From an uncultured Mediterraneibacter sp. (GTDB lineage Bacteria > Bacillota > Clostridia > Lachnospirales > Lachnospiraceae): DNA of 59,503 nucleotides. The notes under the pieces were generated by a model. It saw only the letters and a list, made by a program, of their open reading frames with translations. It was not told the DNA's origin and did no database searches. The position numbers and the translations under genes were made by a program. The stretch spans positions 1 through 59,503 of the forward strand of contig CALWFV010000017.1 of the NCBI GenBank assembly GCA_944377745.1, given 5' to 3'. Within the stretch, counting starts at the first letter, position 1. Each line of letters starts with the position of its first letter. Positions 1-59,503 of the stretch are shown one piece after another.

Positions 1-858
1 GAAAGATCGCTGCAGCCCAGTAAATACAAGGGATACAGCGATTTTTTCTTTTCTAAACTGTCAAAGATGGGATTTTACTACAGTATAACGGACTTTAACG
101 GCATCAATTATAACTTTAACTTTGTGGGGCTGGAAAATTTCCAGAGGATCTTTGAAAACGGATCAATGGTCAATGCGATCAAAAACACACTGATCTATGC
201 TGTTGTAGTCGTGCTGCTCAGCAATCTTATCGGTCTGGGGATCGCCATTGCTCTCAATACAAGGATACACTTTAAGGGGATCTTCCGTACCTGTGCCTAT
301 TTCCCGGCACTGTTCAGCGCGATCGTAGTCGGATTCATCTGGTCTTATGTCTATATGCCGAGATCGGGAATGATCGCAGGTCTTCTGGATATGGTCGGTC
401 TGGACGGCTCCTCCTTTAATCCTCTGGGTAGTTTTTCCGTCGCTCTTTTCGCGATCGCTATCGTAGAGGTATGGAAAGGTTTCGGAACAACGATGATCAT
501 CTATCTTGCAGGTCTTCAGACCGTAGACGAAAGCCTTCTTGAAGCAGGAAGGATCGACGGATGCAACGAGTGGCAGCTTACCAGATTCGTCAAACTGCCT
601 CTGATCTCATCCACGATCACCATCAATGTGATCCTGAACGTGATCGCCGGACTGAAATCCTTTGACTATTCGTTTATTATGACAAACGGAGGCCCGGGTA
701 GTTCAACCAGGACGCTCATGTTTCAGATCTATCAGATGGCATTTACGGATCAGCAGATGGGACGCGCCAGCGCTTTCTCCGTTGTATCGTTTTTCGTGAT
801 CATCGTGATCACAGTATTCATGCTGTTCTTTATGAATAAGAGGGAGGTGGAACTGTAA
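1..858 (+). CDS. Carbohydrate ABC transporter permease, MalF/UgpA type (5' end outside window)
   Basis: This is an inner-membrane permease of a binding-protein-dependent sugar importer. The reading frame is open from base 1, so the gene begins before the window; the first ATG inside is at 67. Seen: the phrase NFVGLENFQRIF typical of the MalF/UgpA class, several hydrophobic segments, and the EAA loop (EAGRIDGC near bases 541-600) that contacts the ATPase. It overlaps the next permease by one base (ATGA-type junction at 858). No ATPase gene follows, so a shared MsmK-like ATPase is inferred. Oddity: the segment just before YYSITDFNG, where membrane span 1 is expected, reads FFFSKLSKMG and has no clear hydrophobic helix. 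Either a small internal deletion or an unusual N-terminus explains this. Confidence 0.9.
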   Translation, partial: ERSLQPSKYKGYSDFFFSKLSKMGFYYSITDFNGINYNFNFVGLENFQRIFENGSMVNAIKNTLIYAVVVVLLSNLIGLGIAIALNTRIHFKGIFRTCAYFPALFSAIVVGFIWSYVYMPRSGMIAGLLDMVGLDGSSFNPLGSFSVALFAIAIVEVWKGFGTTMIIYLAGLQTVDESLLEAGRIDGCNEWQLTRFVKLPLISSTITINVILNVIAGLKSFDYSFIMTNGGPGSSTRTLMFQIYQMAFTDQQMGRASAFSVVSFFVIIVITVFMLFFMNKREVEL

Positions 859-1730
859 TGGCATTCAGAAGGAAAAAGGATGACCGAGATGTCGAAACTT
901 ATATGAAGCTTACGCCGAAGACGCTTCTTCTATATGCGGTGATCATTATATTCTGTATCATTATCATATCACCTCTGGTGATCGTGTTCTCCAGTTCCTT
1001 AAGGACCCCGGAGAACCAGGTATCACCACTGAACCTGTTCATCGAATTCTCTCTGGAAAGTTATAAGACGGCATTCCACAACATGAATTATCCGATGGAG
1101 TTTGTGAACAGTTTTGTGACGACGGCAGGATCTGTGCTTGTGATCGTGATCATTGCGACTATGGCCGCATACCCGATCGGAAGGATCAAATCAAAACTTG
1201 CGAGATTCATGTATTTCTTCTTTATCTCCGGACTGATCATTCCTTCCCAGATGGTCATCGTGCCGATCGCGCAGACCCTTTCAAGAATGGGGGTTCCGAA
1301 CACCAGATTTACTCCCATGCTGATGTTCATCACCTGCTCCCTGCCATTCTCCGTATTCCTGTACTCCGGGTTTATGAAGAGTGTGCCTGTGGAAATCGAG
1401 GAGTCTGCATACATGGACGGCGCCTCTCTGTTTACCCGTTTTACTATGGTCGTGTTCCCGCTTCTGAAGCCGGCAACGGTTTCAACGGTCATCACGCAGG
1501 GACTCTGGATCTGGAACGATTACTTCTATCCGATGGTATTCATCACCAGGTCAGAACAGTATTCACTGCCTGTCGGCATGCTGCAGTTCCTGGGAGACAA
1601 GGAGAATCCGGCACAATGGAACATTCTGTTTGCAGCCTGCGTGCTCTGCGCGCTGCCGCTGATCATCATTTTCATGCTGCTGCAGAAGCAGTTTATCAAT
1701 GGTATCGCTGCAGGAGCTGTAAAAGGATAG
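858..1730 (+). CDS. Carbohydrate ABC transporter permease, MalG type
   Basis: This is the second membrane subunit of the sugar importer, pairing with the permease just upstream. The 290-residue protein has the family's usual length, with a short charged cytosolic N-terminus, a first span near residues 25-46 and further hydrophobic spans. The EAA loop is EESAYMDGASLFTRF near residues 180-195, and the C-terminus ends in the typical GIAAGAVKG. The start overlaps the stop of the preceding gene and is served by the GGGAGGTGG run at 840-849. The specific sugar cannot be told from the permease; the downstream rhamnosidase-like and GH3 enzymes suggest plant glycosides or oligosaccharides. Confidence 0.92.
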   Translation: MAFRRKKDDRDVETYMKLTPKTLLLYAVIIIFCIIIISPLVIVFSSSLRTPENQVSPLNLFIEFSLESYKTAFHNMNYPMEFVNSFVTTAGSVLVIVIIATMAAYPIGRIKSKLARFMYFFFISGLIIPSQMVIVPIAQTLSRMGVPNTRFTPMLMFITCSLPFSVFLYSGFMKSVPVEIEESAYMDGASLFTRFTMVVFPLLKPATVSTVITQGLWIWNDYFYPMVFITRSEQYSLPVGMLQFLGDKENPAQWNILFAACVLCALPLIIIFMLLQKQFINGIAAGAVKG

Positions 1731-1754
1731 TACGAAATTAAAAGGAAGAAGATC

Positions 1755-2378
1755 ATGAAGCAGGGTACATGGAGAGAAAAACTGGAATATTTCTGGATGT
1801 ATTATAAGATCCCTTTTCTGACCGTTGTCTTTCTCTTTGCGGTGGCTGCATATTTCATATATGCAAAAGCGGCGGAGAAGGAACCGGCGTTCAGCGCGAT
1901 CCTTCTTGACATACACACTGATGTACAGGAAGAGGCGCTGGAGGAAGAGTTTGTGGAATATGCAGGAATAGATACCGGGAAATATGAGGTGCAGATCTCC
2001 ACGTCCCTGCTTTTTTCAGACGCGTCCTCCGGGGGCTACGCGATGGCCAGCCTGGCCAGGGTTTATACACAGATCGGTACAGAAGAACTGGATGTCTGCA
2101 TGATGCTCGGGGAAGACTTCGCGGAATATGCGGAGGCAGACAGTTTCCTGGATCTGAGAGAGGTATTCACGGAAGAAGAACTGGAACAATTTCCAGGACT
2201 GTACCGGGATGAAAACGGAAGAGTTCTGGGAGTATATGGGGACGGTCTTGAGAAGATTGAAGAGATAAAAGGATATTCAGGGGAAACGCCGAAGGGAATC
2301 GCAGGGGTACTTTACAATACGAAGCATCCGGAAACGGCGAAGCAGTTCCTGGAATATCTGCTGGAGGGAGAAGGATGA
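1755..2378 (+). CDS. Membrane-anchored protein of unknown function in sugar ABC operon
   Basis: I do not recognise a named family. The 207-residue protein has a short cytosolic N-terminus, one membrane span near residues 20-38 (rich in V, F, L, A) and an acidic extracytoplasmic domain. A segment near the end (YNTKHPETAKQFLEYLL) resembles the last helix of extracellular solute-binding proteins, so a degenerate binding-protein-like domain is possible. An RBS-like AAGGAAG lies at 1741-1747. The stop overlaps the following YesL/DUF624 start by four bases, so the two are translationally coupled. Its place between permeases and YesL suggests an accessory role in the transporter; this is inference. 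Confidence 0.7.
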   Translation: MKQGTWREKLEYFWMYYKIPFLTVVFLFAVAAYFIYAKAAEKEPAFSAILLDIHTDVQEEALEEEFVEYAGIDTGKYEVQISTSLLFSDASSGGYAMASLARVYTQIGTEELDVCMMLGEDFAEYAEADSFLDLREVFTEEELEQFPGLYRDENGRVLGVYGDGLEKIEEIKGYSGETPKGIAGVLYNTKHPETAKQFLEYLLEGEG

Positions 2379-2984
2379 ATCTATTTTCTGCAGAAGGAAG
2401 GCTGGCGGGTGTTCTGAACCGCCTGGGAGATCTGATCGTGCTGAATATGCTGACGCTGGTCAGTGTGATCCCGGTGGTGACGGCCGGAGCCGCTGTTACC
2501 TCTATGTTTGAGATCACACTGAAAATGGTGAAAAACGAGGAAGGTCCGGTGGCTGCATCCTATTTCCGTGCCTTCCGGGGGAATTTCGGAAAATCTACAT
2601 TGATCTGGCTGGCAGGAGGAGGGCTTACACTTTTCCTGGGGGGCGGATATCTGGCTGCTGGGCAGTGTGGACGGAAACTGGGTGAGATATTATAAGCTCG
2701 TTCTTTTTGTTCTCGCGGCAGCAGTGCTCATGTTTACGTTTTTTGCGCTGGTCACTGCGGCACGGTTTGAAAATACGTTGAAAAATACGATAAAGAATGG
2801 AATCCTGTTCTGTGCGATTCATTTTCTGAAATCAATCCTGATGTTTGCTGTCATGCTGCTTCCGCTTGGACTTCTGTTTGTATCAAACAGGTTCTGGTGT
2901 GTGATCGTACTGATAGGGATATCCGGTCCGGCTTTTCTGACCAGCATTTATTTCAGAGATCTTTTCCGGGATTTTGAAAAATAA
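2375..2984 (+). pseudogene. YesL family (DUF624) membrane protein, frameshifted at a G6 tract
   Basis: YesL/DUF624 proteins are about 200-residue multi-span membrane proteins of unknown role found beside sugar ABC transporters. Here the family sequence is split over two frames. The first part runs from 2375 to the run of six G at 2638-2643 and then goes off into a nonsense tail ending at 2695. The second part continues from the same point in another frame (ADIWLLGSV, then GNWVRYYKL) to 2984. Removing one G from the run restores one open frame of about 202 residues with the hallmark DIW...YKL region. The break is either a sequencing error, a recent mutation or a slippage-prone site. A hairpin (8-bp arms 2997-3004 and 3014-3021, no T tract) follows. 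Confidence 0.8.
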
Positions 2985-2996
2985 TAGTAAAACTGC

Positions 2997-3021
2997 GAAG
3001 CGGGTCAGGCAAGCCCGCTTC
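2997..3021 (+). other. Intercistronic hairpin between YesL and GH106-like gene
   Basis: An 8-bp perfect inverted repeat (GAAGCGGG / CCCGCTTC) has a 9-base loop and no T run after it. It could protect or process the mRNA within the operon. It is not a clear terminator. Confidence 0.4.
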
Positions 3022-3044
3022 ATGCATTATATGGAGGTTGAGAA

Positions 3045-5279
3045 ATGGATAAAAATGTATGGAGATTCCCAAAGAAAGAGCGTTCACTGGATGAAGCGCA
3101 GACGCCGCTCTGGTTCTGGAATGACAGGCTGGAGACAGAAGAACTGAAGCGTCAGCTTGAAATGCAGACGGAGATCGGTGTGACATGCACGAATCCGCAT
3201 GCAAGGAGGAATAACGGGGAAGGTTACATCGGCGGATATCTTGATGAAAGATGGTTTGAAGACATAGGAACTGTCGTGAAATATAAAAAAGAGCATGGAG
3301 AGAAGATGTGGCTGTATGATGAGATCGACTGGCCTGCCGGGACCTGTGACCAGACGGTCACTCTGGATGAGAAGAACAGAGAAAAATACATTACAGTCAG
3401 GCGGATCGAGATTCCTGCCGGAGAGATCTTCCGTGCCCAGTTGAAGACCTTTGAGGGAACGGGACTTTTCGGAGTCCGGCCGGAGACAGATAAATCGGCT
3501 CTGGCTTATAATATCCATGTGATCGATGCTGAGACCGGAGAAGAATATCCGGCGGAGGACTATTTTATCTACGACAGGTTCGGACCTGAATTTGAATTCA
3601 CTTCCGATAGAGACTGCATCGCCTTTATCACAAAGATCAATGCGGATCTGTACGAGTGCGGGGGAAACGGGCAGGTGAGCTATCTGAACCCGAAGGCGAC
3701 AGAGCAGTTCCTTGAATCTACGTATGAAAAATATTATGCGCATTTCGGAGATGAGTTCGGGAAGACCATCACCTGTGTGTTCAATGATGAAACAAGAATG
3801 TGTCATGCAATAGCGTGGAGCGACGAGTTTGCAGAAACATTCCGGGAGCAGAAAGGATACGACATACGGAAAGAACTGTTCCGGATTGTCCTGCCGGGAG
3901 AGCAGGCCGGAAGAGTAAGATGTGACTATTTTGACGTGCTGGCATATCTGTATCAGCATAACTATTTTGGCGTGATCCATGAGTGGTGTGAAAAACATGG
4001 AATCCGTCTTTTTGCTCATCTTCTGGGAGAAGAAACTCTGTTCGGACATGCCCGGTACAGCGGAGATTATCTGAGACAGAACCGGTTTCAGGACGTGTGC
4101 GGCGCAGATCATCTGGGGAAAGGGATCGGCAGCCTGAATATCAAGTTCACTGCCTGCGGGGCACATTCCTATGGGAAAAAAAGGACTGCGGTGGAAGTGT
4201 TCGCGGGATGCGGATGGGATATGACGTTTGAAGAATATACAAGAATCATCACATGGATGTTCCAGATGGGAATGCAGACGATCATCAATCACGGGTTCTT
4301 TTACTCGGACAGAGGAGACAGGAAAAATGACTGGCCGCCGTCACAGTTTTTCCAGTGGCAGGGCTGGACAAGACAGTCAGAGGGTAATGATATGATCCGC
4401 AGACTGAACTATGCCATGACAGGCGGGATCAACGAGGCGGAGATCCTGGTGTATTTTCCGCTGGAGTCGTTCTGGTTTCATTATCTTCCGGATCAGGAGT
4501 TTACACACGGATTTTTTCACGGAGCGTTCCTGCGGGATGAGAAGGCAATCGAGATTGACAGAGAGACGCAGCTCATGCTGAACGGGCTTCTCTCGGAAAA
4601 TCTGGACTTTGACCTGATCCACAGAGACGCGGTGGAAAATTTTGATATTGAGGGAGGGCAGATCGTAAACAGGAGGAGCGGACAGCGCTTTTCCATCCTG
4701 ATTCTTCCCATGTGCGGGATACTTCCTGTCGAGGCGGCAAGGCTGTGTGAGAAATTCGTACAGTCGGGCGGGAAGATCGTGGTGCTAGGAGAGAGGCCTC
4801 GTCTGGCGCTGGACCGCCGGGACGATGGAGAACAGACAGAGATCATGGACAGGCTGAGAGCGTCCGGCCGGGTGGAAATGTTTGAGGCCGGACAGAAGGA
4901 GGAACTGTATCGTTATCTTAAGGACACGGTGCCATATCCTGTACGGATTACGGAAGGATGTGCGAAGACGGAAAACAACCATCCCGCATACCCACCATAT
5001 CTTATTGATCCCTATATGCATGGAGGAGAAAATCTGACAGGCGTCATGTTCACGCGCTATATAAAAGACGGAAAAAGAAATTCCCTGTTCATGAATTACG
5101 GGGACAGCAGAGAGACGATAGAAGTGTTTATCGAGAGCCGGGGGACGGCGCCGGAGATATGGGATACATTTACAGGGGAGATCCGAAGTGCCGAAGTGGT
5201 CAGAAAAGAAGAAAAGGGGTATCTGATCCGCTTAAATCTTCCCTGCCATCATGGTATTATAGTAGTGAGCAGTCTGTAA
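3045..5279 (+). CDS. GH106-like glycoside hydrolase (alpha-L-rhamnosidase-like)
   Basis: A 744-residue intracellular enzyme (no signal peptide) that probably removes terminal rhamnose or a related sugar from imported glycosides. The N-terminal region has the GH106-type opening: TPLWFWNDRL near residues 21-30, a helix with EIGVTCTNPH, and MWLYDEIDWPAGT near residues 87-99, which resembles the WLYDE...WPSG signature of that family. A barrel follows, then a Rossmann-like segment (GGKIVVLGERP) and a C-terminal beta region. It is shorter than many secreted GH106 enzymes. AGGTTG precedes the start. It is followed by a GH3 glucosidase, fitting stepwise breakdown of rhamnosyl-glucosides. The family assignment is by recalled motifs; related uncharacterised glycosidase families cannot be excluded. 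Confidence 0.65.
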   Translation: MDKNVWRFPKKERSLDEAQTPLWFWNDRLETEELKRQLEMQTEIGVTCTNPHARRNNGEGYIGGYLDERWFEDIGTVVKYKKEHGEKMWLYDEIDWPAGTCDQTVTLDEKNREKYITVRRIEIPAGEIFRAQLKTFEGTGLFGVRPETDKSALAYNIHVIDAETGEEYPAEDYFIYDRFGPEFEFTSDRDCIAFITKINADLYECGGNGQVSYLNPKATEQFLESTYEKYYAHFGDEFGKTITCVFNDETRMCHAIAWSDEFAETFREQKGYDIRKELFRIVLPGEQAGRVRCDYFDVLAYLYQHNYFGVIHEWCEKHGIRLFAHLLGEETLFGHARYSGDYLRQNRFQDVCGADHLGKGIGSLNIKFTACGAHSYGKKRTAVEVFAGCGWDMTFEEYTRIITWMFQMGMQTIINHGFFYSDRGDRKNDWPPSQFFQWQGWTRQSEGNDMIRRLNYAMTGGINEAEILVYFPLESFWFHYLPDQEFTHGFFHGAFLRDEKAIEIDRETQLMLNGLLSENLDFDLIHRDAVENFDIEGGQIVNRRSGQRFSILILPMCGILPVEAARLCEKFVQSGGKIVVLGERPRLALDRRDDGEQTEIMDRLRASGRVEMFEAGQKEELYRYLKDTVPYPVRITEGCAKTENNHPAYPPYLIDPYMHGGENLTGVMFTRYIKDGKRNSLFMNYGDSRETIEVFIESRGTAPEIWDTFTGEIRSAEVVRKEEKGYLIRLNLPCHHGIIVVSSL

Positions 5280-5320
5280 AGCGCCGGAGCTGAAAGGACA
5301 GAGAACTAGGAGGAAGGACT

Positions 5321-7831
5321 ATGCGAAAAATAAAAGAAAGGACATTTTCCGGAACAAGAAATCCGGAAGAGACAACAAGAGAAGTAAAAAACCGGGATAC
5401 GGCCCGAAGAGCCGCGGCAGAGGGGATGGTTCTCCTGAAAAATGAAGGTCATGTGCTGCCGGTGGATCCGGGAAAAAAGATCGCCCTGTATGGCAGCGGG
5501 GCATCAAAGACAGTCAAGGGAGGCACCGGTTCCGGAGATGTGAATGAGAGGCAAAGTGTCAGCGTCTATGAGGGGCTCAAAGAGGCAGGTTATGTGATCA
5601 CTACGGAGGATTGGATCGCAGATTACGACAGGCGCTATGAGAAGGCGAGGATGGAATGGCGCGACGAGATCCTCAGGAAAGCAGACGGAGCTGAGAAATC
5701 AACGGCATTTTTCAGTGTGTACAGCACTACTCCGTTTATCCGTCCGGACGGGAAAGCTGTGGAAAAGACAGACACAGATCTGGCATTCTATATCTTAAGC
5801 CGGGTCGCGGGAGAGGGGGCGGACCGGAGCGCATCTGCGGGAGATTATTTTCTGACTGATACGGAAGAGAAAGAACTTTCAGACATCTGCGGATATTATA
5901 AGGATGTGATCGTGGTGATCAATACAGGAGGACTTGTGGATCTCTCTTTCATGGATCGACATGAAAATATCCGTGGTCTGATTCAGATGGTGCAGCCGGG
6001 CATGGAAGGAGGAAACGCCTTTGCGGATATCGTGTCCGGGAAAGTTACTCCATCAGGAAAAATGACCGACAGCTGGGCATATCGGTATGAGGATTACCCG
6101 AACGCCGCTACATTTTCACATAACAATGGGAATATACAGACAGAGAAGTATGAGGAAGGGATATATGTCGGCTACAGGTATTTTGACACATTTGACGTTC
6201 CTGTGCGTTACGGTTTCGGCTTCGGTCAGTCTTATACACAGTTCGATATCCAGGTAAAGGAGATCCGGTATGAGACCGGGAAAGCCTCCGGGATTTCAGT
6301 GAGGGTCTCTGTCCAGAACAGTGGAGCCGACTATTCGGGGAAAGAAGTTGTACAGGTTTATATTTCCTGTCCCCAGGAAAAGATGGATAAAGAGTACCGC
6401 CGACTGGGCGCGTTTGAAAAGACAAAGTGCCTCGCACCGGGAGAATCACAGGAATTGGAACTCGAGATCCCTGTCAGTGAACTGGCGTCTTATGATGAAA
6501 ATGAGCCGGGCTGGGTGCTTGAGGCAGGCTCATACGGTCTTTGGATCGGAAACAGTCTTGCATCTTCCGTTCTCTCTGGAGAAGCGGTGCTGGATGAACG
6601 TGTCGTTCTCGTAGAGACAGAGCATATATGCCCGCTCAGAGAGGAATTGACAGAGCAGAGGGCGGATCAGAAAAGTCAGAGAGAAAAATATGAAGCGGCC
6701 AGAGAAAGAGCGGGAGAGACTCTGATCAGGATACGTATCCCGGCGGATTCCCTTGAAGAGGAAACTGTTGTCTACAGAACAAATGCGGAAATTTATTCGA
6801 AAGAAGCCGGAGATTTTGTTGATTCGCTGACCCGCGATCAGCTTGTAGCACTGGCTTCTGGCGATCCGGGGAAGGCTCAGGGCGGCAATCTGGGTGCTGC
6901 AGGTATTTCTGTCCCGGGATCAGCCGGTGAGACCAGCGGGTGCGCACTGGAGGAGGGACTCGCCAGCATCGTTCTTGCAGATGGTCCGGCAGGACTGCGC
7001 CTGATGAAATATTATCATGTGGACGATGGAAAGATTGTTTCCATGCCGTTTCAGTTCAGCCTGGAAGGAGGACTTTTCTGTCCGGATACAGGGGACCTGC
7101 CAGGAGAACGCTGGTATCAGTATTGCACAGCGATCCCGGTGGGAACCCTTCTGGCACAGACATGGGACACAGAGCTTATGAAGGAAGTCGGAAAGATGAT
7201 CGGGAAGGAAATGGAGCTGTTCGGCGTGACACTCTGGCTTGCTCCGGGAATGAATATTCATCGGAACCCGCTCTGCGGAAGAAATTTTGAGTATTATTCT
7301 GAAGATCCTCTTTTGTCAGGTATGATGGCAGCCGCGATCACAGATGGGGTACAGACTGTACCGGGATGTGGTACTACCATCAAGCATTTCGCATGTAATA
7401 ATCAGGAGGACAACCGGATGGGATCTGACAGTGTTGTGTCCGAACGCGCGCTTCGAGAGATTTATCTGAAAGGGTTTGAAACAGCAGTCAGGAAGTCTCA
7501 GCCCATGGCGATCATGACCAGCTACAACCTGATCAACGGCGTGCATGCGGCAAATAATTATGACCTGTGTACAAAGGCTGCAAGGGATGAGTGGGGCTTT
7601 GCCGGACTGATCATGACGGACTGGACCACCACGGAGAATGGAGACAGTTGTACAGCTTCCGGATGTATGCGCGCAGGAAACGACCTGATCATGCCGGGAG
7701 CCCGGAGCGATCGGGAGAACCTTATAAAGGAACTGAATGAGGGGACGCTGAAGATGGAAGAACTGAAGGCGTGCATTTCCAGACTGACAGATACGGTGTG
7801 GAAGTCGAACAGGTATGAAGAAGTGAAATAG
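5321..7831 (+). CDS. Glycoside hydrolase family 3 with permuted domain order (beta-glucosidase-like)
   Basis: This cytosolic GH3 enzyme hydrolyses terminal beta-glycosides. The usual order is reversed. The alpha/beta sandwich domain comes first (AAAEGMVLLKNEGHVLPV near residues 32-49, GGTGSGDVN, the QMVQPGMEGG loop). A fibronectin-III-like domain follows (YGFGFGQSYTQF to about residue 415), then a linker. The TIM barrel comes last (ADGPAGLR, GRNFEYYSEDPLLSG, KHFACNNQEDNR, and the nucleophile motif MTDW with Asp767). Such swapped GH3 enzymes are known from rumen and gut Clostridia. An AGGAGG RBS lies 8 bases before the ATG. With the preceding GH106-like enzyme and the permeases it forms a plausible glycoside-utilisation operon. 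Confidence 0.92.
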   Translation: MRKIKERTFSGTRNPEETTREVKNRDTARRAAAEGMVLLKNEGHVLPVDPGKKIALYGSGASKTVKGGTGSGDVNERQSVSVYEGLKEAGYVITTEDWIADYDRRYEKARMEWRDEILRKADGAEKSTAFFSVYSTTPFIRPDGKAVEKTDTDLAFYILSRVAGEGADRSASAGDYFLTDTEEKELSDICGYYKDVIVVINTGGLVDLSFMDRHENIRGLIQMVQPGMEGGNAFADIVSGKVTPSGKMTDSWAYRYEDYPNAATFSHNNGNIQTEKYEEGIYVGYRYFDTFDVPVRYGFGFGQSYTQFDIQVKEIRYETGKASGISVRVSVQNSGADYSGKEVVQVYISCPQEKMDKEYRRLGAFEKTKCLAPGESQELELEIPVSELASYDENEPGWVLEAGSYGLWIGNSLASSVLSGEAVLDERVVLVETEHICPLREELTEQRADQKSQREKYEAARERAGETLIRIRIPADSLEEETVVYRTNAEIYSKEAGDFVDSLTRDQLVALASGDPGKAQGGNLGAAGISVPGSAGETSGCALEEGLASIVLADGPAGLRLMKYYHVDDGKIVSMPFQFSLEGGLFCPDTGDLPGERWYQYCTAIPVGTLLAQTWDTELMKEVGKMIGKEMELFGVTLWLAPGMNIHRNPLCGRNFEYYSEDPLLSGMMAAAITDGVQTVPGCGTTIKHFACNNQEDNRMGSDSVVSERALREIYLKGFETAVRKSQPMAIMTSYNLINGVHAANNYDLCTKAARDEWGFAGLIMTDWTTTENGDSCTASGCMRAGNDLIMPGARSDRENLIKELNEGTLKMEELKACISRLTDTVWKSNRYEEVK

Positions 7832-7833
7832 CC

Positions 7834-7862
7834 TTGACTGAAAAGAAAACCGCCTTCATAAT
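7834..7862 (+). promoter_or_regulatory. Sigma-70-type promoter candidate for the LysR gene
   Basis: TTGACT at 7834-7839, a 17-base spacer and CATAAT at 7857-7862. It lies just after the GH3 stop codon and about 230 bases before the LysR start. Confidence 0.5.
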
Positions 7863-7927
7863 AGTTTATGGTAAATTACTAAAGTTAAGTTTAGTAATTT
7901 GAGAGTGAGCTGTTGTGGGGCGGTTTT
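7846..7927 (+). promoter_or_regulatory. Nested inverted repeats in the LysR leader
   Basis: An outer 9-bp pair (AAAACCGCC 7846-7854 with GGCGGTTTT 7919-7927) encloses a perfect 11-bp pair (AAATTACTAAA 7873-7883 with TTTAGTAATTT 7890-7900). The inner dyad may be an operator. The outer stem followed by TTTT resembles a weak terminator for the upstream operon or an attenuator for the downstream gene. Confidence 0.5.
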
Positions 7928-8045
7928 ATGTTTATTGGCAGAAAAGATTACAGCAGAGGAGAAAGCATTGATATACGGTGTTACCGGAGGAATTCCGGAA
8001 TATCTGAGCCGGGTGTGTCCGGAGCTTACTGTCGAGAGAATATGA
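7920..8045 (+). pseudogene. Possible remnant of an AAA-type ATPase gene
   Basis: In one frame this stretch reads AEEKALIYGVTGGIPEYLS followed by about 14 more residues before a stop. The GVTGGIPEYL phrase resembles the conserved segment after the ATPase core in the large bacterial/archaeal family of AAA ATPases linked to DUF234-like C-termini. No start, P-loop or other part of such a gene is visible, so this would be a decayed fragment of about 40 codons. The call rests on one recalled motif. Confidence 0.4.
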
Positions 8046-8088
8046 TGTTGGGAGAGTGTAAATGGCGGAATGATAAGGGGGTATCTGC

Positions 8089-8961
8089 GTGGATATAGAA
8101 CAGCTTAAGTATTACACCGAATTATGCCGGGTGAAAAATTTTACGGAGGCAGGGTTCGCCTGCAATCTGAGCCAGAGTGCACTTTCAAAGCAGATCCGCA
8201 AGCTGGAAAAGGAACTGAACGTCACTCTGATCCGGAGGAATACGCGGAAGTTTGAGCTGAGCGAGGAGGGAAAGATCTTTCTGGAGTATGCAGGCGAGGC
8301 GCTGAGCCTGTATGAAAAGATGCTGGAGGACATCCATTTTAAAAAGGAGATCCGCATCGGGAGCATGACCGTACTCTCGCCTTACCATTTTGCAAAGGTC
8401 ATGTCCGCTTTCATGGAACAGTATCCGGACATCGACCTGATCCTGGATGAGCAGACGGCGGATCAGATTCTGGCACATCTGGAGGAGTTTGATTTCGCTA
8501 TCCTGCGGTCGCTTCTGATCACAGATACATCGAAATACAATCTCATCACTCTGTATGACGACTATCTCTGCGCCGTGGTGTATGATTCTCACCCACTGGC
8601 AGGAAGAGAGAGTATCCGGCTGGAGGAATTAAAAGACGAGGAGTTCGTATTCCCCCAGAAGGGGAGCGGCGGGTATGAAGCGTTCTATGACAGCTGCATA
8701 AAGGCGGGATTTACGCCGAACATCCTCTATGAATTTCCCCAGGCAAACACGATCATGAGTTTTGTGGAGGAGAAGATCGGGATCACCATCAATTTTACCA
8801 AAGTATGCCAGGAGTCGGCGGGGAGCGGAGTCCGTATGATCCCTCTGGAGGATGCGCCCCATTTTCCGATCTCACTGGTCTATCCGAAAAATGTGATTCT
8901 GAGCGACACTCAGAAGCTTTTCCTGCGGTTTATCCGTAAGTGGAAGAAAGAGCGGGAGTGA
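8089..8961 (+). CDS. LysR family transcriptional regulator
   Basis: A 290-residue LysR-type regulator with an N-terminal winged helix-turn-helix (MDIEQLKYYTELCRVKNFTEAG, then LSQSALSKQIRKLEKEL) and a C-terminal effector-binding domain with two alpha/beta lobes. The GTG at 8089 is chosen because AAGGGGG lies 8 bases upstream and the protein begins as LysR proteins usually do. It is followed at once by the promoter and T-box of thrS, on the same strand, so it is probably a single-gene unit. Its target is not evident; the neighbouring upstream glycosidase operon is one possibility. Confidence 0.92.
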   Translation: MDIEQLKYYTELCRVKNFTEAGFACNLSQSALSKQIRKLEKELNVTLIRRNTRKFELSEEGKIFLEYAGEALSLYEKMLEDIHFKKEIRIGSMTVLSPYHFAKVMSAFMEQYPDIDLILDEQTADQILAHLEEFDFAILRSLLITDTSKYNLITLYDDYLCAVVYDSHPLAGRESIRLEELKDEEFVFPQKGSGGYEAFYDSCIKAGFTPNILYEFPQANTIMSFVEEKIGITINFTKVCQESAGSGVRMIPLEDAPHFPISLVYPKNVILSDTQKLFLRFIRKWKKERE

Positions 8962-8974
8962 GTGATTTTCCGGC

Positions 8975-9003
8975 TTGACACGTCTGACCGGGTGAGGTAG
9001 AAT
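8975..9003 (+). promoter_or_regulatory. Strong promoter for T-box/thrS
   Basis: A consensus TTGACA at 8975-8980, a 17-base spacer and TAGAAT at 8998-9003, positioned directly before the T-box leader. Confidence 0.85.
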
Positions 9004-9009
9004 AGCCAG

Positions 9010-9290
9010 TGTAGACAAAGCGTTGATGAGGACAGTAGGCTGCCGGTGCATCTCAGAGAGGAAACCATGTGCTGTGAGGTTTCTGTTGTGCGGCTGACTG
9101 AAGACCACCTCGGAGCGGCCTTAATACGGCACGGTGATCCCGTTATCATCACATGAATTAAGATGGTTTTCCATGGAAGACAAGCAGGGTGGGACCGCGG
9201 ATCCTTATCCGTCCCTGCGGGGAGTGTTTCCGTGCGGCTATAGATTCAGATATAAGAGGCATTCCGAAAAGGGATGCTTTTTTCTTTCCA
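9010..9290 (+). promoter_or_regulatory. T-box riboswitch controlling thrS
   Basis: This leader binds uncharged tRNA and lets transcription continue into the synthetase gene when the cognate aminoacyl-tRNA is short. The defining T-box sequence AGGGTGGGACCGCGG is present at 9186-9200. It can pair in the antiterminator and is followed by an intrinsic terminator (GCATTCC 9259-9265, GGGATGC 9271-9277, T6 at 9278-9283). A threonine-type ACC triplet lies in the upstream stem region (GAAGACCACC near 9101-9110) and is a candidate specifier; the exact specifier was not folded. Gene context (thrS) supports tRNA-Thr. From 9291 to the thrS start I see nothing except the ribosome binding site. Confidence 0.95.
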
Positions 9291-9420
9291 ATGCTTAAGC
9301 GCATGCCGCATAACGCATAATCGCAGAGACAGGGGGATATGCGGATCAGGCGGTGACGGCAGAGAAAGTGTGCACGGACAGAGATGAAACAGAGATTCAG
9401 AGAGAAAGGAAGAAAAGAAC

Positions 9421-11346
9421 ATGAAGATCACATTAAAAGACGGCTCTTTCAAAGAGTATGACCAGCCCATGAGCGTGTATGACATCGCAAAGGATATCAG
9501 CGAGGGACTTGCCAGAGCAGCGACCTCCGGAGAGATCGATGGAGAGATCGTGGATCTGAGAACGGTTGTGGATAAGGACTGCGAGCTCAATATCCTTACA
9601 TTTAACGACGAGAAAGGAAAGGGTGCGTTCCGCCATACAGCGTCCCATATCATGGCGCAGGCGATCAAGAGACTGTACCCGGATACAAAACTTGCCATCG
9701 GACCGTCCATCGCAGACGGATTCTACTATGACGTGGACAGAGAGACTCCGCTCACCACAGAGGACCTGGAGAAGATCGAGGCGGAGATGAAGAAGATCGT
9801 CAAGGAAAATCTCGAGATCAAACAGCACACCATGCCGAGAAACGAGGCAATCGACTACTTTAAGGAAAAGAATGAGCCGTATAAGGTGGAACTGATCGAG
9901 GATCTTCCGGAGGACGAGACGATCAGTTTCTACTCACAGGGAGAGTTCACAGACCTTTGTGCAGGACCGCATCTTATGACTACAAAGCCGGTGAAGGCAT
10001 TTAAACTGACCAGCCTTGCAGGTGCTTACTGGAGAGGCAGTGAGAAGAACAAGATGCTCCAGAGGATTTACGGCACTGCATTCCCGAAGAAAGCGGAACT
10101 GGATGAGTACCTGACCATGATGGAAGAGGCGAAGAAGCGCGACCACAGAAAGCTGGGGAAAGAACTGGGACTGTTCATGATGCGTGAGGAGGGACCGGGA
10201 TTCCCGTTCTTCCTGCCAAACGGAATGGTGCTCAAGAATACGCTTCTTGATTACTGGAGAGAGATCCACAGAAGAGCAGGGTATGTGGAGATTTCCACAC
10301 CGATCATGCTGAGCCGTCACCTCTGGGAGACGTCCGGACACTGGGATCACTACAAAGAGAATATGTACACGACAGTGATCGACGATGTGGATTTCGCGAT
10401 CAAACCGATGAACTGCCCGGGCGGTATCCTTGTATACGAATCAGAGCCCCGTTCCTACCGTGATCTGCCGATCCGCATGGGCGAGCTCGGACTGGTACAC
10501 CGCCATGAGAAATCCGGCCAGCTCCACGGTCTGATGAGAGTGCGCTGCTTTACTCAGGACGATGCTCATATCTTTATGATGCCGGAGCAGATCAAAGATG
10601 AGATCAAAGGCGTTGTAAAGCTGATCGATGAAGTTTACAGCCTGTTCGGGTTCAAATATCATGTAGAACTTTCCACACGTCCGGAAGACAGCATGGGAAG
10701 TGACGAGGACTGGGAGATGGCGACAGATGCGCTCTGCAACGCTCTCGACGACATCGGACTGCCCTATGTGGTAAATGAAGGCGACGGGGCGTTCTACGGA
10801 CCGAAGATCGACTTCCATCTGGAGGATTCCATCGGAAGGACATGGCAGTGCGGAACGATCCAGCTTGACTTCCAGCTTCCGCTGCGCTTTAACCTGGAGT
10901 ACACCGGAGCGGACGGAGAGAAGCACAGACCGATCATGATCCACAGGGTCGTATTCGGATCCATCGAGAGATTCATCGGTATCCTGATAGAGCACTTCGC
11001 GGGCGCATTCCCGACATGGCTTGCCCCTGTACAGGTGAAAGTGCTTCCAATCTCTGACAAGCATATGGAGTACGGACAGAAAGTCCTGGGTGCACTCAAT
11101 GAGGCGGGAATCCGTGCCGAGATCGATACCCGCGCAGAGAAGATCGGATATAAGATCCGTGAGGCTCAGATGAAGAAGATCCCGTACATGCTTGTTGTGG
11201 GAGCAAAGGAAGAAGAAGACAATAAAGTTTCTGTCAGAAGCCGTTTTGCAGGAGACGAAGGTCAGAAGGGGCTGGATGAGTTCATTGTTCAGATCAAAGA
11301 GGAGATCGCTGCAAGAGTCCTTCGGGAGACGACCAAAGAAGGCTGA
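9421..11346 (+). CDS. thrS: Threonine-tRNA ligase
   Basis: This cytosolic synthetase charges tRNA-Thr with threonine using ATP. The 641 residues match the usual bacterial length. Seen in order: an N-terminal TGS domain (MKITLKDGSFKEYDQ), an editing domain with HTASHIMAQAIKRLYP, and the class II catalytic core with MNCPGG (zinc-binding Cys), the HRHEKSGQLHGLMRVR motif 2 region and FTQDDAHIF. Next come the motif 3 region around MIHRVVFGSIERFIGILIEH and a C-terminal anticodon-binding domain. AGAAAGGAAG precedes the ATG. It is controlled by the T-box directly upstream and followed at 52 bases by a deacetylase gene, with no obvious terminator between. Confidence 0.98.
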   Translation: MKITLKDGSFKEYDQPMSVYDIAKDISEGLARAATSGEIDGEIVDLRTVVDKDCELNILTFNDEKGKGAFRHTASHIMAQAIKRLYPDTKLAIGPSIADGFYYDVDRETPLTTEDLEKIEAEMKKIVKENLEIKQHTMPRNEAIDYFKEKNEPYKVELIEDLPEDETISFYSQGEFTDLCAGPHLMTTKPVKAFKLTSLAGAYWRGSEKNKMLQRIYGTAFPKKAELDEYLTMMEEAKKRDHRKLGKELGLFMMREEGPGFPFFLPNGMVLKNTLLDYWREIHRRAGYVEISTPIMLSRHLWETSGHWDHYKENMYTTVIDDVDFAIKPMNCPGGILVYESEPRSYRDLPIRMGELGLVHRHEKSGQLHGLMRVRCFTQDDAHIFMMPEQIKDEIKGVVKLIDEVYSLFGFKYHVELSTRPEDSMGSDEDWEMATDALCNALDDIGLPYVVNEGDGAFYGPKIDFHLEDSIGRTWQCGTIQLDFQLPLRFNLEYTGADGEKHRPIMIHRVVFGSIERFIGILIEHFAGAFPTWLAPVQVKVLPISDKHMEYGQKVLGALNEAGIRAEIDTRAEKIGYKIREAQMKKIPYMLVVGAKEEEDNKVSVRSRFAGDEGQKGLDEFIVQIKEEIAARVLRETTKEG

Positions 11347-11398
11347 GAAAAGAAAATTCAGATAAGAAATAGAGGGGAAATAAAGCAGAGGTATCGCA

Positions 11399-12433
11399 AT
11401 GGAGGAGAGGGGAAAGAAAAATACCCGCCGGCGCGCGAAGCAGCGCCGGCGCAGGAATGCTGTGAGGAGACGCCGCAGAAACGCTGCAGTGAAACGCAAC
11501 AGAAAGAGGACGAGAATCGTCGTGCTGTGTATCCTTCTGGCTGTTGTACTCCTTCTGATTGCAGGCGTCGCGGCTGCTGTGCGCATCTTTACGAAAAGTG
11601 GCTCTGAGGAGGAAAGCTCGGAGAATACTGCGAAGGACATCACCATAGAGAATGTGCAGAAGAACGGCGGTAATGGCGTCATTTCATTTGAAGATAAACA
11701 GACGGAGAAGACGCAGACAAAAGAGACTCAGACAGCAAAAAATACAGCCACAGAGGAACATCACAAGACAAACGGACTGGCGATCTGCATGTATCATTAT
11801 GTGTATGATGAGTCGGATCCTCCGGACGACCTGAACAATAATTATATCGAGGTCCACGCACTGGAAGAGGAGATAGAGTATCTCGTGGAAAACGACTACT
11901 ATTTCCCCACATGGGAGGAAGTGCGGCAGTATGTGGAAGGAGATCTGCTCCTTCCCGAGAAGAGTGTCGTCCTGACCTTTGACGATGGTGCGAAAAGCTT
12001 CCTTGACCTGGGAATCCCGGTGTTTGAGAAATATCAGGTGCCGGCGACCTCCTTCCTTATCACCAGCAATGACGGGGAAAATAAGGTGAAAGAGTATCAG
12101 AGCGATTATGTGACCTTTCAGTCCCACTCGGACAATATGCACCGTGCCGGCGGAAATATCGGTCACGGGGGGATTTTTACGGCAATGAGCCATGACGACG
12201 CTGTGGCGGATCTGAAAAAGTCCATTGAGATCTGCGGTCATGGCGACGCCTTCGCCTATCCCTACGGCGACTATACGGATGACTGCCGGACCGCGGTGGA
12301 GGATGCAGGGTTTACCTGCGCAGTGACAACGGAAAACCGGAGGGCGGAAGTGGGAGATGACCCGCTGCTGCTCCCCAGGGTCCGGATGAGCCTTGGGCAG
12401 TCGCTGGAGAGTTTTATCGCGCTGGTGGAGTGA
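11399..12433 (+). CDS. Membrane-anchored polysaccharide deacetylase (CE4/PgaB-like)
   Basis: A 344-residue cell-surface enzyme that probably removes acetyl groups from a glycan. The N-terminus is extremely rich in Arg and Lys (about residues 1-39) and is followed by one membrane span (about residues 40-62) and a low-complexity Thr/Lys/Glu/Gln linker. The catalytic NodB-like domain starts at CMYHYV and contains the metal and base motif LTFDDG, a second motif with SHSDNMHR and FAYPYGDY near the end. It sits after thrS on the same strand, and its stop codon abuts a long inverted repeat shared with the convergent ABC exporter. The substrate (peptidoglycan or a surface polymer) cannot be read from the sequence. 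Confidence 0.88.
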   Translation: MEERGKKNTRRRAKQRRRRNAVRRRRRNAAVKRNRKRTRIVVLCILLAVVLLLIAGVAAAVRIFTKSGSEEESSENTAKDITIENVQKNGGNGVISFEDKQTEKTQTKETQTAKNTATEEHHKTNGLAICMYHYVYDESDPPDDLNNNYIEVHALEEEIEYLVENDYYFPTWEEVRQYVEGDLLLPEKSVVLTFDDGAKSFLDLGIPVFEKYQVPATSFLITSNDGENKVKEYQSDYVTFQSHSDNMHRAGGNIGHGGIFTAMSHDDAVADLKKSIEICGHGDAFAYPYGDYTDDCRTAVEDAGFTCAVTTENRRAEVGDDPLLLPRVRMSLGQSLESFIALVE

Positions 12434-12434
12434 T

Positions 12435-12818
12435 GGAGGATCCGGCGCGGGGGTGAGGGCGGAGATTACGTCCGAAAACTGCGGGGAACCTTTTTCAAAC
12501 CCGTTTTCGGAGAGAGCCGGTATGTGCTCCGGTTCCGTTCCAGAATCAAAGAAATAGTAGAACTCCGGGAATTCAGTTAAATACGACCCGGAAAATGGCA
12601 CAACTCGCTACGCTCAGACAATGCCATTTCCCGGATCAACACTGAATTCCCGGAGTTAACTATTTCTAATCGATTCTTCCAAAGTCACCGGAATCCCATA
12701 CCGGCTCTCTCCGAAAGGTTTTCGAAATCGTCCCCGCGGTTTTCTGCTGTACTCCGCCCGGCAGTCCCTGCGGCACATCCTCTCCCCCGCGGACACCTCC
12801 CCACCCCGCCAGATCCGG
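12435..12818. repeat. Giant imperfect inverted repeat filling a convergent junction
   Basis: The whole gap between two convergent genes folds back on itself. The left arm (about 12435-12600) and right arm (about 12622-12818) align over their length with small gaps, around a loop near 12601-12621 that contains ACTCGCTACGCTCAG. Matching blocks include CGGAGAGAGCCGGTATG (12508-12524) with CATACCGGCTCTCTCCG on the right arm, GAAATAG with CTATTTC, CTCCGGGAATTCAGT with ACTGAATTCCCGGAG, and AATGGCA with TGCCATT. No open frame of note lies inside. It could end transcription in both directions; an old palindromic mobile element is the alternative. Confidence 0.85.
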
Positions 12819-14540
12819 TCACATATTGTAGTATCGCGCGTAAATTCCTCCTTTTGCCAGCAGGCTCTCGTGAGTTCCTCTCTCGGCGATTCCGTCTTCG
12901 GTGATGACGATGATCTCGTCGGCGTTCTTGATAGTAGAGAGCCGGTGTGCGATGGTGATGGTCGTGCGGTCTTTGGAAAGCTCTTCCAGGCTCTGCTGGA
13001 TCCAGCGTTCACTTTCATTGTCCAGTGCGCTGGTGGCTTCGTCCAGGATCAGGATCGGGGGATTTTTCAGGAACACACGGGCGATGGAGATCCGCTGTTT
13101 CTGTCCTCCGGAGAGCCGGGTTCCGCGCTCGCCGACAAAGGTATCGTAACCGTCTGGCAGTTCTTGGATAAAGTCATGAATGTTGGCGCGTTTTGCGGCT
13201 TCAACGATCTCTTCCATGGAGGCTCCGGGTTTGCCGTAAGCGATATTTTCCCGGATTGTTCCGCTGAACAGATAGACATCCTGCTGTACCATGCCGATCT
13301 GGCTGCGGAGACTTTTCAACTTAAGCGTGCGGATGTCCTGCCCGTCGATGGTGATCCTTCCTCCTGTCACATCATAGAACCGGGGCAGGAGAGAACAGAT
13401 CGTAGTCTTGCCGCTTCCGGACGGTCCCACCAGGGCAATGGATCGGCCCGCCGGAATTTCAAAGGAAACATGGGAGAGGACAGGGGTGTCATCGTCACTG
13501 TAGTGGAAAGAAACATCTTCGTAGCAGACTCTTCCATGCACATCGGTCAAGTCTTTTGCATCCGGAGCATCCTCGATTTCCGGCTCTGTCTCCATCACAT
13601 CAAGGAAACGGCGAAAGCCGGAAAGTCCTTTCTGGATCGTCTCGATCAGTTCCACCAGGATCTGGATCGGGCTGATGAAGATTCCGATGTAGAGGGCATA
13701 CATGGCGAGATCTGCCGGAGCCATCAGCCCCTGTGCGATCAGATAACCGCCGTATACCAGTGTGACAAGATACATCATCCCCTGGAAGAACAGGTTCCAT
13801 CCCATGAAGCTTCCCATACAGTTGTAATTGTTATCCTTTGAGACGAGAAAAGCATGGTTGCTCTTTTTAAATTTTTCCCGTTCGATATCTTCATTCGCGA
13901 AGGACTGTACCACACGGATGCCGGCAAGTGTATCCTGAAGGCTGGCGTTCACATCCCCGATCTTCCGGCGGTTCTCCATAAATGTTTCCTGCATTCTCCC
14001 GTTCTGACGGAAGGAGAAAATGAACATGCACAGGACAAGGACAACAAGCGGAAGAGCCAGTTTCCAGTTGATCATAAACAGGAAAATGAAAGATCCGATG
14101 ATCTTTACTACGGAGATGAAAAGATTTTCCGGGCCGTGATGCGCAAACTCGGCGATGTCAAACAGGTCCGATACAAGCTTGCTCATCATCTGACCCGAGT
14201 TATTCTGACTGTAATAGGAAAAGGACAGCTTTTCGTAATGGTCAAAGAGCTGCTGGCGCATATCCCGTTCCATGTTTGCCCCCATCATATGTCCCTGATA
14301 GCTGACGTAATATTTGCAGAGACTCTGTATGACGTACATGACAAGAAGTCCTGCCGCTATGAGGGGAAGCGTCTCCAGGATAGCGCTGCTGTCCCGGGTG
14401 AAGAGTGTGTTGGTCGCTGTCCGCAGGATCTGGGGGTAAGCCAGATCTGCAAGGCTGATAAATGTGGCGCACAGCAGGTCGATGAAAAAGACTGCTTTAT
14501 ATGGCCCATAATAATGAATAAACTTTTTTATCGTTTGCAT
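12819..14540 (-). CDS. ABC transporter, fused permease and ATPase (exporter)
   Basis: A 573-residue half-transporter of the MsbA/LmrA type, acting as a dimer to export a lipid, drug or peptide. Residues about 1-300 form six membrane spans. The ATPase domain shows Walker A GPSGSGKTT, the signature LSGGQKQR, Walker B ILILDEATSALD and the switch His in TIAHRLSTI. The start is preceded by AGGAGG on the minus strand. It appears to be a single-gene unit with its own promoter (14568-14596), diverging from the dihydrouridine synthase and converging on the deacetylase. The substrate is unknown. Confidence 0.93.
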   Translation of the reverse strand: MQTIKKFIHYYGPYKAVFFIDLLCATFISLADLAYPQILRTATNTLFTRDSSAILETLPLIAAGLLVMYVIQSLCKYYVSYQGHMMGANMERDMRQQLFDHYEKLSFSYYSQNNSGQMMSKLVSDLFDIAEFAHHGPENLFISVVKIIGSFIFLFMINWKLALPLVVLVLCMFIFSFRQNGRMQETFMENRRKIGDVNASLQDTLAGIRVVQSFANEDIEREKFKKSNHAFLVSKDNNYNCMGSFMGWNLFFQGMMYLVTLVYGGYLIAQGLMAPADLAMYALYIGIFISPIQILVELIETIQKGLSGFRRFLDVMETEPEIEDAPDAKDLTDVHGRVCYEDVSFHYSDDDTPVLSHVSFEIPAGRSIALVGPSGSGKTTICSLLPRFYDVTGGRITIDGQDIRTLKLKSLRSQIGMVQQDVYLFSGTIRENIAYGKPGASMEEIVEAAKRANIHDFIQELPDGYDTFVGERGTRLSGGQKQRISIARVFLKNPPILILDEATSALDNESERWIQQSLEELSKDRTTITIAHRLSTIKNADEIIVITEDGIAERGTHESLLAKGGIYARYYNM

Positions 14541-14567
14541 GGTGAACCTCCTGAAAAAACTAAAACA

Positions 14568-14596
14568 ATATTAGCACAACGGTTTTTCCTTGACAA
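14568..14596 (-). promoter_or_regulatory. Promoter candidate for the ABC exporter
   Basis: Read on the minus strand: TTGTCA (14591-14596), a 17-base spacer and TAATAT (14568-14573), just before the AGGAGG and start of the exporter gene. The same bases contain a CCTTGACAAGG palindrome. Confidence 0.5.
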
Positions 14597-14636
14597 GGCG
14601 GGAATGATTCTGTATGGTTTTATCAGTTGTCGTCCG

Positions 14637-14664
14637 TTGAGATGAGAAACGCAGTGTTTATAAT
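14637..14664 (+). promoter_or_regulatory. Promoter candidate for the dihydrouridine synthase gene
   Basis: TTGAGA at 14637-14642, a 16-base spacer and TATAAT at 14659-14664; the gene starts 37 bases later. Confidence 0.6.
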
Positions 14665-14700
14665 AGTATAGAGAATAACAATTTTACAGGAGAGAAACAG

Positions 14701-15666
14701 ATGAAGATATACCTTGCCCCGCTGGAGGGGATTACGGGATGGATCTACCGGGGAGCGCTCAGAGAGTGTTTCGGCGGGTTCGATAAATATTTTGTACCTT
14801 TTATCAGTCCGAATCAGAAGGGGCATTTCAGTTCCCGGGAGAAAAAGGATATCCTGCCCGCGAACAATGAGGGAGCGTATACTGTACCCCAGATTCTTAC
14901 GAACAATGCAGAAGATTTTCTGCGGACGGCGGAGAAGCTGGAGGAATACGGGTACAAAGAAGTGAACCTTAATCTGGGATGTCCGTCCAGAACAGTCGTG
15001 ACCAAGGGGAGAGGTGCAGGATTTCTTGCATTTCCGGAGCGGCTGGAGAAATTTCTGGACATTATTTTTCAGGATTGCAGGCTGAAGATCTCAGTCAAGA
15101 CCAGGATCGGGATGGAAGAAGGAAATGAGTTTACTGATCTTCTGGAAATCTTTAATAAATATCCCATGGAAGAACTGATCATCCATCCGAGGGTACAGAA
15201 AGATTTCTATAAAAATACTCCGAATTGGGAGGTTTTCAGAGCGGCGCTGGGAAAAAGCCGTAATCCGGTATGTTACAATGGGGATATCTTTACGGCGGAA
15301 GATTTCTCCAGGTTCCATGAGGAATTTCCTGAAGTTGAATGTATCATGACAGGACGCGGAGTCCTTGCAGACCCCGCTCTGGCCCGGGAGATCTGCGGAG
15401 GGAAGAAGGCGGATAAGGAAGAACTCCGAAGATTTCACGACCTTGTCTATGCGGGGTACTGCAGGGAGATGTCCGGAGACCGGACTGTTCTCTATAAAAT
15501 GAAGGAGATGTGGTCCTATATGGCGCCGCTGTTTTCAGACTATAAGAAATATGCAAAAAAGATAAAAAAATGTGAAAAATGTTTTGTATATGAACAGGTG
15601 ATCGATGAATTCTTTGAGTGCAGGGATCTCTCGGATGTCCGGCTTGGTGAAGAGAGTATTGTATGA
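14701..15666 (+). CDS. tRNA-dihydrouridine synthase (Dus family)
   Basis: A 321-residue FMN enzyme that reduces uridines in tRNA to dihydrouridine. It begins with the family-type MKIYLAPLEGITGWIYRGAL. It carries NLGCPS with Cys94 as the expected general acid, and KTRIGMEEGNEF and IIHPRVQKDFY in the FMN/substrate region. MTGRGVLADPAL is the phosphate-binding loop. A short C-terminal helical domain contains clustered Lys and two Cys. AGGAGAG precedes the ATG. A PAP2 phosphatase gene follows on the same strand. Which Dus subgroup it belongs to cannot be decided here. Confidence 0.92.
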   Translation: MKIYLAPLEGITGWIYRGALRECFGGFDKYFVPFISPNQKGHFSSREKKDILPANNEGAYTVPQILTNNAEDFLRTAEKLEEYGYKEVNLNLGCPSRTVVTKGRGAGFLAFPERLEKFLDIIFQDCRLKISVKTRIGMEEGNEFTDLLEIFNKYPMEELIIHPRVQKDFYKNTPNWEVFRAALGKSRNPVCYNGDIFTAEDFSRFHEEFPEVECIMTGRGVLADPALAREICGGKKADKEELRRFHDLVYAGYCREMSGDRTVLYKMKEMWSYMAPLFSDYKKYAKKIKKCEKCFVYEQVIDEFFECRDLSDVRLGEESIV

Positions 15667-15753
15667 GCGGCATGAAGGCCGCACAGAGTTTTCAGAAAGA
15701 ATTCAAAGGTGCGCTTCCGGGAGGAAACAGAAGAGAGGAGAGAAGACAGAGAC

Positions 15754-16323
15754 ATGTTTGGAATAATTCAGCAGATCGATGAGAGCATCCTGCTTTTTAT
15801 CCAGGAATATATCCGGCAGGACTGGATGGACGGATTCTGGACGACAATCACCCATCTGGGGGACGGAGGAATATTCTGGATCATTCTCGCGTTGATACTG
15901 CTCATCCCGAAACAGACTAGACGGGCGGGAGCAGCAGCCCTGTTCGCCATGGGGATCGGGGCATTGATAACAAATGTGGCGGTAAAAAATATTGTGGCAC
16001 GGATACGTCCGTACGATATAATAACAGAACTGATCCTTCTCATAGAGCGTCAGCATAGTTTTTCTTTTCCGTCGGGGCATACCTGCGCGTCTCTTGCGGC
16101 TTCCTGTGCATTGTACCGTACTCTTCCCCGAAAATGGGGGATCGCCTGTATCGTCCTTGCCGTCCTGATCGCACTGTCCCGACTGTATGTCGGAGTCCAT
16201 TATCCCAGCGATGTGCTGGGCGGAGCCGCAGTGGGGATCTTCGCCGGCTGGGCGGGATGGAAGATCCAGGAAATTCTTTGGAGCAGGAGAAACGGAAAAG
16301 GGGATAACCAGGCGGGAGACTGA
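15754..16323 (+). CDS. PAP2 family phosphatase (undecaprenyl-diphosphatase-like)
   Basis: A 189-residue polytopic membrane phosphatase that may recycle undecaprenyl diphosphate or another lipid phosphate. The three PAP2 motifs are visible: KNIVARIRP (K-x6-RP), SFPSGHT and RLYVGVHYPSDVLGG. I start it at the ATG at 15754, after AGAGGAG, rather than at an earlier in-frame ATG at 15709; the extra 15 residues would be charged and atypical. The stop codon is immediately followed by the last base of the convergent CdaR gene, with no spacer or terminator. Confidence 0.9.
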   Translation: MFGIIQQIDESILLFIQEYIRQDWMDGFWTTITHLGDGGIFWIILALILLIPKQTRRAGAAALFAMGIGALITNVAVKNIVARIRPYDIITELILLIERQHSFSFPSGHTCASLAASCALYRTLPRKWGIACIVLAVLIALSRLYVGVHYPSDVLGGAAVGIFAGWAGWKIQEILWSRRNGKGDNQAGD

Positions 16324-17424
16324 TCAGGAGAGATCCTGCAGGTTCCGGATCCGGAGAGCCAGGTACAGAAGAACAGCGTCCTGAAAACGGCGGGGGTTAA
16401 GACCGCTTTTCTCATGTATATGATTTAATTTATACTGGAGTGTATTTTTGTGGATATAAAGCTTCCCGGAGGTGTTTACAAGGGACATGTCCTCGGAAAA
16501 ATACACTTCTATTATATTCAGTTCCTCTTCGGAAAGCAGATTTACCGTCTTTCTGAGGAATTCTTTCCGGCTGGTCTCATCAGTGGAAGAAACGATGATC
16601 TCCAGAGTCAGGTCATCGAAAGAGACAAAACTTTGTCCCCTTCCCTCAATACTTCTCAAGGCTGTTCTTGCGGAAGAATATGACATATATAAATGGAAGA
16701 GAGGACAGGACTTTCCCGCTGCGATCCTGAAGAGTTCAGGATCCTTCCGGGAGAAATTCTCCAGGACAGATATATTTTTCCGGTAGTCCCGGTCTTCTAT
16801 AACAGCGAGAAATTCCCGTGGATAGCTGAACGTAAACAACTCTATACCTGCATCTGTGAACATCTGCCCGATCTTCTGCTCCAGAAGAGAGAGGTTCATC
16901 AGATTATATCTGGGATTGATCTGTATCACGAGGAAGCGTTTTGGCGTTTCCGGGTCGATCCCGAATTCTTTCAGACATTCATTGAGATAAGCGGGATACT
17001 GTTTTTGTTCCCGTATCAGGGTTGTGATGATATAGTTTTTCCTGTCTGCCTGGCTGCGGCTGAACGCATTGAGCTCCTTTTCCCGGATCAGAAGTTTTGT
17101 GATCCGTTCGGCGAGATGGGCGTACTTCCTTACTTCGCCAGGAGTTCCGGTGATCCCGATCACTGCGAGAAGTCGTCCGTTGTGATAGACCGGCAGATTG
17201 ATCCCCTGCTGCGTGCCCGGGAAGCTGTTGTCTGCGTTTACTTCGATCGTGCTTCCGGAGGAGGCGGCATGCCTCCCTATTTCATGAAAAGTACCGATCC
17301 GCTTGGGATTTGTGCTGGCAAAGATCTCACCGTTCTCGCGGATGAAATTAATATCATATCCGCAGACATCCTTTACTGTATTGACGATCTGCTGCGCAAG
17401 GGCGTTGTCAACTGAATTGATCAC
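16324..17424 (-). CDS. CdaR family sugar-diacid regulator
   Basis: A 366-residue transcriptional regulator of the CdaR/SdaR type, expected to sense glycerate or sugar diacids and activate glycerate kinase and related genes. Seen: the N-terminal diacid recognition domain (ALAQQIVNTV, INFIRENGEIFASTNPKRIGTFHE, LPVYHNGRLLAVIGITG) and the C-terminal PucR-type helix-turn-helix (SGKLYIHKNTLQYKLNHIHEKSGLNPR). I choose GTG at 17424 because AGGAGGG lies 7 bases upstream on the minus strand, and the longer ATG start at 17496 adds an unlikely 24 residues. It diverges from glycerate kinase, its classical partner. Confidence 0.92.
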   Translation of the reverse strand: MINSVDNALAQQIVNTVKDVCGYDINFIRENGEIFASTNPKRIGTFHEIGRHAASSGSTIEVNADNSFPGTQQGINLPVYHNGRLLAVIGITGTPGEVRKYAHLAERITKLLIREKELNAFSRSQADRKNYIITTLIREQKQYPAYLNECLKEFGIDPETPKRFLVIQINPRYNLMNLSLLEQKIGQMFTDAGIELFTFSYPREFLAVIEDRDYRKNISVLENFSRKDPELFRIAAGKSCPLFHLYMSYSSARTALRSIEGRGQSFVSFDDLTLEIIVSSTDETSRKEFLRKTVNLLSEEELNIIEVYFSEDMSLVNTSGKLYIHKNTLQYKLNHIHEKSGLNPRRFQDAVLLYLALRIRNLQDLS

Positions 17425-17602
17425 TGAAATTCCCTCCTGTTCCTGCCTGACAAAAGTATCTGTATCAATTATAAACTGATATGTTATAAATAACAATATA
17501 ATGCTTGAATAATTAAAATTTTAGTTATATAAAACATATTTGTGAAAGACATTATCTGATATATTAACTGTAGAAAATGTGACAAGGGAGGAAAGAAAAG
17601 GC

Positions 17603-18745
17603 ATGAAAGTACTGACAGTGATTGATTCGTTTAAAGGAAGTATGACTTCACTGGAAGCAGGAAATGCAGCTGCAGCGGGCATTCTCCGCGCCGCCCCGTC
17701 TGCGGATGTGTCGGTGAGGACACTGGCAGACGGAGGGGAGGGGACAGTCGATGCCCTGATCAGCAGCAGGAATGGAAAGATCAGAGAGATACAGGTCACA
17801 GGCCCCCTGGGAGATCCGGTCACATGCAGGTACGGCGTGATAGAAGAGGCCGGGACAGCTGTGATCGAGATGGCAGAAGCTGCCGGTCTGGTCCTGGTTC
17901 CGGAGGAAAAGCGAAATCCGCTTTACACTACGACATACGGAGTGGGCGAAGTGATCCGGGACGCGATTGCTCAGGGATGCCGGAAGTTCATTGTGGGGAT
18001 CGGTGGAAGTGCTACCAATGACGGAGGTGTTGGTATGCTCCAGGCACTGGGATACGGCTTCCTTAACGGGAAGGGAGAACAGATACCATATGGCGCGGCA
18101 GGGCTGAAGGAACTGGAGCGGATCACGGATGAATTTGTGATCCCTGAACTGAAAGACTGCAGATTCCGCATTGCATGTGATGTGACAAATGTCCTCTGCG
18201 GTGAGAATGGATGCAGCGCTGTTTTCGGTCCGCAGAAAGGAGCCACACCGTCTATGATCGTGCAGATGGATCAGTGGCTTGGGAATTATGCTTCTACTGC
18301 GCAGAAAAAATATTCCGGCGCCAACCCGGAGCGGGAAGGGACCGGAGCGGCGGGAGGTCTCGGGTTTGCGTTCCTGACATTTACGAATGCTGCTCTGGAG
18401 TCCGGAATCGATATTGTTCTGGAAGAAACCGGTATGGAAGAGTATATTAAAGAGGCTGATCTGATCATTACAGGGGAGGGAAGAATTGACGGACAGACCG
18501 CTATGGGAAAGGCGCCGGTTGGAGTGGCTAGGCTGGCGGAAAAATACGGAAAGCCTGTAGTTGCATTTGCAGGCAGTGTGACCCGGGATGCAAAAGCGTG
18601 CAACAGAGAAGGGATCACAGCATATTTTCCTATCGTGCGGGGAGCGGTTTCACTGGAAGAGGCGATGAAGAAAGAAAATGCGGAAGCAAATATGGCGGAT
18701 ACGGCAGAGCAGGTATACCGTCTCTTTTCCTTAAAGTTCAAATAA
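17603..18745 (+). CDS. Glycerate 2-kinase (GarK/GlxK family)
   Basis: A 380-residue cytosolic kinase that phosphorylates D-glycerate, feeding it into glycolysis. It opens with the family signature KVLTVIDSFKGSMTS and has PLADGGEGT-type ADGGEGTVDAL, GGSATNDGGVGMLQALG, and FGPQKGAT. ITGEGRIDGQTAMGKAPVGVA lies near the C-terminus. ATG 17603 is preferred over 17579 because the protein then starts as the family does and GAGGAAAG precedes it. It is divergent from CdaR, which supports diacid- or glycerate-controlled expression. The stop codon lies inside the end repeat of the following hairpin element. Confidence 0.95.
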   Translation: MKVLTVIDSFKGSMTSLEAGNAAAAGILRAAPSADVSVRTLADGGEGTVDALISSRNGKIREIQVTGPLGDPVTCRYGVIEEAGTAVIEMAEAAGLVLVPEEKRNPLYTTTYGVGEVIRDAIAQGCRKFIVGIGGSATNDGGVGMLQALGYGFLNGKGEQIPYGAAGLKELERITDEFVIPELKDCRFRIACDVTNVLCGENGCSAVFGPQKGATPSMIVQMDQWLGNYASTAQKKYSGANPEREGTGAAGGLGFAFLTFTNAALESGIDIVLEETGMEEYIKEADLIITGEGRIDGQTAMGKAPVGVARLAEKYGKPVVAFAGSVTRDAKACNREGITAYFPIVRGAVSLEEAMKKENAEANMADTAEQVYRLFSLKFK

Positions 18746-19314
18746 AGTTTTGTCAGACAGATAAGATTTGTCTGTAAATAAATTGCATATCTGAAAAAGC
18801 CACAGACCGGACAGGTGCTGCGTCACAGTGCAGGCTTCACTCTACCTCATCCCCTGGACCGCCTGTAACAAAAAATGAAATGCTCGTCCATTGGAACTTG
18901 CATTTCATTTTTTTAACTGGCAGAGCCAGGTGTATTCGGAACGTTCCGCTTATCGCACTGTTCACGCAGTACCCGCCCGGTCTGCTGGTTTATTCAGATA
19001 GGCACTTTTCTTTCGTGTCAGAAGTCTTACCTGTCTGAAAATCTTTATTCTCTCCGAAAAACTTCCGACAAGGGCACGTTTCCCTATTTAGATAAAAGCA
19101 GCGTGAACAGATAGGTTATAAAAGCAAAACATTGAAGTGAGAGCGTTCCGAAAAGCATTTGTTCTGGATGTTAGGCGGAGGCAGATGGAGTTCCTATGAA
19201 GGAACATCTGCCTCCGCCGTTACATCCATTCGAATCTTTGAGGTAGAGCGGAACGGTTTTGCGTTATAACCTATCTGTTCACGCGGAAATTTATCTATAA
19301 GACAAAACTTTATT
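18740..19314. repeat. Long double-hairpin element with terminal inverted repeats between convergent genes
   Basis: The ends carry a perfect 14-bp inverted repeat, AATAAAGTTTTGTC (about 18741-18754) and GACAAAACTTTATT (about 19301-19314), which includes the stop codons of both flanking genes. Inside are two large hairpins. The first (about 18749-19046) pairs TCAGACAGATAAG with CTTACCTGTCTGA and GCATATCTGAA with TTCAGATAGGC. It is capped by a short A/T hairpin (ATGAAATGC with GCATTTCAT, 18874-18909). The second (about 19091-19295) pairs GCGTGAACAGATAGGTTATAA with its complement and ends in a tight GGCGGAGGCAGATG / CATCTGCCTCCGCC stem. No protein-coding frame was recognised in these 560 bases. 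Confidence 0.85.
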
Positions 19315-20920
19315 TTTCGTTTCGCTTCTTGAGCGCTGCCTCCACGAATCCTTTAAACAGCGGATGCGGGCGGTTCGGTCTGGATTTCAGTTCCGGATGT
19401 GCCTGTGTCGCGATGAACCAGGGATGGGAGGGGATCTCGATCATCTCCACAATACGGTTATCAGGGGAAAGACCGCAGAGGGACATTCCGTGCTCTTCAA
19501 GAACCTCTCGGTAATCATTGTTTACCTCATAGCGATGGCGGTGACGCTCGCTGATCTCCTTTTTGCCGTAGAGACGGTAAGCGAGAGAATCTTCCTTGAG
19601 GACACAGGGATATGCGCCGAGTCTCAGCGTTCCTCCGATATCCTCCACTCCGATCTGATCCTCCATGATATGGATGACCGGGTGGGTGGTATCCGGTTTA
19701 AGCTCCATGCTGTGAGCATCGTTATAGCCGATCACATCGCGGGCAAACTCGACGATGGCAAGCTGCATTCCAAGGCACAGTCCCAGGAAGGGAACGTTGT
19801 GAGTGCGGGCATATTTGATCGCAAGGATTTTTCCCTCAATTCCTCTGTGTCCAAAGCCTCCTGGTACGAGGATCCCGCTCACGTCGGAGAAGATCTCGTC
19901 CACATTATCCTCAGTGACGGTTTCAGAATCCACCCATTTGATATTTACTGTAGTGTGGCTGTAGATGCCGCCGTGCTTTAACGCCTCGACCACGCTGATA
20001 TAGGCGTCGTGGAGCTGGATGTATTTTCCGACAAGAGCGACGGTAACTTCCTGGGTCGGGTGGCGGAGTTTGTCTACCATTTCCGTCCAGTCTTTCAGAT
20101 CCGGCTCCGGACAGTCAAGGTGAAGACATTCGCAGACCACCTGGGCCAGGTGTTCTTTCTCCATGGCGAGAGGAGCTTCATACAGATATTCTACGTCAAG
20201 GTTCTGAAGCACATGTTCGGCAGGAAGGTTACAGAACAGGGAAATCTTGTCTTTCATTCCCTGATCCAGAGGATATTCGGAGCGGCAGACGATGATGTCG
20301 GGCTGGATCCCCATTCCCTGAAGCTCTTTGACGCTGGCCTGGGTCGGCTTTGTCTTCATCTCCTGGGAAGCACGCAGATAAGGGATCAGAGTGACGTGGA
20401 TGAGGATCACGTTCTCATGTCCTTTCTCATGCTGAAACTGGCGGATTGACTCCAGGAAAGGCTGACTTTCAATATCTCCAACTGTACCGCCCACCTCAAT
20501 GATCGCGATCTCTGTATCTTCAGCGGCCGGATTACGGTAGAAGCGGCTTTTGATCTCGTTTGTGATATGCGGGATGACCTGAACGGTTCCTCCGCCGAAA
20601 TCTCCCCGGCGTTCTTTCTGGAGAACAGACCAGTAGATCTTACCGGTCGTCACATTTGAATTTTTTGTCAGACTCTCGTCGATAAAACGTTCATAATGTC
20701 CGAGATCCAGGTCTGTCTCCGCACCGTCGTCAGTGACGAAAACTTCACCGTGCTGTACCGGGTTCATAGTGCCGGGGTCGATATTTATATAAGGATCGAA
20801 CTTCTGCATGGTGACGGTATAACCGCGGGCTTTCAGAAGACGTCCCAGCGATGCGGCGGTGATGCCTTTTCCGAGACCGGACACAACGCCGCCTGTAACG
20901 AATACATATTTTACTGCCAT
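19310..20920 (-). CDS. pyrG: CTP synthase
   Basis: A 536-residue cytosolic enzyme converting UTP to CTP with ATP and glutamine. The N-terminal synthetase domain starts [26 protein letters not shown] and includes [15 protein letters not shown]. The C-terminal class I glutamine amidotransferase domain has the nucleophile loop [22 protein letters not shown], and a terminal [12 protein letters not shown] with the catalytic His-x-Glu. Length is normal. AGGAGG lies 7 bases before the ATG on the minus strand. A terminator-like hairpin in its leader suggests attenuation control. It converges on glycerate kinase across the double-hairpin element. Confidence 0.98.
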
Positions 20921-20951
20921 TTCATTTCCTCCTGTATTGATGAATGTAAAT

Positions 20952-21058
20952 GTTTCTTAAAAAAGAGTACAGTTCAGCCACAGAGTGCGGAACCGCGCCG
21001 TTGCAGTCCGTCTTTGCGCATATGGCTGAACTGTCGAAAAAAATACTTTCTAAGTATA
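20952..21058 (-). promoter_or_regulatory. Attenuator-like leader of pyrG
   Basis: Read on the minus strand: a TATACT -10 box (21053-21058), then a hairpin with a perfect 12-bp stem (ACAGTTCAGCCA 21034-21023, TGGCTGAACTGT 20980-20969) and an inner TGCG/CGCA pairing. A T6 run follows about 2-8 bases after it. This is an intrinsic terminator about 50 bases before pyrG, so the gene is probably controlled by attenuation. No good -35 box was seen. The rest of the 304-base gap up to 21224 shows nothing else. Confidence 0.6.
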
Positions 21059-21224
21059 CACCTGTTTTTCTGAAAAATACAGAGTTTTTTGAAAAAATTT
21101 GTTTCAATCGCAACATCAGCCTGTCCCTTGCCTTATGGCTGACTGTTACTTTCAATCTGTAAAAGCGATCTACAGAAAAGGTTACAGTGGATGTGCCAGA
21201 GGGGATATACAGAACATATTTGCA

Positions 21225-22706
21225 TCATTGATGATACAGATGATCGTGTTCGTAAACCGCCTCACAGGTGAGCTGTACTCCGAGTTTTTTGAAGATCTTG
21301 ATATCCACGTCTGAGAGCATCACGGAGGTGTGAGCCTGACAGCCCTCCAGCTTCGGGAGCTGGGAGAGGGCAAGCCTTGCGTCTGCGCTGGCTGCGGCGC
21401 TGGCGGAAAGGGCGATCAGTACCTCGTCTGTATGGAGACGGGGATTTTTGCTTTTCAGGTAATCCACCTTCAGCTTCTGGATCGGCTCGATGGACTCAGG
21501 TGAGATGATATGGAGTTCATGGTCAAGTCCTGCCAGTTCTTTTAAGACATTCAGAAGGAGAGCGGCGGATGCGCCAAGCAGGCTGGTGGTCTTGCCGGTG
21601 ATGATCCTTCCGTCGTCCAGCTCGAGAGCGGCAGCAGGGCCGTCTGTCTCTTTCGCCCTGTCGAGAGCTTTCACTGCAACTTTCCGGTCAGCGACTGTGA
21701 TCCCGGCCATGTTCATGAGCAGTTCAATCTTCTGTGCCTCCCTGTCCGTGGTCTCTCCTTTAAGGAGCGCGTTCAGGGCAGCGTAATAGCGGCGGATGAT
21801 CTCCTGGCAGGAAGCTTCTCTGCAGGCTTCGTCATCGCAGATGCATTTTCCGGCCATGTTGACCCCCATGTCTGTGGGAGACTTGTAAGGGCTCTCACCG
21901 TAGATCTTTTCGAAGATCGTATTGAGCACGGGGAAAATCTCCACATCACGGTTATAATTCACAGTTGTCTCTCCGTATGCCTCCAGATGGAACGGATCGA
22001 TCATATTTACATCGTTCAGGTCTGCTGTTGCCGCTTCATATGCAAGATTGACCGGGTGTTTCAGCGGCAGGTTCCAGATCGGGAAGGTCTCAAATTTGGC
22101 ATAGCCTGCATGGATTCCCCGTTTATGCTCGTGGTAGAGCTGAGAGAGGCAGGTAGCCATCTTTCCGCTTCCGGGCCCCGGAGCAGTGACGATCACAAGT
22201 GGACGGGTAGTGCGGATGTAGTCGTTCTTTCCGTATCCTTCATCGCTGATGATAAGAGGGATATTGGACGGATAACCTGGTATATTATAATGAAGGTATA
22301 CAGGGATATTCAGACTCTCCAGTCTGTTTTTGAAGAACGTTGCGCTTTCCTGACCGGAAAACTGAGTAATCACAACACTGCCTACATAAAGGCTCTGTTC
22401 CCGGTATGTCTCGATCAGACGGAGCACGTCAGAGTCATAGGTTATGCCGAGATCCCCGCGGATCTTGTTTTTCTCAATGTCCTTTGCGCTGATGGCGATC
22501 ACGATCTCCGCCTGGCTGCTAAGTTCCTTCAGAAGACGCAGCTTGCTGTCCGGAGCAAATCCAGGAAGAACCCGGGATGCGTGATAATCGTCAAACAGTT
22601 TTCCCCCGAATTCAAGGTAAAGCTTGTTGTCGAACTGGCTGATCCGGCTCCGGATGTGCTCAGACTGCATTTTCAGATATTTTTCATTATCAAAACCGAT
22701 TCTCAT
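21225..22706 (-). CDS. DUF1846 (UPF0371) family protein
   Basis: A 493-residue protein of the conserved DUF1846 family, widespread in Firmicutes. Its biochemical role is not established. The opening MRIGFDNEKYLKMQSEHIRSRI and the segment LYLEFGGKLFDDYHASRVLPGF are typical of the family, as are VIVTAPGPGSGKMATCLSQLYHE and ICDDEACREASCQEIIRRYY. The GPGSGK stretch looks like a nucleotide- or phosphate-binding loop. It is monocistronic by position, diverging from ftsH across 141 bases. Length matches relatives. Confidence 0.9.
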   Translation of the reverse strand: MRIGFDNEKYLKMQSEHIRSRISQFDNKLYLEFGGKLFDDYHASRVLPGFAPDSKLRLLKELSSQAEIVIAISAKDIEKNKIRGDLGITYDSDVLRLIETYREQSLYVGSVVITQFSGQESATFFKNRLESLNIPVYLHYNIPGYPSNIPLIISDEGYGKNDYIRTTRPLVIVTAPGPGSGKMATCLSQLYHEHKRGIHAGYAKFETFPIWNLPLKHPVNLAYEAATADLNDVNMIDPFHLEAYGETTVNYNRDVEIFPVLNTIFEKIYGESPYKSPTDMGVNMAGKCICDDEACREASCQEIIRRYYAALNALLKGETTDREAQKIELLMNMAGITVADRKVAVKALDRAKETDGPAAALELDDGRIITGKTTSLLGASAALLLNVLKELAGLDHELHIISPESIEPIQKLKVDYLKSKNPRLHTDEVLIALSASAAASADARLALSQLPKLEGCQAHTSVMLSDVDIKIFKKLGVQLTCEAVYEHDHLYHQ

Positions 22707-22790
22707 TTTCTATCCCCCGTTTTTTGACATTTTACTTATCAAGTATACTATAAAAACCGACAGATTTACAATATTTTCATAATCTTTTTA

Positions 22791-22819
22791 TTGATTTATG
22801 GAAAGCCTGTCTTTATAAT
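22791..22819 (+). promoter_or_regulatory. Promoter candidate for ftsH
   Basis: TTGATT at 22791-22796, a 17-base spacer and a perfect TATAAT at 22814-22819, followed by AGGAGGC and the ftsH start. Confidence 0.75.
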
Positions 22820-22847
22820 GAGAATAGTTGATTCTAGGAGGCAGAGA

Positions 22848-24941
22848 ATGGATAATCAAAATAATAAGAACAGTGGTCCCGACAACAACCGGCAGGGCTG
22901 GGGAATCATCCTCATTACGACACTGCTGGTCACTTTTGTTGTTATGGGACTTTATTCTCTTATGCAGGGATCCAGCCCGGAAGAGATCAGTTATGATAAA
23001 TTTCTGGAACTTGTGGATGACGGAAAGGTAGACGAGGTGACTCTTGGAAGTACCCGTATCTATATTACCCTCAAGGATGACGTCGGTGCGGATGGAGAAA
23101 ACACGGGTTCAGGCGGCGCGGACGCAAATGGCAGCACAGGACAGAATCCCGGCATGAATGAGATCATCAGTCAGATCGAGCAGCAGACGGAGCAGAGCAG
23201 TGGACAGCAGTCAGAACCGGACTATTATACCGGCGTTGTAAATGACGACACCCTTCCCCAGAGACTGGAAGAGGCCGGAGTCACGTTCGGCGCTGAGGTG
23301 CCTGATACGGCAGGATCGCTGCTCTTCGAAGTGTTTGTCACGGTCATACTTCCCATAGTCCTTCTTGTTGTCCTGTTTAATTTCCTTATGAAGAGGATGA
23401 CAAAGGGCGGCGGTATGATGGGCATCGGGAAGAGCAACGCGAAGATGTACATGGAAAAAGAGACCGGAGTTACATTCCAGGATGTGGCGGGTGAGGACGA
23501 AGCGAAGGAATCCTTGCAGGAGGTGGTGGATTTCCTGCATAATCCGCAGAAATACTCCGGTATTGGAGCAAAACTGCCAAAGGGAGCGCTCCTTGTGGGA
23601 CCTCCGGGAACCGGTAAGACGCTTCTGGCAAAAGCTGTTGCGGGGGAGGCGAAGGTGCCCTTCTTCTCCCTGTCAGGTTCCGCTTTTGTAGAAATGTATG
23701 TAGGTGTGGGAGCATCCCGTGTCCGCGATCTTTTCAAGCAGGCACAGCAGCAGGCGCCCTGCATTGTCTTTATCGACGAGATCGACGCTATCGGTAAGAC
23801 ACGTGACACTGCGCTGGGGGGAAACGACGAGCGGGAGCAGACTCTGAACCAGCTCCTTGCTGAGATGGATGGATTCGATACGAACAAGGGGCTGCTGATC
23901 CTGGCGGCAACGAACCGTCCGGAGATCCTGGATCCGGCCCTTCTCCGCCCGGGACGGTTCGACCGGCGGATTATCGTGGATAAGCCGGATCTGAAAGGGC
24001 GTATCGACATCCTGAAGGTTCATGCGAAAGATGTCAAAATGGATGAGAGCGTTGATCTGGAAGCGATTGCGCTTGCCACATCCGGAGCAGTGGGATCAGA
24101 TCTCGCCAACATGATAAATGAGGCTGCCATCAATGCCGTGAAGCATGGCAGACAGGTGGTGAGCCAGAAAGACCTGTTTGAGGCCGTGGAAGTGGTTCTT
24201 GTCGGAAAAGAGAAGAAGGACCGCATCATGAGCACGGAAGAGAGACGTATCGTCTCGTATCATGAAGTTGGTCATGCACTGGTGACCGCTCTCCAGAAAA
24301 ATACCGAGCCTGTGCAGAAGATCACCATCGTGCCCAGAACCATGGGCGCTCTCGGATATGTGATGCAGACACCGGAGGAAGAGAAGTTTCTGAACACGAA
24401 AAAGGAACTGGAGGCAATGATCGTTGTCGCTCTGGGCGGGCGTGCGGCTGAGGAGCTTGTCTTTGATACCGTGACCACGGGAGCGGCAAATGATATCGAG
24501 AAGGCGACAAAGATCGCAAGAGCCATGATCACCCAGTACGGAATGTCGGAGCACTTTGGTCTGATGGGACTGGAGTCTATCCAGAACCGGTATCTTGACG
24601 GAAGGGCAGTCCTCAACTGTGGCGAGGCCACAGCCAGTGAGATTGACGGAGAAGTTATGAAAATGCTCAAGGCTGCCTACGAGGAGGCAAAGCGTCTCCT
24701 TGGTGAGAACCGGGAAGCGCTTGATAAGATCGCTGAGTTCCTGATCGAGAAAGAGACGATCACCGGAAAAGAATTTATGAAGATCTTCCGTGAGGTGAAA
24801 GGAATCCCGGAGCCGGAGGAGGATCAGGAGAATGAAGAGCATAAGGAAGAGCGGATCGCGATGAAGCCTGCCGCTATGGAAACTGCAGCGGGAGAAAGCA
24901 CAGGTAAAGAGACAGAAATACCTGAGCAGGAAGAGCAATAA
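22848..24941 (+). CDS. ftsH: ATP-dependent zinc metalloprotease FtsH
   Basis: A membrane-bound AAA protease that degrades misfolded membrane proteins and selected regulators. The 697 residues show membrane span 1 (about residues 17-39) and an extracytoplasmic domain with an unusual Gly/Asn/Gln-rich insert (about residues 85-125). Span 2 follows (about 163-185), then the AAA module with Walker A GPPGTGKT (251-258) and Walker [21 protein letters not shown] is the second region of homology. The protease has the zinc motif HEVGH (472-476). The C-terminal tail is rich in Glu. ATG 22848 is chosen because AGGAGGC lies upstream; the earlier in-frame ATG at 22791 overlaps the promoter. A terminator follows. 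Confidence 0.97.
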
Positions 24942-24976
24942 AAAGCGGATTAAAAATAGAATAGAAATTTTGAAGG

Positions 24977-25020
24977 GAAGCATATTTTGTTGAGGAAAAC
25001 GACGGATATGCTTCTTTTTA
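24977..25020 (+). terminator. Intrinsic terminator after ftsH
   Basis: A 9-bp stem GAAGCATAT (24977-24985) with ATATGCTTC (25006-25014) is followed by TTTTTA. Confidence 0.8.
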
Positions 25021-25098
25021 TTATTTGATAATCAGAATATATAATGTTTTAGTTATAATGATACATTAAAATAACATTGCCGAGAATGGTTTAAAATG

Positions 25099-25127
25099 TT
25101 GCTGTTAATCGTAAAAATTGTTATAAT
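25099..25127 (+). promoter_or_regulatory. Promoter candidate for the second sugar ABC operon
   Basis: TTGCTG at 25099-25104, a 17-base spacer and TATAAT at 25122-25127, with the binding-protein gene starting 81 bases later. Confidence 0.7.
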
Positions 25128-25208
25128 TAAGCCATAAAAAAGAGCTGATTTATAAAATGTGCACAAAAAAATCGGGTTCTCAAAAAATGAAAGATGGAGG
25201 ATTGTAAA

Positions 25209-26516
25209 ATGAAAAGATTATTAGCAACGTTTCTGTCAGCTGCAATGGTAGCATCTCTTGCAGGATGCGCAGGCTCTTCTGATGATACAACAGGGGCTTC
25301 TGCAGATGGCGAAAAAGAACCTGTAACACTGACCTTTTATGCCAACCCTTCAGATAATGGCGCAGCAGCAAAGGTGGTGGAAGGATTTGAAGCAGAATAT
25401 GACTGGATCGATGTGGAAATCGTGGAAATGCCCAGTGGAACAGATGACAGAAAAACGACTCTCAGCACAGTGTTTCAGGCACAGGACGATTCCATCGATG
25501 TTTGTCTGATCGATTGTACCTGGCCGGACGAGTTCATAGGAGCAGGATGGCTGGCAGATATGTCAGATGTGTATACAGATGAAGAACTTGACGAATTTAT
25601 TCCGAGTACAATGGATATATGCTATGGGGACGACGGAGGTCTGTACGCAACTCCTGCTTATATCAACGTCGGCGTACTTGTATACAGAACGGATCTTCTT
25701 GAAAAATACGGATATGACGGACCTGCTGAAACATGGGATGAACTGATCGAACAGTGCAACACGATCGTTGCCGGTGAGGCCGCTGAGGGAAATGACATTG
25801 CTGGATATACCTCCGCATGGAAAGAATTTGAAGGTCTTACCTGCTGCGCTCTGGAGTTTATGTGGGACTATGGAGCAGAATTCTCCGATGAAGATGGCAA
25901 CTGTACTTTAGATTCTGCAGAGGCTGTTGAAGGACTCACAGCGATGAAGACTCTCGTCGATGACGGTCTGGTTGATGCAGGAATCCGAAGCTATGTTTGG
26001 ACGGACTCCCAGGCGATTTTTAATTCTGGCGGAGCGGTATACATGAGAGACTGGCCGGCTGCATATCAGAGTGCAAAAGATCCGGAAAATTCGTCTGTAT
26101 CTGACAGCGTTGGAGTCGCTGCGCTCCCGTCAGGAAGTGATGGAACTTATACCACAAACGGTGGATGGTATGCGGCAGTTTCTGCATATTCATCACATCC
26201 GGAAGAAGCAAAACTGTTCGCAAAATATCTGTCTGGTTATGACGGAATGCTGGCATACGCAACAGAGAACGGAATGCTTCCTGCACGTCTTGATGTGTAC
26301 GAGGATGAGGCTCTTGAGGGATCAGCGGTTGCAGAGCTGCTTCCAATAGCAGATACCTGTAAGAACCGTCCGTCATCTGCTTACTACAGTGAATATTCAC
26401 TGATCATTCAGTCTTCTGTAGCAGAAATACTGGATGGCACAACAGATGTTGAGACCGGAGCGGCAGAAATGACGGAAGCCATTCAGCAGCTGATGGATGA
26501 GTACGGAGATTCATAA
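25209..26516 (+). CDS. Extracellular sugar-binding lipoprotein of an ABC importer
   Basis: A 435-residue family 1 solute-binding protein, tethered to the membrane by a lipid and delivering sugar to the permeases downstream. The signal peptide ends in the lipobox SLAGC (Cys21 after the start MKRLLATFLS), followed by a Ser/Asp/Thr-rich linker. The body has the two-lobe pattern, with VTLTFYANPSDNGAAAKVVEGFEAEY near the start and TNGGWYAAVSAYSSHPEEAKLFAKYLSG near the end. ATG 25209 is preferred over 25194 because GGAGG lies 8 bases upstream and the signal peptide then begins normally. A hairpin with a T run after the gene probably lowers expression of the permeases relative to this protein. Confidence 0.93.
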   Translation: MKRLLATFLSAAMVASLAGCAGSSDDTTGASADGEKEPVTLTFYANPSDNGAAAKVVEGFEAEYDWIDVEIVEMPSGTDDRKTTLSTVFQAQDDSIDVCLIDCTWPDEFIGAGWLADMSDVYTDEELDEFIPSTMDICYGDDGGLYATPAYINVGVLVYRTDLLEKYGYDGPAETWDELIEQCNTIVAGEAAEGNDIAGYTSAWKEFEGLTCCALEFMWDYGAEFSDEDGNCTLDSAEAVEGLTAMKTLVDDGLVDAGIRSYVWTDSQAIFNSGGAVYMRDWPAAYQSAKDPENSSVSDSVGVAALPSGSDGTYTTNGGWYAAVSAYSSHPEEAKLFAKYLSGYDGMLAYATENGMLPARLDVYEDEALEGSAVAELLPIADTCKNRPSSAYYSEYSLIIQSSVAEILDGTTDVETGAAEMTEAIQQLMDEYGDS

Positions 26517-26550
26517 TCGTAATCCTGTTATATAAGAAACCTGTCACATA

Positions 26551-26620
26551 AAAGTATGTATTCTGAGCTATGCAGACTGATCAGTGATTGGTGAACAGCC
26601 AGCAATACATACTTTTTTTT
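26551..26620 (+). terminator. Partial terminator between binding protein and permeases
   Basis: A 12-bp stem AAAGTATGTATT (26551-26562) with AATACATACTTT (26604-26615), a large loop and a T8 run. It lies inside the operon, which fits the usual excess of binding protein over permease. Confidence 0.7.
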
Positions 26621-26642
26621 AAAGTAAGTGAGGGAATTTACT

Positions 26643-27527
26643 ATGTCAAATAACCAACGGACTAAGATGGGATATTTGTTCCTTATTCCGACGTTAATTG
26701 TTTTCCTGGTATTTATTGCTTATCCCGTATGTTCTACGATTTATCTCAGCTTTTGTAATTATCGTACACAGACGATCACGCAGGGCGCAACATTTACCGG
26801 GCTAAGCAATTATATAAAGATGTTCCAGGACCAGGAGATGTGGACATCTCTGGTTTTCACGCTCAAATTCACGGTAGTGTCAGTAATCCTGGAAACAATA
26901 CTGGGTATGCTTTGTGCGATCATTATGAACCGCAAATTTAAAGGAAACGGTTTTGTCTGTGCAATGATACTGATTCCTTGGTGTATTCCTACAATTGTAT
27001 CCGGACTTATGTGGTCATATATTTTTGCTGAATCATTTGGGGTCGTAAATTATCTGCTGTCTGTCGCCAATATCATACAGGATCCGATCAAATGGCTGTC
27101 AGATGGAAACTGGGCGTTTGTATCCGTTATTTATGCAGATGTGTGGAAAACGGTTCCCTATATGTCCCTTCTCCTTTTGTCGGCTTTGAAAACAGTATCC
27201 AATGACTATCTGGAAGCCGCATCACTGGACGGTGCGGGAAAAGCCAGAAGATTTTTCTCCATTGTACTTCCCAATATCAGACCTGTTATGATGGTTGCGA
27301 TCATGTTCCGTACAATTCAGAGTTTCCGTATTTACGATCTGATCAGGGTTATGACAAATGGAGGACCTCAGGGTTCCACAAAAAGCCTTACGATGTACGC
27401 TATGGAACAGTACTTCACATATGGAAATATGGGATATGGAGCGGCGCTGGCTGTCTTGACTTTTGTTATTTCACTGATAATTGCTGCCTTCTTCCAGGAG
27501 GGCGTTAAAAATAAGCTGGAGGTGTAG
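26643..27527 (+). CDS. Sugar ABC transporter permease (MalF/UgpA type)
   Basis: The first membrane subunit of this importer, 294 residues with six predicted spans. The first span follows the charged start (NQRTKMGYLFLIPTLIVFLVFIAYP). The EAA loop is YLEAASLDGAGKARRFFSI near residues 190-210. I start at ATG 26643, with GTGAGGGAATTT as upstream Shine-Dalgarno region; the GTG at 26628 would add only MREFT. A second permease follows two bases after the stop, so they are translated together. Confidence 0.93.
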   Translation: MSNNQRTKMGYLFLIPTLIVFLVFIAYPVCSTIYLSFCNYRTQTITQGATFTGLSNYIKMFQDQEMWTSLVFTLKFTVVSVILETILGMLCAIIMNRKFKGNGFVCAMILIPWCIPTIVSGLMWSYIFAESFGVVNYLLSVANIIQDPIKWLSDGNWAFVSVIYADVWKTVPYMSLLLLSALKTVSNDYLEAASLDGAGKARRFFSIVLPNIRPVMMVAIMFRTIQSFRIYDLIRVMTNGGPQGSTKSLTMYAMEQYFTYGNMGYGAALAVLTFVISLIIAAFFQEGVKNKLEV

Positions 27528-27528
27528 T

Positions 27529-28371
27529 ATGGAACGCAAACATTTAAATCGCAAAGTATCTAAAATAGGGATGATTATATTTTCAGTGGTGTTTGTGCTT
27601 CTGATCATTCTGCCGTTTGTATGGCTTGCGCTGGCAGCTTTTAAAAATATGCGTGAACTGTATGCATCTCCGGTGCAGATCCTGCCATCGTCTCTGAGTC
27701 TGGATAACTTTATTGAAGCGTTTACAGTTCAGCCGATGGCGCAGTATATACTGAACAGCGTGATCGTTTCTCTGGTATCAACCGTCCTTATCATTGTAAT
27801 AGGGTGTATGGCGAGCTTTTCACTTGCAAGGACTAAGATCAAGGGGAAGAGGCTGATCCTCCTCCTTCTGCTGACAATCACATTGCTTCCGCCTATTACC
27901 CTGCTGAATCCCATCTATCTGATGATGAGTAAAATGGGGCTGTTGAATACGCGGATCGGTCTTGCGCTGGTTCTGGTGGCGATTGAGCTTCCGTCGGCTG
28001 TCTGGTATCTGATGACATTTTTCCAGACGATTCCCGACACTATAGAAGAGAGCGCTATGATCGACGGAGCAACGATACCGCAGACTTTCGTGAAAATCCT
28101 TCTTCCGGTGGTTCGCCCTGGAATATTTACGATCAGTATTATGACATTTATCAATACCTGGAACAACTATATTTTCCCGCTCGTGCTGAATCCGACAAAA
28201 GATGCCAGAGTAGTTACAGTGGCTCTTACAATGTATTCAGGCGATACATATACACCCTGGAATCTGATCGCGGCAGCTGCGATCGTTGCGAGTATTCCGC
28301 TTATCATTATGGTTCTTGCCATCCAGAAACGTATAATTTCAGGTATGATGGACGGAGCGGTCAAGGGTTAA
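27529..28371 (+). CDS. Sugar ABC transporter permease (MalG type)
   Basis: The second membrane subunit, 280 residues. The start at 27529 follows GGAGGTG. It shows a first span around residues 15-37, further spans, the EAA loop EESAMIDGATIPQTFVKILLP, and the standard C-terminus SGMMDGAVKG. No ATPase gene is in the operon, so it presumably shares a general sugar ATPase encoded elsewhere. Its stop codon overlaps the last bases of the convergent LysR gene by four bases. Confidence 0.93.
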   Translation: MERKHLNRKVSKIGMIIFSVVFVLLIILPFVWLALAAFKNMRELYASPVQILPSSLSLDNFIEAFTVQPMAQYILNSVIVSLVSTVLIIVIGCMASFSLARTKIKGKRLILLLLLTITLLPPITLLNPIYLMMSKMGLLNTRIGLALVLVAIELPSAVWYLMTFFQTIPDTIEESAMIDGATIPQTFVKILLPVVRPGIFTISIMTFINTWNNYIFPLVLNPTKDARVVTVALTMYSGDTYTPWNLIAAAAIVASIPLIIMVLAIQKRIISGMMDGAVKG

Positions 28372-29291
28372 AAGGGATATTTTTCAAAACATTGAGCGTT
28401 ATATTCAGTGAATAGACGCATGGTTTCTGTCAAAACTGTGTCATCTCTGTACGCAAGATACCAGGGTTTTGAGTATGGCCTGTGGGGAAGAGAATAGTAT
28501 ACAGGAGGGTCCTGGTATCCTGTCTGCAGAGAGATTGACATTTCAAAAACAAATGAGAGACCTAAATTGGCAGCGGTCAGAAAGTGAATGTATTCACCCG
28601 CATGAGTTACGATACGGACAACAGGCTCAACATGATATGTTTTAAAGAAAGTCTGAGCATACTGGAAGATCGTATCATCAGATGACTGCATGACAAAATC
28701 CTGCCCATCCAGTTCTTCAGGTGTGATAACGGGATAGCGTCCGTCAAATTCATGATGATTCTGATTTATGGGATGATTTTTCGGGACAGCGATCAGGAGC
28801 TGTTCGTTAAAGATCAGTTTTTTCTTCAGCGGCATATATTCGGGCGGGTTGCAGAACCCCATATCAACTGAGCCGTCAAGAAGCAGAGGTTCTACCTCAA
28901 AGCTGTCGACTTCGTTGACGACCACCTGTATATCAGGATACTTTTCGTAAAATCTTGGCAGGACATAGCTCATGAGCAGAAATGCCCGGGGTTTTGTGAT
29001 TGCGATGTTCAAAACCTCTGGAGTAGTCGGAAGATTAAGACCCTTGATATTATTGAGCGCAAGATAGTATTCATTCAGAATACGTTTGGCGCTGGATCTT
29101 AGGATAACACCACTGGGGAGGAGCTGAAGAGATGAGCCGCTCCGATGAAAAAGCGGGACACCGATTTCCTGTTCCAGCCTGGAAATCTGCTGGCTTAATG
29201 CAGGCTGGGACACATACAGTTTATGAGATGCTTTTGTGAAACTTAATTCTTCGCATACACATAGAAAATTTTCAAGCTGATTAAAGTTCAT
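28368..29291 (-). CDS. LysR family transcriptional regulator of the ascorbate-like locus
   Basis: A 307-residue LysR-type regulator. The helix-turn-helix region reads MNFNQLENFLCVCEELSFTKASHKLYVSQPALSQQISRLEQEIG, followed by the two-lobe effector domain. ATG 29291 is used because AGGAGG lies 6 bases upstream on the minus strand; an ATG at 29315 gives an atypical N-terminus. It converges on the permeases and diverges, with only 41 bases between, from the GH31 gene. That position suggests it controls the glycosidase/kinase/Ula operon in response to the imported sugar or an intermediate. Confidence 0.92.
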   Translation of the reverse strand: MNFNQLENFLCVCEELSFTKASHKLYVSQPALSQQISRLEQEIGVPLFHRSGSSLQLLPSGVILRSSAKRILNEYYLALNNIKGLNLPTTPEVLNIAITKPRAFLLMSYVLPRFYEKYPDIQVVVNEVDSFEVEPLLLDGSVDMGFCNPPEYMPLKKKLIFNEQLLIAVPKNHPINQNHHEFDGRYPVITPEELDGQDFVMQSSDDTIFQYAQTFFKTYHVEPVVRIVTHAGEYIHFLTAANLGLSFVFEMSISLQTGYQDPPVYYSLPHRPYSKPWYLAYRDDTVLTETMRLFTEYNAQCFEKYPF

Positions 29292-29332
29292 ATTAGCCTC
29301 CTTAAAAAATATCACATGATGAGGTAAAATCT

Positions 29333-31735
29333 ATGTATTCCTTCAAAGAAATTTATCATTATAAAACAACTCCATATATGAACAGAGATTCCGTTGTCCA
29401 GGGAGAGAACTACAGGATCACCGTCCTTACAGAGGGGCTTTTCCGACTGGAATATTCAGAAAATGGTATTTTTACAGATCAGGCAACACAGATGGCAATC
29501 AACAGATATTTTGAAAAGCCGGATTTTCGGGTAATAGATTCAGAGGAATCCCTGGAAATCTATACTTCAAGACTCTATCTGAAATACAATAAGCAGTGCT
29601 TTTCGTCGTATGGCCTTCGAGTTGAAGTGATCTCCAATCTGAGCAATTATGACAATGTATGGCATTATGGAGACAAAGTGAAAGACCTGGGGGGAACTGC
29701 CCGCACACTGGATAAAGTAGATGGTGCCTGCCCGCTGGACCATGGTCTGATGTCACGGTTTGGTTTTTCTGTTATCGATGACAGTAAAACAGCTTTGATC
29801 GAAGAGGATGGAAGGATCCTCCCAAGACCGGACGGGATAAAGGATATCTATTTCTTTGGCTATGGTCATGACTATAAGGAATGTCTGAGTACATTTTATC
29901 ATCTTTGCGGAAAAATGCCAATGGTGCCAAGATACGTTTTGGGAAATTGGTGGAGCCGATATTATGAATACAGTGAAGAGTCATTCTGTCAGCTGATAAG
30001 AGATTTTGAGAAGGAGAAGATCCCGTTTTCGGTGGCGGTTGTTGATATGGACTGGCACATCGTTGATATTGATCCCAAATATGGTTCGGGTTGGACGGGA
30101 TATACATGGAATAAAAAACTGTTCCCGGATCCGGAAAGATTTATCAGATGGCTTCATGATCGTGGAATGAAGGTTACCTTGAACATGCATCCTGCCGCAG
30201 GGGTGAGGGCATATGAAGAATGCTATCCGGAATTTGCAGAGTATATGGGAGTTGATCAGGAAGCAGAAGAACCGGTCGTGTTTAATATAACTGATCCGAA
30301 ATTCCTGGAGGGTTATTTTAAATATGCACATTATCCGTTGGAAAAGCAGGGCGTCGATTTTTGGTGGATCGACTGGCAGCAGGGAAACTCCAGTGATGTG
30401 AAGGGAATTGATCCCCTTTGGATGCTGAATCATTACCATTATCTTGACAATGGAAAAGATGGAAGACGTCCGCTTATTTTTTCCAGATATGCAGGCCCTG
30501 GATCACACAGATATCCTATCGGTTTTTCGGGAGATACTCTGACAACATGGGAATCACTTGACTTCCAACCTTATTTTAACGCTACAGCGGCAAATATAGG
30601 GTTCGGATGGTGGAGCCACGATATCGGCGGGCATGAACAGGGAGTAAAAAATGATATCATGGCAACACGATGGCTTCAGCTGGGAGTATTTTCTCCTGTG
30701 AACCGTCTGCATACGGCAAAGAAGATTTTTTACGGCCGTGAACCGTGGCGTTATGGAATGGAAGCCAGAGCGGTTATGGATGATTTTCTGCAATTGAGAC
30801 ACAGGCTGATCCCGTATCTTTATACAATGAATTACCACGCCTATTCAGAGGATCTCCCGATCGTGACTCCAATGTACTATAACTATCCCGATATACCGGA
30901 AGCTTATGAAGTGAAAAATCAGTTTTATTTTGGATCGGAGATGATCGTGGCTCCGGTCACATCGCCTAACATCGAAGGGATCAATATGGGAAAGGTTATC
31001 GTCTGGATCCCGGAAGGCAAATACATAGATTATTTTACAGGGATGGTTTACAGCGGGGGCAGGATGTTGACGATGTATCGAAATATCCATTCTATCCCTG
31101 TACTTGTAAAGGCGGGAAATATCATCCCGGAAACCCGGGAAATATATGGAAATGATTTCCTGAAAAATCCTGAAAGCTTTATTATAAAAGTTTTTTGCGG
31201 AGATGACGGAAGCTTTACCATGTATGAGGATGATAACCAGTCTGAAGCATACAAACAGGATGATTGCGTTAAAACAGAGTTTGAACTGAAATGGAACCGG
31301 AATGAACCGGAATTTCATATTTATCGTGCAGAAGGGAAAAGGGAACTTATTCCTCAAAAACGAAACTACAGTGTGAAATTTATTGCGCTGGAGAATCCAG
31401 CGGAAATAATGGTTTTATCCGGCAGAAAAGAGATTAAGTCGTCAGGACATTATGATAAAGAAAACAAAATTTTAAGTGTTGATGTGATTGATGTGGACAC
31501 GAATGAAGAGATTGTCATCAAATTTAAAAATGCTCTGGAAATTGCCAGAAACGACATAAAAACAAGAATATTCAATTTCCTTAACTTTGCAGAAATAGAA
31601 TATGAGCTTAAGGATGAGATATATTATCTGGTTACATCAGAGAAACCTGCAGCTGTAATATTGAATCAGCTTCAGGCCATGGGAATCAACAGAGATCTGG
31701 AACTTGTGCTGAGCGAAATGATTACCGCACAGTGA
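29333..31735 (+). CDS. Glycoside hydrolase family 31 (alpha-glucosidase/alpha-xylosidase-like)
   Basis: An 800-residue intracellular exo-acting alpha-glycosidase. The N-terminal beta domain (about residues 20-190) is followed by the GH31 barrel. The barrel carries VAVVDMDWHIVDIDPKYGSGWTGYTW, the nucleophile motif WWIDWQQG with Asp347, and FSGDTLTTW with Asp401 as the likely acid/base. A C-terminal beta domain includes MYEDDN. A further ~100 residues extend beyond the usual end. It has no signal peptide, so it acts on an imported alpha-glycoside. It opens the row GH31, FGGY kinase, ulaG, ulaE, propeller, ulaF. Which alpha-glycoside it cuts is not visible; a glucosylated ascorbate or pentose is a hypothesis from context. 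Confidence 0.92.
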   Translation: MYSFKEIYHYKTTPYMNRDSVVQGENYRITVLTEGLFRLEYSENGIFTDQATQMAINRYFEKPDFRVIDSEESLEIYTSRLYLKYNKQCFSSYGLRVEVISNLSNYDNVWHYGDKVKDLGGTARTLDKVDGACPLDHGLMSRFGFSVIDDSKTALIEEDGRILPRPDGIKDIYFFGYGHDYKECLSTFYHLCGKMPMVPRYVLGNWWSRYYEYSEESFCQLIRDFEKEKIPFSVAVVDMDWHIVDIDPKYGSGWTGYTWNKKLFPDPERFIRWLHDRGMKVTLNMHPAAGVRAYEECYPEFAEYMGVDQEAEEPVVFNITDPKFLEGYFKYAHYPLEKQGVDFWWIDWQQGNSSDVKGIDPLWMLNHYHYLDNGKDGRRPLIFSRYAGPGSHRYPIGFSGDTLTTWESLDFQPYFNATAANIGFGWWSHDIGGHEQGVKNDIMATRWLQLGVFSPVNRLHTAKKIFYGREPWRYGMEARAVMDDFLQLRHRLIPYLYTMNYHAYSEDLPIVTPMYYNYPDIPEAYEVKNQFYFGSEMIVAPVTSPNIEGINMGKVIVWIPEGKYIDYFTGMVYSGGRMLTMYRNIHSIPVLVKAGNIIPETREIYGNDFLKNPESFIIKVFCGDDGSFTMYEDDNQSEAYKQDDCVKTEFELKWNRNEPEFHIYRAEGKRELIPQKRNYSVKFIALENPAEIMVLSGRKEIKSSGHYDKENKILSVDVIDVDTNEEIVIKFKNALEIARNDIKTRIFNFLNFAEIEYELKDEIYYLVTSEKPAAVILNQLQAMGINRDLELVLSEMITAQ

Positions 31736-31775
31736 AAGCCGGTGTTGAAAATGAAAAAGAGTGAGAAGGATCAGT

Positions 31776-33251
31776 ATGAATATACTTGTTATTGATGTTG
31801 GCACATCCAGTATAAGAGGTGTGATCTATGATGAAAAAGGGCACCCGGTCTTTTGGAATCCAATAGAGTGCAGAGTCAGATATTACGAGAATGGACTGGC
31901 GGAGCAGGATCCGGAAGAGTGGATCAAAGCAGTCTATAAGATTACAGGAGAAGCGGCAAAATTTTCCGATATACACGGAATAAATATTGAAGGCATTTCT
32001 CTGACTTCGCAAAGATCCAGTATCATTCCGGTCGGAAATGACAGAAGACCACTTCGCCCTGCCATTATGTGGCAGGACAGACGTAATGCAGATATCGTAA
32101 GAGAATTTGAGCAGTATCAGGATATAGTCTACAGACATACGGGAGCAAGGATCAATACGGTTTTTTCCGGAACTAAAATGACATGGTTTAAGCGTAATGA
32201 ACCGGATCTTTACGGGAAGACGATGAAGATATGTACGATTGCCGACTATATTGTGAGCAGACTTACCGGTAATTATGCAACGGATCCCACTTATGCTTCC
32301 AGAAGTCTGCTTATGGATCTCAGAACAGAACAGTGGGACGGATCATTGACAGAGCTCTTTGAGATTGATGAGCAGAAACTTTGTGAGATTGTTCCCTCAG
32401 GAAGCATTATCGGAAATATATCCGAGGATTTTGCACGTCAGACAGGGGTTAAAAGCGGGATACCGCTGATCTCTGCCGGAGGAGATCAACAATGTGCCGC
32501 CCTGGGACAGGGGGTTATACGGGAAGGAAATGTGGGGATCACGACCGGAACGGGGGCCTTTATACTTGGATGTATTGATTCGGTCCCGGAAAATCTTAAT
32601 CCCAACATCATATGCGGCGCCCATGCAATCCCTGGGAAATATGTCCTGGAAAGCAGTGTACTTACCTGTGCTTCCCTGTATAACTGGGCGATGCGTACAT
32701 TTTTCCCGGAAACTGTTCAGATCGAGGAAGTAAACGCTGCTGTAGAAAGGGCGCCGGCAGGAGCCAATGGATGCATTGTGCTCCCATATTTTCAGGGGAG
32801 AGGCACACCGGATTTTAATGACCAGGCGGCAGGCTGTTTCGCAAATCTTAACCTGGGGACAACACGGGATGATATGGTGCGTGCACTGTTGGAAAGCATT
32901 GCGTGTGAGACTGCCATAAATCTGGAGGTGATGGAAAGCTATATTGGCAAAATTCAGAACATCTATATCGGTGGAGGACTTACCAGATTTTCGGAGTTTA
33001 ACCAGATCCAGGCGGATGTGTACCGGAAAGAAATTGTTTATGATTCCGATTTTTCGGAACAGACTTCGTTTGGAGCCTGGGCATCCGCGGCTGTTACCCT
33101 GGGAATATATGACAGCTATGAGAAGGCGATATCATTTGAAAGGGAAAAACATCATATGCGGACTTATCGACCAAGAATGCAAACACGTGAGATTTATGAA
33201 AATACCCTGAAAAAAATGCAGGAGACTTATGAGAAACTGTATGGAATATGA
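31776..33251 (+). CDS. FGGY family carbohydrate kinase (xylulokinase/LyxK-like)
   Basis: A 491-residue kinase with two actin-like domains. The first phosphate loop is IDVGTSSIRGVIYD at residues about 5-18. RPAIMWQDRRN and the second phosphate loop GITTGTGAFILG follow, then IYIGGGLTRFSEFNQIQADV near the C-terminus. ATG 31776 follows GAGAAGG. In this gene row the substrate is probably a ketopentose such as L-xylulose or L-ribulose, because the two epimerases UlaE and UlaF would carry L-xylulose 5-phosphate to D-xylulose 5-phosphate. Phosphorylation of 3-keto-L-gulonate or of ascorbate is an alternative. FGGY specificity cannot be read by eye. Confidence 0.88.
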   Translation: MNILVIDVGTSSIRGVIYDEKGHPVFWNPIECRVRYYENGLAEQDPEEWIKAVYKITGEAAKFSDIHGINIEGISLTSQRSSIIPVGNDRRPLRPAIMWQDRRNADIVREFEQYQDIVYRHTGARINTVFSGTKMTWFKRNEPDLYGKTMKICTIADYIVSRLTGNYATDPTYASRSLLMDLRTEQWDGSLTELFEIDEQKLCEIVPSGSIIGNISEDFARQTGVKSGIPLISAGGDQQCAALGQGVIREGNVGITTGTGAFILGCIDSVPENLNPNIICGAHAIPGKYVLESSVLTCASLYNWAMRTFFPETVQIEEVNAAVERAPAGANGCIVLPYFQGRGTPDFNDQAAGCFANLNLGTTRDDMVRALLESIACETAINLEVMESYIGKIQNIYIGGGLTRFSEFNQIQADVYRKEIVYDSDFSEQTSFGAWASAAVTLGIYDSYEKAISFEREKHHMRTYRPRMQTREIYENTLKKMQETYEKLYGI

Positions 33252-33314
33252 GCAGATAAAATCTCGGCAGGATCATCGCAAGCTGAGAGATTATCATATA
33301 AAAGAGGAGGAAAG

Positions 33315-34421
33315 ATGATGAGCAGGATTGATGAAATTACAAGAGAAAGCTGGATCATGAGTACATTCCCTGAATGGGGAACATGGCTGAACGAGGAAAT
33401 TGAAAATGAAGACGTAAAGCCAGGTACAGTGGCTATGTGGTGGCTCGGCTGTACAGGGGTGTGGTTTAAAACCCCGGGCGGCTGCAATATCACAGTGGAC
33501 CTCTGGTGCGGGAATGGAAAACGTACTCATGGCGACGGGAAAATGAAGGTGGGTCACCAAATGGCAAATATGTGCGGCGCTAGGGCGATGCAGCCTAATT
33601 TAAGGGCTGTTCCTTTCGTGATCGATCCCTTTGCAATAAAAAATGTGGATGCAGTTCTGGCGACCCATTATCATCAGGATCATATGAGTGCGGAATATGC
33701 GTCTCATGTGATCAAGAGTGGCATGACAACGACAGATGACAAGGGAAATGAAATCCCGGTTCCTTTTATAGGACCGAAGAAATCAGTGGAACTCTGGAAA
33801 AAATGGGGAGTGCCGGAAGAACGTTGTGTTACTGTAAAACCGGGGGATTCCATCAAGATTAAAGATATCGAGATCATAGCGTTGGACTCCTTTGACCGAA
33901 CATGTATCGTGACAACAGATTCAACCGGACCGGACAGGGAAGAGCTGACTGGAAAGTGCCCGATGGATATGGATGACAAGGCGGTAAACTATCTGATCAA
34001 AACACCCGGAGGAAATATTTATCACAGCGGAGATTCTCATTACTCAATTTATTTTGCAAAGCACGGGAAGGATTACGACATTGATGTTGCATTTGGATCA
34101 TTCGGGGAAAATCCGGTGGGAATGCAGGATAAGATGACCTCCGTCGATATACTCCGAATGGCAGAAGCGCTCCGTTGCAATGTGGTGATTCCGATTCACT
34201 ACGATGTATGGACAAACTTTATGGCGGATGTCAATGAAATCCGTGTATTGTACGATATGAAAAAAGATCGTCTTGGATATCAGTTCCATCCGTTTTTCTG
34301 GGAGGTAGGAGGCAAATATGTATATCCTACAGATAAAGACAAACGTGCTTATCATCATAGAAGGGGCTTTGAAGATTGCTTTGAAGCGCCTCAGAATATT
34401 CCGTTCCGCTCACTTCTGTGA
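33315..34421 (+). CDS. ulaG: L-ascorbate-6-phosphate lactonase
   Basis: A 368-residue metallo-beta-lactamase-fold hydrolase that opens the lactone of L-ascorbate 6-phosphate. Agreement with the enterobacterial enzyme is high along the whole length: [15 protein letters not shown] at the start, [16 protein letters not shown], the metal motif THYHQDHM (HxHxDH), [23 protein letters not shown], and the C-terminal [19 protein letters not shown]. Two adjacent ATGs (33315 and 33318) are possible starts after AGAGGAGG. It is the clearest pointer to ascorbate in this locus, yet no UlaD decarboxylase or UlaABC PTS is in the window. Confidence 0.95.
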
Positions 34422-34596
34422 TCAACACAGATAATGAGAAAAACCGGCCTGAAATATTGCTACCTGTGCCGAAAATGAAAGACAAAACCGGCAGAAAATG
34501 ATATTATATAGAAAAAGCTGGATCATAAAGCAATAAAATGGAATCGGACACGCAGGAGTGCAGATTCATCAGGTTCGGAAAGGAGATTTTTGAAAG

Positions 34597-35466
34597 ATGA
34601 AAGCGTACACAATAGGATTATATGAAAAGGCAATGCCCGGAACCCTGAGCTGGAAGGAAAAGATGCTGGCTGCGAAAAAGGCAGGATATGATTTTATTGA
34701 GATCAGCATTGACGAGACAGATGAAAAGCTGAGCAGACTTGATATGAGCAGGGATGAAAGGGTTGAACTTCAGTCCCTGATGTTTGAGACGGGGATCCCG
34801 ATCCGGACGATGTGCTTAAGCGGACATCGGAAATATCCGCTGGGGAGCAGCGATGACGCAATAAGAGCGCGGGGAATGGAGATTATGGAGAAGGCTGTCT
34901 GCCTTGCAGAAGATCTCGGTGTCCGCATCATCCAGCTCGCAGGATATGACGTTTATTATGAGGAGGGCAGTGAGGCTACCCGGGCGTATTTTCTTGAAAA
35001 TCTGAGAAAAGCAGCGGAGATGGCTTCCGCGAAAGGCATTCTTATGGGATTCGAGACGATGGAGACAGAGTTTATGAACACGGTGGAGAAAGCCATGGAC
35101 TATGTGAAGAAGGTAGATTCTGTTTATCTGAATGTCTATCCGGATCTTGGAAATATTACGAATGCAGCTGTGTCTTATGGCAAAAATGTGCTGGATGATC
35201 TTGAAACAGGGCGGGGACGCCTTGTTGCAATGCATCTGAAAGAGACTGTATCCGGGAAATTCAGGGAGATTCCCTATGGAACAGGACATGTTGACTTTGA
35301 ATCCGGGATCCGGAAAGCGTGGGAGCTGGGAGTTCGCCGATATGTGACAGAATTCTGGTATACTGGAAATCCGGAATGGGAACAGGACCTTGATCTTGCC
35401 GTGTCAAAGATGACAGCGATCCTGGACGGGCTTGCCTGTGGAGGAGAAAACAGTGAAAATCAATAA
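34597..35466 (+). CDS. ulaE: L-ribulose-5-phosphate (L-xylulose-5-phosphate) 3-epimerase
   Basis: A 289-residue TIM-barrel epimerase of the UlaE/SgaU type, converting L-xylulose 5-phosphate to L-ribulose 5-phosphate. It matches the family at YTIGLYEKAMPG, GYDFIEISIDETDEKLSRLDMSR and IRTMCLSGHRKYPLGS. Further matches are IIQLAGYDVYYE, GFETMETEF and VYLNVYPDLGNITNA. GGAAAGGAG precedes the ATG. It overlaps the start of the next gene by 14 bases, so the two are tightly coupled. The 175 bases before it contain no gene or clear promoter. Confidence 0.93.
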   Translation: MKAYTIGLYEKAMPGTLSWKEKMLAAKKAGYDFIEISIDETDEKLSRLDMSRDERVELQSLMFETGIPIRTMCLSGHRKYPLGSSDDAIRARGMEIMEKAVCLAEDLGVRIIQLAGYDVYYEEGSEATRAYFLENLRKAAEMASAKGILMGFETMETEFMNTVEKAMDYVKKVDSVYLNVYPDLGNITNAAVSYGKNVLDDLETGRGRLVAMHLKETVSGKFREIPYGTGHVDFESGIRKAWELGVRRYVTEFWYTGNPEWEQDLDLAVSKMTAILDGLACGGENSENQ

Positions 35467-36499
35467 AAAAGTGATATCGAACCTGACAAAGTGCTATGCC
35501 ATAGCACCTCTTACATATAAAGGAAAACAGCACATTCTCGTGGCGGCGGAGAAGCATGACCCGTGTTATCTTTTTGATGGAGATGGAAAACAGGTGGATA
35601 CTGTGTGGACAGAGCCGGGCGGGGTTATGACCATGGTCCAGGTGCCGGGGAGTGATGGAGTGTTCCTTGCCACGCACCGATTTTACTCTCCGAATGATTC
35701 AAAGGAGGCCAGGATCGTTATCGTTTCCCCTGTGAGTGAAGGGAAGTGGGAAGTGCGGACTCTTGTGGACCTTCCCCATGTACACAGATTCGATATTGTA
35801 CAGAGAAACGGCGTGAACTATCTGATTGCCTGTGCACTGAAATCCGGTCATGAGTTTAAAGATGACTGGTCCAAGCCCGGAAAAGTATATGCGGCGGTCC
35901 TGCCGGAAGATCTGAGCGGATTTAATGCTGATCATCAGCTTGAACTTACAGTGATCAAGGATGACATGCTCAAGAATCATGGATACTATAAGCTGGTGGA
36001 GGATAATGTGGAGAAGTGCATCATTTCCTGTGACAGCGGAGTATATCTCTTTGTTCCACCTGCATCTGAAGGTGAGAACTGGCAGATTGAAAAACTTGTG
36101 GACGAGGCTGCTAGCGACGCCGTACTTGTTGATATGGACGGCGACGGTGAGAAGGAACTGATCCTGATCTCGCCTTTCCACGGCGAACACATCTATTTTT
36201 ATAAAAAGGTAGATGGAAAATGGAAGAAGGTGTATACTTATGATACAGCGGACTTCGCTCATGCGATTTACGGAGGCACACTTCTGGGCAGGCCGGCGGT
36301 CATTATCGGGCACAGAAAAGGAGAGAGGAATCTTCTTCTGTTTACCTACAGTATGGATTCCGGAGAATATGAGGTGACTGTTCTGGACAGAGACTGCGGA
36401 CCGGCCAATGTTTTCAAATATGAGAGGGACGGGCAGGAAGTGCTCATTTCCACGAACCGCGAGATCGACGAAGTCGCGATGTATACATTTGAAGAATAG
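35453..36499 (+). CDS. Beta-propeller-like protein of unknown function in the ula-like operon
   Basis: I do not recognise a named function. The 348-residue protein has no signal peptide and consists of repeated short beta-rich segments, including a calcium-binding-like VLVDMDGDGEKELILI (FG-GAP/VCBS type, near residues 220-235) and paired segments such as YLFDGDGKQVDTVW and RPAVIIGHRKGERNLLLF. The fold is probably a six- or seven-bladed propeller. The start chosen is GTG 35453, with GGAGG eight bases upstream; a TTG at 35432 is less likely. It overlaps ulaE and is followed 15 bases later by ulaF, so it should belong to the pathway, perhaps as a lactonase-, isomerase- or sensor-like protein. 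That role is a guess. Confidence 0.75.
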   Translation: MKINKKVISNLTKCYAIAPLTYKGKQHILVAAEKHDPCYLFDGDGKQVDTVWTEPGGVMTMVQVPGSDGVFLATHRFYSPNDSKEARIVIVSPVSEGKWEVRTLVDLPHVHRFDIVQRNGVNYLIACALKSGHEFKDDWSKPGKVYAAVLPEDLSGFNADHQLELTVIKDDMLKNHGYYKLVEDNVEKCIISCDSGVYLFVPPASEGENWQIEKLVDEAASDAVLVDMDGDGEKELILISPFHGEHIYFYKKVDGKWKKVYTYDTADFAHAIYGGTLLGRPAVIIGHRKGERNLLLFTYSMDSGEYEVTVLDRDCGPANVFKYERDGQEVLISTNREIDEVAMYTFEE

Positions 36500-36514
36500 T
36501 CAGGAGGAAACGGC

Positions 36515-37210
36515 ATGTTAGAGCAGTTAAAAAAAGAAGTGTATGAGGCGAATATGATGCTGCCGAAATACGGGCTTGTCACATTTACATGGGGCAATGT
36601 CAGCGGAATCGACAGGGAGAGCGGGCTTTTTGTCATTAAACCGAGCGGAGTGGAGTATGATAAGCTGACCCCGGATGACATGGTAGTTGTCGATCTGGAT
36701 GGAAACAAGGTGGAAGGCCGTTATAATCCGTCTTCAGACACCCCGACACACGTTGTCCTGTACAACAGGTTCCCGAACGTGGGAGGGATCGTGCATACGC
36801 ATTCTTCCTGGGCGACGAGCTGGGCTCAGGCGGGACGGGATATCCCGTGCTATGGAACGACTCATGCAGACTATATTTACGGTGAGATTCCCTGTGTCAG
36901 GAATCTGACAAAGGCAGAGATCGAGGAAGCTTATGAGAAGAACACAGGTGTCCTGATTGCGGATGAATTTGAACTGCGCAACAAGGACTATATTGCAGTC
37001 CCGGCAGTGCTCTGCAAGAACCACGGTGTATTTACCTGGGGGAAAGACGCTCACGAGGCGGTACATAATGCGGTGGTGACAGAGGAAGTGGCAAAGATGG
37101 CTGCGCGCTGTGAGATGATCAATCCGGAAGTGCAGCCGGCTCCCCAGGAACTTCAGGATAAGCATTATTACAGAAAACACGGAGCCAATGCGTATTACGG
37201 TCAGAAATAG
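36515..37210 (+). CDS. ulaF: L-ribulose-5-phosphate 4-epimerase
   Basis: A 231-residue class II aldolase-fold epimerase converting L-ribulose 5-phosphate to D-xylulose 5-phosphate. Seen: [30 protein letters not shown], the zinc motif [15 protein letters not shown], the [15 protein letters not shown] segment with a further zinc His, and [22 protein letters not shown]. It is the same family as AraD; the symbol ulaF is chosen from the neighbouring ulaG and ulaE. AGGAGG precedes the ATG. A terminator-like palindrome that overlaps the next promoter follows. Confidence 0.92.
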
Positions 37211-37232
37211 AAGAAACGGCAGTTAGGTGAAG

Positions 37233-37264
37233 ACAGGACAGGGGATTTTTCCCTTGTCCTTTTC
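37233..37264 (+). terminator. Terminator of the ula-like operon, overlapping the uvrC promoter
   Basis: GGACAGGGGA (37236-37245) pairs with TCCCTTGTCC (37250-37259) and is followed by TTTTCC. The -35 box of the uvrC promoter lies in the right arm. Confidence 0.6.
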
Positions 37265-37282
37265 CATGCAAAACAGTATAAT
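37254..37282 (+). promoter_or_regulatory. Promoter of uvrC placing the start point at the ATG
   Basis: TTGTCC at 37254-37259, a 17-base spacer and TATAAT at 37277-37282. Transcription would begin about 7 bases later, at 37289-37290, which is the preferred uvrC start codon. Confidence 0.6.
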
Positions 37283-37289
37283 GTTAAGC

Positions 37290-39143
37290 ATGGAAACGAA
37301 TAATAATTTTGATATACAGGAAGAACTCAGGAAACTCCCCGGCAGACCCGGGGTTTATCTCATGCATGATGAGAAGGACAATATTATCTATGTGGGAAAA
37401 GCCATCAGCCTGAAAAACAGGGTCAGACAGTATTTCCAGAGCAGCAGGAACAAAGGGGTCAAGATCGAGCAGATGGTGACCCATATCCGGAGGTTTGAAT
37501 ATATCGTGACGGATTCGGAGCTGGAGGCGCTGGTGCTGGAATGCAACCTGATCAAGGAGCACAGGCCGAAGTACAATACCATGCTAATGGATGACAAGAC
37601 CTATCCGTTTATCAAAGTGACCACGAACGAGGCGTTCCCCCGGGTGATTCTGTCAAGGAAGATGCTCAGGGACAAGGCGAAATATTTCGGACCCTACACC
37701 AGTTCTCAGGCTGTGAGGGATACCATTGATCTGATCCATAAGCTGTTCCATGTCAGGAGCTGCAATCGCAGCCTTCCGCGGGACACGGGAAAAGAGAGGC
37801 CCTGCCTGAATTATCACATCAAACAGTGTGACGCGCCCTGTCAGGGGTACATTTCGCAGGAGGAGTACGGAAAGTCGATCAATGAGGTGATCCGGTTCCT
37901 GAACGGGAATTACGATTCTGTTCTGAAAGAGTTGGAGGAGAAGATGAACGAGGCGTCCGAGAATCTGGAGTTTGAACGGGCAATCGAGTACCGGGAACTG
38001 ATCGGAAGTGTGAAGAAAGTAGCGCAGAAACAGAAGATCACGGACTCCAGCGGAGAAGACAGAGATGTGCTTGCCGTCGCGTCGGAGGAAGAGGATGCTG
38101 TGGTGCAGGTGTTCTTTATCCGGGGCGGCAGGCTCATCGGCCGGGATCATTTCTATCTGCGTATCTCTAAAGGAGAGGAGAAGAGCAGTATCCTGGACAA
38201 CTTCATCAAGCAATATTACGCCGGAACGCCCTTTATCCCCGGTGAGCTGATGCTTCAGGAGGATGTGGAGGAACGGGAACTGCTGGAGGCGTGGCTTACG
38301 TCAAAGAGAGGACAGAAAGTGACTCTGCGTGTCCCCAAAAAGGGGACAAAAGAAAAGCTTGTGGAGCTGGCGGCGGAGAATGCCCGTCTTGTTCTTGCCA
38401 AGGATAAGGAGAGGCTGAAAAGAGAAGAGGGAAGGACGATCGGCGCTGTCAAAGAGATTGCCGCGCTTCTCGATCTGGACGGGATCAGCCGTATGGAGGC
38501 TTATGATATTTCCAATACAAACGGCTTTGAGTCCGTGGGCTCCATGGTTGTATACGAACGGGGAAAGCCGAAGAGAAATGATTACCGGAAGTTTAAGATC
38601 AAAGGGATCAAAGGCGCGGACGATTACGGGAGTATGAGAGAGGTTCTGACCAGACGGTTTACTCATGGACTGAAGGAGCGGCAGGAGAACGCTGAGATGG
38701 GAAAATTTACTGTATTCCCTGATCTGATTCTGATGGATGGAGGAAAGGGACAGGTCAATGTTGCACTTCAGGTGCTGGACGAACTGCAACTGGATATCCC
38801 GGTCTGCGGCATGGTGAAGGATGATTATCACCGGACAAGAGGGCTCTATTATCATAATGTGGAAATTCCTATTGACAAGTCCTCGGAGGCGTTCCGTCTG
38901 ATCACGAGGATCCAGGATGAGGCGCACCGGTTTGCGATTGAGTACCACCGGCAGCTCCGGGGGAAAGGGCAGGTCCACTCCATCCTGGACGATATAGACG
39001 GGATCGGCCCGGCAAGACGGAAGGCGCTGATGCGGCATTATCTCAGCCTGGACGCCATCAAAGAGGCAACGGTGGAGGAACTTGCAAAAATTCCTTCCAT
39101 GAATGAAAAAGCGGCGGAATCGGTGTACAAGTTTTTTCATTAG
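37290..39143 (+). CDS. uvrC: Excinuclease ABC subunit C
   Basis: A 617-residue DNA repair nuclease that makes both incisions around UvrAB-bound lesions. Seen in order: the GIY-YIG domain ([22 protein letters not shown], 3' incision), a four-Cys-region near residues 155-190 ([25 protein letters not shown]), and the UvrB-interaction UVR motif (near residue 205-240). Then follow the RNase H-like 5' nuclease ([47 protein letters not shown]) and C-terminal helix-hairpin-helix repeats. I use ATG 37290, where the family usually begins. No Shine-Dalgarno is seen before it, and the promoter geometry suggests a leaderless message; ATG 37281 is an alternative. Confidence 0.96.
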
Positions 39144-39181
39144 TGATATGATATACACAAACAGTGAAAAGGAGAAAGTAT

Positions 39182-40114
39182 ATGGGACAAGGTATCAGAC
39201 TAACTGAAATCGTTGAAAAAATGGATTTAAAAAATCTTACTCCGGAAGTGGAGATGACAGAAAAAGAAGTGCATGTGCCGGATGTAAATCGTCCGTCGCT
39301 TCAGCTGGCAGGCTTCTTTGATCATTTTGATTCCAGCCGGGTACAGATCATAGGGAATGTTGAACATACTTACGTGCAGACACTTTCTGAAAAGCGTCAG
39401 GAAGAGATTTTTGACAAACTCCTGCAGCACCCGATTCCATGTGTGGTTTTCTGCAGAAATATGGATCCTGTGAAGGGATTCCTCGAGAAAGCGGTAAAAT
39501 ACGGCGTGCCGGTATTTAAGACTGCAAAACAGACGTCAGACTTTACGGCGGAGATCATCCGCTGGATGAACGTAAAACTGGCGCCCTGCATCTCGATCCA
39601 CGGTGTGCTCGTGGACGTATACGGCGTAGGTGTCCTGATCATGGGCGAAAGCGGAATCGGAAAGAGTGAGGCCGCTCTGGAGCTGATCAAGAGGGGGCAT
39701 CGTCTCGTTACTGACGATGTGGTAGAGATCCGGAAAGTCAGCGATGAAACGCTGGTCGGATCCGCACCTGATATAACAAAGCATTTTATAGAACTGAGGG
39801 GAATCGGCATCGTGGATGTAAAATCCATGTTCGGTGTACAGAGCGTCAGAGAGACGCAGAACATCGATCTTGTCATCACTCTGGAAGACTGGAGCAGAGA
39901 TAAAGAGTATGACAGGCTGGGGCTGGAGGAAGAATATACGGAGTTCCTCGGCAACAAAGTCGTCTGCCACAGGATTCCGATCCGTCCGGGAAGAAATCTT
40001 GCCATTATTGTAGAATCCGCGGCTGTAAACCACAGACAGAAACAGATGGGATACAATGCGGCTCAGGAACTTTACAAGAGGGTTCAGGAAAATCTTGCGA
40101 AGAGAAATAAATAA
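39182..40114 (+). CDS. hprK: HPr kinase/phosphorylase
   Basis: A 310-residue bifunctional enzyme that phosphorylates and dephosphorylates Ser46 of HPr, the central switch of carbon catabolite control in Firmicutes. The N-terminal domain is followed by the kinase domain with P-loop GESGIGKSE (155-163), LVTDDVVEI, the family signature IELRGIGIVDVKSMFG, and IPIRPGRNLAIIVESAAVN. AAGGAG precedes ATG 39182; a GTG at 39164 is less likely. It is followed at 32 bases by ROK glucokinase, a fitting partner in glucose control. Confidence 0.97.
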   Translation: MGQGIRLTEIVEKMDLKNLTPEVEMTEKEVHVPDVNRPSLQLAGFFDHFDSSRVQIIGNVEHTYVQTLSEKRQEEIFDKLLQHPIPCVVFCRNMDPVKGFLEKAVKYGVPVFKTAKQTSDFTAEIIRWMNVKLAPCISIHGVLVDVYGVGVLIMGESGIGKSEAALELIKRGHRLVTDDVVEIRKVSDETLVGSAPDITKHFIELRGIGIVDVKSMFGVQSVRETQNIDLVITLEDWSRDKEYDRLGLEEEYTEFLGNKVVCHRIPIRPGRNLAIIVESAAVNHRQKQMGYNAAQELYKRVQENLAKRNK

Positions 40115-40146
40115 AGATAAGGGAAAATACCAGGAGGGCAGAGAAT

Positions 40147-41085
40147 ATGAAGTATTGTTTTGGTGTGGACATTGGAGGTACAACGGTCAAGATGGGGCTG
40201 TTTGAAGAGAATGGCGGGATTCTTGACAAGTGGGAGATCACTACAGATATCTCTGATGAGGGAAAAGCAATCCTTCCGGATGTTGCGGCTTCGATCGGGA
40301 AGAAAATCAGTGAACATCAGCTTGATAAAAACGATATCATCGGGATCGGGGCGGGGGTTCCGGCTCCGGTCACCTCAGAAGGCATTGTAAACGGCAGCGC
40401 GAATCTTGGATGGAATTACAAGGAAGTGAAAAAAGAACTGGAAGAACTCAGCGATCTGAAAGCGGAGATCGGAAATGACGCAAACGTGGCTGCGCTGGGC
40501 GAGATGTGGAAAGGCGGCGGTGCCGGGGAGAAAAATATGATCATGGTCACGCTGGGAACCGGCGTGGGCGGCGGGGTTATTATCGACGGAAAAATCCTCG
40601 TAGGACAGAACGGCGCCGGAGGAGAGATAGGCCATCTCTGCGTGAATTATGAAGAGACGGACAAATGCGGCTGTGGAAACAGAGGATGCCTTGAGCAGTA
40701 TGCGTCAGCGACCGGAATTGTCCGTCTTGCAAAAAAGAAGCTGGGACAGGATATGCGTCCGACAATACTGAAAAAAGAGGATATCTCGGCCAAAGATGTA
40801 TTTGATGCTGTAAAGGCAGGGGATGAGGTGGCAAAAGAGATCGCAGTTGAGTTCGGCACCTGTCTTGGCCATGCTCTGGCAAATCTGGCAGCAGTGACAG
40901 ATCCGGCTGTGTTTGTGATCGGAGGCGGCGTCTCAAAGGCCGGGGAGGTTCTGATCCCGTACATACAGCAACCTTATATGGAGCGTGCCTTCTTTGCGAA
41001 CCGCAAGGTACGGTTCACGCTGGCGACGCTGGGGAATGACGCAGGAATCTGCGGCGCGGCGAAACTGGTGATCGATAAAGCATAA
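40147..41085 (+). CDS. glcK: ROK family glucokinase
   Basis: A 312-residue cytosolic kinase that phosphorylates glucose released by the many glycosidases. Seen: the ATP loop FGVDIGGTTVKMGLFEENG, GAGVPAPVTSEGIVNGSANLGW, and NDANVAALGEMWKGGGAGEKNMIMVTLGTGVGGG. The ROK zinc motif CGCGNRGCLEQYASATG and a second nucleotide segment VFVIGGGVSKAG follow. AGGAGGG precedes the ATG. It forms a likely operon with hprK and ends at a strong bidirectional terminator shared with the convergent PBP gene. Confidence 0.95.
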   Translation: MKYCFGVDIGGTTVKMGLFEENGGILDKWEITTDISDEGKAILPDVAASIGKKISEHQLDKNDIIGIGAGVPAPVTSEGIVNGSANLGWNYKEVKKELEELSDLKAEIGNDANVAALGEMWKGGGAGEKNMIMVTLGTGVGGGVIIDGKILVGQNGAGGEIGHLCVNYEETDKCGCGNRGCLEQYASATGIVRLAKKKLGQDMRPTILKKEDISAKDVFDAVKAGDEVAKEIAVEFGTCLGHALANLAAVTDPAVFVIGGGVSKAGEVLIPYIQQPYMERAFFANRKVRFTLATLGNDAGICGAAKLVIDKA

Positions 41086-41118
41086 AATATAATATGATCG
41101 GGTCGATAACTGATGATT

Positions 41119-41169
41119 AAAAAGGGCGTTCCGATGGATGATCTGTTTATCCATCGGAACGCCCTTTTT
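41119..41169. terminator. Bidirectional intrinsic terminator
   Basis: A perfect 21-bp stem (41119-41139 with 41149-41169) and a 9-base loop. The arms begin with A5 and end with T5, so the hairpin has a T run on both strands and serves both glcK and the convergent PBP gene. Confidence 0.95.
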
Positions 41170-41221
41170 GTATCACTAATACTTGTCTATAAAGCTATAG
41201 ATATATCTCTGTTAAAGATCA

Positions 41222-43786
41222 CTATTGAGCCGGCGCTGCCGGGTCTGTCACTGCGCCTGCATTGGGATCGACAGGCTGTTCGACCGGAGGAGTCTCCACT
41301 GCGCCTGCATTGGGATCAACAGGCTGCTCGGCCGGAGGAGTCTCCACTGCGCCTGCATTGGGATCAACAGGAACCTCTTCAGCAGGTGCTTCCTCGCCGG
41401 ATCCTTCCTCGCCGGATCCTTCTTCAACAGGCTCTTCTATGACTTCTTCTATTATTTCAACATAGTGTCCGGAGCAGCTCTGTGTCGGAGCATTTTCCTC
41501 GGAGAAATATTCCGTGTAGGACGGGCAGCTTGACACTGCGAGAAGCCCGGTTTCAGAGCATACCGTACACTGGACAACAGAGGAGGGAACCTCAAAGTCT
41601 TTGTCATCAAGCCCTTCGTGAACCCGGTCCATGATCGCTTTCCACAATCTGGAGTGCCAGGACTGGTTCATGTTTTCCATCGGTTTACGGCTGTCATAGC
41701 CTCCCCAGACAGACGCCGTATAGTAGGGGGTGTAAGCGGAAAGCCACAGGTCCGTGCTGTCCTGAGTGGTACCGGTCTTTCCTGCCGCGTGCATGCCGTC
41801 AAGTCTTGCCGCTGTACCTGTTCCCTGGTTGATTACGTCTTCCATGGCGCTTGTGAGAAGAAAGGCGGTGGAATCTTTGATAACTTCGTGAGTATCTGGT
41901 GTAGTGTTGTCCAAAAGAACATTCCCTTCGTGATCCAGTACCTGTGTGTAGAGAATCGGTTCGGTGTAAACTCCGCCGTTTGCGATCGCGGCATAGGCCG
42001 CCGTCAGTTCAATGTTGTAAACACCATTTTCAATACCTCCAAGAGCTTTGGCCTGGGAATATTTGTCCTCATCTGTGAGAGTCGTAAAGCCAAAATTGAG
42101 AAGGTACTCGTAACTCTTTTCCTCACCCACGACTTCTGTCAGTGTACGTACTGCGCAGACATTCATGGAATGCTCGATTGCGTAACGTACGCTTGTAGCG
42201 CCGATATACTGATTGTCCCAGTTGTTGACTTTCTGACCGTTTTTGTACTCATACGGTTCATCAATGATCGTACTTGACAGGTTCAGTCCGCACTCGTTTA
42301 ATGCCGGTGCGTAAGTCGAAACAATTTTGAAGCAGGAACCGGGCTGTCTCGGATCTCCGGTTGTTGCGCGGTTCAATGAAAGACTGGTTGTCTTTTCCCC
42401 GCGCCCGCCTACGATCGCTTTGACCTGTCCTGTGTACTGGTCCATGAGAACAACGGAAACCTGAGGCTGAAGAGTGAGATTGATATTCTCATCTACCGTA
42501 TCGTTTTCTCCGATGTTAAGAGTGCTCTTGTATTCTTCGACCATTTCTCTTGCGGCATCCTCTGAACTGAATACAAGAGGATAGTTATCATCGTATTTAT
42601 CCCGTATATAGGCTGCAAGCTGTTCCTGGCTGTAATTTTCTGCGGTTCCATCTTCCCTGTGGACCGTAAGCGCGAACTCAAGACCATATTCTGTCACACT
42701 CAGATAGTCGCCTACATTTGCAACTTCTTCATCACAGATCTTCTGGATTGTGGCATCCTGAGTCGCTGTGATAGTCAGACCTCCGCTGTAGATCAGGTTG
42801 TATGCCTGAGTTTCAGTGTAGCCCTTCTCAGTATTAAGGTCTTCGACAAGCTGTTCGATCAGCGCGTCAACGAAGTAGGAGTAAGGCTCATCGTTTGTAG
42901 TCACAGCAGCAGTTTCCAGAATCCTGTCATATACATTGTCTGCAGCGGCCTCGTCATATTCAGCCTGAGAGACATATCCCTGCTCCAGCATATTGTTCAG
43001 GACACGCTCGCGTCTTTTCGCGTTTTCCTCAGGATTCTTGACCGGATCATAGCGGGTAGGATTCTGTGTGATCGCCGCGATGACAGCGCACTCGGAAAGA
43101 GTGAGGTCAGATACATCCTTATTGAAATAGCGGGTAGCAGCCGCCTGAACACCCAGGCATCCCTGCCCGAGATTGATCGTATTCATGTACGCCTCAAGGA
43201 TCTGCTCTTTGCTCAGTTCCTTTTCAATCTGAAGGGCAAGGTATTGCTCCTGCAGTTTACGTTCCACTCTGTCATAGAGGGTTTCTTCATTGACGAAATC
43301 CGGGAATACATTATTTTTGATAAGCTGCTGAGTCAATGTACTGGCACCTTCTGTGAAATTGAACCCATTTGTAACGCCGATAACACCGGCGCGGATGATT
43401 CCCTGGAGATCGATTCCGTTGTGTTCGTAGAAACGGGAGTCCTCAACAGCTACAAATGCATGAGCCATATATTCAGGGATCTCGTCGTAAGTACGGTAGA
43501 CACGGTTGGAACTGGAATCATTGAGAGTCTCAATCTGATTGCCGCTCTGGTCCACGATAAAACTTGTGTAACCCTGGGGCATGATATCTTCTGCGGTAAC
43601 TTCAGGAGTATTCTGTATGATCTGATATGCGAATACTCCGGCACCGGCAGCGCCGATGACACACAGAAGCAGCAGGCTGATGACGACTGCCTTGAACAGC
43701 CGGACACCAACCCGTTTTTTCTGCATCTTCTTCTTGGAAGAAATATTTTTCTTTCTTCGCGAAAGATTGTTTTTTCCGTAGTTCAC
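41222..43786 (-). CDS. Class A penicillin-binding protein (PBP1A-like)
   Basis: A bifunctional murein synthase anchored in the membrane. After a Lys/Arg-rich N-terminus and one span (about residues 30-52), the glycosyltransferase domain has AFVAVEDSRFYEHNGIDLQGI. It also has EGASTLTQQLIKN and RKLQEQYLALQIEKELSKEQILEAYMN. The transpeptidase has SCFK (S-x-x-K), SMN and KTGT. The C-terminus is low-complexity, with Glu/Gly repeats (GSGEE) and two full 48-base repeats plus a partial one encoding DPNAGAVETPP-(A/V)EQPV. I use GTG 43786, because GGAGG ends directly at the ATG at 43795, too close to serve it, and lies 9 bases before the GTG. Confidence 0.94.
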   Translation of the reverse strand: MNYGKNNLSRRKKNISSKKKMQKKRVGVRLFKAVVISLLLLCVIGAAGAGVFAYQIIQNTPEVTAEDIMPQGYTSFIVDQSGNQIETLNDSSSNRVYRTYDEIPEYMAHAFVAVEDSRFYEHNGIDLQGIIRAGVIGVTNGFNFTEGASTLTQQLIKNNVFPDFVNEETLYDRVERKLQEQYLALQIEKELSKEQILEAYMNTINLGQGCLGVQAAATRYFNKDVSDLTLSECAVIAAITQNPTRYDPVKNPEENAKRRERVLNNMLEQGYVSQAEYDEAAADNVYDRILETAAVTTNDEPYSYFVDALIEQLVEDLNTEKGYTETQAYNLIYSGGLTITATQDATIQKICDEEVANVGDYLSVTEYGLEFALTVHREDGTAENYSQEQLAAYIRDKYDDNYPLVFSSEDAAREMVEEYKSTLNIGENDTVDENINLTLQPQVSVVLMDQYTGQVKAIVGGRGEKTTSLSLNRATTGDPRQPGSCFKIVSTYAPALNECGLNLSSTIIDEPYEYKNGQKVNNWDNQYIGATSVRYAIEHSMNVCAVRTLTEVVGEEKSYEYLLNFGFTTLTDEDKYSQAKALGGIENGVYNIELTAAYAAIANGGVYTEPILYTQVLDHEGNVLLDNTTPDTHEVIKDSTAFLLTSAMEDVINQGTGTAARLDGMHAAGKTGTTQDSTDLWLSAYTPYYTASVWGGYDSRKPMENMNQSWHSRLWKAIMDRVHEGLDDKDFEVPSSVVQCTVCSETGLLAVSSCPSYTEYFSEENAPTQSCSGHYVEIIEEVIEEPVEEGSGEEGSGEEAPAEEVPVDPNAGAVETPPAEQPVDPNAGAVETPPVEQPVDPNAGAVTDPAAPAQ
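41253..41371 (-). repeat. 48-bp tandem repeat in the PBP C-terminal coding region
   Basis: Copy 1 is 41253-41300, copy 2 is 41301-41348 and a partial copy 3 is 41349-41371. A second short repeat of 15 bases (Gly-Ser-Gly-Glu-Glu) lies at about 41392-41421. Both keep the reading frame. Confidence 0.9.
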
Positions 43787-43890
43787 GAATAACATCCTCC
43801 TTTACACTCTTCTGATTATAGCAAATTTACTATTCTAAATAAAGAAGAAAATAAAAACTTCACATTTTATCAGGAAATATTAAGATTCTC

Positions 43891-43919
43891 TTGCAGATCC
43901 CGCCTCCTGTGGGTATAGT
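43891..43919 (+). promoter_or_regulatory. Promoter candidate for yigZ
   Basis: TTGCAG at 43891-43896, a 17-base spacer and TATAGT at 43914-43919, 30 bases before the gene. Confidence 0.6.
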
Positions 43920-43948
43920 AAAAGCAGTCGTTATTCAGGAGGGATATC

Positions 43949-44575
43949 ATGAAATCTTTTAATACAGTACATACAGGCGGACAAGCGGAGATCACGGAAA
44001 AGAAATCCCGCTTTATCGCAAACGTTTTTCCGGTTTCTACGGAGGAGGAAGCGTTTACCCGGCTCGAGGAGATCAGAAAAAAATACTGGGACGCAAGGCA
44101 TAACTGCTGGGCGTATGTATTGGGGAGTGATCCGCCGTCAGAGCGGATGAGTGATGACGGGGAGCCGGCCGGTACGGCGGGAAAACCGATCCTTGAGGTG
44201 ATCCGCGGGAGAGCACTCACGGATGTGCTGGTGGTGGTTACCAGGTATTTTGGGGGAACTCTGCTTGGAACGGGCGGCCTTGTGCGTGCATATACCGCGG
44301 CCGCTGCGGAAGGGATCGGTCACAGTAAGATTATTACCAGAATTTACGGATTCAGACTGCATATTACCATAGATTATGCGGACTGGGGGAAAATACAATA
44401 CAGTCTCGGAAAAAGAAATCTGTCCCCGGAAGAATGTTCCTATACGGATAAAGTGGAACTGGATATTCTGGTATCGGAGGATGAGGAGGAAGGACTGAGA
44501 AAAGATGTGATGGAAGGGACGAACGGACAGGCTGAGATCAAGAGGGTGGAAGAGTGCTGGTTTGAGAAGAGGTAA
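43949..44575 (+). CDS. yigZ: IMPACT/YigZ family protein
   Basis: A 208-residue protein with the UPF0029 (Impact) fold. Family signatures are ITEKKSRFIANVFPVSTEEEA, DARHNCWAYVLG, the core SDDGEPAGTAGKPILEVIRG and TRYFGGTLLGTGGLVRAYTAAA. The C-terminal DUF1949 region begins near residue 138. The bacterial role is unsettled. AGGAGGG precedes the ATG. The gene converges on hpf across a cloverleaf-like repeat. Confidence 0.93.
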   Translation: MKSFNTVHTGGQAEITEKKSRFIANVFPVSTEEEAFTRLEEIRKKYWDARHNCWAYVLGSDPPSERMSDDGEPAGTAGKPILEVIRGRALTDVLVVVTRYFGGTLLGTGGLVRAYTAAAAEGIGHSKIITRIYGFRLHITIDYADWGKIQYSLGKRNLSPEECSYTDKVELDILVSEDEEEGLRKDVMEGTNGQAEIKRVEECWFEKR

Positions 44576-44580
44576 GGTAC

Positions 44581-44723
44581 GTCCCACATGCGGAAACCCG
44601 GAGTCACTGCGATGCAGCAACTCCGGGTTCATGGCGTCCGCCATATGTCAGGATAGCCAAATATCGTCATCTGCAAGCAAGCTTGCAATGCCGATACTTG
44701 GCTATCCTGCCGCATGTGTGGAC
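44581..44723. repeat. Cloverleaf-like set of hairpins between convergent genes
   Basis: An outer stem (GTCCCACATGCGG 44581-44593 with CCGCATGTGTGGAC 44710-44723, one gap) encloses three hairpins. These are AACCCGGAGT (44595-44604) with ACTCCGGGTT (44620-44629), ATGGCG (44631-44636) with CGCCAT (44639-44644), and CAGGATAGCCAA (44649-44660) with TTGGCTATCCTG (44698-44709). The last has further inner pairing GCAAGC/GCTTGC. No T run follows, so it is not a plain terminator. Confidence 0.85.
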
Positions 44724-44727
44724 TGGG

Positions 44728-45285
44728 TTATGAAAATTCCGGTTCGATGAGGCCGAAAGAGCCGTCTTTTCTTTTATAGACTACATTGACTTCGTCGGTT
44801 TCTGCGTTGGAGAAGACGAAGAAGTTGTGCCCGAGAAGTTCCATCTGAATGCAGGCATCTTCCGGATACATTGGTTTGATGCCGAATTTCTTTGTGCGTA
44901 CGATGCGGATCTCGTCATCCTCGGATGATTCTTCCCCGGATTCAAAAAATTCTTTCTTAAAACTGTTTTCTGTAGAGAAGGAGGTGGGGTGTCCCTGACT
45001 TCTGGCGATCAGTTTGTTTTTATATTTCCGGAGCTGGCGTTCTATGACTTCTTCCACAAGGTCGATAGATACGTACATGTCGCTGCTTGTCTGCTCGGAG
45101 CGGATAATACTGCCTTTTACCGGGATCGTTACCTCGATCTTCTGACGATCTTTCTCCACGCTGAGTGTTACGATGATTTCTGTTTCAGGAGTGAAGTACC
45201 TCTCAAGTTTACCCAACTTCTGTTCGATTGCATCTCTTAAGCCTGAAGTTACCTCGATGTTTTTTCCACTGATAATAAAATTCAT
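44728..45285 (-). CDS. hpf: Ribosome hibernation promoting factor, long form
   Basis: A 185-residue protein that binds 30S subunits and joins two 70S ribosomes into inactive 100S particles during slow growth. The N-terminal domain (MNFIISGKNIEVTSGLRDAIEQKLGKLERYF) and the C-terminal dimerisation domain (IVRTKKFGIKPMYPEDACIQMELLGHNFFVFSNAETDEVNVVYKRKDGSFGLIEP) are both present, so it is the long form. ATG 45285 is used because AAGGAG lies upstream and it matches the family start; an ATG at 45309 is unlikely. The start codon lies in one arm of a long hairpin (45281-45375), pointing to translational control. Confidence 0.95.
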   Translation of the reverse strand: MNFIISGKNIEVTSGLRDAIEQKLGKLERYFTPETEIIVTLSVEKDRQKIEVTIPVKGSIIRSEQTSSDMYVSIDLVEEVIERQLRKYKNKLIARSQGHPTSFSTENSFKKEFFESGEESSEDDEIRIVRTKKFGIKPMYPEDACIQMELLGHNFFVFSNAETDEVNVVYKRKDGSFGLIEPEFS

Positions 45286-45375
45286 GCTGTTCAACTCCTT
45301 TTTGTCCATATTACACAGGAAGAAGATAGAAAACCTCCTGTATTATGGACATATTATATCATGGAACAGCATGAA
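45281..45375 (-). promoter_or_regulatory. Long hairpin covering the hpf start codon
   Basis: Read on the minus strand, TTCATGCTGTTC (45375-45364) pairs perfectly with GAACAGCATGAA (45292-45281), the latter containing the hpf ATG. Between them TGTCCATAATACAGGA (45351-45336) pairs with TCCTGTGTAATATGGACA (45320-45303) with a small bulge. A TATAAT -10 box lies at 45358-45353 with a weak TATACA 17 bases upstream. Transcripts starting there would lack the outer 5' arm, whereas read-through from typA would carry the whole hairpin. Confidence 0.7.
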
Positions 45376-45390
45376 TGTATAGAACGAATC

Positions 45391-47217
45391 TTATTTCATA
45401 TTACTTCTCTTGCGCATTCTGGAATCAAGGATCTTCTTGCGGATGCGAAGGGATTTCGGTGTTACTTCCAGGAGTTCGTCGGTATCGATGAAATCGAGCG
45501 CCTGCTCCAGACTGAGGATCCGAGGCGGCGTGAGACGAAGCGCTTCGTCGGCGCTTGAGGAACGGGTGTTGGTCAGGTGTTTGGTCTTGCAGACGTTCAG
45601 CTCGATGTCCTCAGCTTTTCCGTTCTGTCCAATCACCATTCCGGCATACACTTTTTCGCCTGGCCCGATGAAGAGCGTGCCTCTCTCCTGAGCGCTGTAC
45701 AGTCCGTATGTTACGGATTCACCTGTCTCGAACGCGATCAGAGACCCCTGTTTGCGGTACTGGATATCTCCCTTATAGGGGGCGTATCCGCTGAAACTGG
45801 TATTCAGAATACCGTTTCCCTTGGTATCTGTCAGAAATTCACCTCTGTATCCGATCAGGCCTCTCGAAGGGATAGAAAACTCCAGGCGGGTATATCCGCC
45901 GTTGGAAGCCCCCATGTTCTGGAGTTCCCCTTTTCTTTGCCCGAGTTTTTCGATTACGACTCCGGTAAACTCATCTGGAACGTCGATGTAAGCAGTCTCC
46001 ATGGGTTCCAGTTTCTTTCCGCTTTCATCGGTCTTATAGAGCACTTCCGCTTTGCTGACGGCGAATTCATACCCCTCACGGCGCATGTTCTCGATCAGGA
46101 CAGAAAGATGGAGTTCGCCTCTTCCCGATACTTTGAAGCTGTCGGTATTGTCTGTCTCTTCCACGCGGAGACTGACGTCCGTATTCAGCTCCCGGAACAG
46201 ACGCTCACGAAGATGGCGGGAGGTCACATATTTTCCTTCCTGTCCGGCAAAAGGGCTGTCGTTGACGATAAACTGCATGGAAATCGTCGGCTCGGAGATT
46301 TTCTGGAACGGGATCGGCTCCGGATTCTCCGGGGAACAGAGTGTATCCCCAATGGAAATGTCGGAGATGCCTGAGATTGCGACAATAGAACCGACAGTAG
46401 CCTCTTTGACCTCCACTCTTTCCAGCCCGTCAAATTCATAAAGCTTGCTGATCCTTACTTTTTCCTGCTTGTCGGGATCGTGATGGTTTACCAGTACCAT
46501 TTCCTGGTTTACGGAAATCGTCCCGTTATCGACTTTGCCGATCCCGATACGCCCTACGTATTCGTTGTAATCAATGGTACTGATCAGAATCTGTGTCGGA
46601 GCTTCCGGATCTCCTTCGGGAGCAGGGATGTATTTCAGTATCGTCTCAAATAAAGGCTTCATATCTTTTTCGTCCTCTGACAGATCGAGAACAGCCACGC
46701 CTGCTTTAGCCGAAGCGTATACAAAGGGACACTCAAGCTGCTCGTCCGAAGCACCGAGATCGATGAACAGTTCCAGGACCTCGTCGATTACTTCTTCCGG
46801 GCGGGCCTCCGGTCGGTCAATCTTGTTGATGCAGACGATGACGGGAAGATCCAGTTCCAGAGCCTTGCGGAGAACGAATTTGGTCTGAGGCATGGCGCCC
46901 TCAAAGGCGTCGACAACGAGGATAACCCCGTTTACCATTTTAAGGACACGTTCCACCTCACCGCCGAAATCAGCATGTCCCGGGGTGTCAATGATATTGA
47001 TCTTGACTCCGTTGTAATGGACGGCCGTATTTTTGGAAAGGATCGTGATCCCGCGTTCACGCTCGATATCGTTGGAGTCCATGATCCTTTCGGCTACTTC
47101 CTGGTTTTCGCGGAAGACGCCGCTCTGTTTTAAAAGCTCGTCAACCAGCGTTGTCTTTCCGTGATCCACATGGGCAATGATGGCAATATTTCTTATATCT
47201 TCACGTTTGGTCTTCAT
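45391..47217 (-). CDS. typA: Translational GTPase TypA/BipA
   Basis: A 608-residue ribosome-associated GTPase involved in 50S assembly and stress adaptation. The G motifs are [33 protein letters not shown] and [16 protein letters not shown]-like domains follow, with [17 protein letters not shown]. The TypA-specific C-terminal domain ends in [35 protein letters not shown] 47217 starts the family-typical [16 protein letters not shown]; an upstream ATG at 47259 adds an unlikely 14 residues. It lies just upstream of hpf on the same strand, with no clear terminator between. Confidence 0.97.
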
Positions 47218-47318
47218 AGTATTCAACACTCTTTCTTTATTATATAGTATGTTTTGCAACTTTCTTATTCTATCACAATATTTCGAATTTACAAGAGCTA
47301 TTGAAAACAGGAGTTCTT

Positions 47319-48026
47319 TCAGACGCTGCGTGAGAGAAATTTTTCGATCTTCGTTTGGAGCTCTTTTACATGCGGACGGCTTACGGGGACAGCCTTTCCG
47401 TTGGACAGAAAGAGCTGCGCAGACTGGAAAGTAGTCACATATTCAATATTTACGATAAAACTTCTGTGACATAAAATAAAGGAGTCACCCAGTTCCCCGA
47501 GAAGATCTGAAAGTTTCGCGGAAGTAAGAAACTGTCCGCCTTCCGTGTGGATCGTCGTGACACGCAGTGTGCGCTCCATGTAGATGATCTTATTTTCAAA
47601 TATGTGAAACGTCTCCCGGTTCCACGAAACAGTCAGGATTCTTTTGCTGAACATCTCCAGAGTACGGACAGCCCTTTTTATGGCGGCACCGATATAGTTT
47701 TCTAATTCAGGTATGTAGAGATAATAAGTGTGTTTTACATCATATACAGGACTGATACTGTGCAGGTCCGGACTGATAAAGATGATCTGAAGCTTTGGAT
47801 TGATACGGCTCACCTCATCAGCAGTCCGGATGCCGGATCCATGATCGAGTTCCGTATCGATAAATGCGATATCAAAATCCCCCGGAGAATGATCGGCTGC
47901 CTGAATGAAGCTGCTTCCAGAGGAAAAAACATATACTGAAAACTCCATATCAGGCATTTGCATAAGAAGTTCTGTTATCCGCTCCCCGAGTCCGGGATCC
48001 TCTTCAAGTATTGCAATCTGTATCAT
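47319..48026 (-). CDS. LytTR-type response regulator with a degenerate receiver domain
   Basis: A 235-residue regulator. The N-terminal receiver-like domain (about 1-120) has the acidic pair in ILEEDPG and an Asp in FIDTELD. The conserved Lys before Pro appears replaced (YLYIPELE), and the switch Thr/Ser region reads ISPD. The C-terminal LytTR DNA-binding domain (about 130-232) has IIYMERTLRVTTIHTEGGQF, FILCHRSFIVNIEYV and VPVSRPHVKEL. Its start overlaps the end of the upstream XRE gene by 23 bases, so the two are one operon. No histidine kinase is nearby. Phosphorylation-independent control is an inference from the missing Lys. Confidence 0.9.
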   Translation of the reverse strand: MIQIAILEEDPGLGERITELLMQMPDMEFSVYVFSSGSSFIQAADHSPGDFDIAFIDTELDHGSGIRTADEVSRINPKLQIIFISPDLHSISPVYDVKHTYYLYIPELENYIGAAIKRAVRTLEMFSKRILTVSWNRETFHIFENKIIYMERTLRVTTIHTEGGQFLTSAKLSDLLGELGDSFILCHRSFIVNIEYVTTFQSAQLFLSNGKAVPVSRPHVKELQTKIEKFLSRSV

Positions 48027-48384
48027 GATCTCTCTTTCCTTTCTCTTCCTCTGTATTTATCTGCCTGAACAGGCGTCTGCACACGGTCAGGAGCAGCTTT
48101 TTGTCCTTGACTGTAAGTGAACGGTACAGATCAAGAAGTTCAAGTTCATCCTCTGTGCATTTGTGCGAAGTCGGGCGGATATCATCAGAAAAGAAGTCGC
48201 TTAAACTGACTCCAAGTCCGCAGCAGATCTTGCGAAGAGTCGGAAGCGTGGGAAAAGTGTTTTTTTCAAACATACTGTGCAGAGATGTATAAGGTATATC
48301 AGACTCTTTAGAGAGCCTGTACAACGTCCAGTTATGAAGTTTCATATATGTTCTGATCTTACCCAGAATCTCATTTTCAACCAT
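48004..48384 (-). CDS. XRE family helix-turn-helix regulator
   Basis: A 126-residue protein with an N-terminal Cro/C1-type helix-turn-helix (IRTYMKLHNWTLYRLSKESDIPYTSLHSMFEKNTFPTLPTLRKICCGLGVSLSDFF, about residues 8-64). A short C-terminal helical segment ending in charged residues follows. ATG 48384 is chosen because GAGGGGGA lies 6 bases upstream. It is co-transcribed with, and overlaps, the LytTR regulator, and diverges from the LCP gene across about 280 bases in which I see only weak promoter-like sequences. Confidence 0.88.
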   Translation of the reverse strand: MVENEILGKIRTYMKLHNWTLYRLSKESDIPYTSLHSMFEKNTFPTLPTLRKICCGLGVSLSDFFSDDIRPTSHKCTEDELELLDLYRSLTVKDKKLLLTVCRRLFRQINTEEEKGKRDHDTDCNT

Positions 48385-48668
48385 AAACAATCCCCCTCTG
48401 TGTTAAATATCAAGGCGAAAGAAGGCTGTGTCCGAAACCGCCCTTCCATATAACTGATAATATTTTAACGTTGCCAAAATGTATTTTTTAGTATAGAAAA
48501 TACGAATCACAAATTAAAAGTATGACTTATAAACCAAATATTATACGGCAGAATATTACATATATCCGGTTATTTGCGCAGGAGATATGGAATTTAATGT
48601 ATGAAGATATATAATATCCATGTGTGAAAAAGATTGCTGAACATTTAGGATGATTCGACAGGAGCAAT

Positions 48669-49883
48669 ATGATTAAAAGGAAGAAAAAGACATCCTCAGA
48701 GGATGAGTATTCTATTGAAATCCTCTCTGAAGATTTGTTTGAAAATGAAGATGGCAGTATGGACAAGCAGGCGAAAAAGAAGTTCGTGCTGAAAAGATGG
48801 CATAAGGCAGTGATTGCTGCCTTTTTGGTTGTCATTATCCTTGCAGGAAGCCTGACCGGGGGGGTCTTCTATCTGCGCGCAAGAGGCGAGAAGAACCTGA
48901 AGACCGAGGTGCCGGAAACAGCGGAACAGGCCCCGGCCGAGAAACGGGAAGGTCTGTACGTTACATATAATGGGAAAGAATATAAGTATAATGAAAATAT
49001 TATCAATTTTCTCTGTCTGGGGATTGATAAGGATGTGCCGATTGAGGAAGAAAGGCAGGGAGGAATCGAGGGATTTGCGGACGCGATCCTTCTGGTGAGT
49101 GTTGATGTTGAGGATGGAGTGATCCAGCTTCTTGCGATTCCGAGAGATTCGATCGTTCCTGTAAAGGTGATGGACAGCGATGGAAATTTCAGCAGAAATG
49201 AAAATGTACAGATCACGATGCAGTATGCCTATGGGCGCACTGCTGAGGAGAGCTGCGAACTGATGACAGATGCAGTATCGAATCTTTTGTTCAAACTCCC
49301 GATTCAGAGATACTGTTCTATAAATTTTGAAGCGGTTCCCACGCTGAATGACGCGATCGGAGGAGTGGACGTGGATGTCCTGGAAGATGTCTTTGGGGAA
49401 CACTGTACGCTGTATGCGGGAACGACAGTGCATCTGGACGGATACGAGGCTCTGGACTATATCAGATGGAGAGATGAGTGGGTTGCCGAAAGCAGTATGG
49501 GCCGTCTGGAGAGACAGAAACAGTATATGCTGAATTATTTTAACCAGGCAAAGGATACGCTAAAGGAAGATATCACACTTCCGGTGAAAGTGTTCCAGGA
49601 ACTGGACGGAAATATGTGTACAAATGTAACAGTAGAAGACCTCACTTACCTTGCGCCGGAAATGCTGGACATTACTATGGATACGGAAAACATCGCCATG
49701 GTCCCGGGGGAAGTGGTGCAGGGGGAGAAGCTTGAAGAATATCACGTTAATGAGGATGAGTTGAAAGACCTTGTTATCAGCCGGTTCTATGAAGAGGTCA
49801 CACCGGAACCGGATGCAGCGGAGAACAAAACAGAAAATAACGCATCGGAAACAGAAGACACTGCGGCTGCAGCAGAGGAATAA
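48669..49883 (+). CDS. LCP (LytR-CpsA-Psr) family glycopolymer ligase
   Basis: A 404-residue membrane-anchored enzyme that attaches glycopolymers from lipid carriers to peptidoglycan. After a charged cytosolic tail (about 1-48) comes one span (about 49-71). The LCP domain has FLCLGIDKD, GFADAILLVSVDVEDGVIQLLAIPRDSIV, INFEAVPTLNDAIGGVDVDV and YEALDYIRWRDEWVAESSMGRLERQKQYM, with the conserved Arg residues. The last ~30 residues are low-complexity Glu/Thr/Ala/Asn. GACAGGAGC precedes the ATG. It leads a surface cluster with sortase B, its likely substrate and an O-antigen-ligase-like protein. Confidence 0.9.
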   Translation: MIKRKKKTSSEDEYSIEILSEDLFENEDGSMDKQAKKKFVLKRWHKAVIAAFLVVIILAGSLTGGVFYLRARGEKNLKTEVPETAEQAPAEKREGLYVTYNGKEYKYNENIINFLCLGIDKDVPIEEERQGGIEGFADAILLVSVDVEDGVIQLLAIPRDSIVPVKVMDSDGNFSRNENVQITMQYAYGRTAEESCELMTDAVSNLLFKLPIQRYCSINFEAVPTLNDAIGGVDVDVLEDVFGEHCTLYAGTTVHLDGYEALDYIRWRDEWVAESSMGRLERQKQYMLNYFNQAKDTLKEDITLPVKVFQELDGNMCTNVTVEDLTYLAPEMLDITMDTENIAMVPGEVVQGEKLEEYHVNEDELKDLVISRFYEEVTPEPDAAENKTENNASETEDTAAAAEE

Positions 49884-49919
49884 GGTTTAGAAGGCTGTTT
49901 CCAAAAGGAGATATAGAAG

Positions 49920-50735
49920 ATGAAGAAGCATGGCAAAGAGAACAAGAAAATACTGATCATCGCGGTCATTATCGCGGCGGTCGTGCTGCTTGGCGCAGCG
50001 GGAGGCGGAATCTGGTTTTTCCTTAACAGCGGCAGCCAGGAGCAGACAGCGGAAGAACCGGTGCAGGCGGATCCAGAAGTGGCGCAGCAGGAGTATGAGG
50101 TTATGAAAGAGGAAGTATCGGCGGAAAATGATGACCCGATGCAGCGGAAGATTGACTTTGAAGCCCTGCAGGAGATCAATCCGGACGTCTATGCATGGAT
50201 CTCGATTCCGGGGACAAATATTGACTATCCGGTGCTTCAGAGTGCGACAGAGGCAGATGACTATTATCTGAACACGACGATCGACGGAAAACAGGGGTTA
50301 CCTGGATCGATCTACACAGAGAAATACAATACTACATCGTTTGCGGATCCGGTAACGGTGATGTATGGACATGAGCTGAAAAACGGGACCATGTTCTCGG
50401 AACTTCATAATTATGAAGATAAGGAATTCTTCGATAATAATCCGTATATCTATATTTACTGCCCGAATTATACGCTGAAATATCAGATCTTCGCGGCAGT
50501 GGCGTTTGACGACAGATACATACTTGGCAATTACAATTTCCAGGATCCGGATGATTTTCAGAAATATCTGGATGAACTGCGGAGTTCCATTGACGGCAAT
50601 GTAAATACTGAAGTTCAGGTCAGCCAGGACACTACAATACTTACACTGTCCACCTGCATCAGTGCTTATCCGGAGCAGAGATGGCTTGTGAACGGTACGA
50701 TCGTCGATGTATATTCTGATCAGCTTCCGCAGTAA
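49920..50735 (+). CDS. srtB: Class B sortase
   Basis: A 271-residue membrane-anchored transpeptidase that joins sorted proteins to the cell wall. The N-terminal span is at about residues 9-33. The catalytic residues fit the class B pattern: His151 in MYGHELKNGTMF, Cys246 in LSTC and Arg254 in EQRWLVNG. WISIPGTNIDYPVLQ and GSIYTEKYN are typical of the class. AAAGGAG precedes the ATG. The next gene encodes a secreted protein ending in SPKTGE; class B sortases of Clostridioides difficile are known to accept (S/P)PxTG, so the two probably work together. Confidence 0.93.
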   Translation: MKKHGKENKKILIIAVIIAAVVLLGAAGGGIWFFLNSGSQEQTAEEPVQADPEVAQQEYEVMKEEVSAENDDPMQRKIDFEALQEINPDVYAWISIPGTNIDYPVLQSATEADDYYLNTTIDGKQGLPGSIYTEKYNTTSFADPVTVMYGHELKNGTMFSELHNYEDKEFFDNNPYIYIYCPNYTLKYQIFAAVAFDDRYILGNYNFQDPDDFQKYLDELRSSIDGNVNTEVQVSQDTTILTLSTCISAYPEQRWLVNGTIVDVYSDQLPQ

Positions 50736-50817
50736 GGGGGATATTAAGGCGGTTTCTAACGGGAGCGCTTTAATATAAATCACACAAAATAACAGAGAGG
50801 GAAGGAGAAACAAGAAA

Positions 50818-51549
50818 ATGAACAAGAAAATGAAAAGAGCAGCTGCTTTAATGGCGTCTGCAGTACTCTGCCTCAGCATGAGCATGAGCGTATTTGCAGC
50901 ATCACCGGATGCAGGAGATCTTCCGAGTGGGAATAACAATCAGTCATCAGTACAGACTCCGGTAACGGATGAGATTCGTCAGCTCTGGTCAGCAGGAACA
51001 GGTACAGACGCTGATGGAAATAAGATCACTGTACGTAACCAGGGGCTTACAACAGATGTGGAAGAGATCCTGAAGGATGACGCACAGGTGAAGGATATCC
51101 TGACAGACGCAGGATATGCGGTACCGGATGACGCAAGCGTTGTCGTACTCGGCGCTGGAGATTTCACTACAGACCAGGAGATCGTTGGAGATGCTGATAT
51201 GAATTTCGTTCTCGGTAGTGGAAGCGATCAGTATGGCGGATCTTCTAACTGGGATGATCTGAAGGATATCAAAAACGGCGATACAATCTATGTTCTTCAT
51301 CAGAAACACGACGGAACATGGGAAGTAATCGAAGGAAAAGCTGTTGTAAGATCCTTTGGCAGCGGATACAGAGAAGTAAGCGTTGACGTTACAATGTCAG
51401 GCTTCTCACCGGTAGCGTTCATCAAGGTTATGTCAAACGGCGAAGCTGTTGTCCTTGACAAGAACGAAGTTCCGCAGGCAAGCGTAAATACTACGACTGC
51501 AAAAACAACTACAGTTACAGTTAAGACATCTCCGAAGACAGGAGAGTAA
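50818..51549 (+). CDS. Secreted protein ending in an SPKTG sortase motif without membrane tail
   Basis: A 243-residue exported protein of unknown function. A signal peptide covers about residues 1-28 (ending SVFAA). The middle part has no family I recognise; it is Asp/Gly/Val-rich with a beta-strand pattern (for example DTIYVLHQKHDGTWEVIEGKAVV). A Thr-rich linker (about 222-236) leads to SPKTGE at 238-243, where the protein stops. The usual hydrophobic helix and basic tail after a sorting motif are missing, and the other two frames after the stop do not encode one. AGAGGGAAGGAG precedes the start. It follows srtB directly, so it is the probable substrate. Confidence 0.88.
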   Translation: MNKKMKRAAALMASAVLCLSMSMSVFAASPDAGDLPSGNNNQSSVQTPVTDEIRQLWSAGTGTDADGNKITVRNQGLTTDVEEILKDDAQVKDILTDAGYAVPDDASVVVLGAGDFTTDQEIVGDADMNFVLGSGSDQYGGSSNWDDLKDIKNGDTIYVLHQKHDGTWEVIEGKAVVRSFGSGYREVSVDVTMSGFSPVAFIKVMSNGEAVVLDKNEVPQASVNTTTAKTTTVTVKTSPKTGE

Positions 51550-51627
51550 TATCATTACAGCCCTGTCATGAGCAGGGAATGTCGTGATTTCATAATATTA
51601 ATTGACTGTTTATTTGTGTGATGACGG

Positions 51628-51665
51628 GAAACCCATTCTGCCTGTACAGGCGGATGGGTTTTCTG
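51628..51665 (+). terminator. Terminator-like hairpin after the SPKTG protein gene
   Basis: AAACCCAT and GCCTGT on the left pair with ACAGGC and ATGGGTTT on the right around a small loop. GTTTTCTGTCTGTT follows, a weak T run. Confidence 0.65.
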
Positions 51666-51688
51666 TCTGTTATCTGGCGGAGGGTGAT

Positions 51689-53557
51689 ATGAAGGCAATA
51701 AATATATATGAGCGGATCCTGGCTGTTATGCTGTGTGTATTTCTGATTATTTTTCCATTTATCACAGGATTTCATGTCGAGGAACTGTCCGGAATAGCGG
51801 AACAGTATTTTGCAAAAAAATCAGGATACCAGATCGATCTCTTTCAGTACTGGAAAGAGATCGTGCTTGTGATATTCTCCATATTTCTTCTGATCCTGCT
51901 GGTACTGGGAGCAGTGATCAGTTTTATCCTGGAAGAAAAGATCCCTGAGAGGTTTCGGATGAACCGGACTGTGGCGGCGCTGATCGCGGTGTTCCTCCTG
52001 CTGAATATACTGTCATGTATCTTCAGCGAATATTCGGAATACAGCTTCTGGGGGCTGTTCCTGGATTATGAAGGACTGGCTGCAGTTATCGGATATATGA
52101 TCCTTTTTTCGGCAGGATATTTTCTGCTGGGAACAGACCGGGGGATGAAAATGCTCATGATCAGTGTCAGGGTGCTGGCTATGCTGCTGATTATTGGTTC
52201 GTGTATGGAGTGTGCGTTTGGGCCGATGCTTAATATAGAGACGGTCGCAAGGGCACTGACACCTGACAGGTATGAACATCTGATGGACAATATAATGCTT
52301 GACTATAGTGGAAGTGTCTCGCTGACATTTGCAAATCCGGGCTATTATGGCGGATTCTGCGCTCTTATTTTTCCGATCCTGTATGGAAAGGGGATCACAG
52401 GCGGAAAAAGGGTTCTCTGCATCTGTGACGAACTGCTGGCTGGAGGAATGTTTTTCTGCATCGTTATGTCGGGATCATCGGGCGCTTTTTACGCAGCGGC
52501 GGCCGCATCGGCGGTAGAGACGGTATTTATCGTCTTCAGAAAAAGAAAATCCGCCACATACTGGGGGATCCCGGTCTGCTTTCTGGCGGCAGGGTTTTTG
52601 TTCCTTTTGATGAGCAGGACGCAGATCATGGAGGGAGAAGGACTGGCTGCAAGAGTTGGAGGATCAGTAGTTAATCCCCAGTATACAGAAGGAGAGGACA
52701 TATTTCATGTAGACAGGATACAGCTTGAGTCCGGGATACTTACAGTGGATTCCGGGGAAAACGAGCTGAAAGTACAGTCATTCGGGGAAAATGCGGAGAT
52801 GACGCTGGATGACTTCCTTTTTCTGGACGGAAACGGGGATCAGATCCCTGTTGAGACAGATCTGTTAGCCGGAACTCATCTGACAGGAGATTATGAAAAT
52901 ATCTATGTGTCGGTCATGGGCAGGATTCTGACCATTGATTTTGGATATCAGGATCCTCTGGAATTTTACTGCTATGGCGGTTCCCTGAGTTATATCAGCT
53001 TTAACGGAGACTATCTGGATACGATTCCCCAGCCTGAGATGACGGCTCTTGACTTTCTGTATCCGCTGTTTACCGGAAGGGGTTATATCTGGGTGTCCAG
53101 TATCCCGCTGGCCGGGGAATGCATTTTGCTGGGAAAGGGTATCGGATCTTTTCCGTTCTGTTATCCTCAGTCTGAGGTGGCAGGAATGCTGAATGTACAC
53201 GGAAGTGCGGACTACTGTATAGAAATCGCTCACAGCTGGTATCTGCAGACTGTGGTAAACGGCGGAATGATCGCCCTTATCTGTATGCTGGGACTGTTTC
53301 TGATACATCTGGTAAAAGGGGCGAGACTTTACTGGAGGAGAAAAGAGAAGTGGGAAGCTCATCCCGGAGATACGGAGTATATCGGCATGGGGCTTTTCTT
53401 CGGCCTGATCGCATTTCAGATTGCAGGGATTGTCAACAACAGTACCGTGGCGACCGGACCGGAATTCTGGCTTCTCTTCGGAGCCGGCATGGGGTTCCTC
53501 TTTCATGTCCGGAATTGTAGTAAGAGGTCGAACGATTTGAAGGGAAAAGAGTTCTAA
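51689..53557 (+). CDS. O-antigen ligase-like polytopic membrane protein
   Basis: A 622-residue membrane protein with about 10-12 spans, resembling Wzy_C/O-antigen ligase enzymes that transfer lipid-linked polysaccharides. Family-like points are the YSGSVSLTFANPGYYGGFCALIFPI segment and the late loop with GRGYIWVSSIPL, LLGKGIGSFPFCYP and AHSWYLQTVVNGGMIALI. An unusual extracytoplasmic beta-rich insert lies at about residues 335-455. ATG 51689, after GGAGGG, is preferred over an upstream frame beginning at 51602. It ends the LCP-sortase-SPKTG cluster. Whether it polymerises or ligates a glycan is unknown. Confidence 0.72.
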   Translation: MKAINIYERILAVMLCVFLIIFPFITGFHVEELSGIAEQYFAKKSGYQIDLFQYWKEIVLVIFSIFLLILLVLGAVISFILEEKIPERFRMNRTVAALIAVFLLLNILSCIFSEYSEYSFWGLFLDYEGLAAVIGYMILFSAGYFLLGTDRGMKMLMISVRVLAMLLIIGSCMECAFGPMLNIETVARALTPDRYEHLMDNIMLDYSGSVSLTFANPGYYGGFCALIFPILYGKGITGGKRVLCICDELLAGGMFFCIVMSGSSGAFYAAAAASAVETVFIVFRKRKSATYWGIPVCFLAAGFLFLLMSRTQIMEGEGLAARVGGSVVNPQYTEGEDIFHVDRIQLESGILTVDSGENELKVQSFGENAEMTLDDFLFLDGNGDQIPVETDLLAGTHLTGDYENIYVSVMGRILTIDFGYQDPLEFYCYGGSLSYISFNGDYLDTIPQPEMTALDFLYPLFTGRGYIWVSSIPLAGECILLGKGIGSFPFCYPQSEVAGMLNVHGSADYCIEIAHSWYLQTVVNGGMIALICMLGLFLIHLVKGARLYWRRKEKWEAHPGDTEYIGMGLFFGLIAFQIAGIVNNSTVATGPEFWLLFGAGMGFLFHVRNCSKRSNDLKGKEF

Positions 53558-53628
53558 ATATTCATCTTGTCTCATACATTTAGTAGTGACTCGAAAATAC
53601 CGAAAAGAGGAAGGGAGAACTACAAATT

Positions 53629-54258
53629 ATGTCAGATAAGATTATTGAGAACAATCAGGTGACGGTGATCGGCGAGGTGATATCAGAATTTGTCTACAGC
53701 CACGAGGTTTTTGGAGAGGGATTCTATATGGTAGATATCCTTGTCAAAAGGCTGAGCAATTCCAGCGACAGGATTCCGGTCATGGTGTCGGAGCGGCTTG
53801 TAGATGTGACGCAGGATTACAGAGGAACATGCATTATGGTATCCGGGCAGTTCCGCTCGTACAACCGTCATGAGGAGCAGAAAAACCGTCTGGTTCTGTC
53901 TGTGTTTGCAAGGGAGATTGAGTTTATTGATGAGGAACCGGACGGGGCAAAGACAAACCACATTCTTCTGGAAGGGTATATGTGCAAAAAACCCGTGTAC
54001 CGGAAGACGCCGCTGGGAAGGGAGATTGCGGATCTTCTTCTTGCCGTGAACCGTCCTTATGGAAAGTCAGACTACATACCCTGCATCTGCTGGGGGAGAA
54101 ATGCCAGATACGCTTCGGGATTTGAGGTGGGAGAGCATGTGCGTATCCTGGGGCGGATCCAGAGCCGTGATTATGTGAAAAAACTTTCAGAGACGGAGAC
54201 AGAGACAAGAACCGCTTATGAAGTTTCGGTGAGTAAACTGGAATGTATAGAAGAGTAG
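53629..54258 (+). CDS. Single-stranded DNA-binding (SSB-like) protein with two OB folds
   Basis: A 209-residue protein with two successive OB-fold units. The first (about residues 8-100) has VTVIGEVISEF, FYMVDILVKRLS and GTCIMVSGQFRSYN. The second (about 108-205) has ILLEGYMCKKPVYRKTPLGREIADLLLAVNRPYGKSDYIPCICWGRNA and EHVRILGRIQSRDYVKK. The second half is the recognisable SSB pattern. It lacks the acidic C-terminal tip (DDDIPF type) of classic SSB, so it is likely an accessory SSB found in Clostridia. GGGAG precedes the ATG. Function beyond ssDNA binding is not evident. Confidence 0.8.
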   Translation: MSDKIIENNQVTVIGEVISEFVYSHEVFGEGFYMVDILVKRLSNSSDRIPVMVSERLVDVTQDYRGTCIMVSGQFRSYNRHEEQKNRLVLSVFAREIEFIDEEPDGAKTNHILLEGYMCKKPVYRKTPLGREIADLLLAVNRPYGKSDYIPCICWGRNARYASGFEVGEHVRILGRIQSRDYVKKLSETETETRTAYEVSVSKLECIEE

Positions 54259-54275
54259 AAAAGGTGTGGTTTCTT

Positions 54276-54337
54276 GTTGGATGATGACTGATTAAGCCGT
54301 ATTTGCACTGAAAATATGTTGGATAATGTTGGATTAT
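54276..54337 (+). promoter_or_regulatory. GTTGGATNAT repeats upstream of the microcompartment promoter
   Basis: Three copies of GTTGGATNAT occur at 54276-54285, 54318-54327 and 54328-54337. The last two are in direct tandem, one helical turn apart, ending 3 bases before the -35 box, as expected of activator sites. Confidence 0.5.
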
Positions 54338-54340
54338 GGG

Positions 54341-54369
54341 TTGACAGAAGATATTTTTGATAGTATCAT
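54341..54369 (+). promoter_or_regulatory. Promoter of the EutS/EutP cluster
   Basis: TTGACA at 54341-54346, a 17-base spacer and TATCAT at 54364-54369, 70 bases before the first shell gene. Confidence 0.75.
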
Positions 54370-54439
54370 TTCAATAGATTGAAGTTGTTTTTCTACGACA
54401 GATACAACGGGAAAACTTCTGGAAGAGAGGGTCCGACAA

Positions 54440-54805
54440 ATGGCAAATGATCATGGAGAACAGATAAGAATCGTACAGGAAACGGTAGCCGGAAAAGAAA
54501 TCACATTCGCGCATGTGATGGGAGGTCCGGCTCCGATCATATATCAGAAGCTGGGACTGAACCCGCAGGTGGATTACAGTTCTTCGGCGATCGGGATCAT
54601 GAACATGACTCCGCCGGAATCCGCGGTGATCGCCTCTGATATCGCGGTCAAGAGCGGAAACGTCTATCTCGGTTTTGCCGACCGGTTTACCGGGACGCTG
54701 ATCATCACCGGGGAGATCTCGGACGTTACTTCCGCGTTGACCGAGATCGTGGAGTATTTCCGTGATACTCTCGGATATGTGGTCTGCAGTATTACAAAGA
54801 GATAG
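54440..54805 (+). CDS. EutS/PduU-like microcompartment shell protein 1
   Basis: A 121-residue circularly permuted BMC-domain protein, a hexamer-forming tile of a bacterial microcompartment shell. It aligns with enterobacterial EutS over its length: IVQETVAGKEITFAHVMG at the start, AIGIMNMTPPESAVIASDIAVKSGNVYLGFADRFTGTLIITG, and a final GYVVCSITKR. The Gly that bends the E. coli EutS hexamer lies in a region that here reads SSSAIG, so the tile may be flat; this is inference. AGAGAGGGT precedes the start. It begins a three-gene run with a second shell protein (11 bases later) and EutP, with no cargo enzymes in view. Confidence 0.92.
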   Translation: MANDHGEQIRIVQETVAGKEITFAHVMGGPAPIIYQKLGLNPQVDYSSSAIGIMNMTPPESAVIASDIAVKSGNVYLGFADRFTGTLIITGEISDVTSALTEIVEYFRDTLGYVVCSITKR

Positions 54806-54816
54806 GAAGTGCTGTC

Positions 54817-55245
54817 ATGGCGAAGATGACGAAAGAGGAATTTCTGGAAACGCTGTTCCACGATGATTATGAGAATCTGAAGGGAAAAAAACTGCGTATG
54901 ACCCGCGTCCGCGTACCGGGAAAGGAAGTGTGTCTGGCGCATATTATAAATCCGTCTGAGAAGTGTATCTATCACAATCTTGCTCTGCATATCGGTGTAC
55001 ACGAGGGGGAGGACCACACAGGGGAGTCTGTCGGTCTGATCCGTTTCACGCCCTGGGAGTCGGTCGTGGTCGCTGCGGACGTCGCTGTAAAGAGCGCACA
55101 TGTTGAGATTGGTTTCATGGACCGCTTCTGCGGTTCCCTGATCATTACAGGGGGACTTTCCGAGGTCCAGACCGCAGTGGAAGAGGTGGTCAGATTTTTT
55201 GATCAGGTACTGGGATTCAAGACCTGTGAGATCCACAGGAGCTGA
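54817..55245 (+). CDS. EutS/PduU-like microcompartment shell protein 2
   Basis: A second circularly permuted BMC protein, 142 residues. It has an extra N-terminal helix (about 1-25, MTKEEFLETLFHDDYENLKG) and a longer loop with His and Cys (NPSEKCIYHNLALHIGVHEGEDH). The BMC core then follows (VGLIRFTPWESVVVAADVAVKSAHVEIGFMDRFCGSLIITGG), with the end GFKTCEIHRS. The longer first part distinguishes it from shell protein 1, so the two probably fill different positions or form a mixed hexamer. AGGAAG precedes the start. EutP follows 22 bases later. Confidence 0.9.
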   Translation: MAKMTKEEFLETLFHDDYENLKGKKLRMTRVRVPGKEVCLAHIINPSEKCIYHNLALHIGVHEGEDHTGESVGLIRFTPWESVVVAADVAVKSAHVEIGFMDRFCGSLIITGGLSEVQTAVEEVVRFFDQVLGFKTCEIHRS

Positions 55246-55267
55246 AAATACACAGGCAGGTTAAAGA

Positions 55268-55795
55268 ATGAAAAAACTATTTCTGATGGGAAGAAGTGAG
55301 GCCGGAAAGACTTCTCTGACGCAGGCGCTGAAGGGAGAAGAGCTTCATTATATTAAAACTCAATATACAAACACAGCGGATGACACCATTGATTCGCCCG
55401 GGGAGTACGCCGAGTCCAAGCGGTTCAGCGTGGGACTTGCCTGTTTCTCCTTCGAGGCTGACGTGGTGGCGATCGTTCAGGCGGCGGACGAACCGTTCAA
55501 TCTGTTTGGTGACAGCAGCCGCTCGTTTATCCAGCGTCCGCTGATCGGAATCATCACCAAGATCGATTCCCCTTACGCCAACATCCCAATGGTCAGACAG
55601 TGGCTCATCAATGCAGGATGTGAGCGTATTTTCATGGTGAATAACGTGACCCGGGAAGGCGTTGATGAACTGATGGACTATCTGGCGGAGGATCCGCCGT
55701 ATCTGACGCTGGAGCAGGCGAAATTCAAGCAGAGACTGGGACTCAATGAATGGGATCCTCTTCCGGAGGGAGTAGAGTATCCTGCGGGAGTCTGA
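55268..55795 (+). CDS. eutP: EutP/PduV-like microcompartment GTPase-like protein
   Basis: A 175-residue P-loop protein of the EutP/PduV family, linked to microcompartment positioning or acetate-kinase-like activity in different reports. Seen: the P-loop GRSEAGKTS (residues 8-16), KTQYTNTADDTIDSPGEYAE (the family's D-[ST]-PGE motif), a GTP-specificity-like TKID and EGVDELMDYL. The final ~25 residues (EQAKFKQRLGLNEWDPLPEGVEYPAGV) are an extension. It closes the orphan eutS-like/eutS-like/eutP cluster. No ethanolamine or propanediol enzymes lie within the window, so its compartment must be encoded elsewhere or be of another kind. Confidence 0.9.
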   Translation: MKKLFLMGRSEAGKTSLTQALKGEELHYIKTQYTNTADDTIDSPGEYAESKRFSVGLACFSFEADVVAIVQAADEPFNLFGDSSRSFIQRPLIGIITKIDSPYANIPMVRQWLINAGCERIFMVNNVTREGVDELMDYLAEDPPYLTLEQAKFKQRLGLNEWDPLPEGVEYPAGV

Positions 55796-55841
55796 AGGAG
55801 AAAGAATTCGGCGACATTTTTGCAGAATATGTAGATTCTTG

Positions 55842-55869
55842 TTGATTAATAAGAATGTTGTGATATAAT
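55842..55869 (+). promoter_or_regulatory. Extended -10 promoter before the AT-rich module
   Basis: TTGATT at 55842-55847, a 16-base spacer and TATAAT at 55864-55869, preceded by TGA (extended -10 TGn). Confidence 0.65.
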
Positions 55870-55890
55870 TATTTCGTGGTGATATATGAG

Positions 55891-55950
55891 AACAGGTAAT
55901 AATCGTGTCATTTAGGTAATGGCAGGAGTTTTATTATCTGTTTTTTTGTT
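55891..55950 (+). terminator. Terminator or attenuator shortly after the promoter
   Basis: ACAGGTAATAA (about 55892-55902) pairs with TTATTATCTGT (about 55931-55941), followed by a T7 run. Transcripts from the promoter at 55842 would end after about 70 bases unless the stem is prevented from forming. Confidence 0.65.
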
Positions 55951-56034
55951 TTTTGACCACATAGATTTACCGGAGGTGTTTTTTTGGTGGTAACGGATTG
56001 AGGGTAAGATGGGAGAATAAGGAATGAAGATGTA

Positions 56035-56052
56035 GGATAATATCTAATTATC
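56035..56052 (+). promoter_or_regulatory. 18-bp dyad element, copy 1 (before the ATP-grasp gene)
   Basis: GGATAATATCTAATTATC is identical to the copy before the ATPase gene and has the same orientation relative to its gene. It contains GATAAT and ATTATC half-sites separated by five bases. It ends 46 bases before the ATP-grasp start. Confidence 0.7.
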
Positions 56053-56098
56053 AATTTTATTAAGAAGTATATTGGTTTACTGACGGGAGGAAAGGTAC

Positions 56099-57091
56099 AT
56101 GATTGACAACAAAGTAGTTTTAATAACAGATGAAAACGAAAAAATAGATCATGCAGATATATCTAATAGAAATTTAGAGGGTAATAATGAATATTCAACG
56201 AAAATGATATCAAATGCAATTAAATCTATATGTAAAGAGTTTGAAATTTATACAAGTGTTCCTCTGTTCCTACATGATATAGAAAAATATAAAGAAAACA
56301 TTATATTTCCCATGAAATACGGGTATAATGCACCGGATTCTAAAAGCATAATCCCCGGGATTTGTGAAGGTGCCGGTCTAAAATATGTAGGGGCAGATGA
56401 TTATGCTCATATGATATGTAATGATAAATATACGGCCAAAATGTTTGCTAGAGAATTTGGTATAAAAACAGCCCCTGCTCTTCTCTTCAGGAATCCAGAA
56501 AATTTTGCTACCGTTAAAGAAAACCTGCATTTATTAAGGCCTCCTTTTGTAATAAAACCGAATTTTGGGGGAGGATCAACTGGCATCTCTGAGCATAATA
56601 TATGTGCTGATTTTGATTCAGCAGCTGATCTTCTGATAAAATTATATTCTTATCATAAAATGCCAATTCTAGCTGAGGAATATATTCCAGGTGAGGAGGT
56701 TGAATTAATTCTTGTAGGAACCAAAAAAGAAATTACTTTCAGTGAAGAGGTTCAGCTGATAATGGATAAAAAGGAGTTTTTCGATTATGAAATTTGGGGA
56801 TATGAAACCAAAAAGATAGATGATACAAATATAGATTTTAAAATGAGTTCATTCATATCTAAGAACGATACTAATAAAATACATAATTTATTTAAAGCAT
56901 TCGATAAAATTGAATTTATGCGTGTCGATGGACGTATGTATCAGGGAGAATTTCATTTAATCGAATTATCACCGGATTGTTATCTGGGAGATGATTGCGC
57001 CTTTTATTATGCATTTGGAAACAAGGGTTATTCTCTCTCCCAGATGTTTGAATATTTAATAATCAACAGCTTAAATCACTATCAACTGTGA
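56099..57091 (+). CDS. ATP-grasp enzyme resembling D-alanine-D-alanine ligase
   Basis: A 330-residue enzyme that probably forms a peptide or amide bond via an acyl-phosphate. The N-terminal part has the ligase-like block PMKYGYNAPDSKSIIPGICEGAGLKYVGADDYAHMICNDKYTAK (about residues 75-118). The ATP-grasp region has RPPFVIKPNFGGGSTGIS and ILAEEYIPGEEVELILVG. Near the end the metal-binding block reads RVDGRMYQGEFHLIELSPDCYLGDD; the usual E-x-N-x-x-P is here ELSP, without the Asn. The gene is AT-rich with AT-ending codons unlike its neighbours, which suggests transfer. GGGAGGAAAGG precedes the ATG. It converges on, and overlaps by 29 bases, the STAND ATPase gene and shares an upstream dyad with it. 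Confidence 0.8.
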   Translation: MIDNKVVLITDENEKIDHADISNRNLEGNNEYSTKMISNAIKSICKEFEIYTSVPLFLHDIEKYKENIIFPMKYGYNAPDSKSIIPGICEGAGLKYVGADDYAHMICNDKYTAKMFAREFGIKTAPALLFRNPENFATVKENLHLLRPPFVIKPNFGGGSTGISEHNICADFDSAADLLIKLYSYHKMPILAEEYIPGEEVELILVGTKKEITFSEEVQLIMDKKEFFDYEIWGYETKKIDDTNIDFKMSSFISKNDTNKIHNLFKAFDKIEFMRVDGRMYQGEFHLIELSPDCYLGDDCAFYYAFGNKGYSLSQMFEYLIINSLNHYQL

Positions 57092-59393
57092 ATTCCCAAT
57101 AGCCCAGGAAATCTGCTCTAAACGGGAATTGAGCATAAAAATAGTCTGTTTTTATAAGGTGATTCATACCAGAAGCCAAAAATTTAGTTGATTCTTTCGT
57201 CTTTGGGGAATTAACTAAATTTAGGATCTGGTCGTAATAGTATTGCCTTTTATCATTATTATGCTTGAATAAATCATAATAGTAGTATAGATTCTGATAT
57301 ATTATATGTAAAAATTCCTCATATTGAAAATCAAGATAATTGCTCTCTTCAATGATATTTGCTATACGAGTGGCTTCGCTAAAATTATTGGTAAGACAAT
57401 AGAAAATTAATAGATTGGCGTTTACTATTAATTTTTCATACCTACTCACACACAGTAATAATGCATTTCTTAAATTCTTTTCTGTTGTATTAGAGTAAGT
57501 GTTGTCAAGTAATTCCAACACAGACTTATTGTTCAAAATATAGCATAATGAAAGTTCTCGACTATCTAGTTTAATAGCATCTTCTATATACTGCCTTGAC
57601 TGAGCAATATCTCCGATATAAGCTGTTATCATTGAGAGGGAAAGATACACCGCAGCCATATCATGATACATTTTTTTGCTTTTAAATCTATCAAGAGCCT
57701 GGCCATATAATTGTCTACATTCTTCAGTGTCGTCAGATAATTCGGCATAATTTCGCAAGAGATAGGCATACTCTATGTATTGGGGATATAGCTCATTATT
57801 AATAAGTTTTTCCCCGTATTTTTTTGCACTTTTAGCGGGTAATAATTTCATCTTTAAATATAAAAAACAAATTTCACATATTAGTTTTAGTCGACTTCCT
57901 TCTTGTAATCCTTGCACCAGATCACATAACGCAACATGTGCTGCCATTGTTTCCTGAAGAGAATAAATTTGAGCCTGTAATGCAATATGATAGGCATTGG
58001 TGTCATCATATATCAAATCAAGATTTTTTTGCGCAATGTTTCCCATTTTTTTATAGAGACAAAGCTCTACTATAGTTTGTGTTAAAGAATATATGCCATA
58101 GAATCCATTTGCACTGGAATGTAATATTTGATTTCTGAAAAGATCTAATTTTTCAATAATCAAATCCGGATATTTCATATCCAAAACAAATTCTTTTATT
58201 CTAGGTAGTAGAATTAAAAGATCTTGATCAGAAAACCGAAGATATAATGATAATAGTTTTTCTATTGATATCTTTTTAGTCTCGAGATTATCATTGTAGT
58301 AATTCTTCAAAGTTATATATGCACAGTATAAAATGGGAGATTGCATATACATTTGTAATGCATCGATTATAGAATCATGCTTAATTTTTATAATATCATT
58401 TTCTTTTATTAGTATCTTTTTCTGGCATAATATATTTATCAAGCTTTTTAATTCTTCAAAATCCAAACGGATTTCATTATCATTTTCGATGACCATAACA
58501 GCCAAATCATCATATTCTATAGGCGCATCATTTAAAAAAATGATAAATAATATATACTTTTCCTTTTTAGATAGTTTTTTTATATTTGTATCAATATTAC
58601 TTTCACTCTCATTACTATGCTCATTTGCCAATATTATCTCCATTAAATTACCGTTACTCTTCTCGTATAGCATACGTACTTCTTCAATGTCGATGTTTAT
58701 ATCTGCTGGAGCCAGATTTTTAGCAATTAAGAAATCCATTTTTTCTATTTTGTAGCATGATATATCAGAGCATATTTCTCTAAACTCTTTATATTGGTTT
58801 TCAAAATGACTGTAATTACTATTTGTAAGAGTATATTCAAATATAAAAGTCCGATTCTCCGATTCATATATGATATCTTTTATCAGCTCCAAAGACTGTG
58901 TATCTACATTTTGCATATTTTCAATATCTATTATAATGTCATTTTTTTTCAACACGTATATCAAATAGTCTTTTTTTCTTACAACTGATGCATCCTCGGC
59001 TGGCTCTGATAAAGGCTCCATATCTGATAACCCCGATTTGCTTTTAAATATGCTGAAAAAAACTCTCCTTAGACTCTTAATACTTCGCATGTTTTGCTGT
59101 GCAGGAGATAAAACTGAATCAAACATTTTATTTTTGGCATAATATGTAACCGTCTTGTATAATGCATTGAAATACTGTAGATTTTCAATTGTTTCGACGG
59201 AACTTTTGCTGATTTTGACTGACAAAATTGCATGAGTAAGTAGTGAACTTTGTGAAAGCTTTTTAACAAATCCGGTTTTTCCTACCCCACTGATCCCAGT
59301 TAAATAAATAATTTTATTATTGTCTGCGGGCTTATTTAGAATCTCTAATATCTCGTTTGTTTCTATTTCTCTATCTAATAATTGCTCAGCCAT
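57063..59393 (-). CDS. STAND/AAA ATPase with helical-repeat C-terminus
   Basis: A 776-residue protein. The N-terminal ATPase (about residues 1-300) opens with DREIETNEILEILN, a P-loop GISGVGKT (33-40) and a Walker B-like IIIDIENMQNVD with Asp156. This resembles the AAA_16/STAND signalling ATPases. The remaining ~450 residues are helical, with TPR-like patterns (for example AYLLRNYAELSDDTEECRQLYGQALDRFKSKKMYHDMAAVYLSLS). I see no LuxR-type DNA-binding domain, no nuclease and no TIR domain, so the output is unclear. Codon use is strongly AT-ending. Its partner is the convergent ATP-grasp gene with the same upstream dyad. Regulator, defence sensor or peptide-maturation partner are all possible. 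Confidence 0.75.
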   Translation of the reverse strand: MAEQLLDREIETNEILEILNKPADNNKIIYLTGISGVGKTGFVKKLSQSSLLTHAILSVKISKSSVETIENLQYFNALYKTVTYYAKNKMFDSVLSPAQQNMRSIKSLRRVFFSIFKSKSGLSDMEPLSEPAEDASVVRKKDYLIYVLKKNDIIIDIENMQNVDTQSLELIKDIIYESENRTFIFEYTLTNSNYSHFENQYKEFREICSDISCYKIEKMDFLIAKNLAPADINIDIEEVRMLYEKSNGNLMEIILANEHSNESESNIDTNIKKLSKKEKYILFIIFLNDAPIEYDDLAVMVIENDNEIRLDFEELKSLINILCQKKILIKENDIIKIKHDSIIDALQMYMQSPILYCAYITLKNYYNDNLETKKISIEKLLSLYLRFSDQDLLILLPRIKEFVLDMKYPDLIIEKLDLFRNQILHSSANGFYGIYSLTQTIVELCLYKKMGNIAQKNLDLIYDDTNAYHIALQAQIYSLQETMAAHVALCDLVQGLQEGSRLKLICEICFLYLKMKLLPAKSAKKYGEKLINNELYPQYIEYAYLLRNYAELSDDTEECRQLYGQALDRFKSKKMYHDMAAVYLSLSMITAYIGDIAQSRQYIEDAIKLDSRELSLCYILNNKSVLELLDNTYSNTTEKNLRNALLLCVSRYEKLIVNANLLIFYCLTNNFSEATRIANIIEESNYLDFQYEEFLHIIYQNLYYYYDLFKHNNDKRQYYYDQILNLVNSPKTKESTKFLASGMNHLIKTDYFYAQFPFRADFLGYWEFTVDSDLSC

Positions 59394-59426
59394 TTTTATT
59401 TCCCTATTTCAACCTAAATTTAATTG

Positions 59427-59444
59427 GATAATTAGATATTATCC
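59427..59444 (-). promoter_or_regulatory. 18-bp dyad element, copy 2 (before the STAND ATPase gene)
   Basis: Read on the minus strand it is GGATAATATCTAATTATC, identical to the copy at 56035-56052. It ends 33 bases before the ATPase start. In the last ~60 bases of the window I see nothing else. Confidence 0.7.
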
Positions 59445-59503
59445 GTTTATCTGTTAATCGAATACATAGAAACAAATCCGGAAATCAAGTTTATGATGAT
59501 AGT

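Follow-up and report, generated by a model that had tools for sequence, protein, structure and literature searches.

An ATP-grasp and STAND-like ATPase gene pair as the probable cargo of an invertible, exchangeable cassette in an uncultured Mediterraneibacter

We analysed a stretch of 59,503 nucleotides from an uncultured Mediterraneibacter sp. (GCA_944377745.1, contig CALWFV010000017.1), hereafter the window. Close to its right end, a gene for an ATP-grasp ligase and a gene for a STAND-like P-loop ATPase converge, overlap by 29 bp at their 3' ends and form the entire cargo of a 3.4-kb segment bounded by inverted repeats (Table 1). Both open reading frames of the original prediction, an ATP-grasp enzyme and a 776-residue ATPase in convergent orientation, are present where it had placed them, and the pair is AT-rich as it had claimed.

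Table 1. Features of the segment and its surroundings in the window.
Feature	Position	Strand	Description and basis
Promoter-like sequence outside the segment, towards the ATP-grasp gene	55842..55869	+	TTGATT, 16 nt, TATAAT, TG before the second hexamer; 10/12 matches
Whole segment (putative invertible cassette), 3410 bp	56035..59444	.	inverted repeats at ends; identity to L013 from repeat to repeat; GC 0.30 vs 0.47 in flanks
Left putative recombination site, GGATAATATCTAATTATCA	56035..56053	+	centre TATCTAA, as in L013; first 18 bp equal to right site
ATP-grasp ligase gene	56099-57091	+	330 aa, Ddl-like domain, ORF list; start 45 nt inside left site
STAND-like P-loop ATPase gene	57063-59393	-	776 aa, TPR-like C-terminus; start 32 nt inside right site
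Right putative recombination site, inverted, GGATAATATCTAATTATCC	59426..59444	-	inverted-repeat and dyad-site comparison
Last 77 nt of contig	59427..59503	.	inner edge of inverted repeat to contig end

The likeness of the ligase to D-alanine--D-alanine ligase (Ddl) lies in its ATP-grasp domain: the protein matches PF07478 (D-ala D-ala ligase C-terminus) at 43.6 bits, above the Pfam cut-off of 24, and its closest solved structure is 3r23 (E=7e-24). It differs from Ddl by its low score against the D-alanine--D-alanine ligase model TIGR01205 (80.2 bits for a cut-off of 245.65, so that the family model is not passed), by the adjoining STAND gene and by the sequence E-L-S where Ddl has the metal-binding E-x-N. 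The metal-binding Asn described as missing is thus indeed absent, and the motif is likewise replaced in relatives (E-L-S in L013 and L014, E-L-T in L015, E-F-A in L016). The partner protein, described earlier as a STAND ATPase with a TPR-like C-terminus, carries a Walker A motif (GISGVGKT); its Pfam matches to AAA_16 (E=2e-5) and TPR_12 (E=0.019) are both under the cut-offs, which makes 'STAND with TPR' a below-threshold call. The best match in a search of solved structures (E=0.03) was not convincing, an AlphaFold2 model from the window and L013 sequences alone was unusable (pLDDT 35.9), and a scan of viral contigs returned no match to this protein.

The segment ends in a perfect 18-bp inverted repeat, which corresponds to 19-bp dyad sites with equal centres. 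The span given in the original prediction, 56035-59444, coincides exactly with the outer edges of this repeat; it mentioned neither the inverted sites, which are the central feature of the locus, nor the family of recombinases, the inversion or the exchange of cassettes. No recombinase was found on the left side of the segment, and the right flank spans just 59 nt; a contig continuing it was not found in the assembly. The source genome's own recombinase of the family described below lies on another contig (C67), and the site next to it has a different centre. Exactly 77 nt are common to 4 pairs among the 47 contig tips of the source assembly, and the contig end 77 nt past the inner repeat edge fits assembly at k=77, which suggests that both orientations were present in the reads. 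Likewise, the contig of L131, in a sequence broken mid-way by runs of N, ends in 77 nt that repeat its own left junction in inverted orientation. More generally, of 34 recombinase loci 12 have a contig tip at most 200 nt away on the side of the site and 1 has one on the opposite side; these are the loci with a site among 52 examined, a set that includes L138-L140 from Xer-level genomes, with L139 among the 34.

Comparison with relatives defines the segment as a unit. In Candidatus Onthovicinus (L013) it is 88.9% identical in nucleotide sequence to that of the window, and homology stops at the sites, the flanks being unrelated. A XerC/D-like tyrosine recombinase adjoins the segment there and in the Aliarcobacter relatives. 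Two Aliarcobacter cryaerophilus plasmids (L143 and L015) carry a 3458-bp segment that is 99.9% identical and lies in opposite orientations between flanks of 100% (985 nt) and 99.8% (3653 nt) identity; both orientations are therefore seen in this pair, and for the window itself as the contig-end signature only. An A. faecis plasmid (L141) has the same flanks (97.6% and 90.8% identical to those of A. cryaerophilus) around a different cassette, and two Streptococcus salivarius plasmids (L142 and L144) have recombinase flanks 98-99% identical and different cassettes. On these alignments, inversion and exchange occur in relatives, although homologous recombination through the near-identical flanks could be another route of cassette exchange in both Aliarcobacter and Streptococcus.

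We surveyed 22 segments with both sites, which are not all independent because three Streptococcus cassettes have one platform, as do L141 and L143. L015 was counted with L143, L145 with L142 and L150 with L149 (the last pair compared by annotation, recombinase and site position); L104, a gapped scaffold with several site copies, and all recombinase loci with one site or none were left out. Site centres are equal within the pair in all 22 segments and comprise 18 kinds, with L143 read in register with L141. The outer genes point inward in 21 of the 22, and 35 of 42 start codons lie no more than 54 nt inside a site.

The recombinase family looks concentrated in the order. At E<=1e-70, 38 of 392 genomes of the order had a match, of which three (G254, G239 and G185, 244-251 bits) are by score presumably housekeeping XerC/XerD, leaving 35. 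Across the phylum 26 of 398 genomes matched, all except the source genome at 239-252 bits, so that the same score rule leaves the source genome alone. The genus search gave 10 of 58, the source genome included, of which G010 is a fragment and G008 a broken copy. Four family recombinases scored 103-110 bits against the integron integrase model, far under its cut-off of 265. A similar recombinase is present in three phage-collection records, which are themselves without annotation.

Convergent ATP-grasp and P-loop/TPR genes recur in L013, L014, L015/L143, L054, L062 and L128, from Bacillota to Campylobacterota, and the undescribed pairing proposed originally is thus real. Recurrence across phyla bears out the expected co-occurrence in part, but not every ATP-grasp homologue is paired: among 10 of 392 order genomes with a match at E<=1e-30, four have a site, a recombinase or a facing STAND gene with them, and six show none of the three within the 15-16 kb fetched. 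ATP-grasp matches were also found in 79 plasmid and 5 phage records; close inspection covered H2, H3 and H4, and in H4 (Sinorhizobium, L016) the ATP-grasp gene belongs to a biosynthetic cluster that has no STAND gene.

Other segments carry TIR/SIR2-STALD (Thoeris-type), SHMT/STAND or GNAT/methyltransferase pairs, and further cargo domains include glycosyltransferase and polyprenyl synthetase. The Thoeris-type assignment comes from ThsA models, which match L101, L130 and L131 at E=4e-182, 1e-103 and 2e-84; for the TIR proteins of these cassettes, PDC-S66 is a better match than ThsB. Across cassettes, partners of the P-loop/STAND type are found with more than one kind of enzyme. Placed on the recombinase tree, cargo required 18 changes, against a mean of 18.9 in 200 shuffles, 58 of which needed no more, and so does not follow the tree, in which the cargo labels of L055, L061, L104, L121 and L122 come from incomplete or complex cassettes and the recombinases of L060 and L121 are pieces. 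For the window pair, PADLOC gave no family for the ATP-grasp protein and mad8 alone (E=6e-4) for the STAND-like protein, with no described anti-phage system matched, and neither a SIR2-STALD nor a TIR domain was found with Pfam or PADLOC.

We consider it likely that an invertible, exchangeable and apparently promoterless two-gene cassette carries the pair as its cargo. Two 19-bp dyad sites, inverted and with equal centres, would bound the cassette, and the XerC/D-like tyrosine recombinase, whose gene in relatives usually lies immediately outside, would act on them. The segment would flip when the two sites of a copy recombine with each other, and cassettes would be swapped by recombination with another copy of the same centre; since the sites are inverted, simple excision would not be possible. 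Because most starts are separated from the sites by just tens of bases, the genes appear to lack promoters of their own and transcription is expected from flanking DNA, so that after a flip each gene would come under the promoter that had served the other. Enzymes in these cassettes often appear to face a sensor- or effector-like protein, the Thoeris-type TIR/SIR2-STALD pair being one case; by analogy, the ATP-grasp enzyme may make or modify something that the STAND ATPase senses, and anti-phage or other conflict immunity would be the most likely setting for such signalling. A defence role, already raised as an option in the original prediction, is made plausible by the Thoeris-type genes of sister cassettes; taken on its own for this pair, we regard the case for it as evenly balanced. 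Somewhat more tentative still is the full account, a natural cross-phylum platform trading two-gene immune modules, in which a resident XerC/D-like recombinase would flip a promoterless convergent enzyme/effector pair to rebalance the partners and swap pairs of the same centre, Thoeris would be one cargo, and ATP-grasp/STAND would be a new two-component signalling defence with a ligase-made molecule or modification triggering or restraining the STAND protein.

The cassettes may be real and their cargo non-immune. It would then provide diversity in metabolism or surface modification, and the ATP-grasp enzyme would be a ligase acting on peptides or the cell wall and regulated by the STAND protein. 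The Ddl-like family of the enzyme, the glycosyltransferase, polyprenyl synthetase, SHMT, GNAT and methyltransferase domains among the cargo, and the absent or weak PADLOC matches for scanned cargo outside the Thoeris-type pairs all fit this reading. The occupation of the same slot by Thoeris-type SIR2-STALD and TIR genes in L101, L130 and L131 and the recurrence of P-loop/STAND-type partners with varied enzymes argue against it, and we hold it to be a serious but lesser possibility.

A two-state switch, in which a single promoter outside the segment drives the gene that happens to face it, the cell makes either the ATP-grasp or the STAND protein, and exchange is secondary, is rather unlikely. 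Gene starts do abut the sites, and in Ureaplasma inversion is known to alternate the expression of two neighbouring genes (mba/UU376 and UU172/UU171; PMC3047005). A two-hexamer scan reached p<=0.05 in 5 of 35 flanks (L013, L054, L060, L117 and L137), never in both flanks of one locus; a -10 scan gave p<=0.1 in 2 of 17 recombinase-side and 2 of 16 distal flanks, with no clear one-sidedness. In the window, a consensus scan placed weak promoter-like hits on both flanks, the match listed in Table 1 being weak because shuffles of the region give 23.2 +/- 3.9 such hits and the region itself 27. As these scans gave no clear answer, we make no claim as to which gene is on. Thoeris-type pairs require both proteins, which speaks against strict either/or expression.

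The repeats could instead be operators, a common palindrome upstream of both genes that binds a regulator without recombination here, as palindromic sites just upstream of both starts and the lack of a recombinase seen beside the window copy would allow. We reject this as very improbable: homology stops at the sites, where relatives show inversion and exchange, and operators have no need of centres that differ between loci yet match within each pair. A transposon with terminal inverted repeats, mobilized by a DDE transposase in trans and carrying two passenger genes, would account for the perfect terminal repeats and the unrelated flanks of the window and L013, but is rejected as the least credible reading, since no target-site duplication was seen by eye in those flanks, transposition does not explain reversal (Aliarcobacter) or replacement (Aliarcobacter and Streptococcus) between fixed flanks, and each pair of repeats forms dyad sites with a centre specific to that pair, next to a tyrosine recombinase.

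The proposed cassette resembles several known systems and differs from each. Tyrosine recombinases perform phase-variation inversions of the fim type, in C. difficile (RecV) and at the Ureaplasma gene pairs named above; short inverted repeats, site-specific inversion and an outside promoter logic would be common to these and the cassette, whereas here whole enzyme/effector-like pairs are concerned, content is replaced between strains and species, and the XerC/D-like recombinase family is separate. With integrons the likeness is a tyrosine recombinase platform with exchangeable, apparently promoterless cassettes; here there is one cassette of two convergent genes, with inverted double-strand dyad sites and, judging by the layout of the sites, no attI/attC array. 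In engineered recombinase-mediated cassette exchange, inverted lox or FRT sites permit flip or replacement without excision and matching centres are required, features that would recur here in a natural system, its mechanism deduced from comparison. Thoeris (ThsA with SIR2-STALD, ThsB with TIR) has no domain in common with the window pair but occupies segments of this kind in L101, L130 and L131, where its two genes converge between the sites. Searches of open-access literature gave no description of such cassettes, which is weak evidence of absence with bioRxiv and most subscription journals outside that scope; the available text of PMC7159879 contains neither 'ATP-grasp' nor 'invertible'.

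As related cassettes carry a known anti-virus defence, bacteria may trade immune genes by such cassettes. If this is true, the recombinase locus would mark seats of swappable two-gene modules in Clostridia-type genomes, streptococcal megaplasmids and Aliarcobacter plasmids, and inspecting the DNA between its sites would be a cheap search for new defence pairs. It would also represent a naturally occurring means of cassette exchange, distinct both from integrons and from simple phase switches, and the presence of Thoeris-type genes on a flippable segment would raise the question of why a bacterium should turn an immune system around.

The segment is bounded by a perfect 18-bp inverted repeat, of which the window's own genome holds two exact copies, namely these two ends, and four copies with 3 mismatches. 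The originally predicted gene positions were recovered (see table), the two genes being convergent with a 29-bp overlap, and their AT-richness was borne out by a GC content of 0.30 in the segment versus 0.47 in the flanks. The ATP-grasp protein has a Ddl-like domain (PF07478 at 43.6 bits in Pfam; best solved match 3r23, E=7e-24), scores far below the cut-offs of the Ddl family models and, as had been noticed from the sequence, lacks the metal-binding Asn, with E-L-S, E-L-T or E-F-A in relatives versus E-x-N in Ddl. Its partner, proposed to be a STAND ATPase, is indeed a P-loop protein, with a STAND likeness that stays sub-threshold in Pfam. The cassette appears to have been inserted downstream of BMC-domain and EutP/PduV genes.

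Coordinates of the segment and of features at related loci
Feature	Locus	Position	Strand
Two BMC-domain shell genes and EutP/PduV GTPase gene, just upstream of the cassette	window	54440-55795
Left repeat	window	56035-56052
ATP-grasp gene, 330 aa	window	56099-57091	+
P-loop protein gene, 776 aa	window	57063-59393	-
Right repeat	window	59427-59444
Contig end	window	59503
Second cassette platform of the window's genome (contig C67)	L028	1-1071
YbaK/EbsC-type gene (aminoacyl-tRNA editing domain), before and overlapping the ATP-grasp gene of an Aliarcobacter cassette	L014	11558-11983
Three tandem recombinase-type genes within 20-bp palindromic inverted repeats, adjoining the cassette locus	L051	9413-12887
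Orphan family recombinase where L057 has a cassette	L058	7861-8808
Scaffold containing gaps, in which one site is present several times and the recombinase end is repeated	L104	3600-10900
PezAT toxin-antitoxin pair adjoining the streptococcal platform in each megaplasmid examined	L142, L144, L149	~8259-9537

Scanning the genome collection with the window ATP-grasp protein returned one locus, in Candidatus Onthovicinus (L013), which carries the same pair at 94% and 88% amino acid identity. Nucleotide identity (88.9%) is confined to the repeat-to-repeat stretch and the flanks are unrelated. The Onthovicinus repeat is perfect over 27 bp, and a tyrosine recombinase is encoded about 235 bp outside it. 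Among 99 genus, family and order genomes searched, the window's own was the one in which its STAND protein was found. On co-occurrence of the pair, a check suggested with the original prediction, ATP-grasp homologues proved not always to be paired: 10 of the 392 genomes of the order gave a match, and 4 (own, L061, L062, L065) were tied to a site, a recombinase or a facing STAND gene, while the 6 others (L063, L064, L066-L069) showed neither a site nor a STAND-profile match in the stretch fetched around the homologue.

Sites were compared across the 22 segments having both. The 7-nt centre is the same at both ends in every segment and the arms, GATAA/TTATC, are nearly constant; centres vary by locus (18 kinds), one being common to the window and L013, one to the Streptococcus cassettes and one to Aliarcobacter faecis pAFAEC (L141) and A. 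cryaerophilus pACRY43158 (L143). In a tyrosine recombinase site the arms are bound and the centre is exchanged, so that pair-matched centres with near-constant arms are as expected of such a site. The recombinases are XerC/D-like (solved XerA, E=7e-49; XerD, E=4e-48) and fell below the cut-offs of the NCBIfam XerC and XerD models in all four tested; those of L013 and Aliarcobacter share 43% identity. Family members occur in 10 of 58 genus genomes (E<=1e-40) and 38 of 392 order genomes (E<=1e-70; 35 retained), and in the phylum draw the window's genome alone among 398 attains the family score level. Its member, 46% identical to the L013 recombinase, is encoded at a tip of C67, adjoined by the site GGATAATATGCAGTTATC. 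On this second platform the site, with another centre, is 110 nt from the recombinase, and the cassette is absent from the contig. The three-recombinase element of L051 resembles a 'recombinase in trio' element.

Between pACRY43158 and pM830MA (L015), also from A. cryaerophilus, a 3458-bp segment, 99.9% identical, is reversed between flanks that match at 100% over 985 nt and 99.8% over 3653 nt. The flanks of pAFAEC match these plasmids at 97.6% (1044 nt, a stretch that contains the recombinase) and at 90.8% (1561 nt); its cassette is different, and homology breaks at the sites. Two S. salivarius loci (L142, L144) have flanks 98-99% identical, the same sites and different cassettes. In one genome (L057) a cassette sits between the recombinase and the following gene; in another (L058) both genes are present with no cassette and no match to the site pattern, so that cassette and sites look either to have disappeared or to be still unacquired. 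In Aliarcobacter and Streptococcus the cassettes could also have been moved by ordinary recombination between the flanks, which cannot account for the window versus L013. With 11 cargo labels on a tree of 28 recombinases, 18 changes were counted against a shuffled mean of 18.9 (58 of 200 shuffles were as low), and thus cargo does not follow the recombinase.

Contig tips are possible signs of inversion within samples: of the 34 recombinase loci that have a site no more than 400 nt away, 12 show a tip within 200 nt towards the site and 1 shows one in the opposite direction. At the end of the L131 contig, 77 nt repeat the left junction of the same locus in inverted orientation. Four pairs of the 47 contig tips in the window assembly share exactly 77 nt (one further pair, 74), pointing to k=77, and the window contig ends exactly 77 nt from the repeat's inner edge at 59427, where a branch in the assembly graph is expected should some reads connect the right flank to the opposite end of the segment as well. 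No contig continuing that flank was found in this assembly, whose smallest contig seen is 3002 bp (shorter ones may be missing). The arrangement of L104, whose cargo comprises glycosyltransferase, P-loop and radical-SAM-like genes, is what assembly of both orientations would be expected to produce.

Outer genes point inward in 21 of 22 segments, the exception being an outward radical-SAM gene in L054. A tblastn search of plasmids with the window STAND protein returned one record, pACRY43158 (E=1e-4 at 23% identity); there the STAND gene has an ATP-grasp homologue (36%) opposite it and a recombinase adjoining; in a further such locus, pM830MA, the STAND gene is split in two. Cargo was assigned with Pfam and PADLOC, some domain calls being below Pfam cut-offs (e.g., L103, L117 P-loop). 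ATP-grasp faces P-loop/TPR proteins in the window, L013, L014, L143, L054 and L128 (Pfam) and, alone or with radical SAM, pentapeptide repeats in L051, L057 (ATP-grasp by similarity) and L135; other ATP-grasp-like genes occur in L103 and L109. SIR2-STALD lies opposite TIR in L101, L130 and L131 (PADLOC ThsA, E=4e-182, 1e-103 and 2e-84), the TIR proteins matching PDC-S66 first and ThsB second. Further pairs are SHMT opposite NB-ARC or TPR proteins (L136, L144 and, by 37% identity to L136, L137), glycosyltransferase opposite a P-loop protein (L117), a spermidine-synthase-like protein opposite a 288-aa protein without family (L060, scanned on its relative in L125), polyprenyl synthetase opposite a 330-aa protein (L142), and GNAT opposite methyltransferase (L141; the Streptococcus locus L149 has homologues of both, at 42% and 29%). 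The same pair kinds reappear in different phyla. The YbaK/EbsC-type gene of L014 hints at a tRNA or aminoacyl link.

When each gene is taken to begin at its first in-frame start codon inward of the site, 35 of 42 starts are no more than 54 nt from it, and RefSeq starts are at the site itself for 3 of the remaining 7 (both pACRY43158 genes and the pAFAEC methyltransferase). A promoter within the segment would hardly fit, and transcription is therefore expected to come in from the flanking DNA. A two-hexamer promoter scan gave p<=0.05 in 5 of 35 flanks, never in both flanks of one locus, and a -10 scan of the flanks yielded no dependable side preference.

In Thoeris, a TIR enzyme and a SIR2-STALD effector act together. 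With the Thoeris-type cassettes as the anchor, the ATP-grasp/STAND pair may, by analogy, be an enzyme/effector immune pair; PADLOC gave the window STAND protein a weak mad8 match alone (E=6e-4). The machinery, a tyrosine recombinase with inverted dyad sites, is already known. Searches of the open-access literature turned up no description of such cassettes, and we know of no described natural system with such exchange of two-gene pairs. The cassette platform is well supported, and the defence role of the pair is a reasoned guess. The window pair is genuine and mobile, and it belongs to a larger group of two-gene cassettes that can be flipped and swapped.
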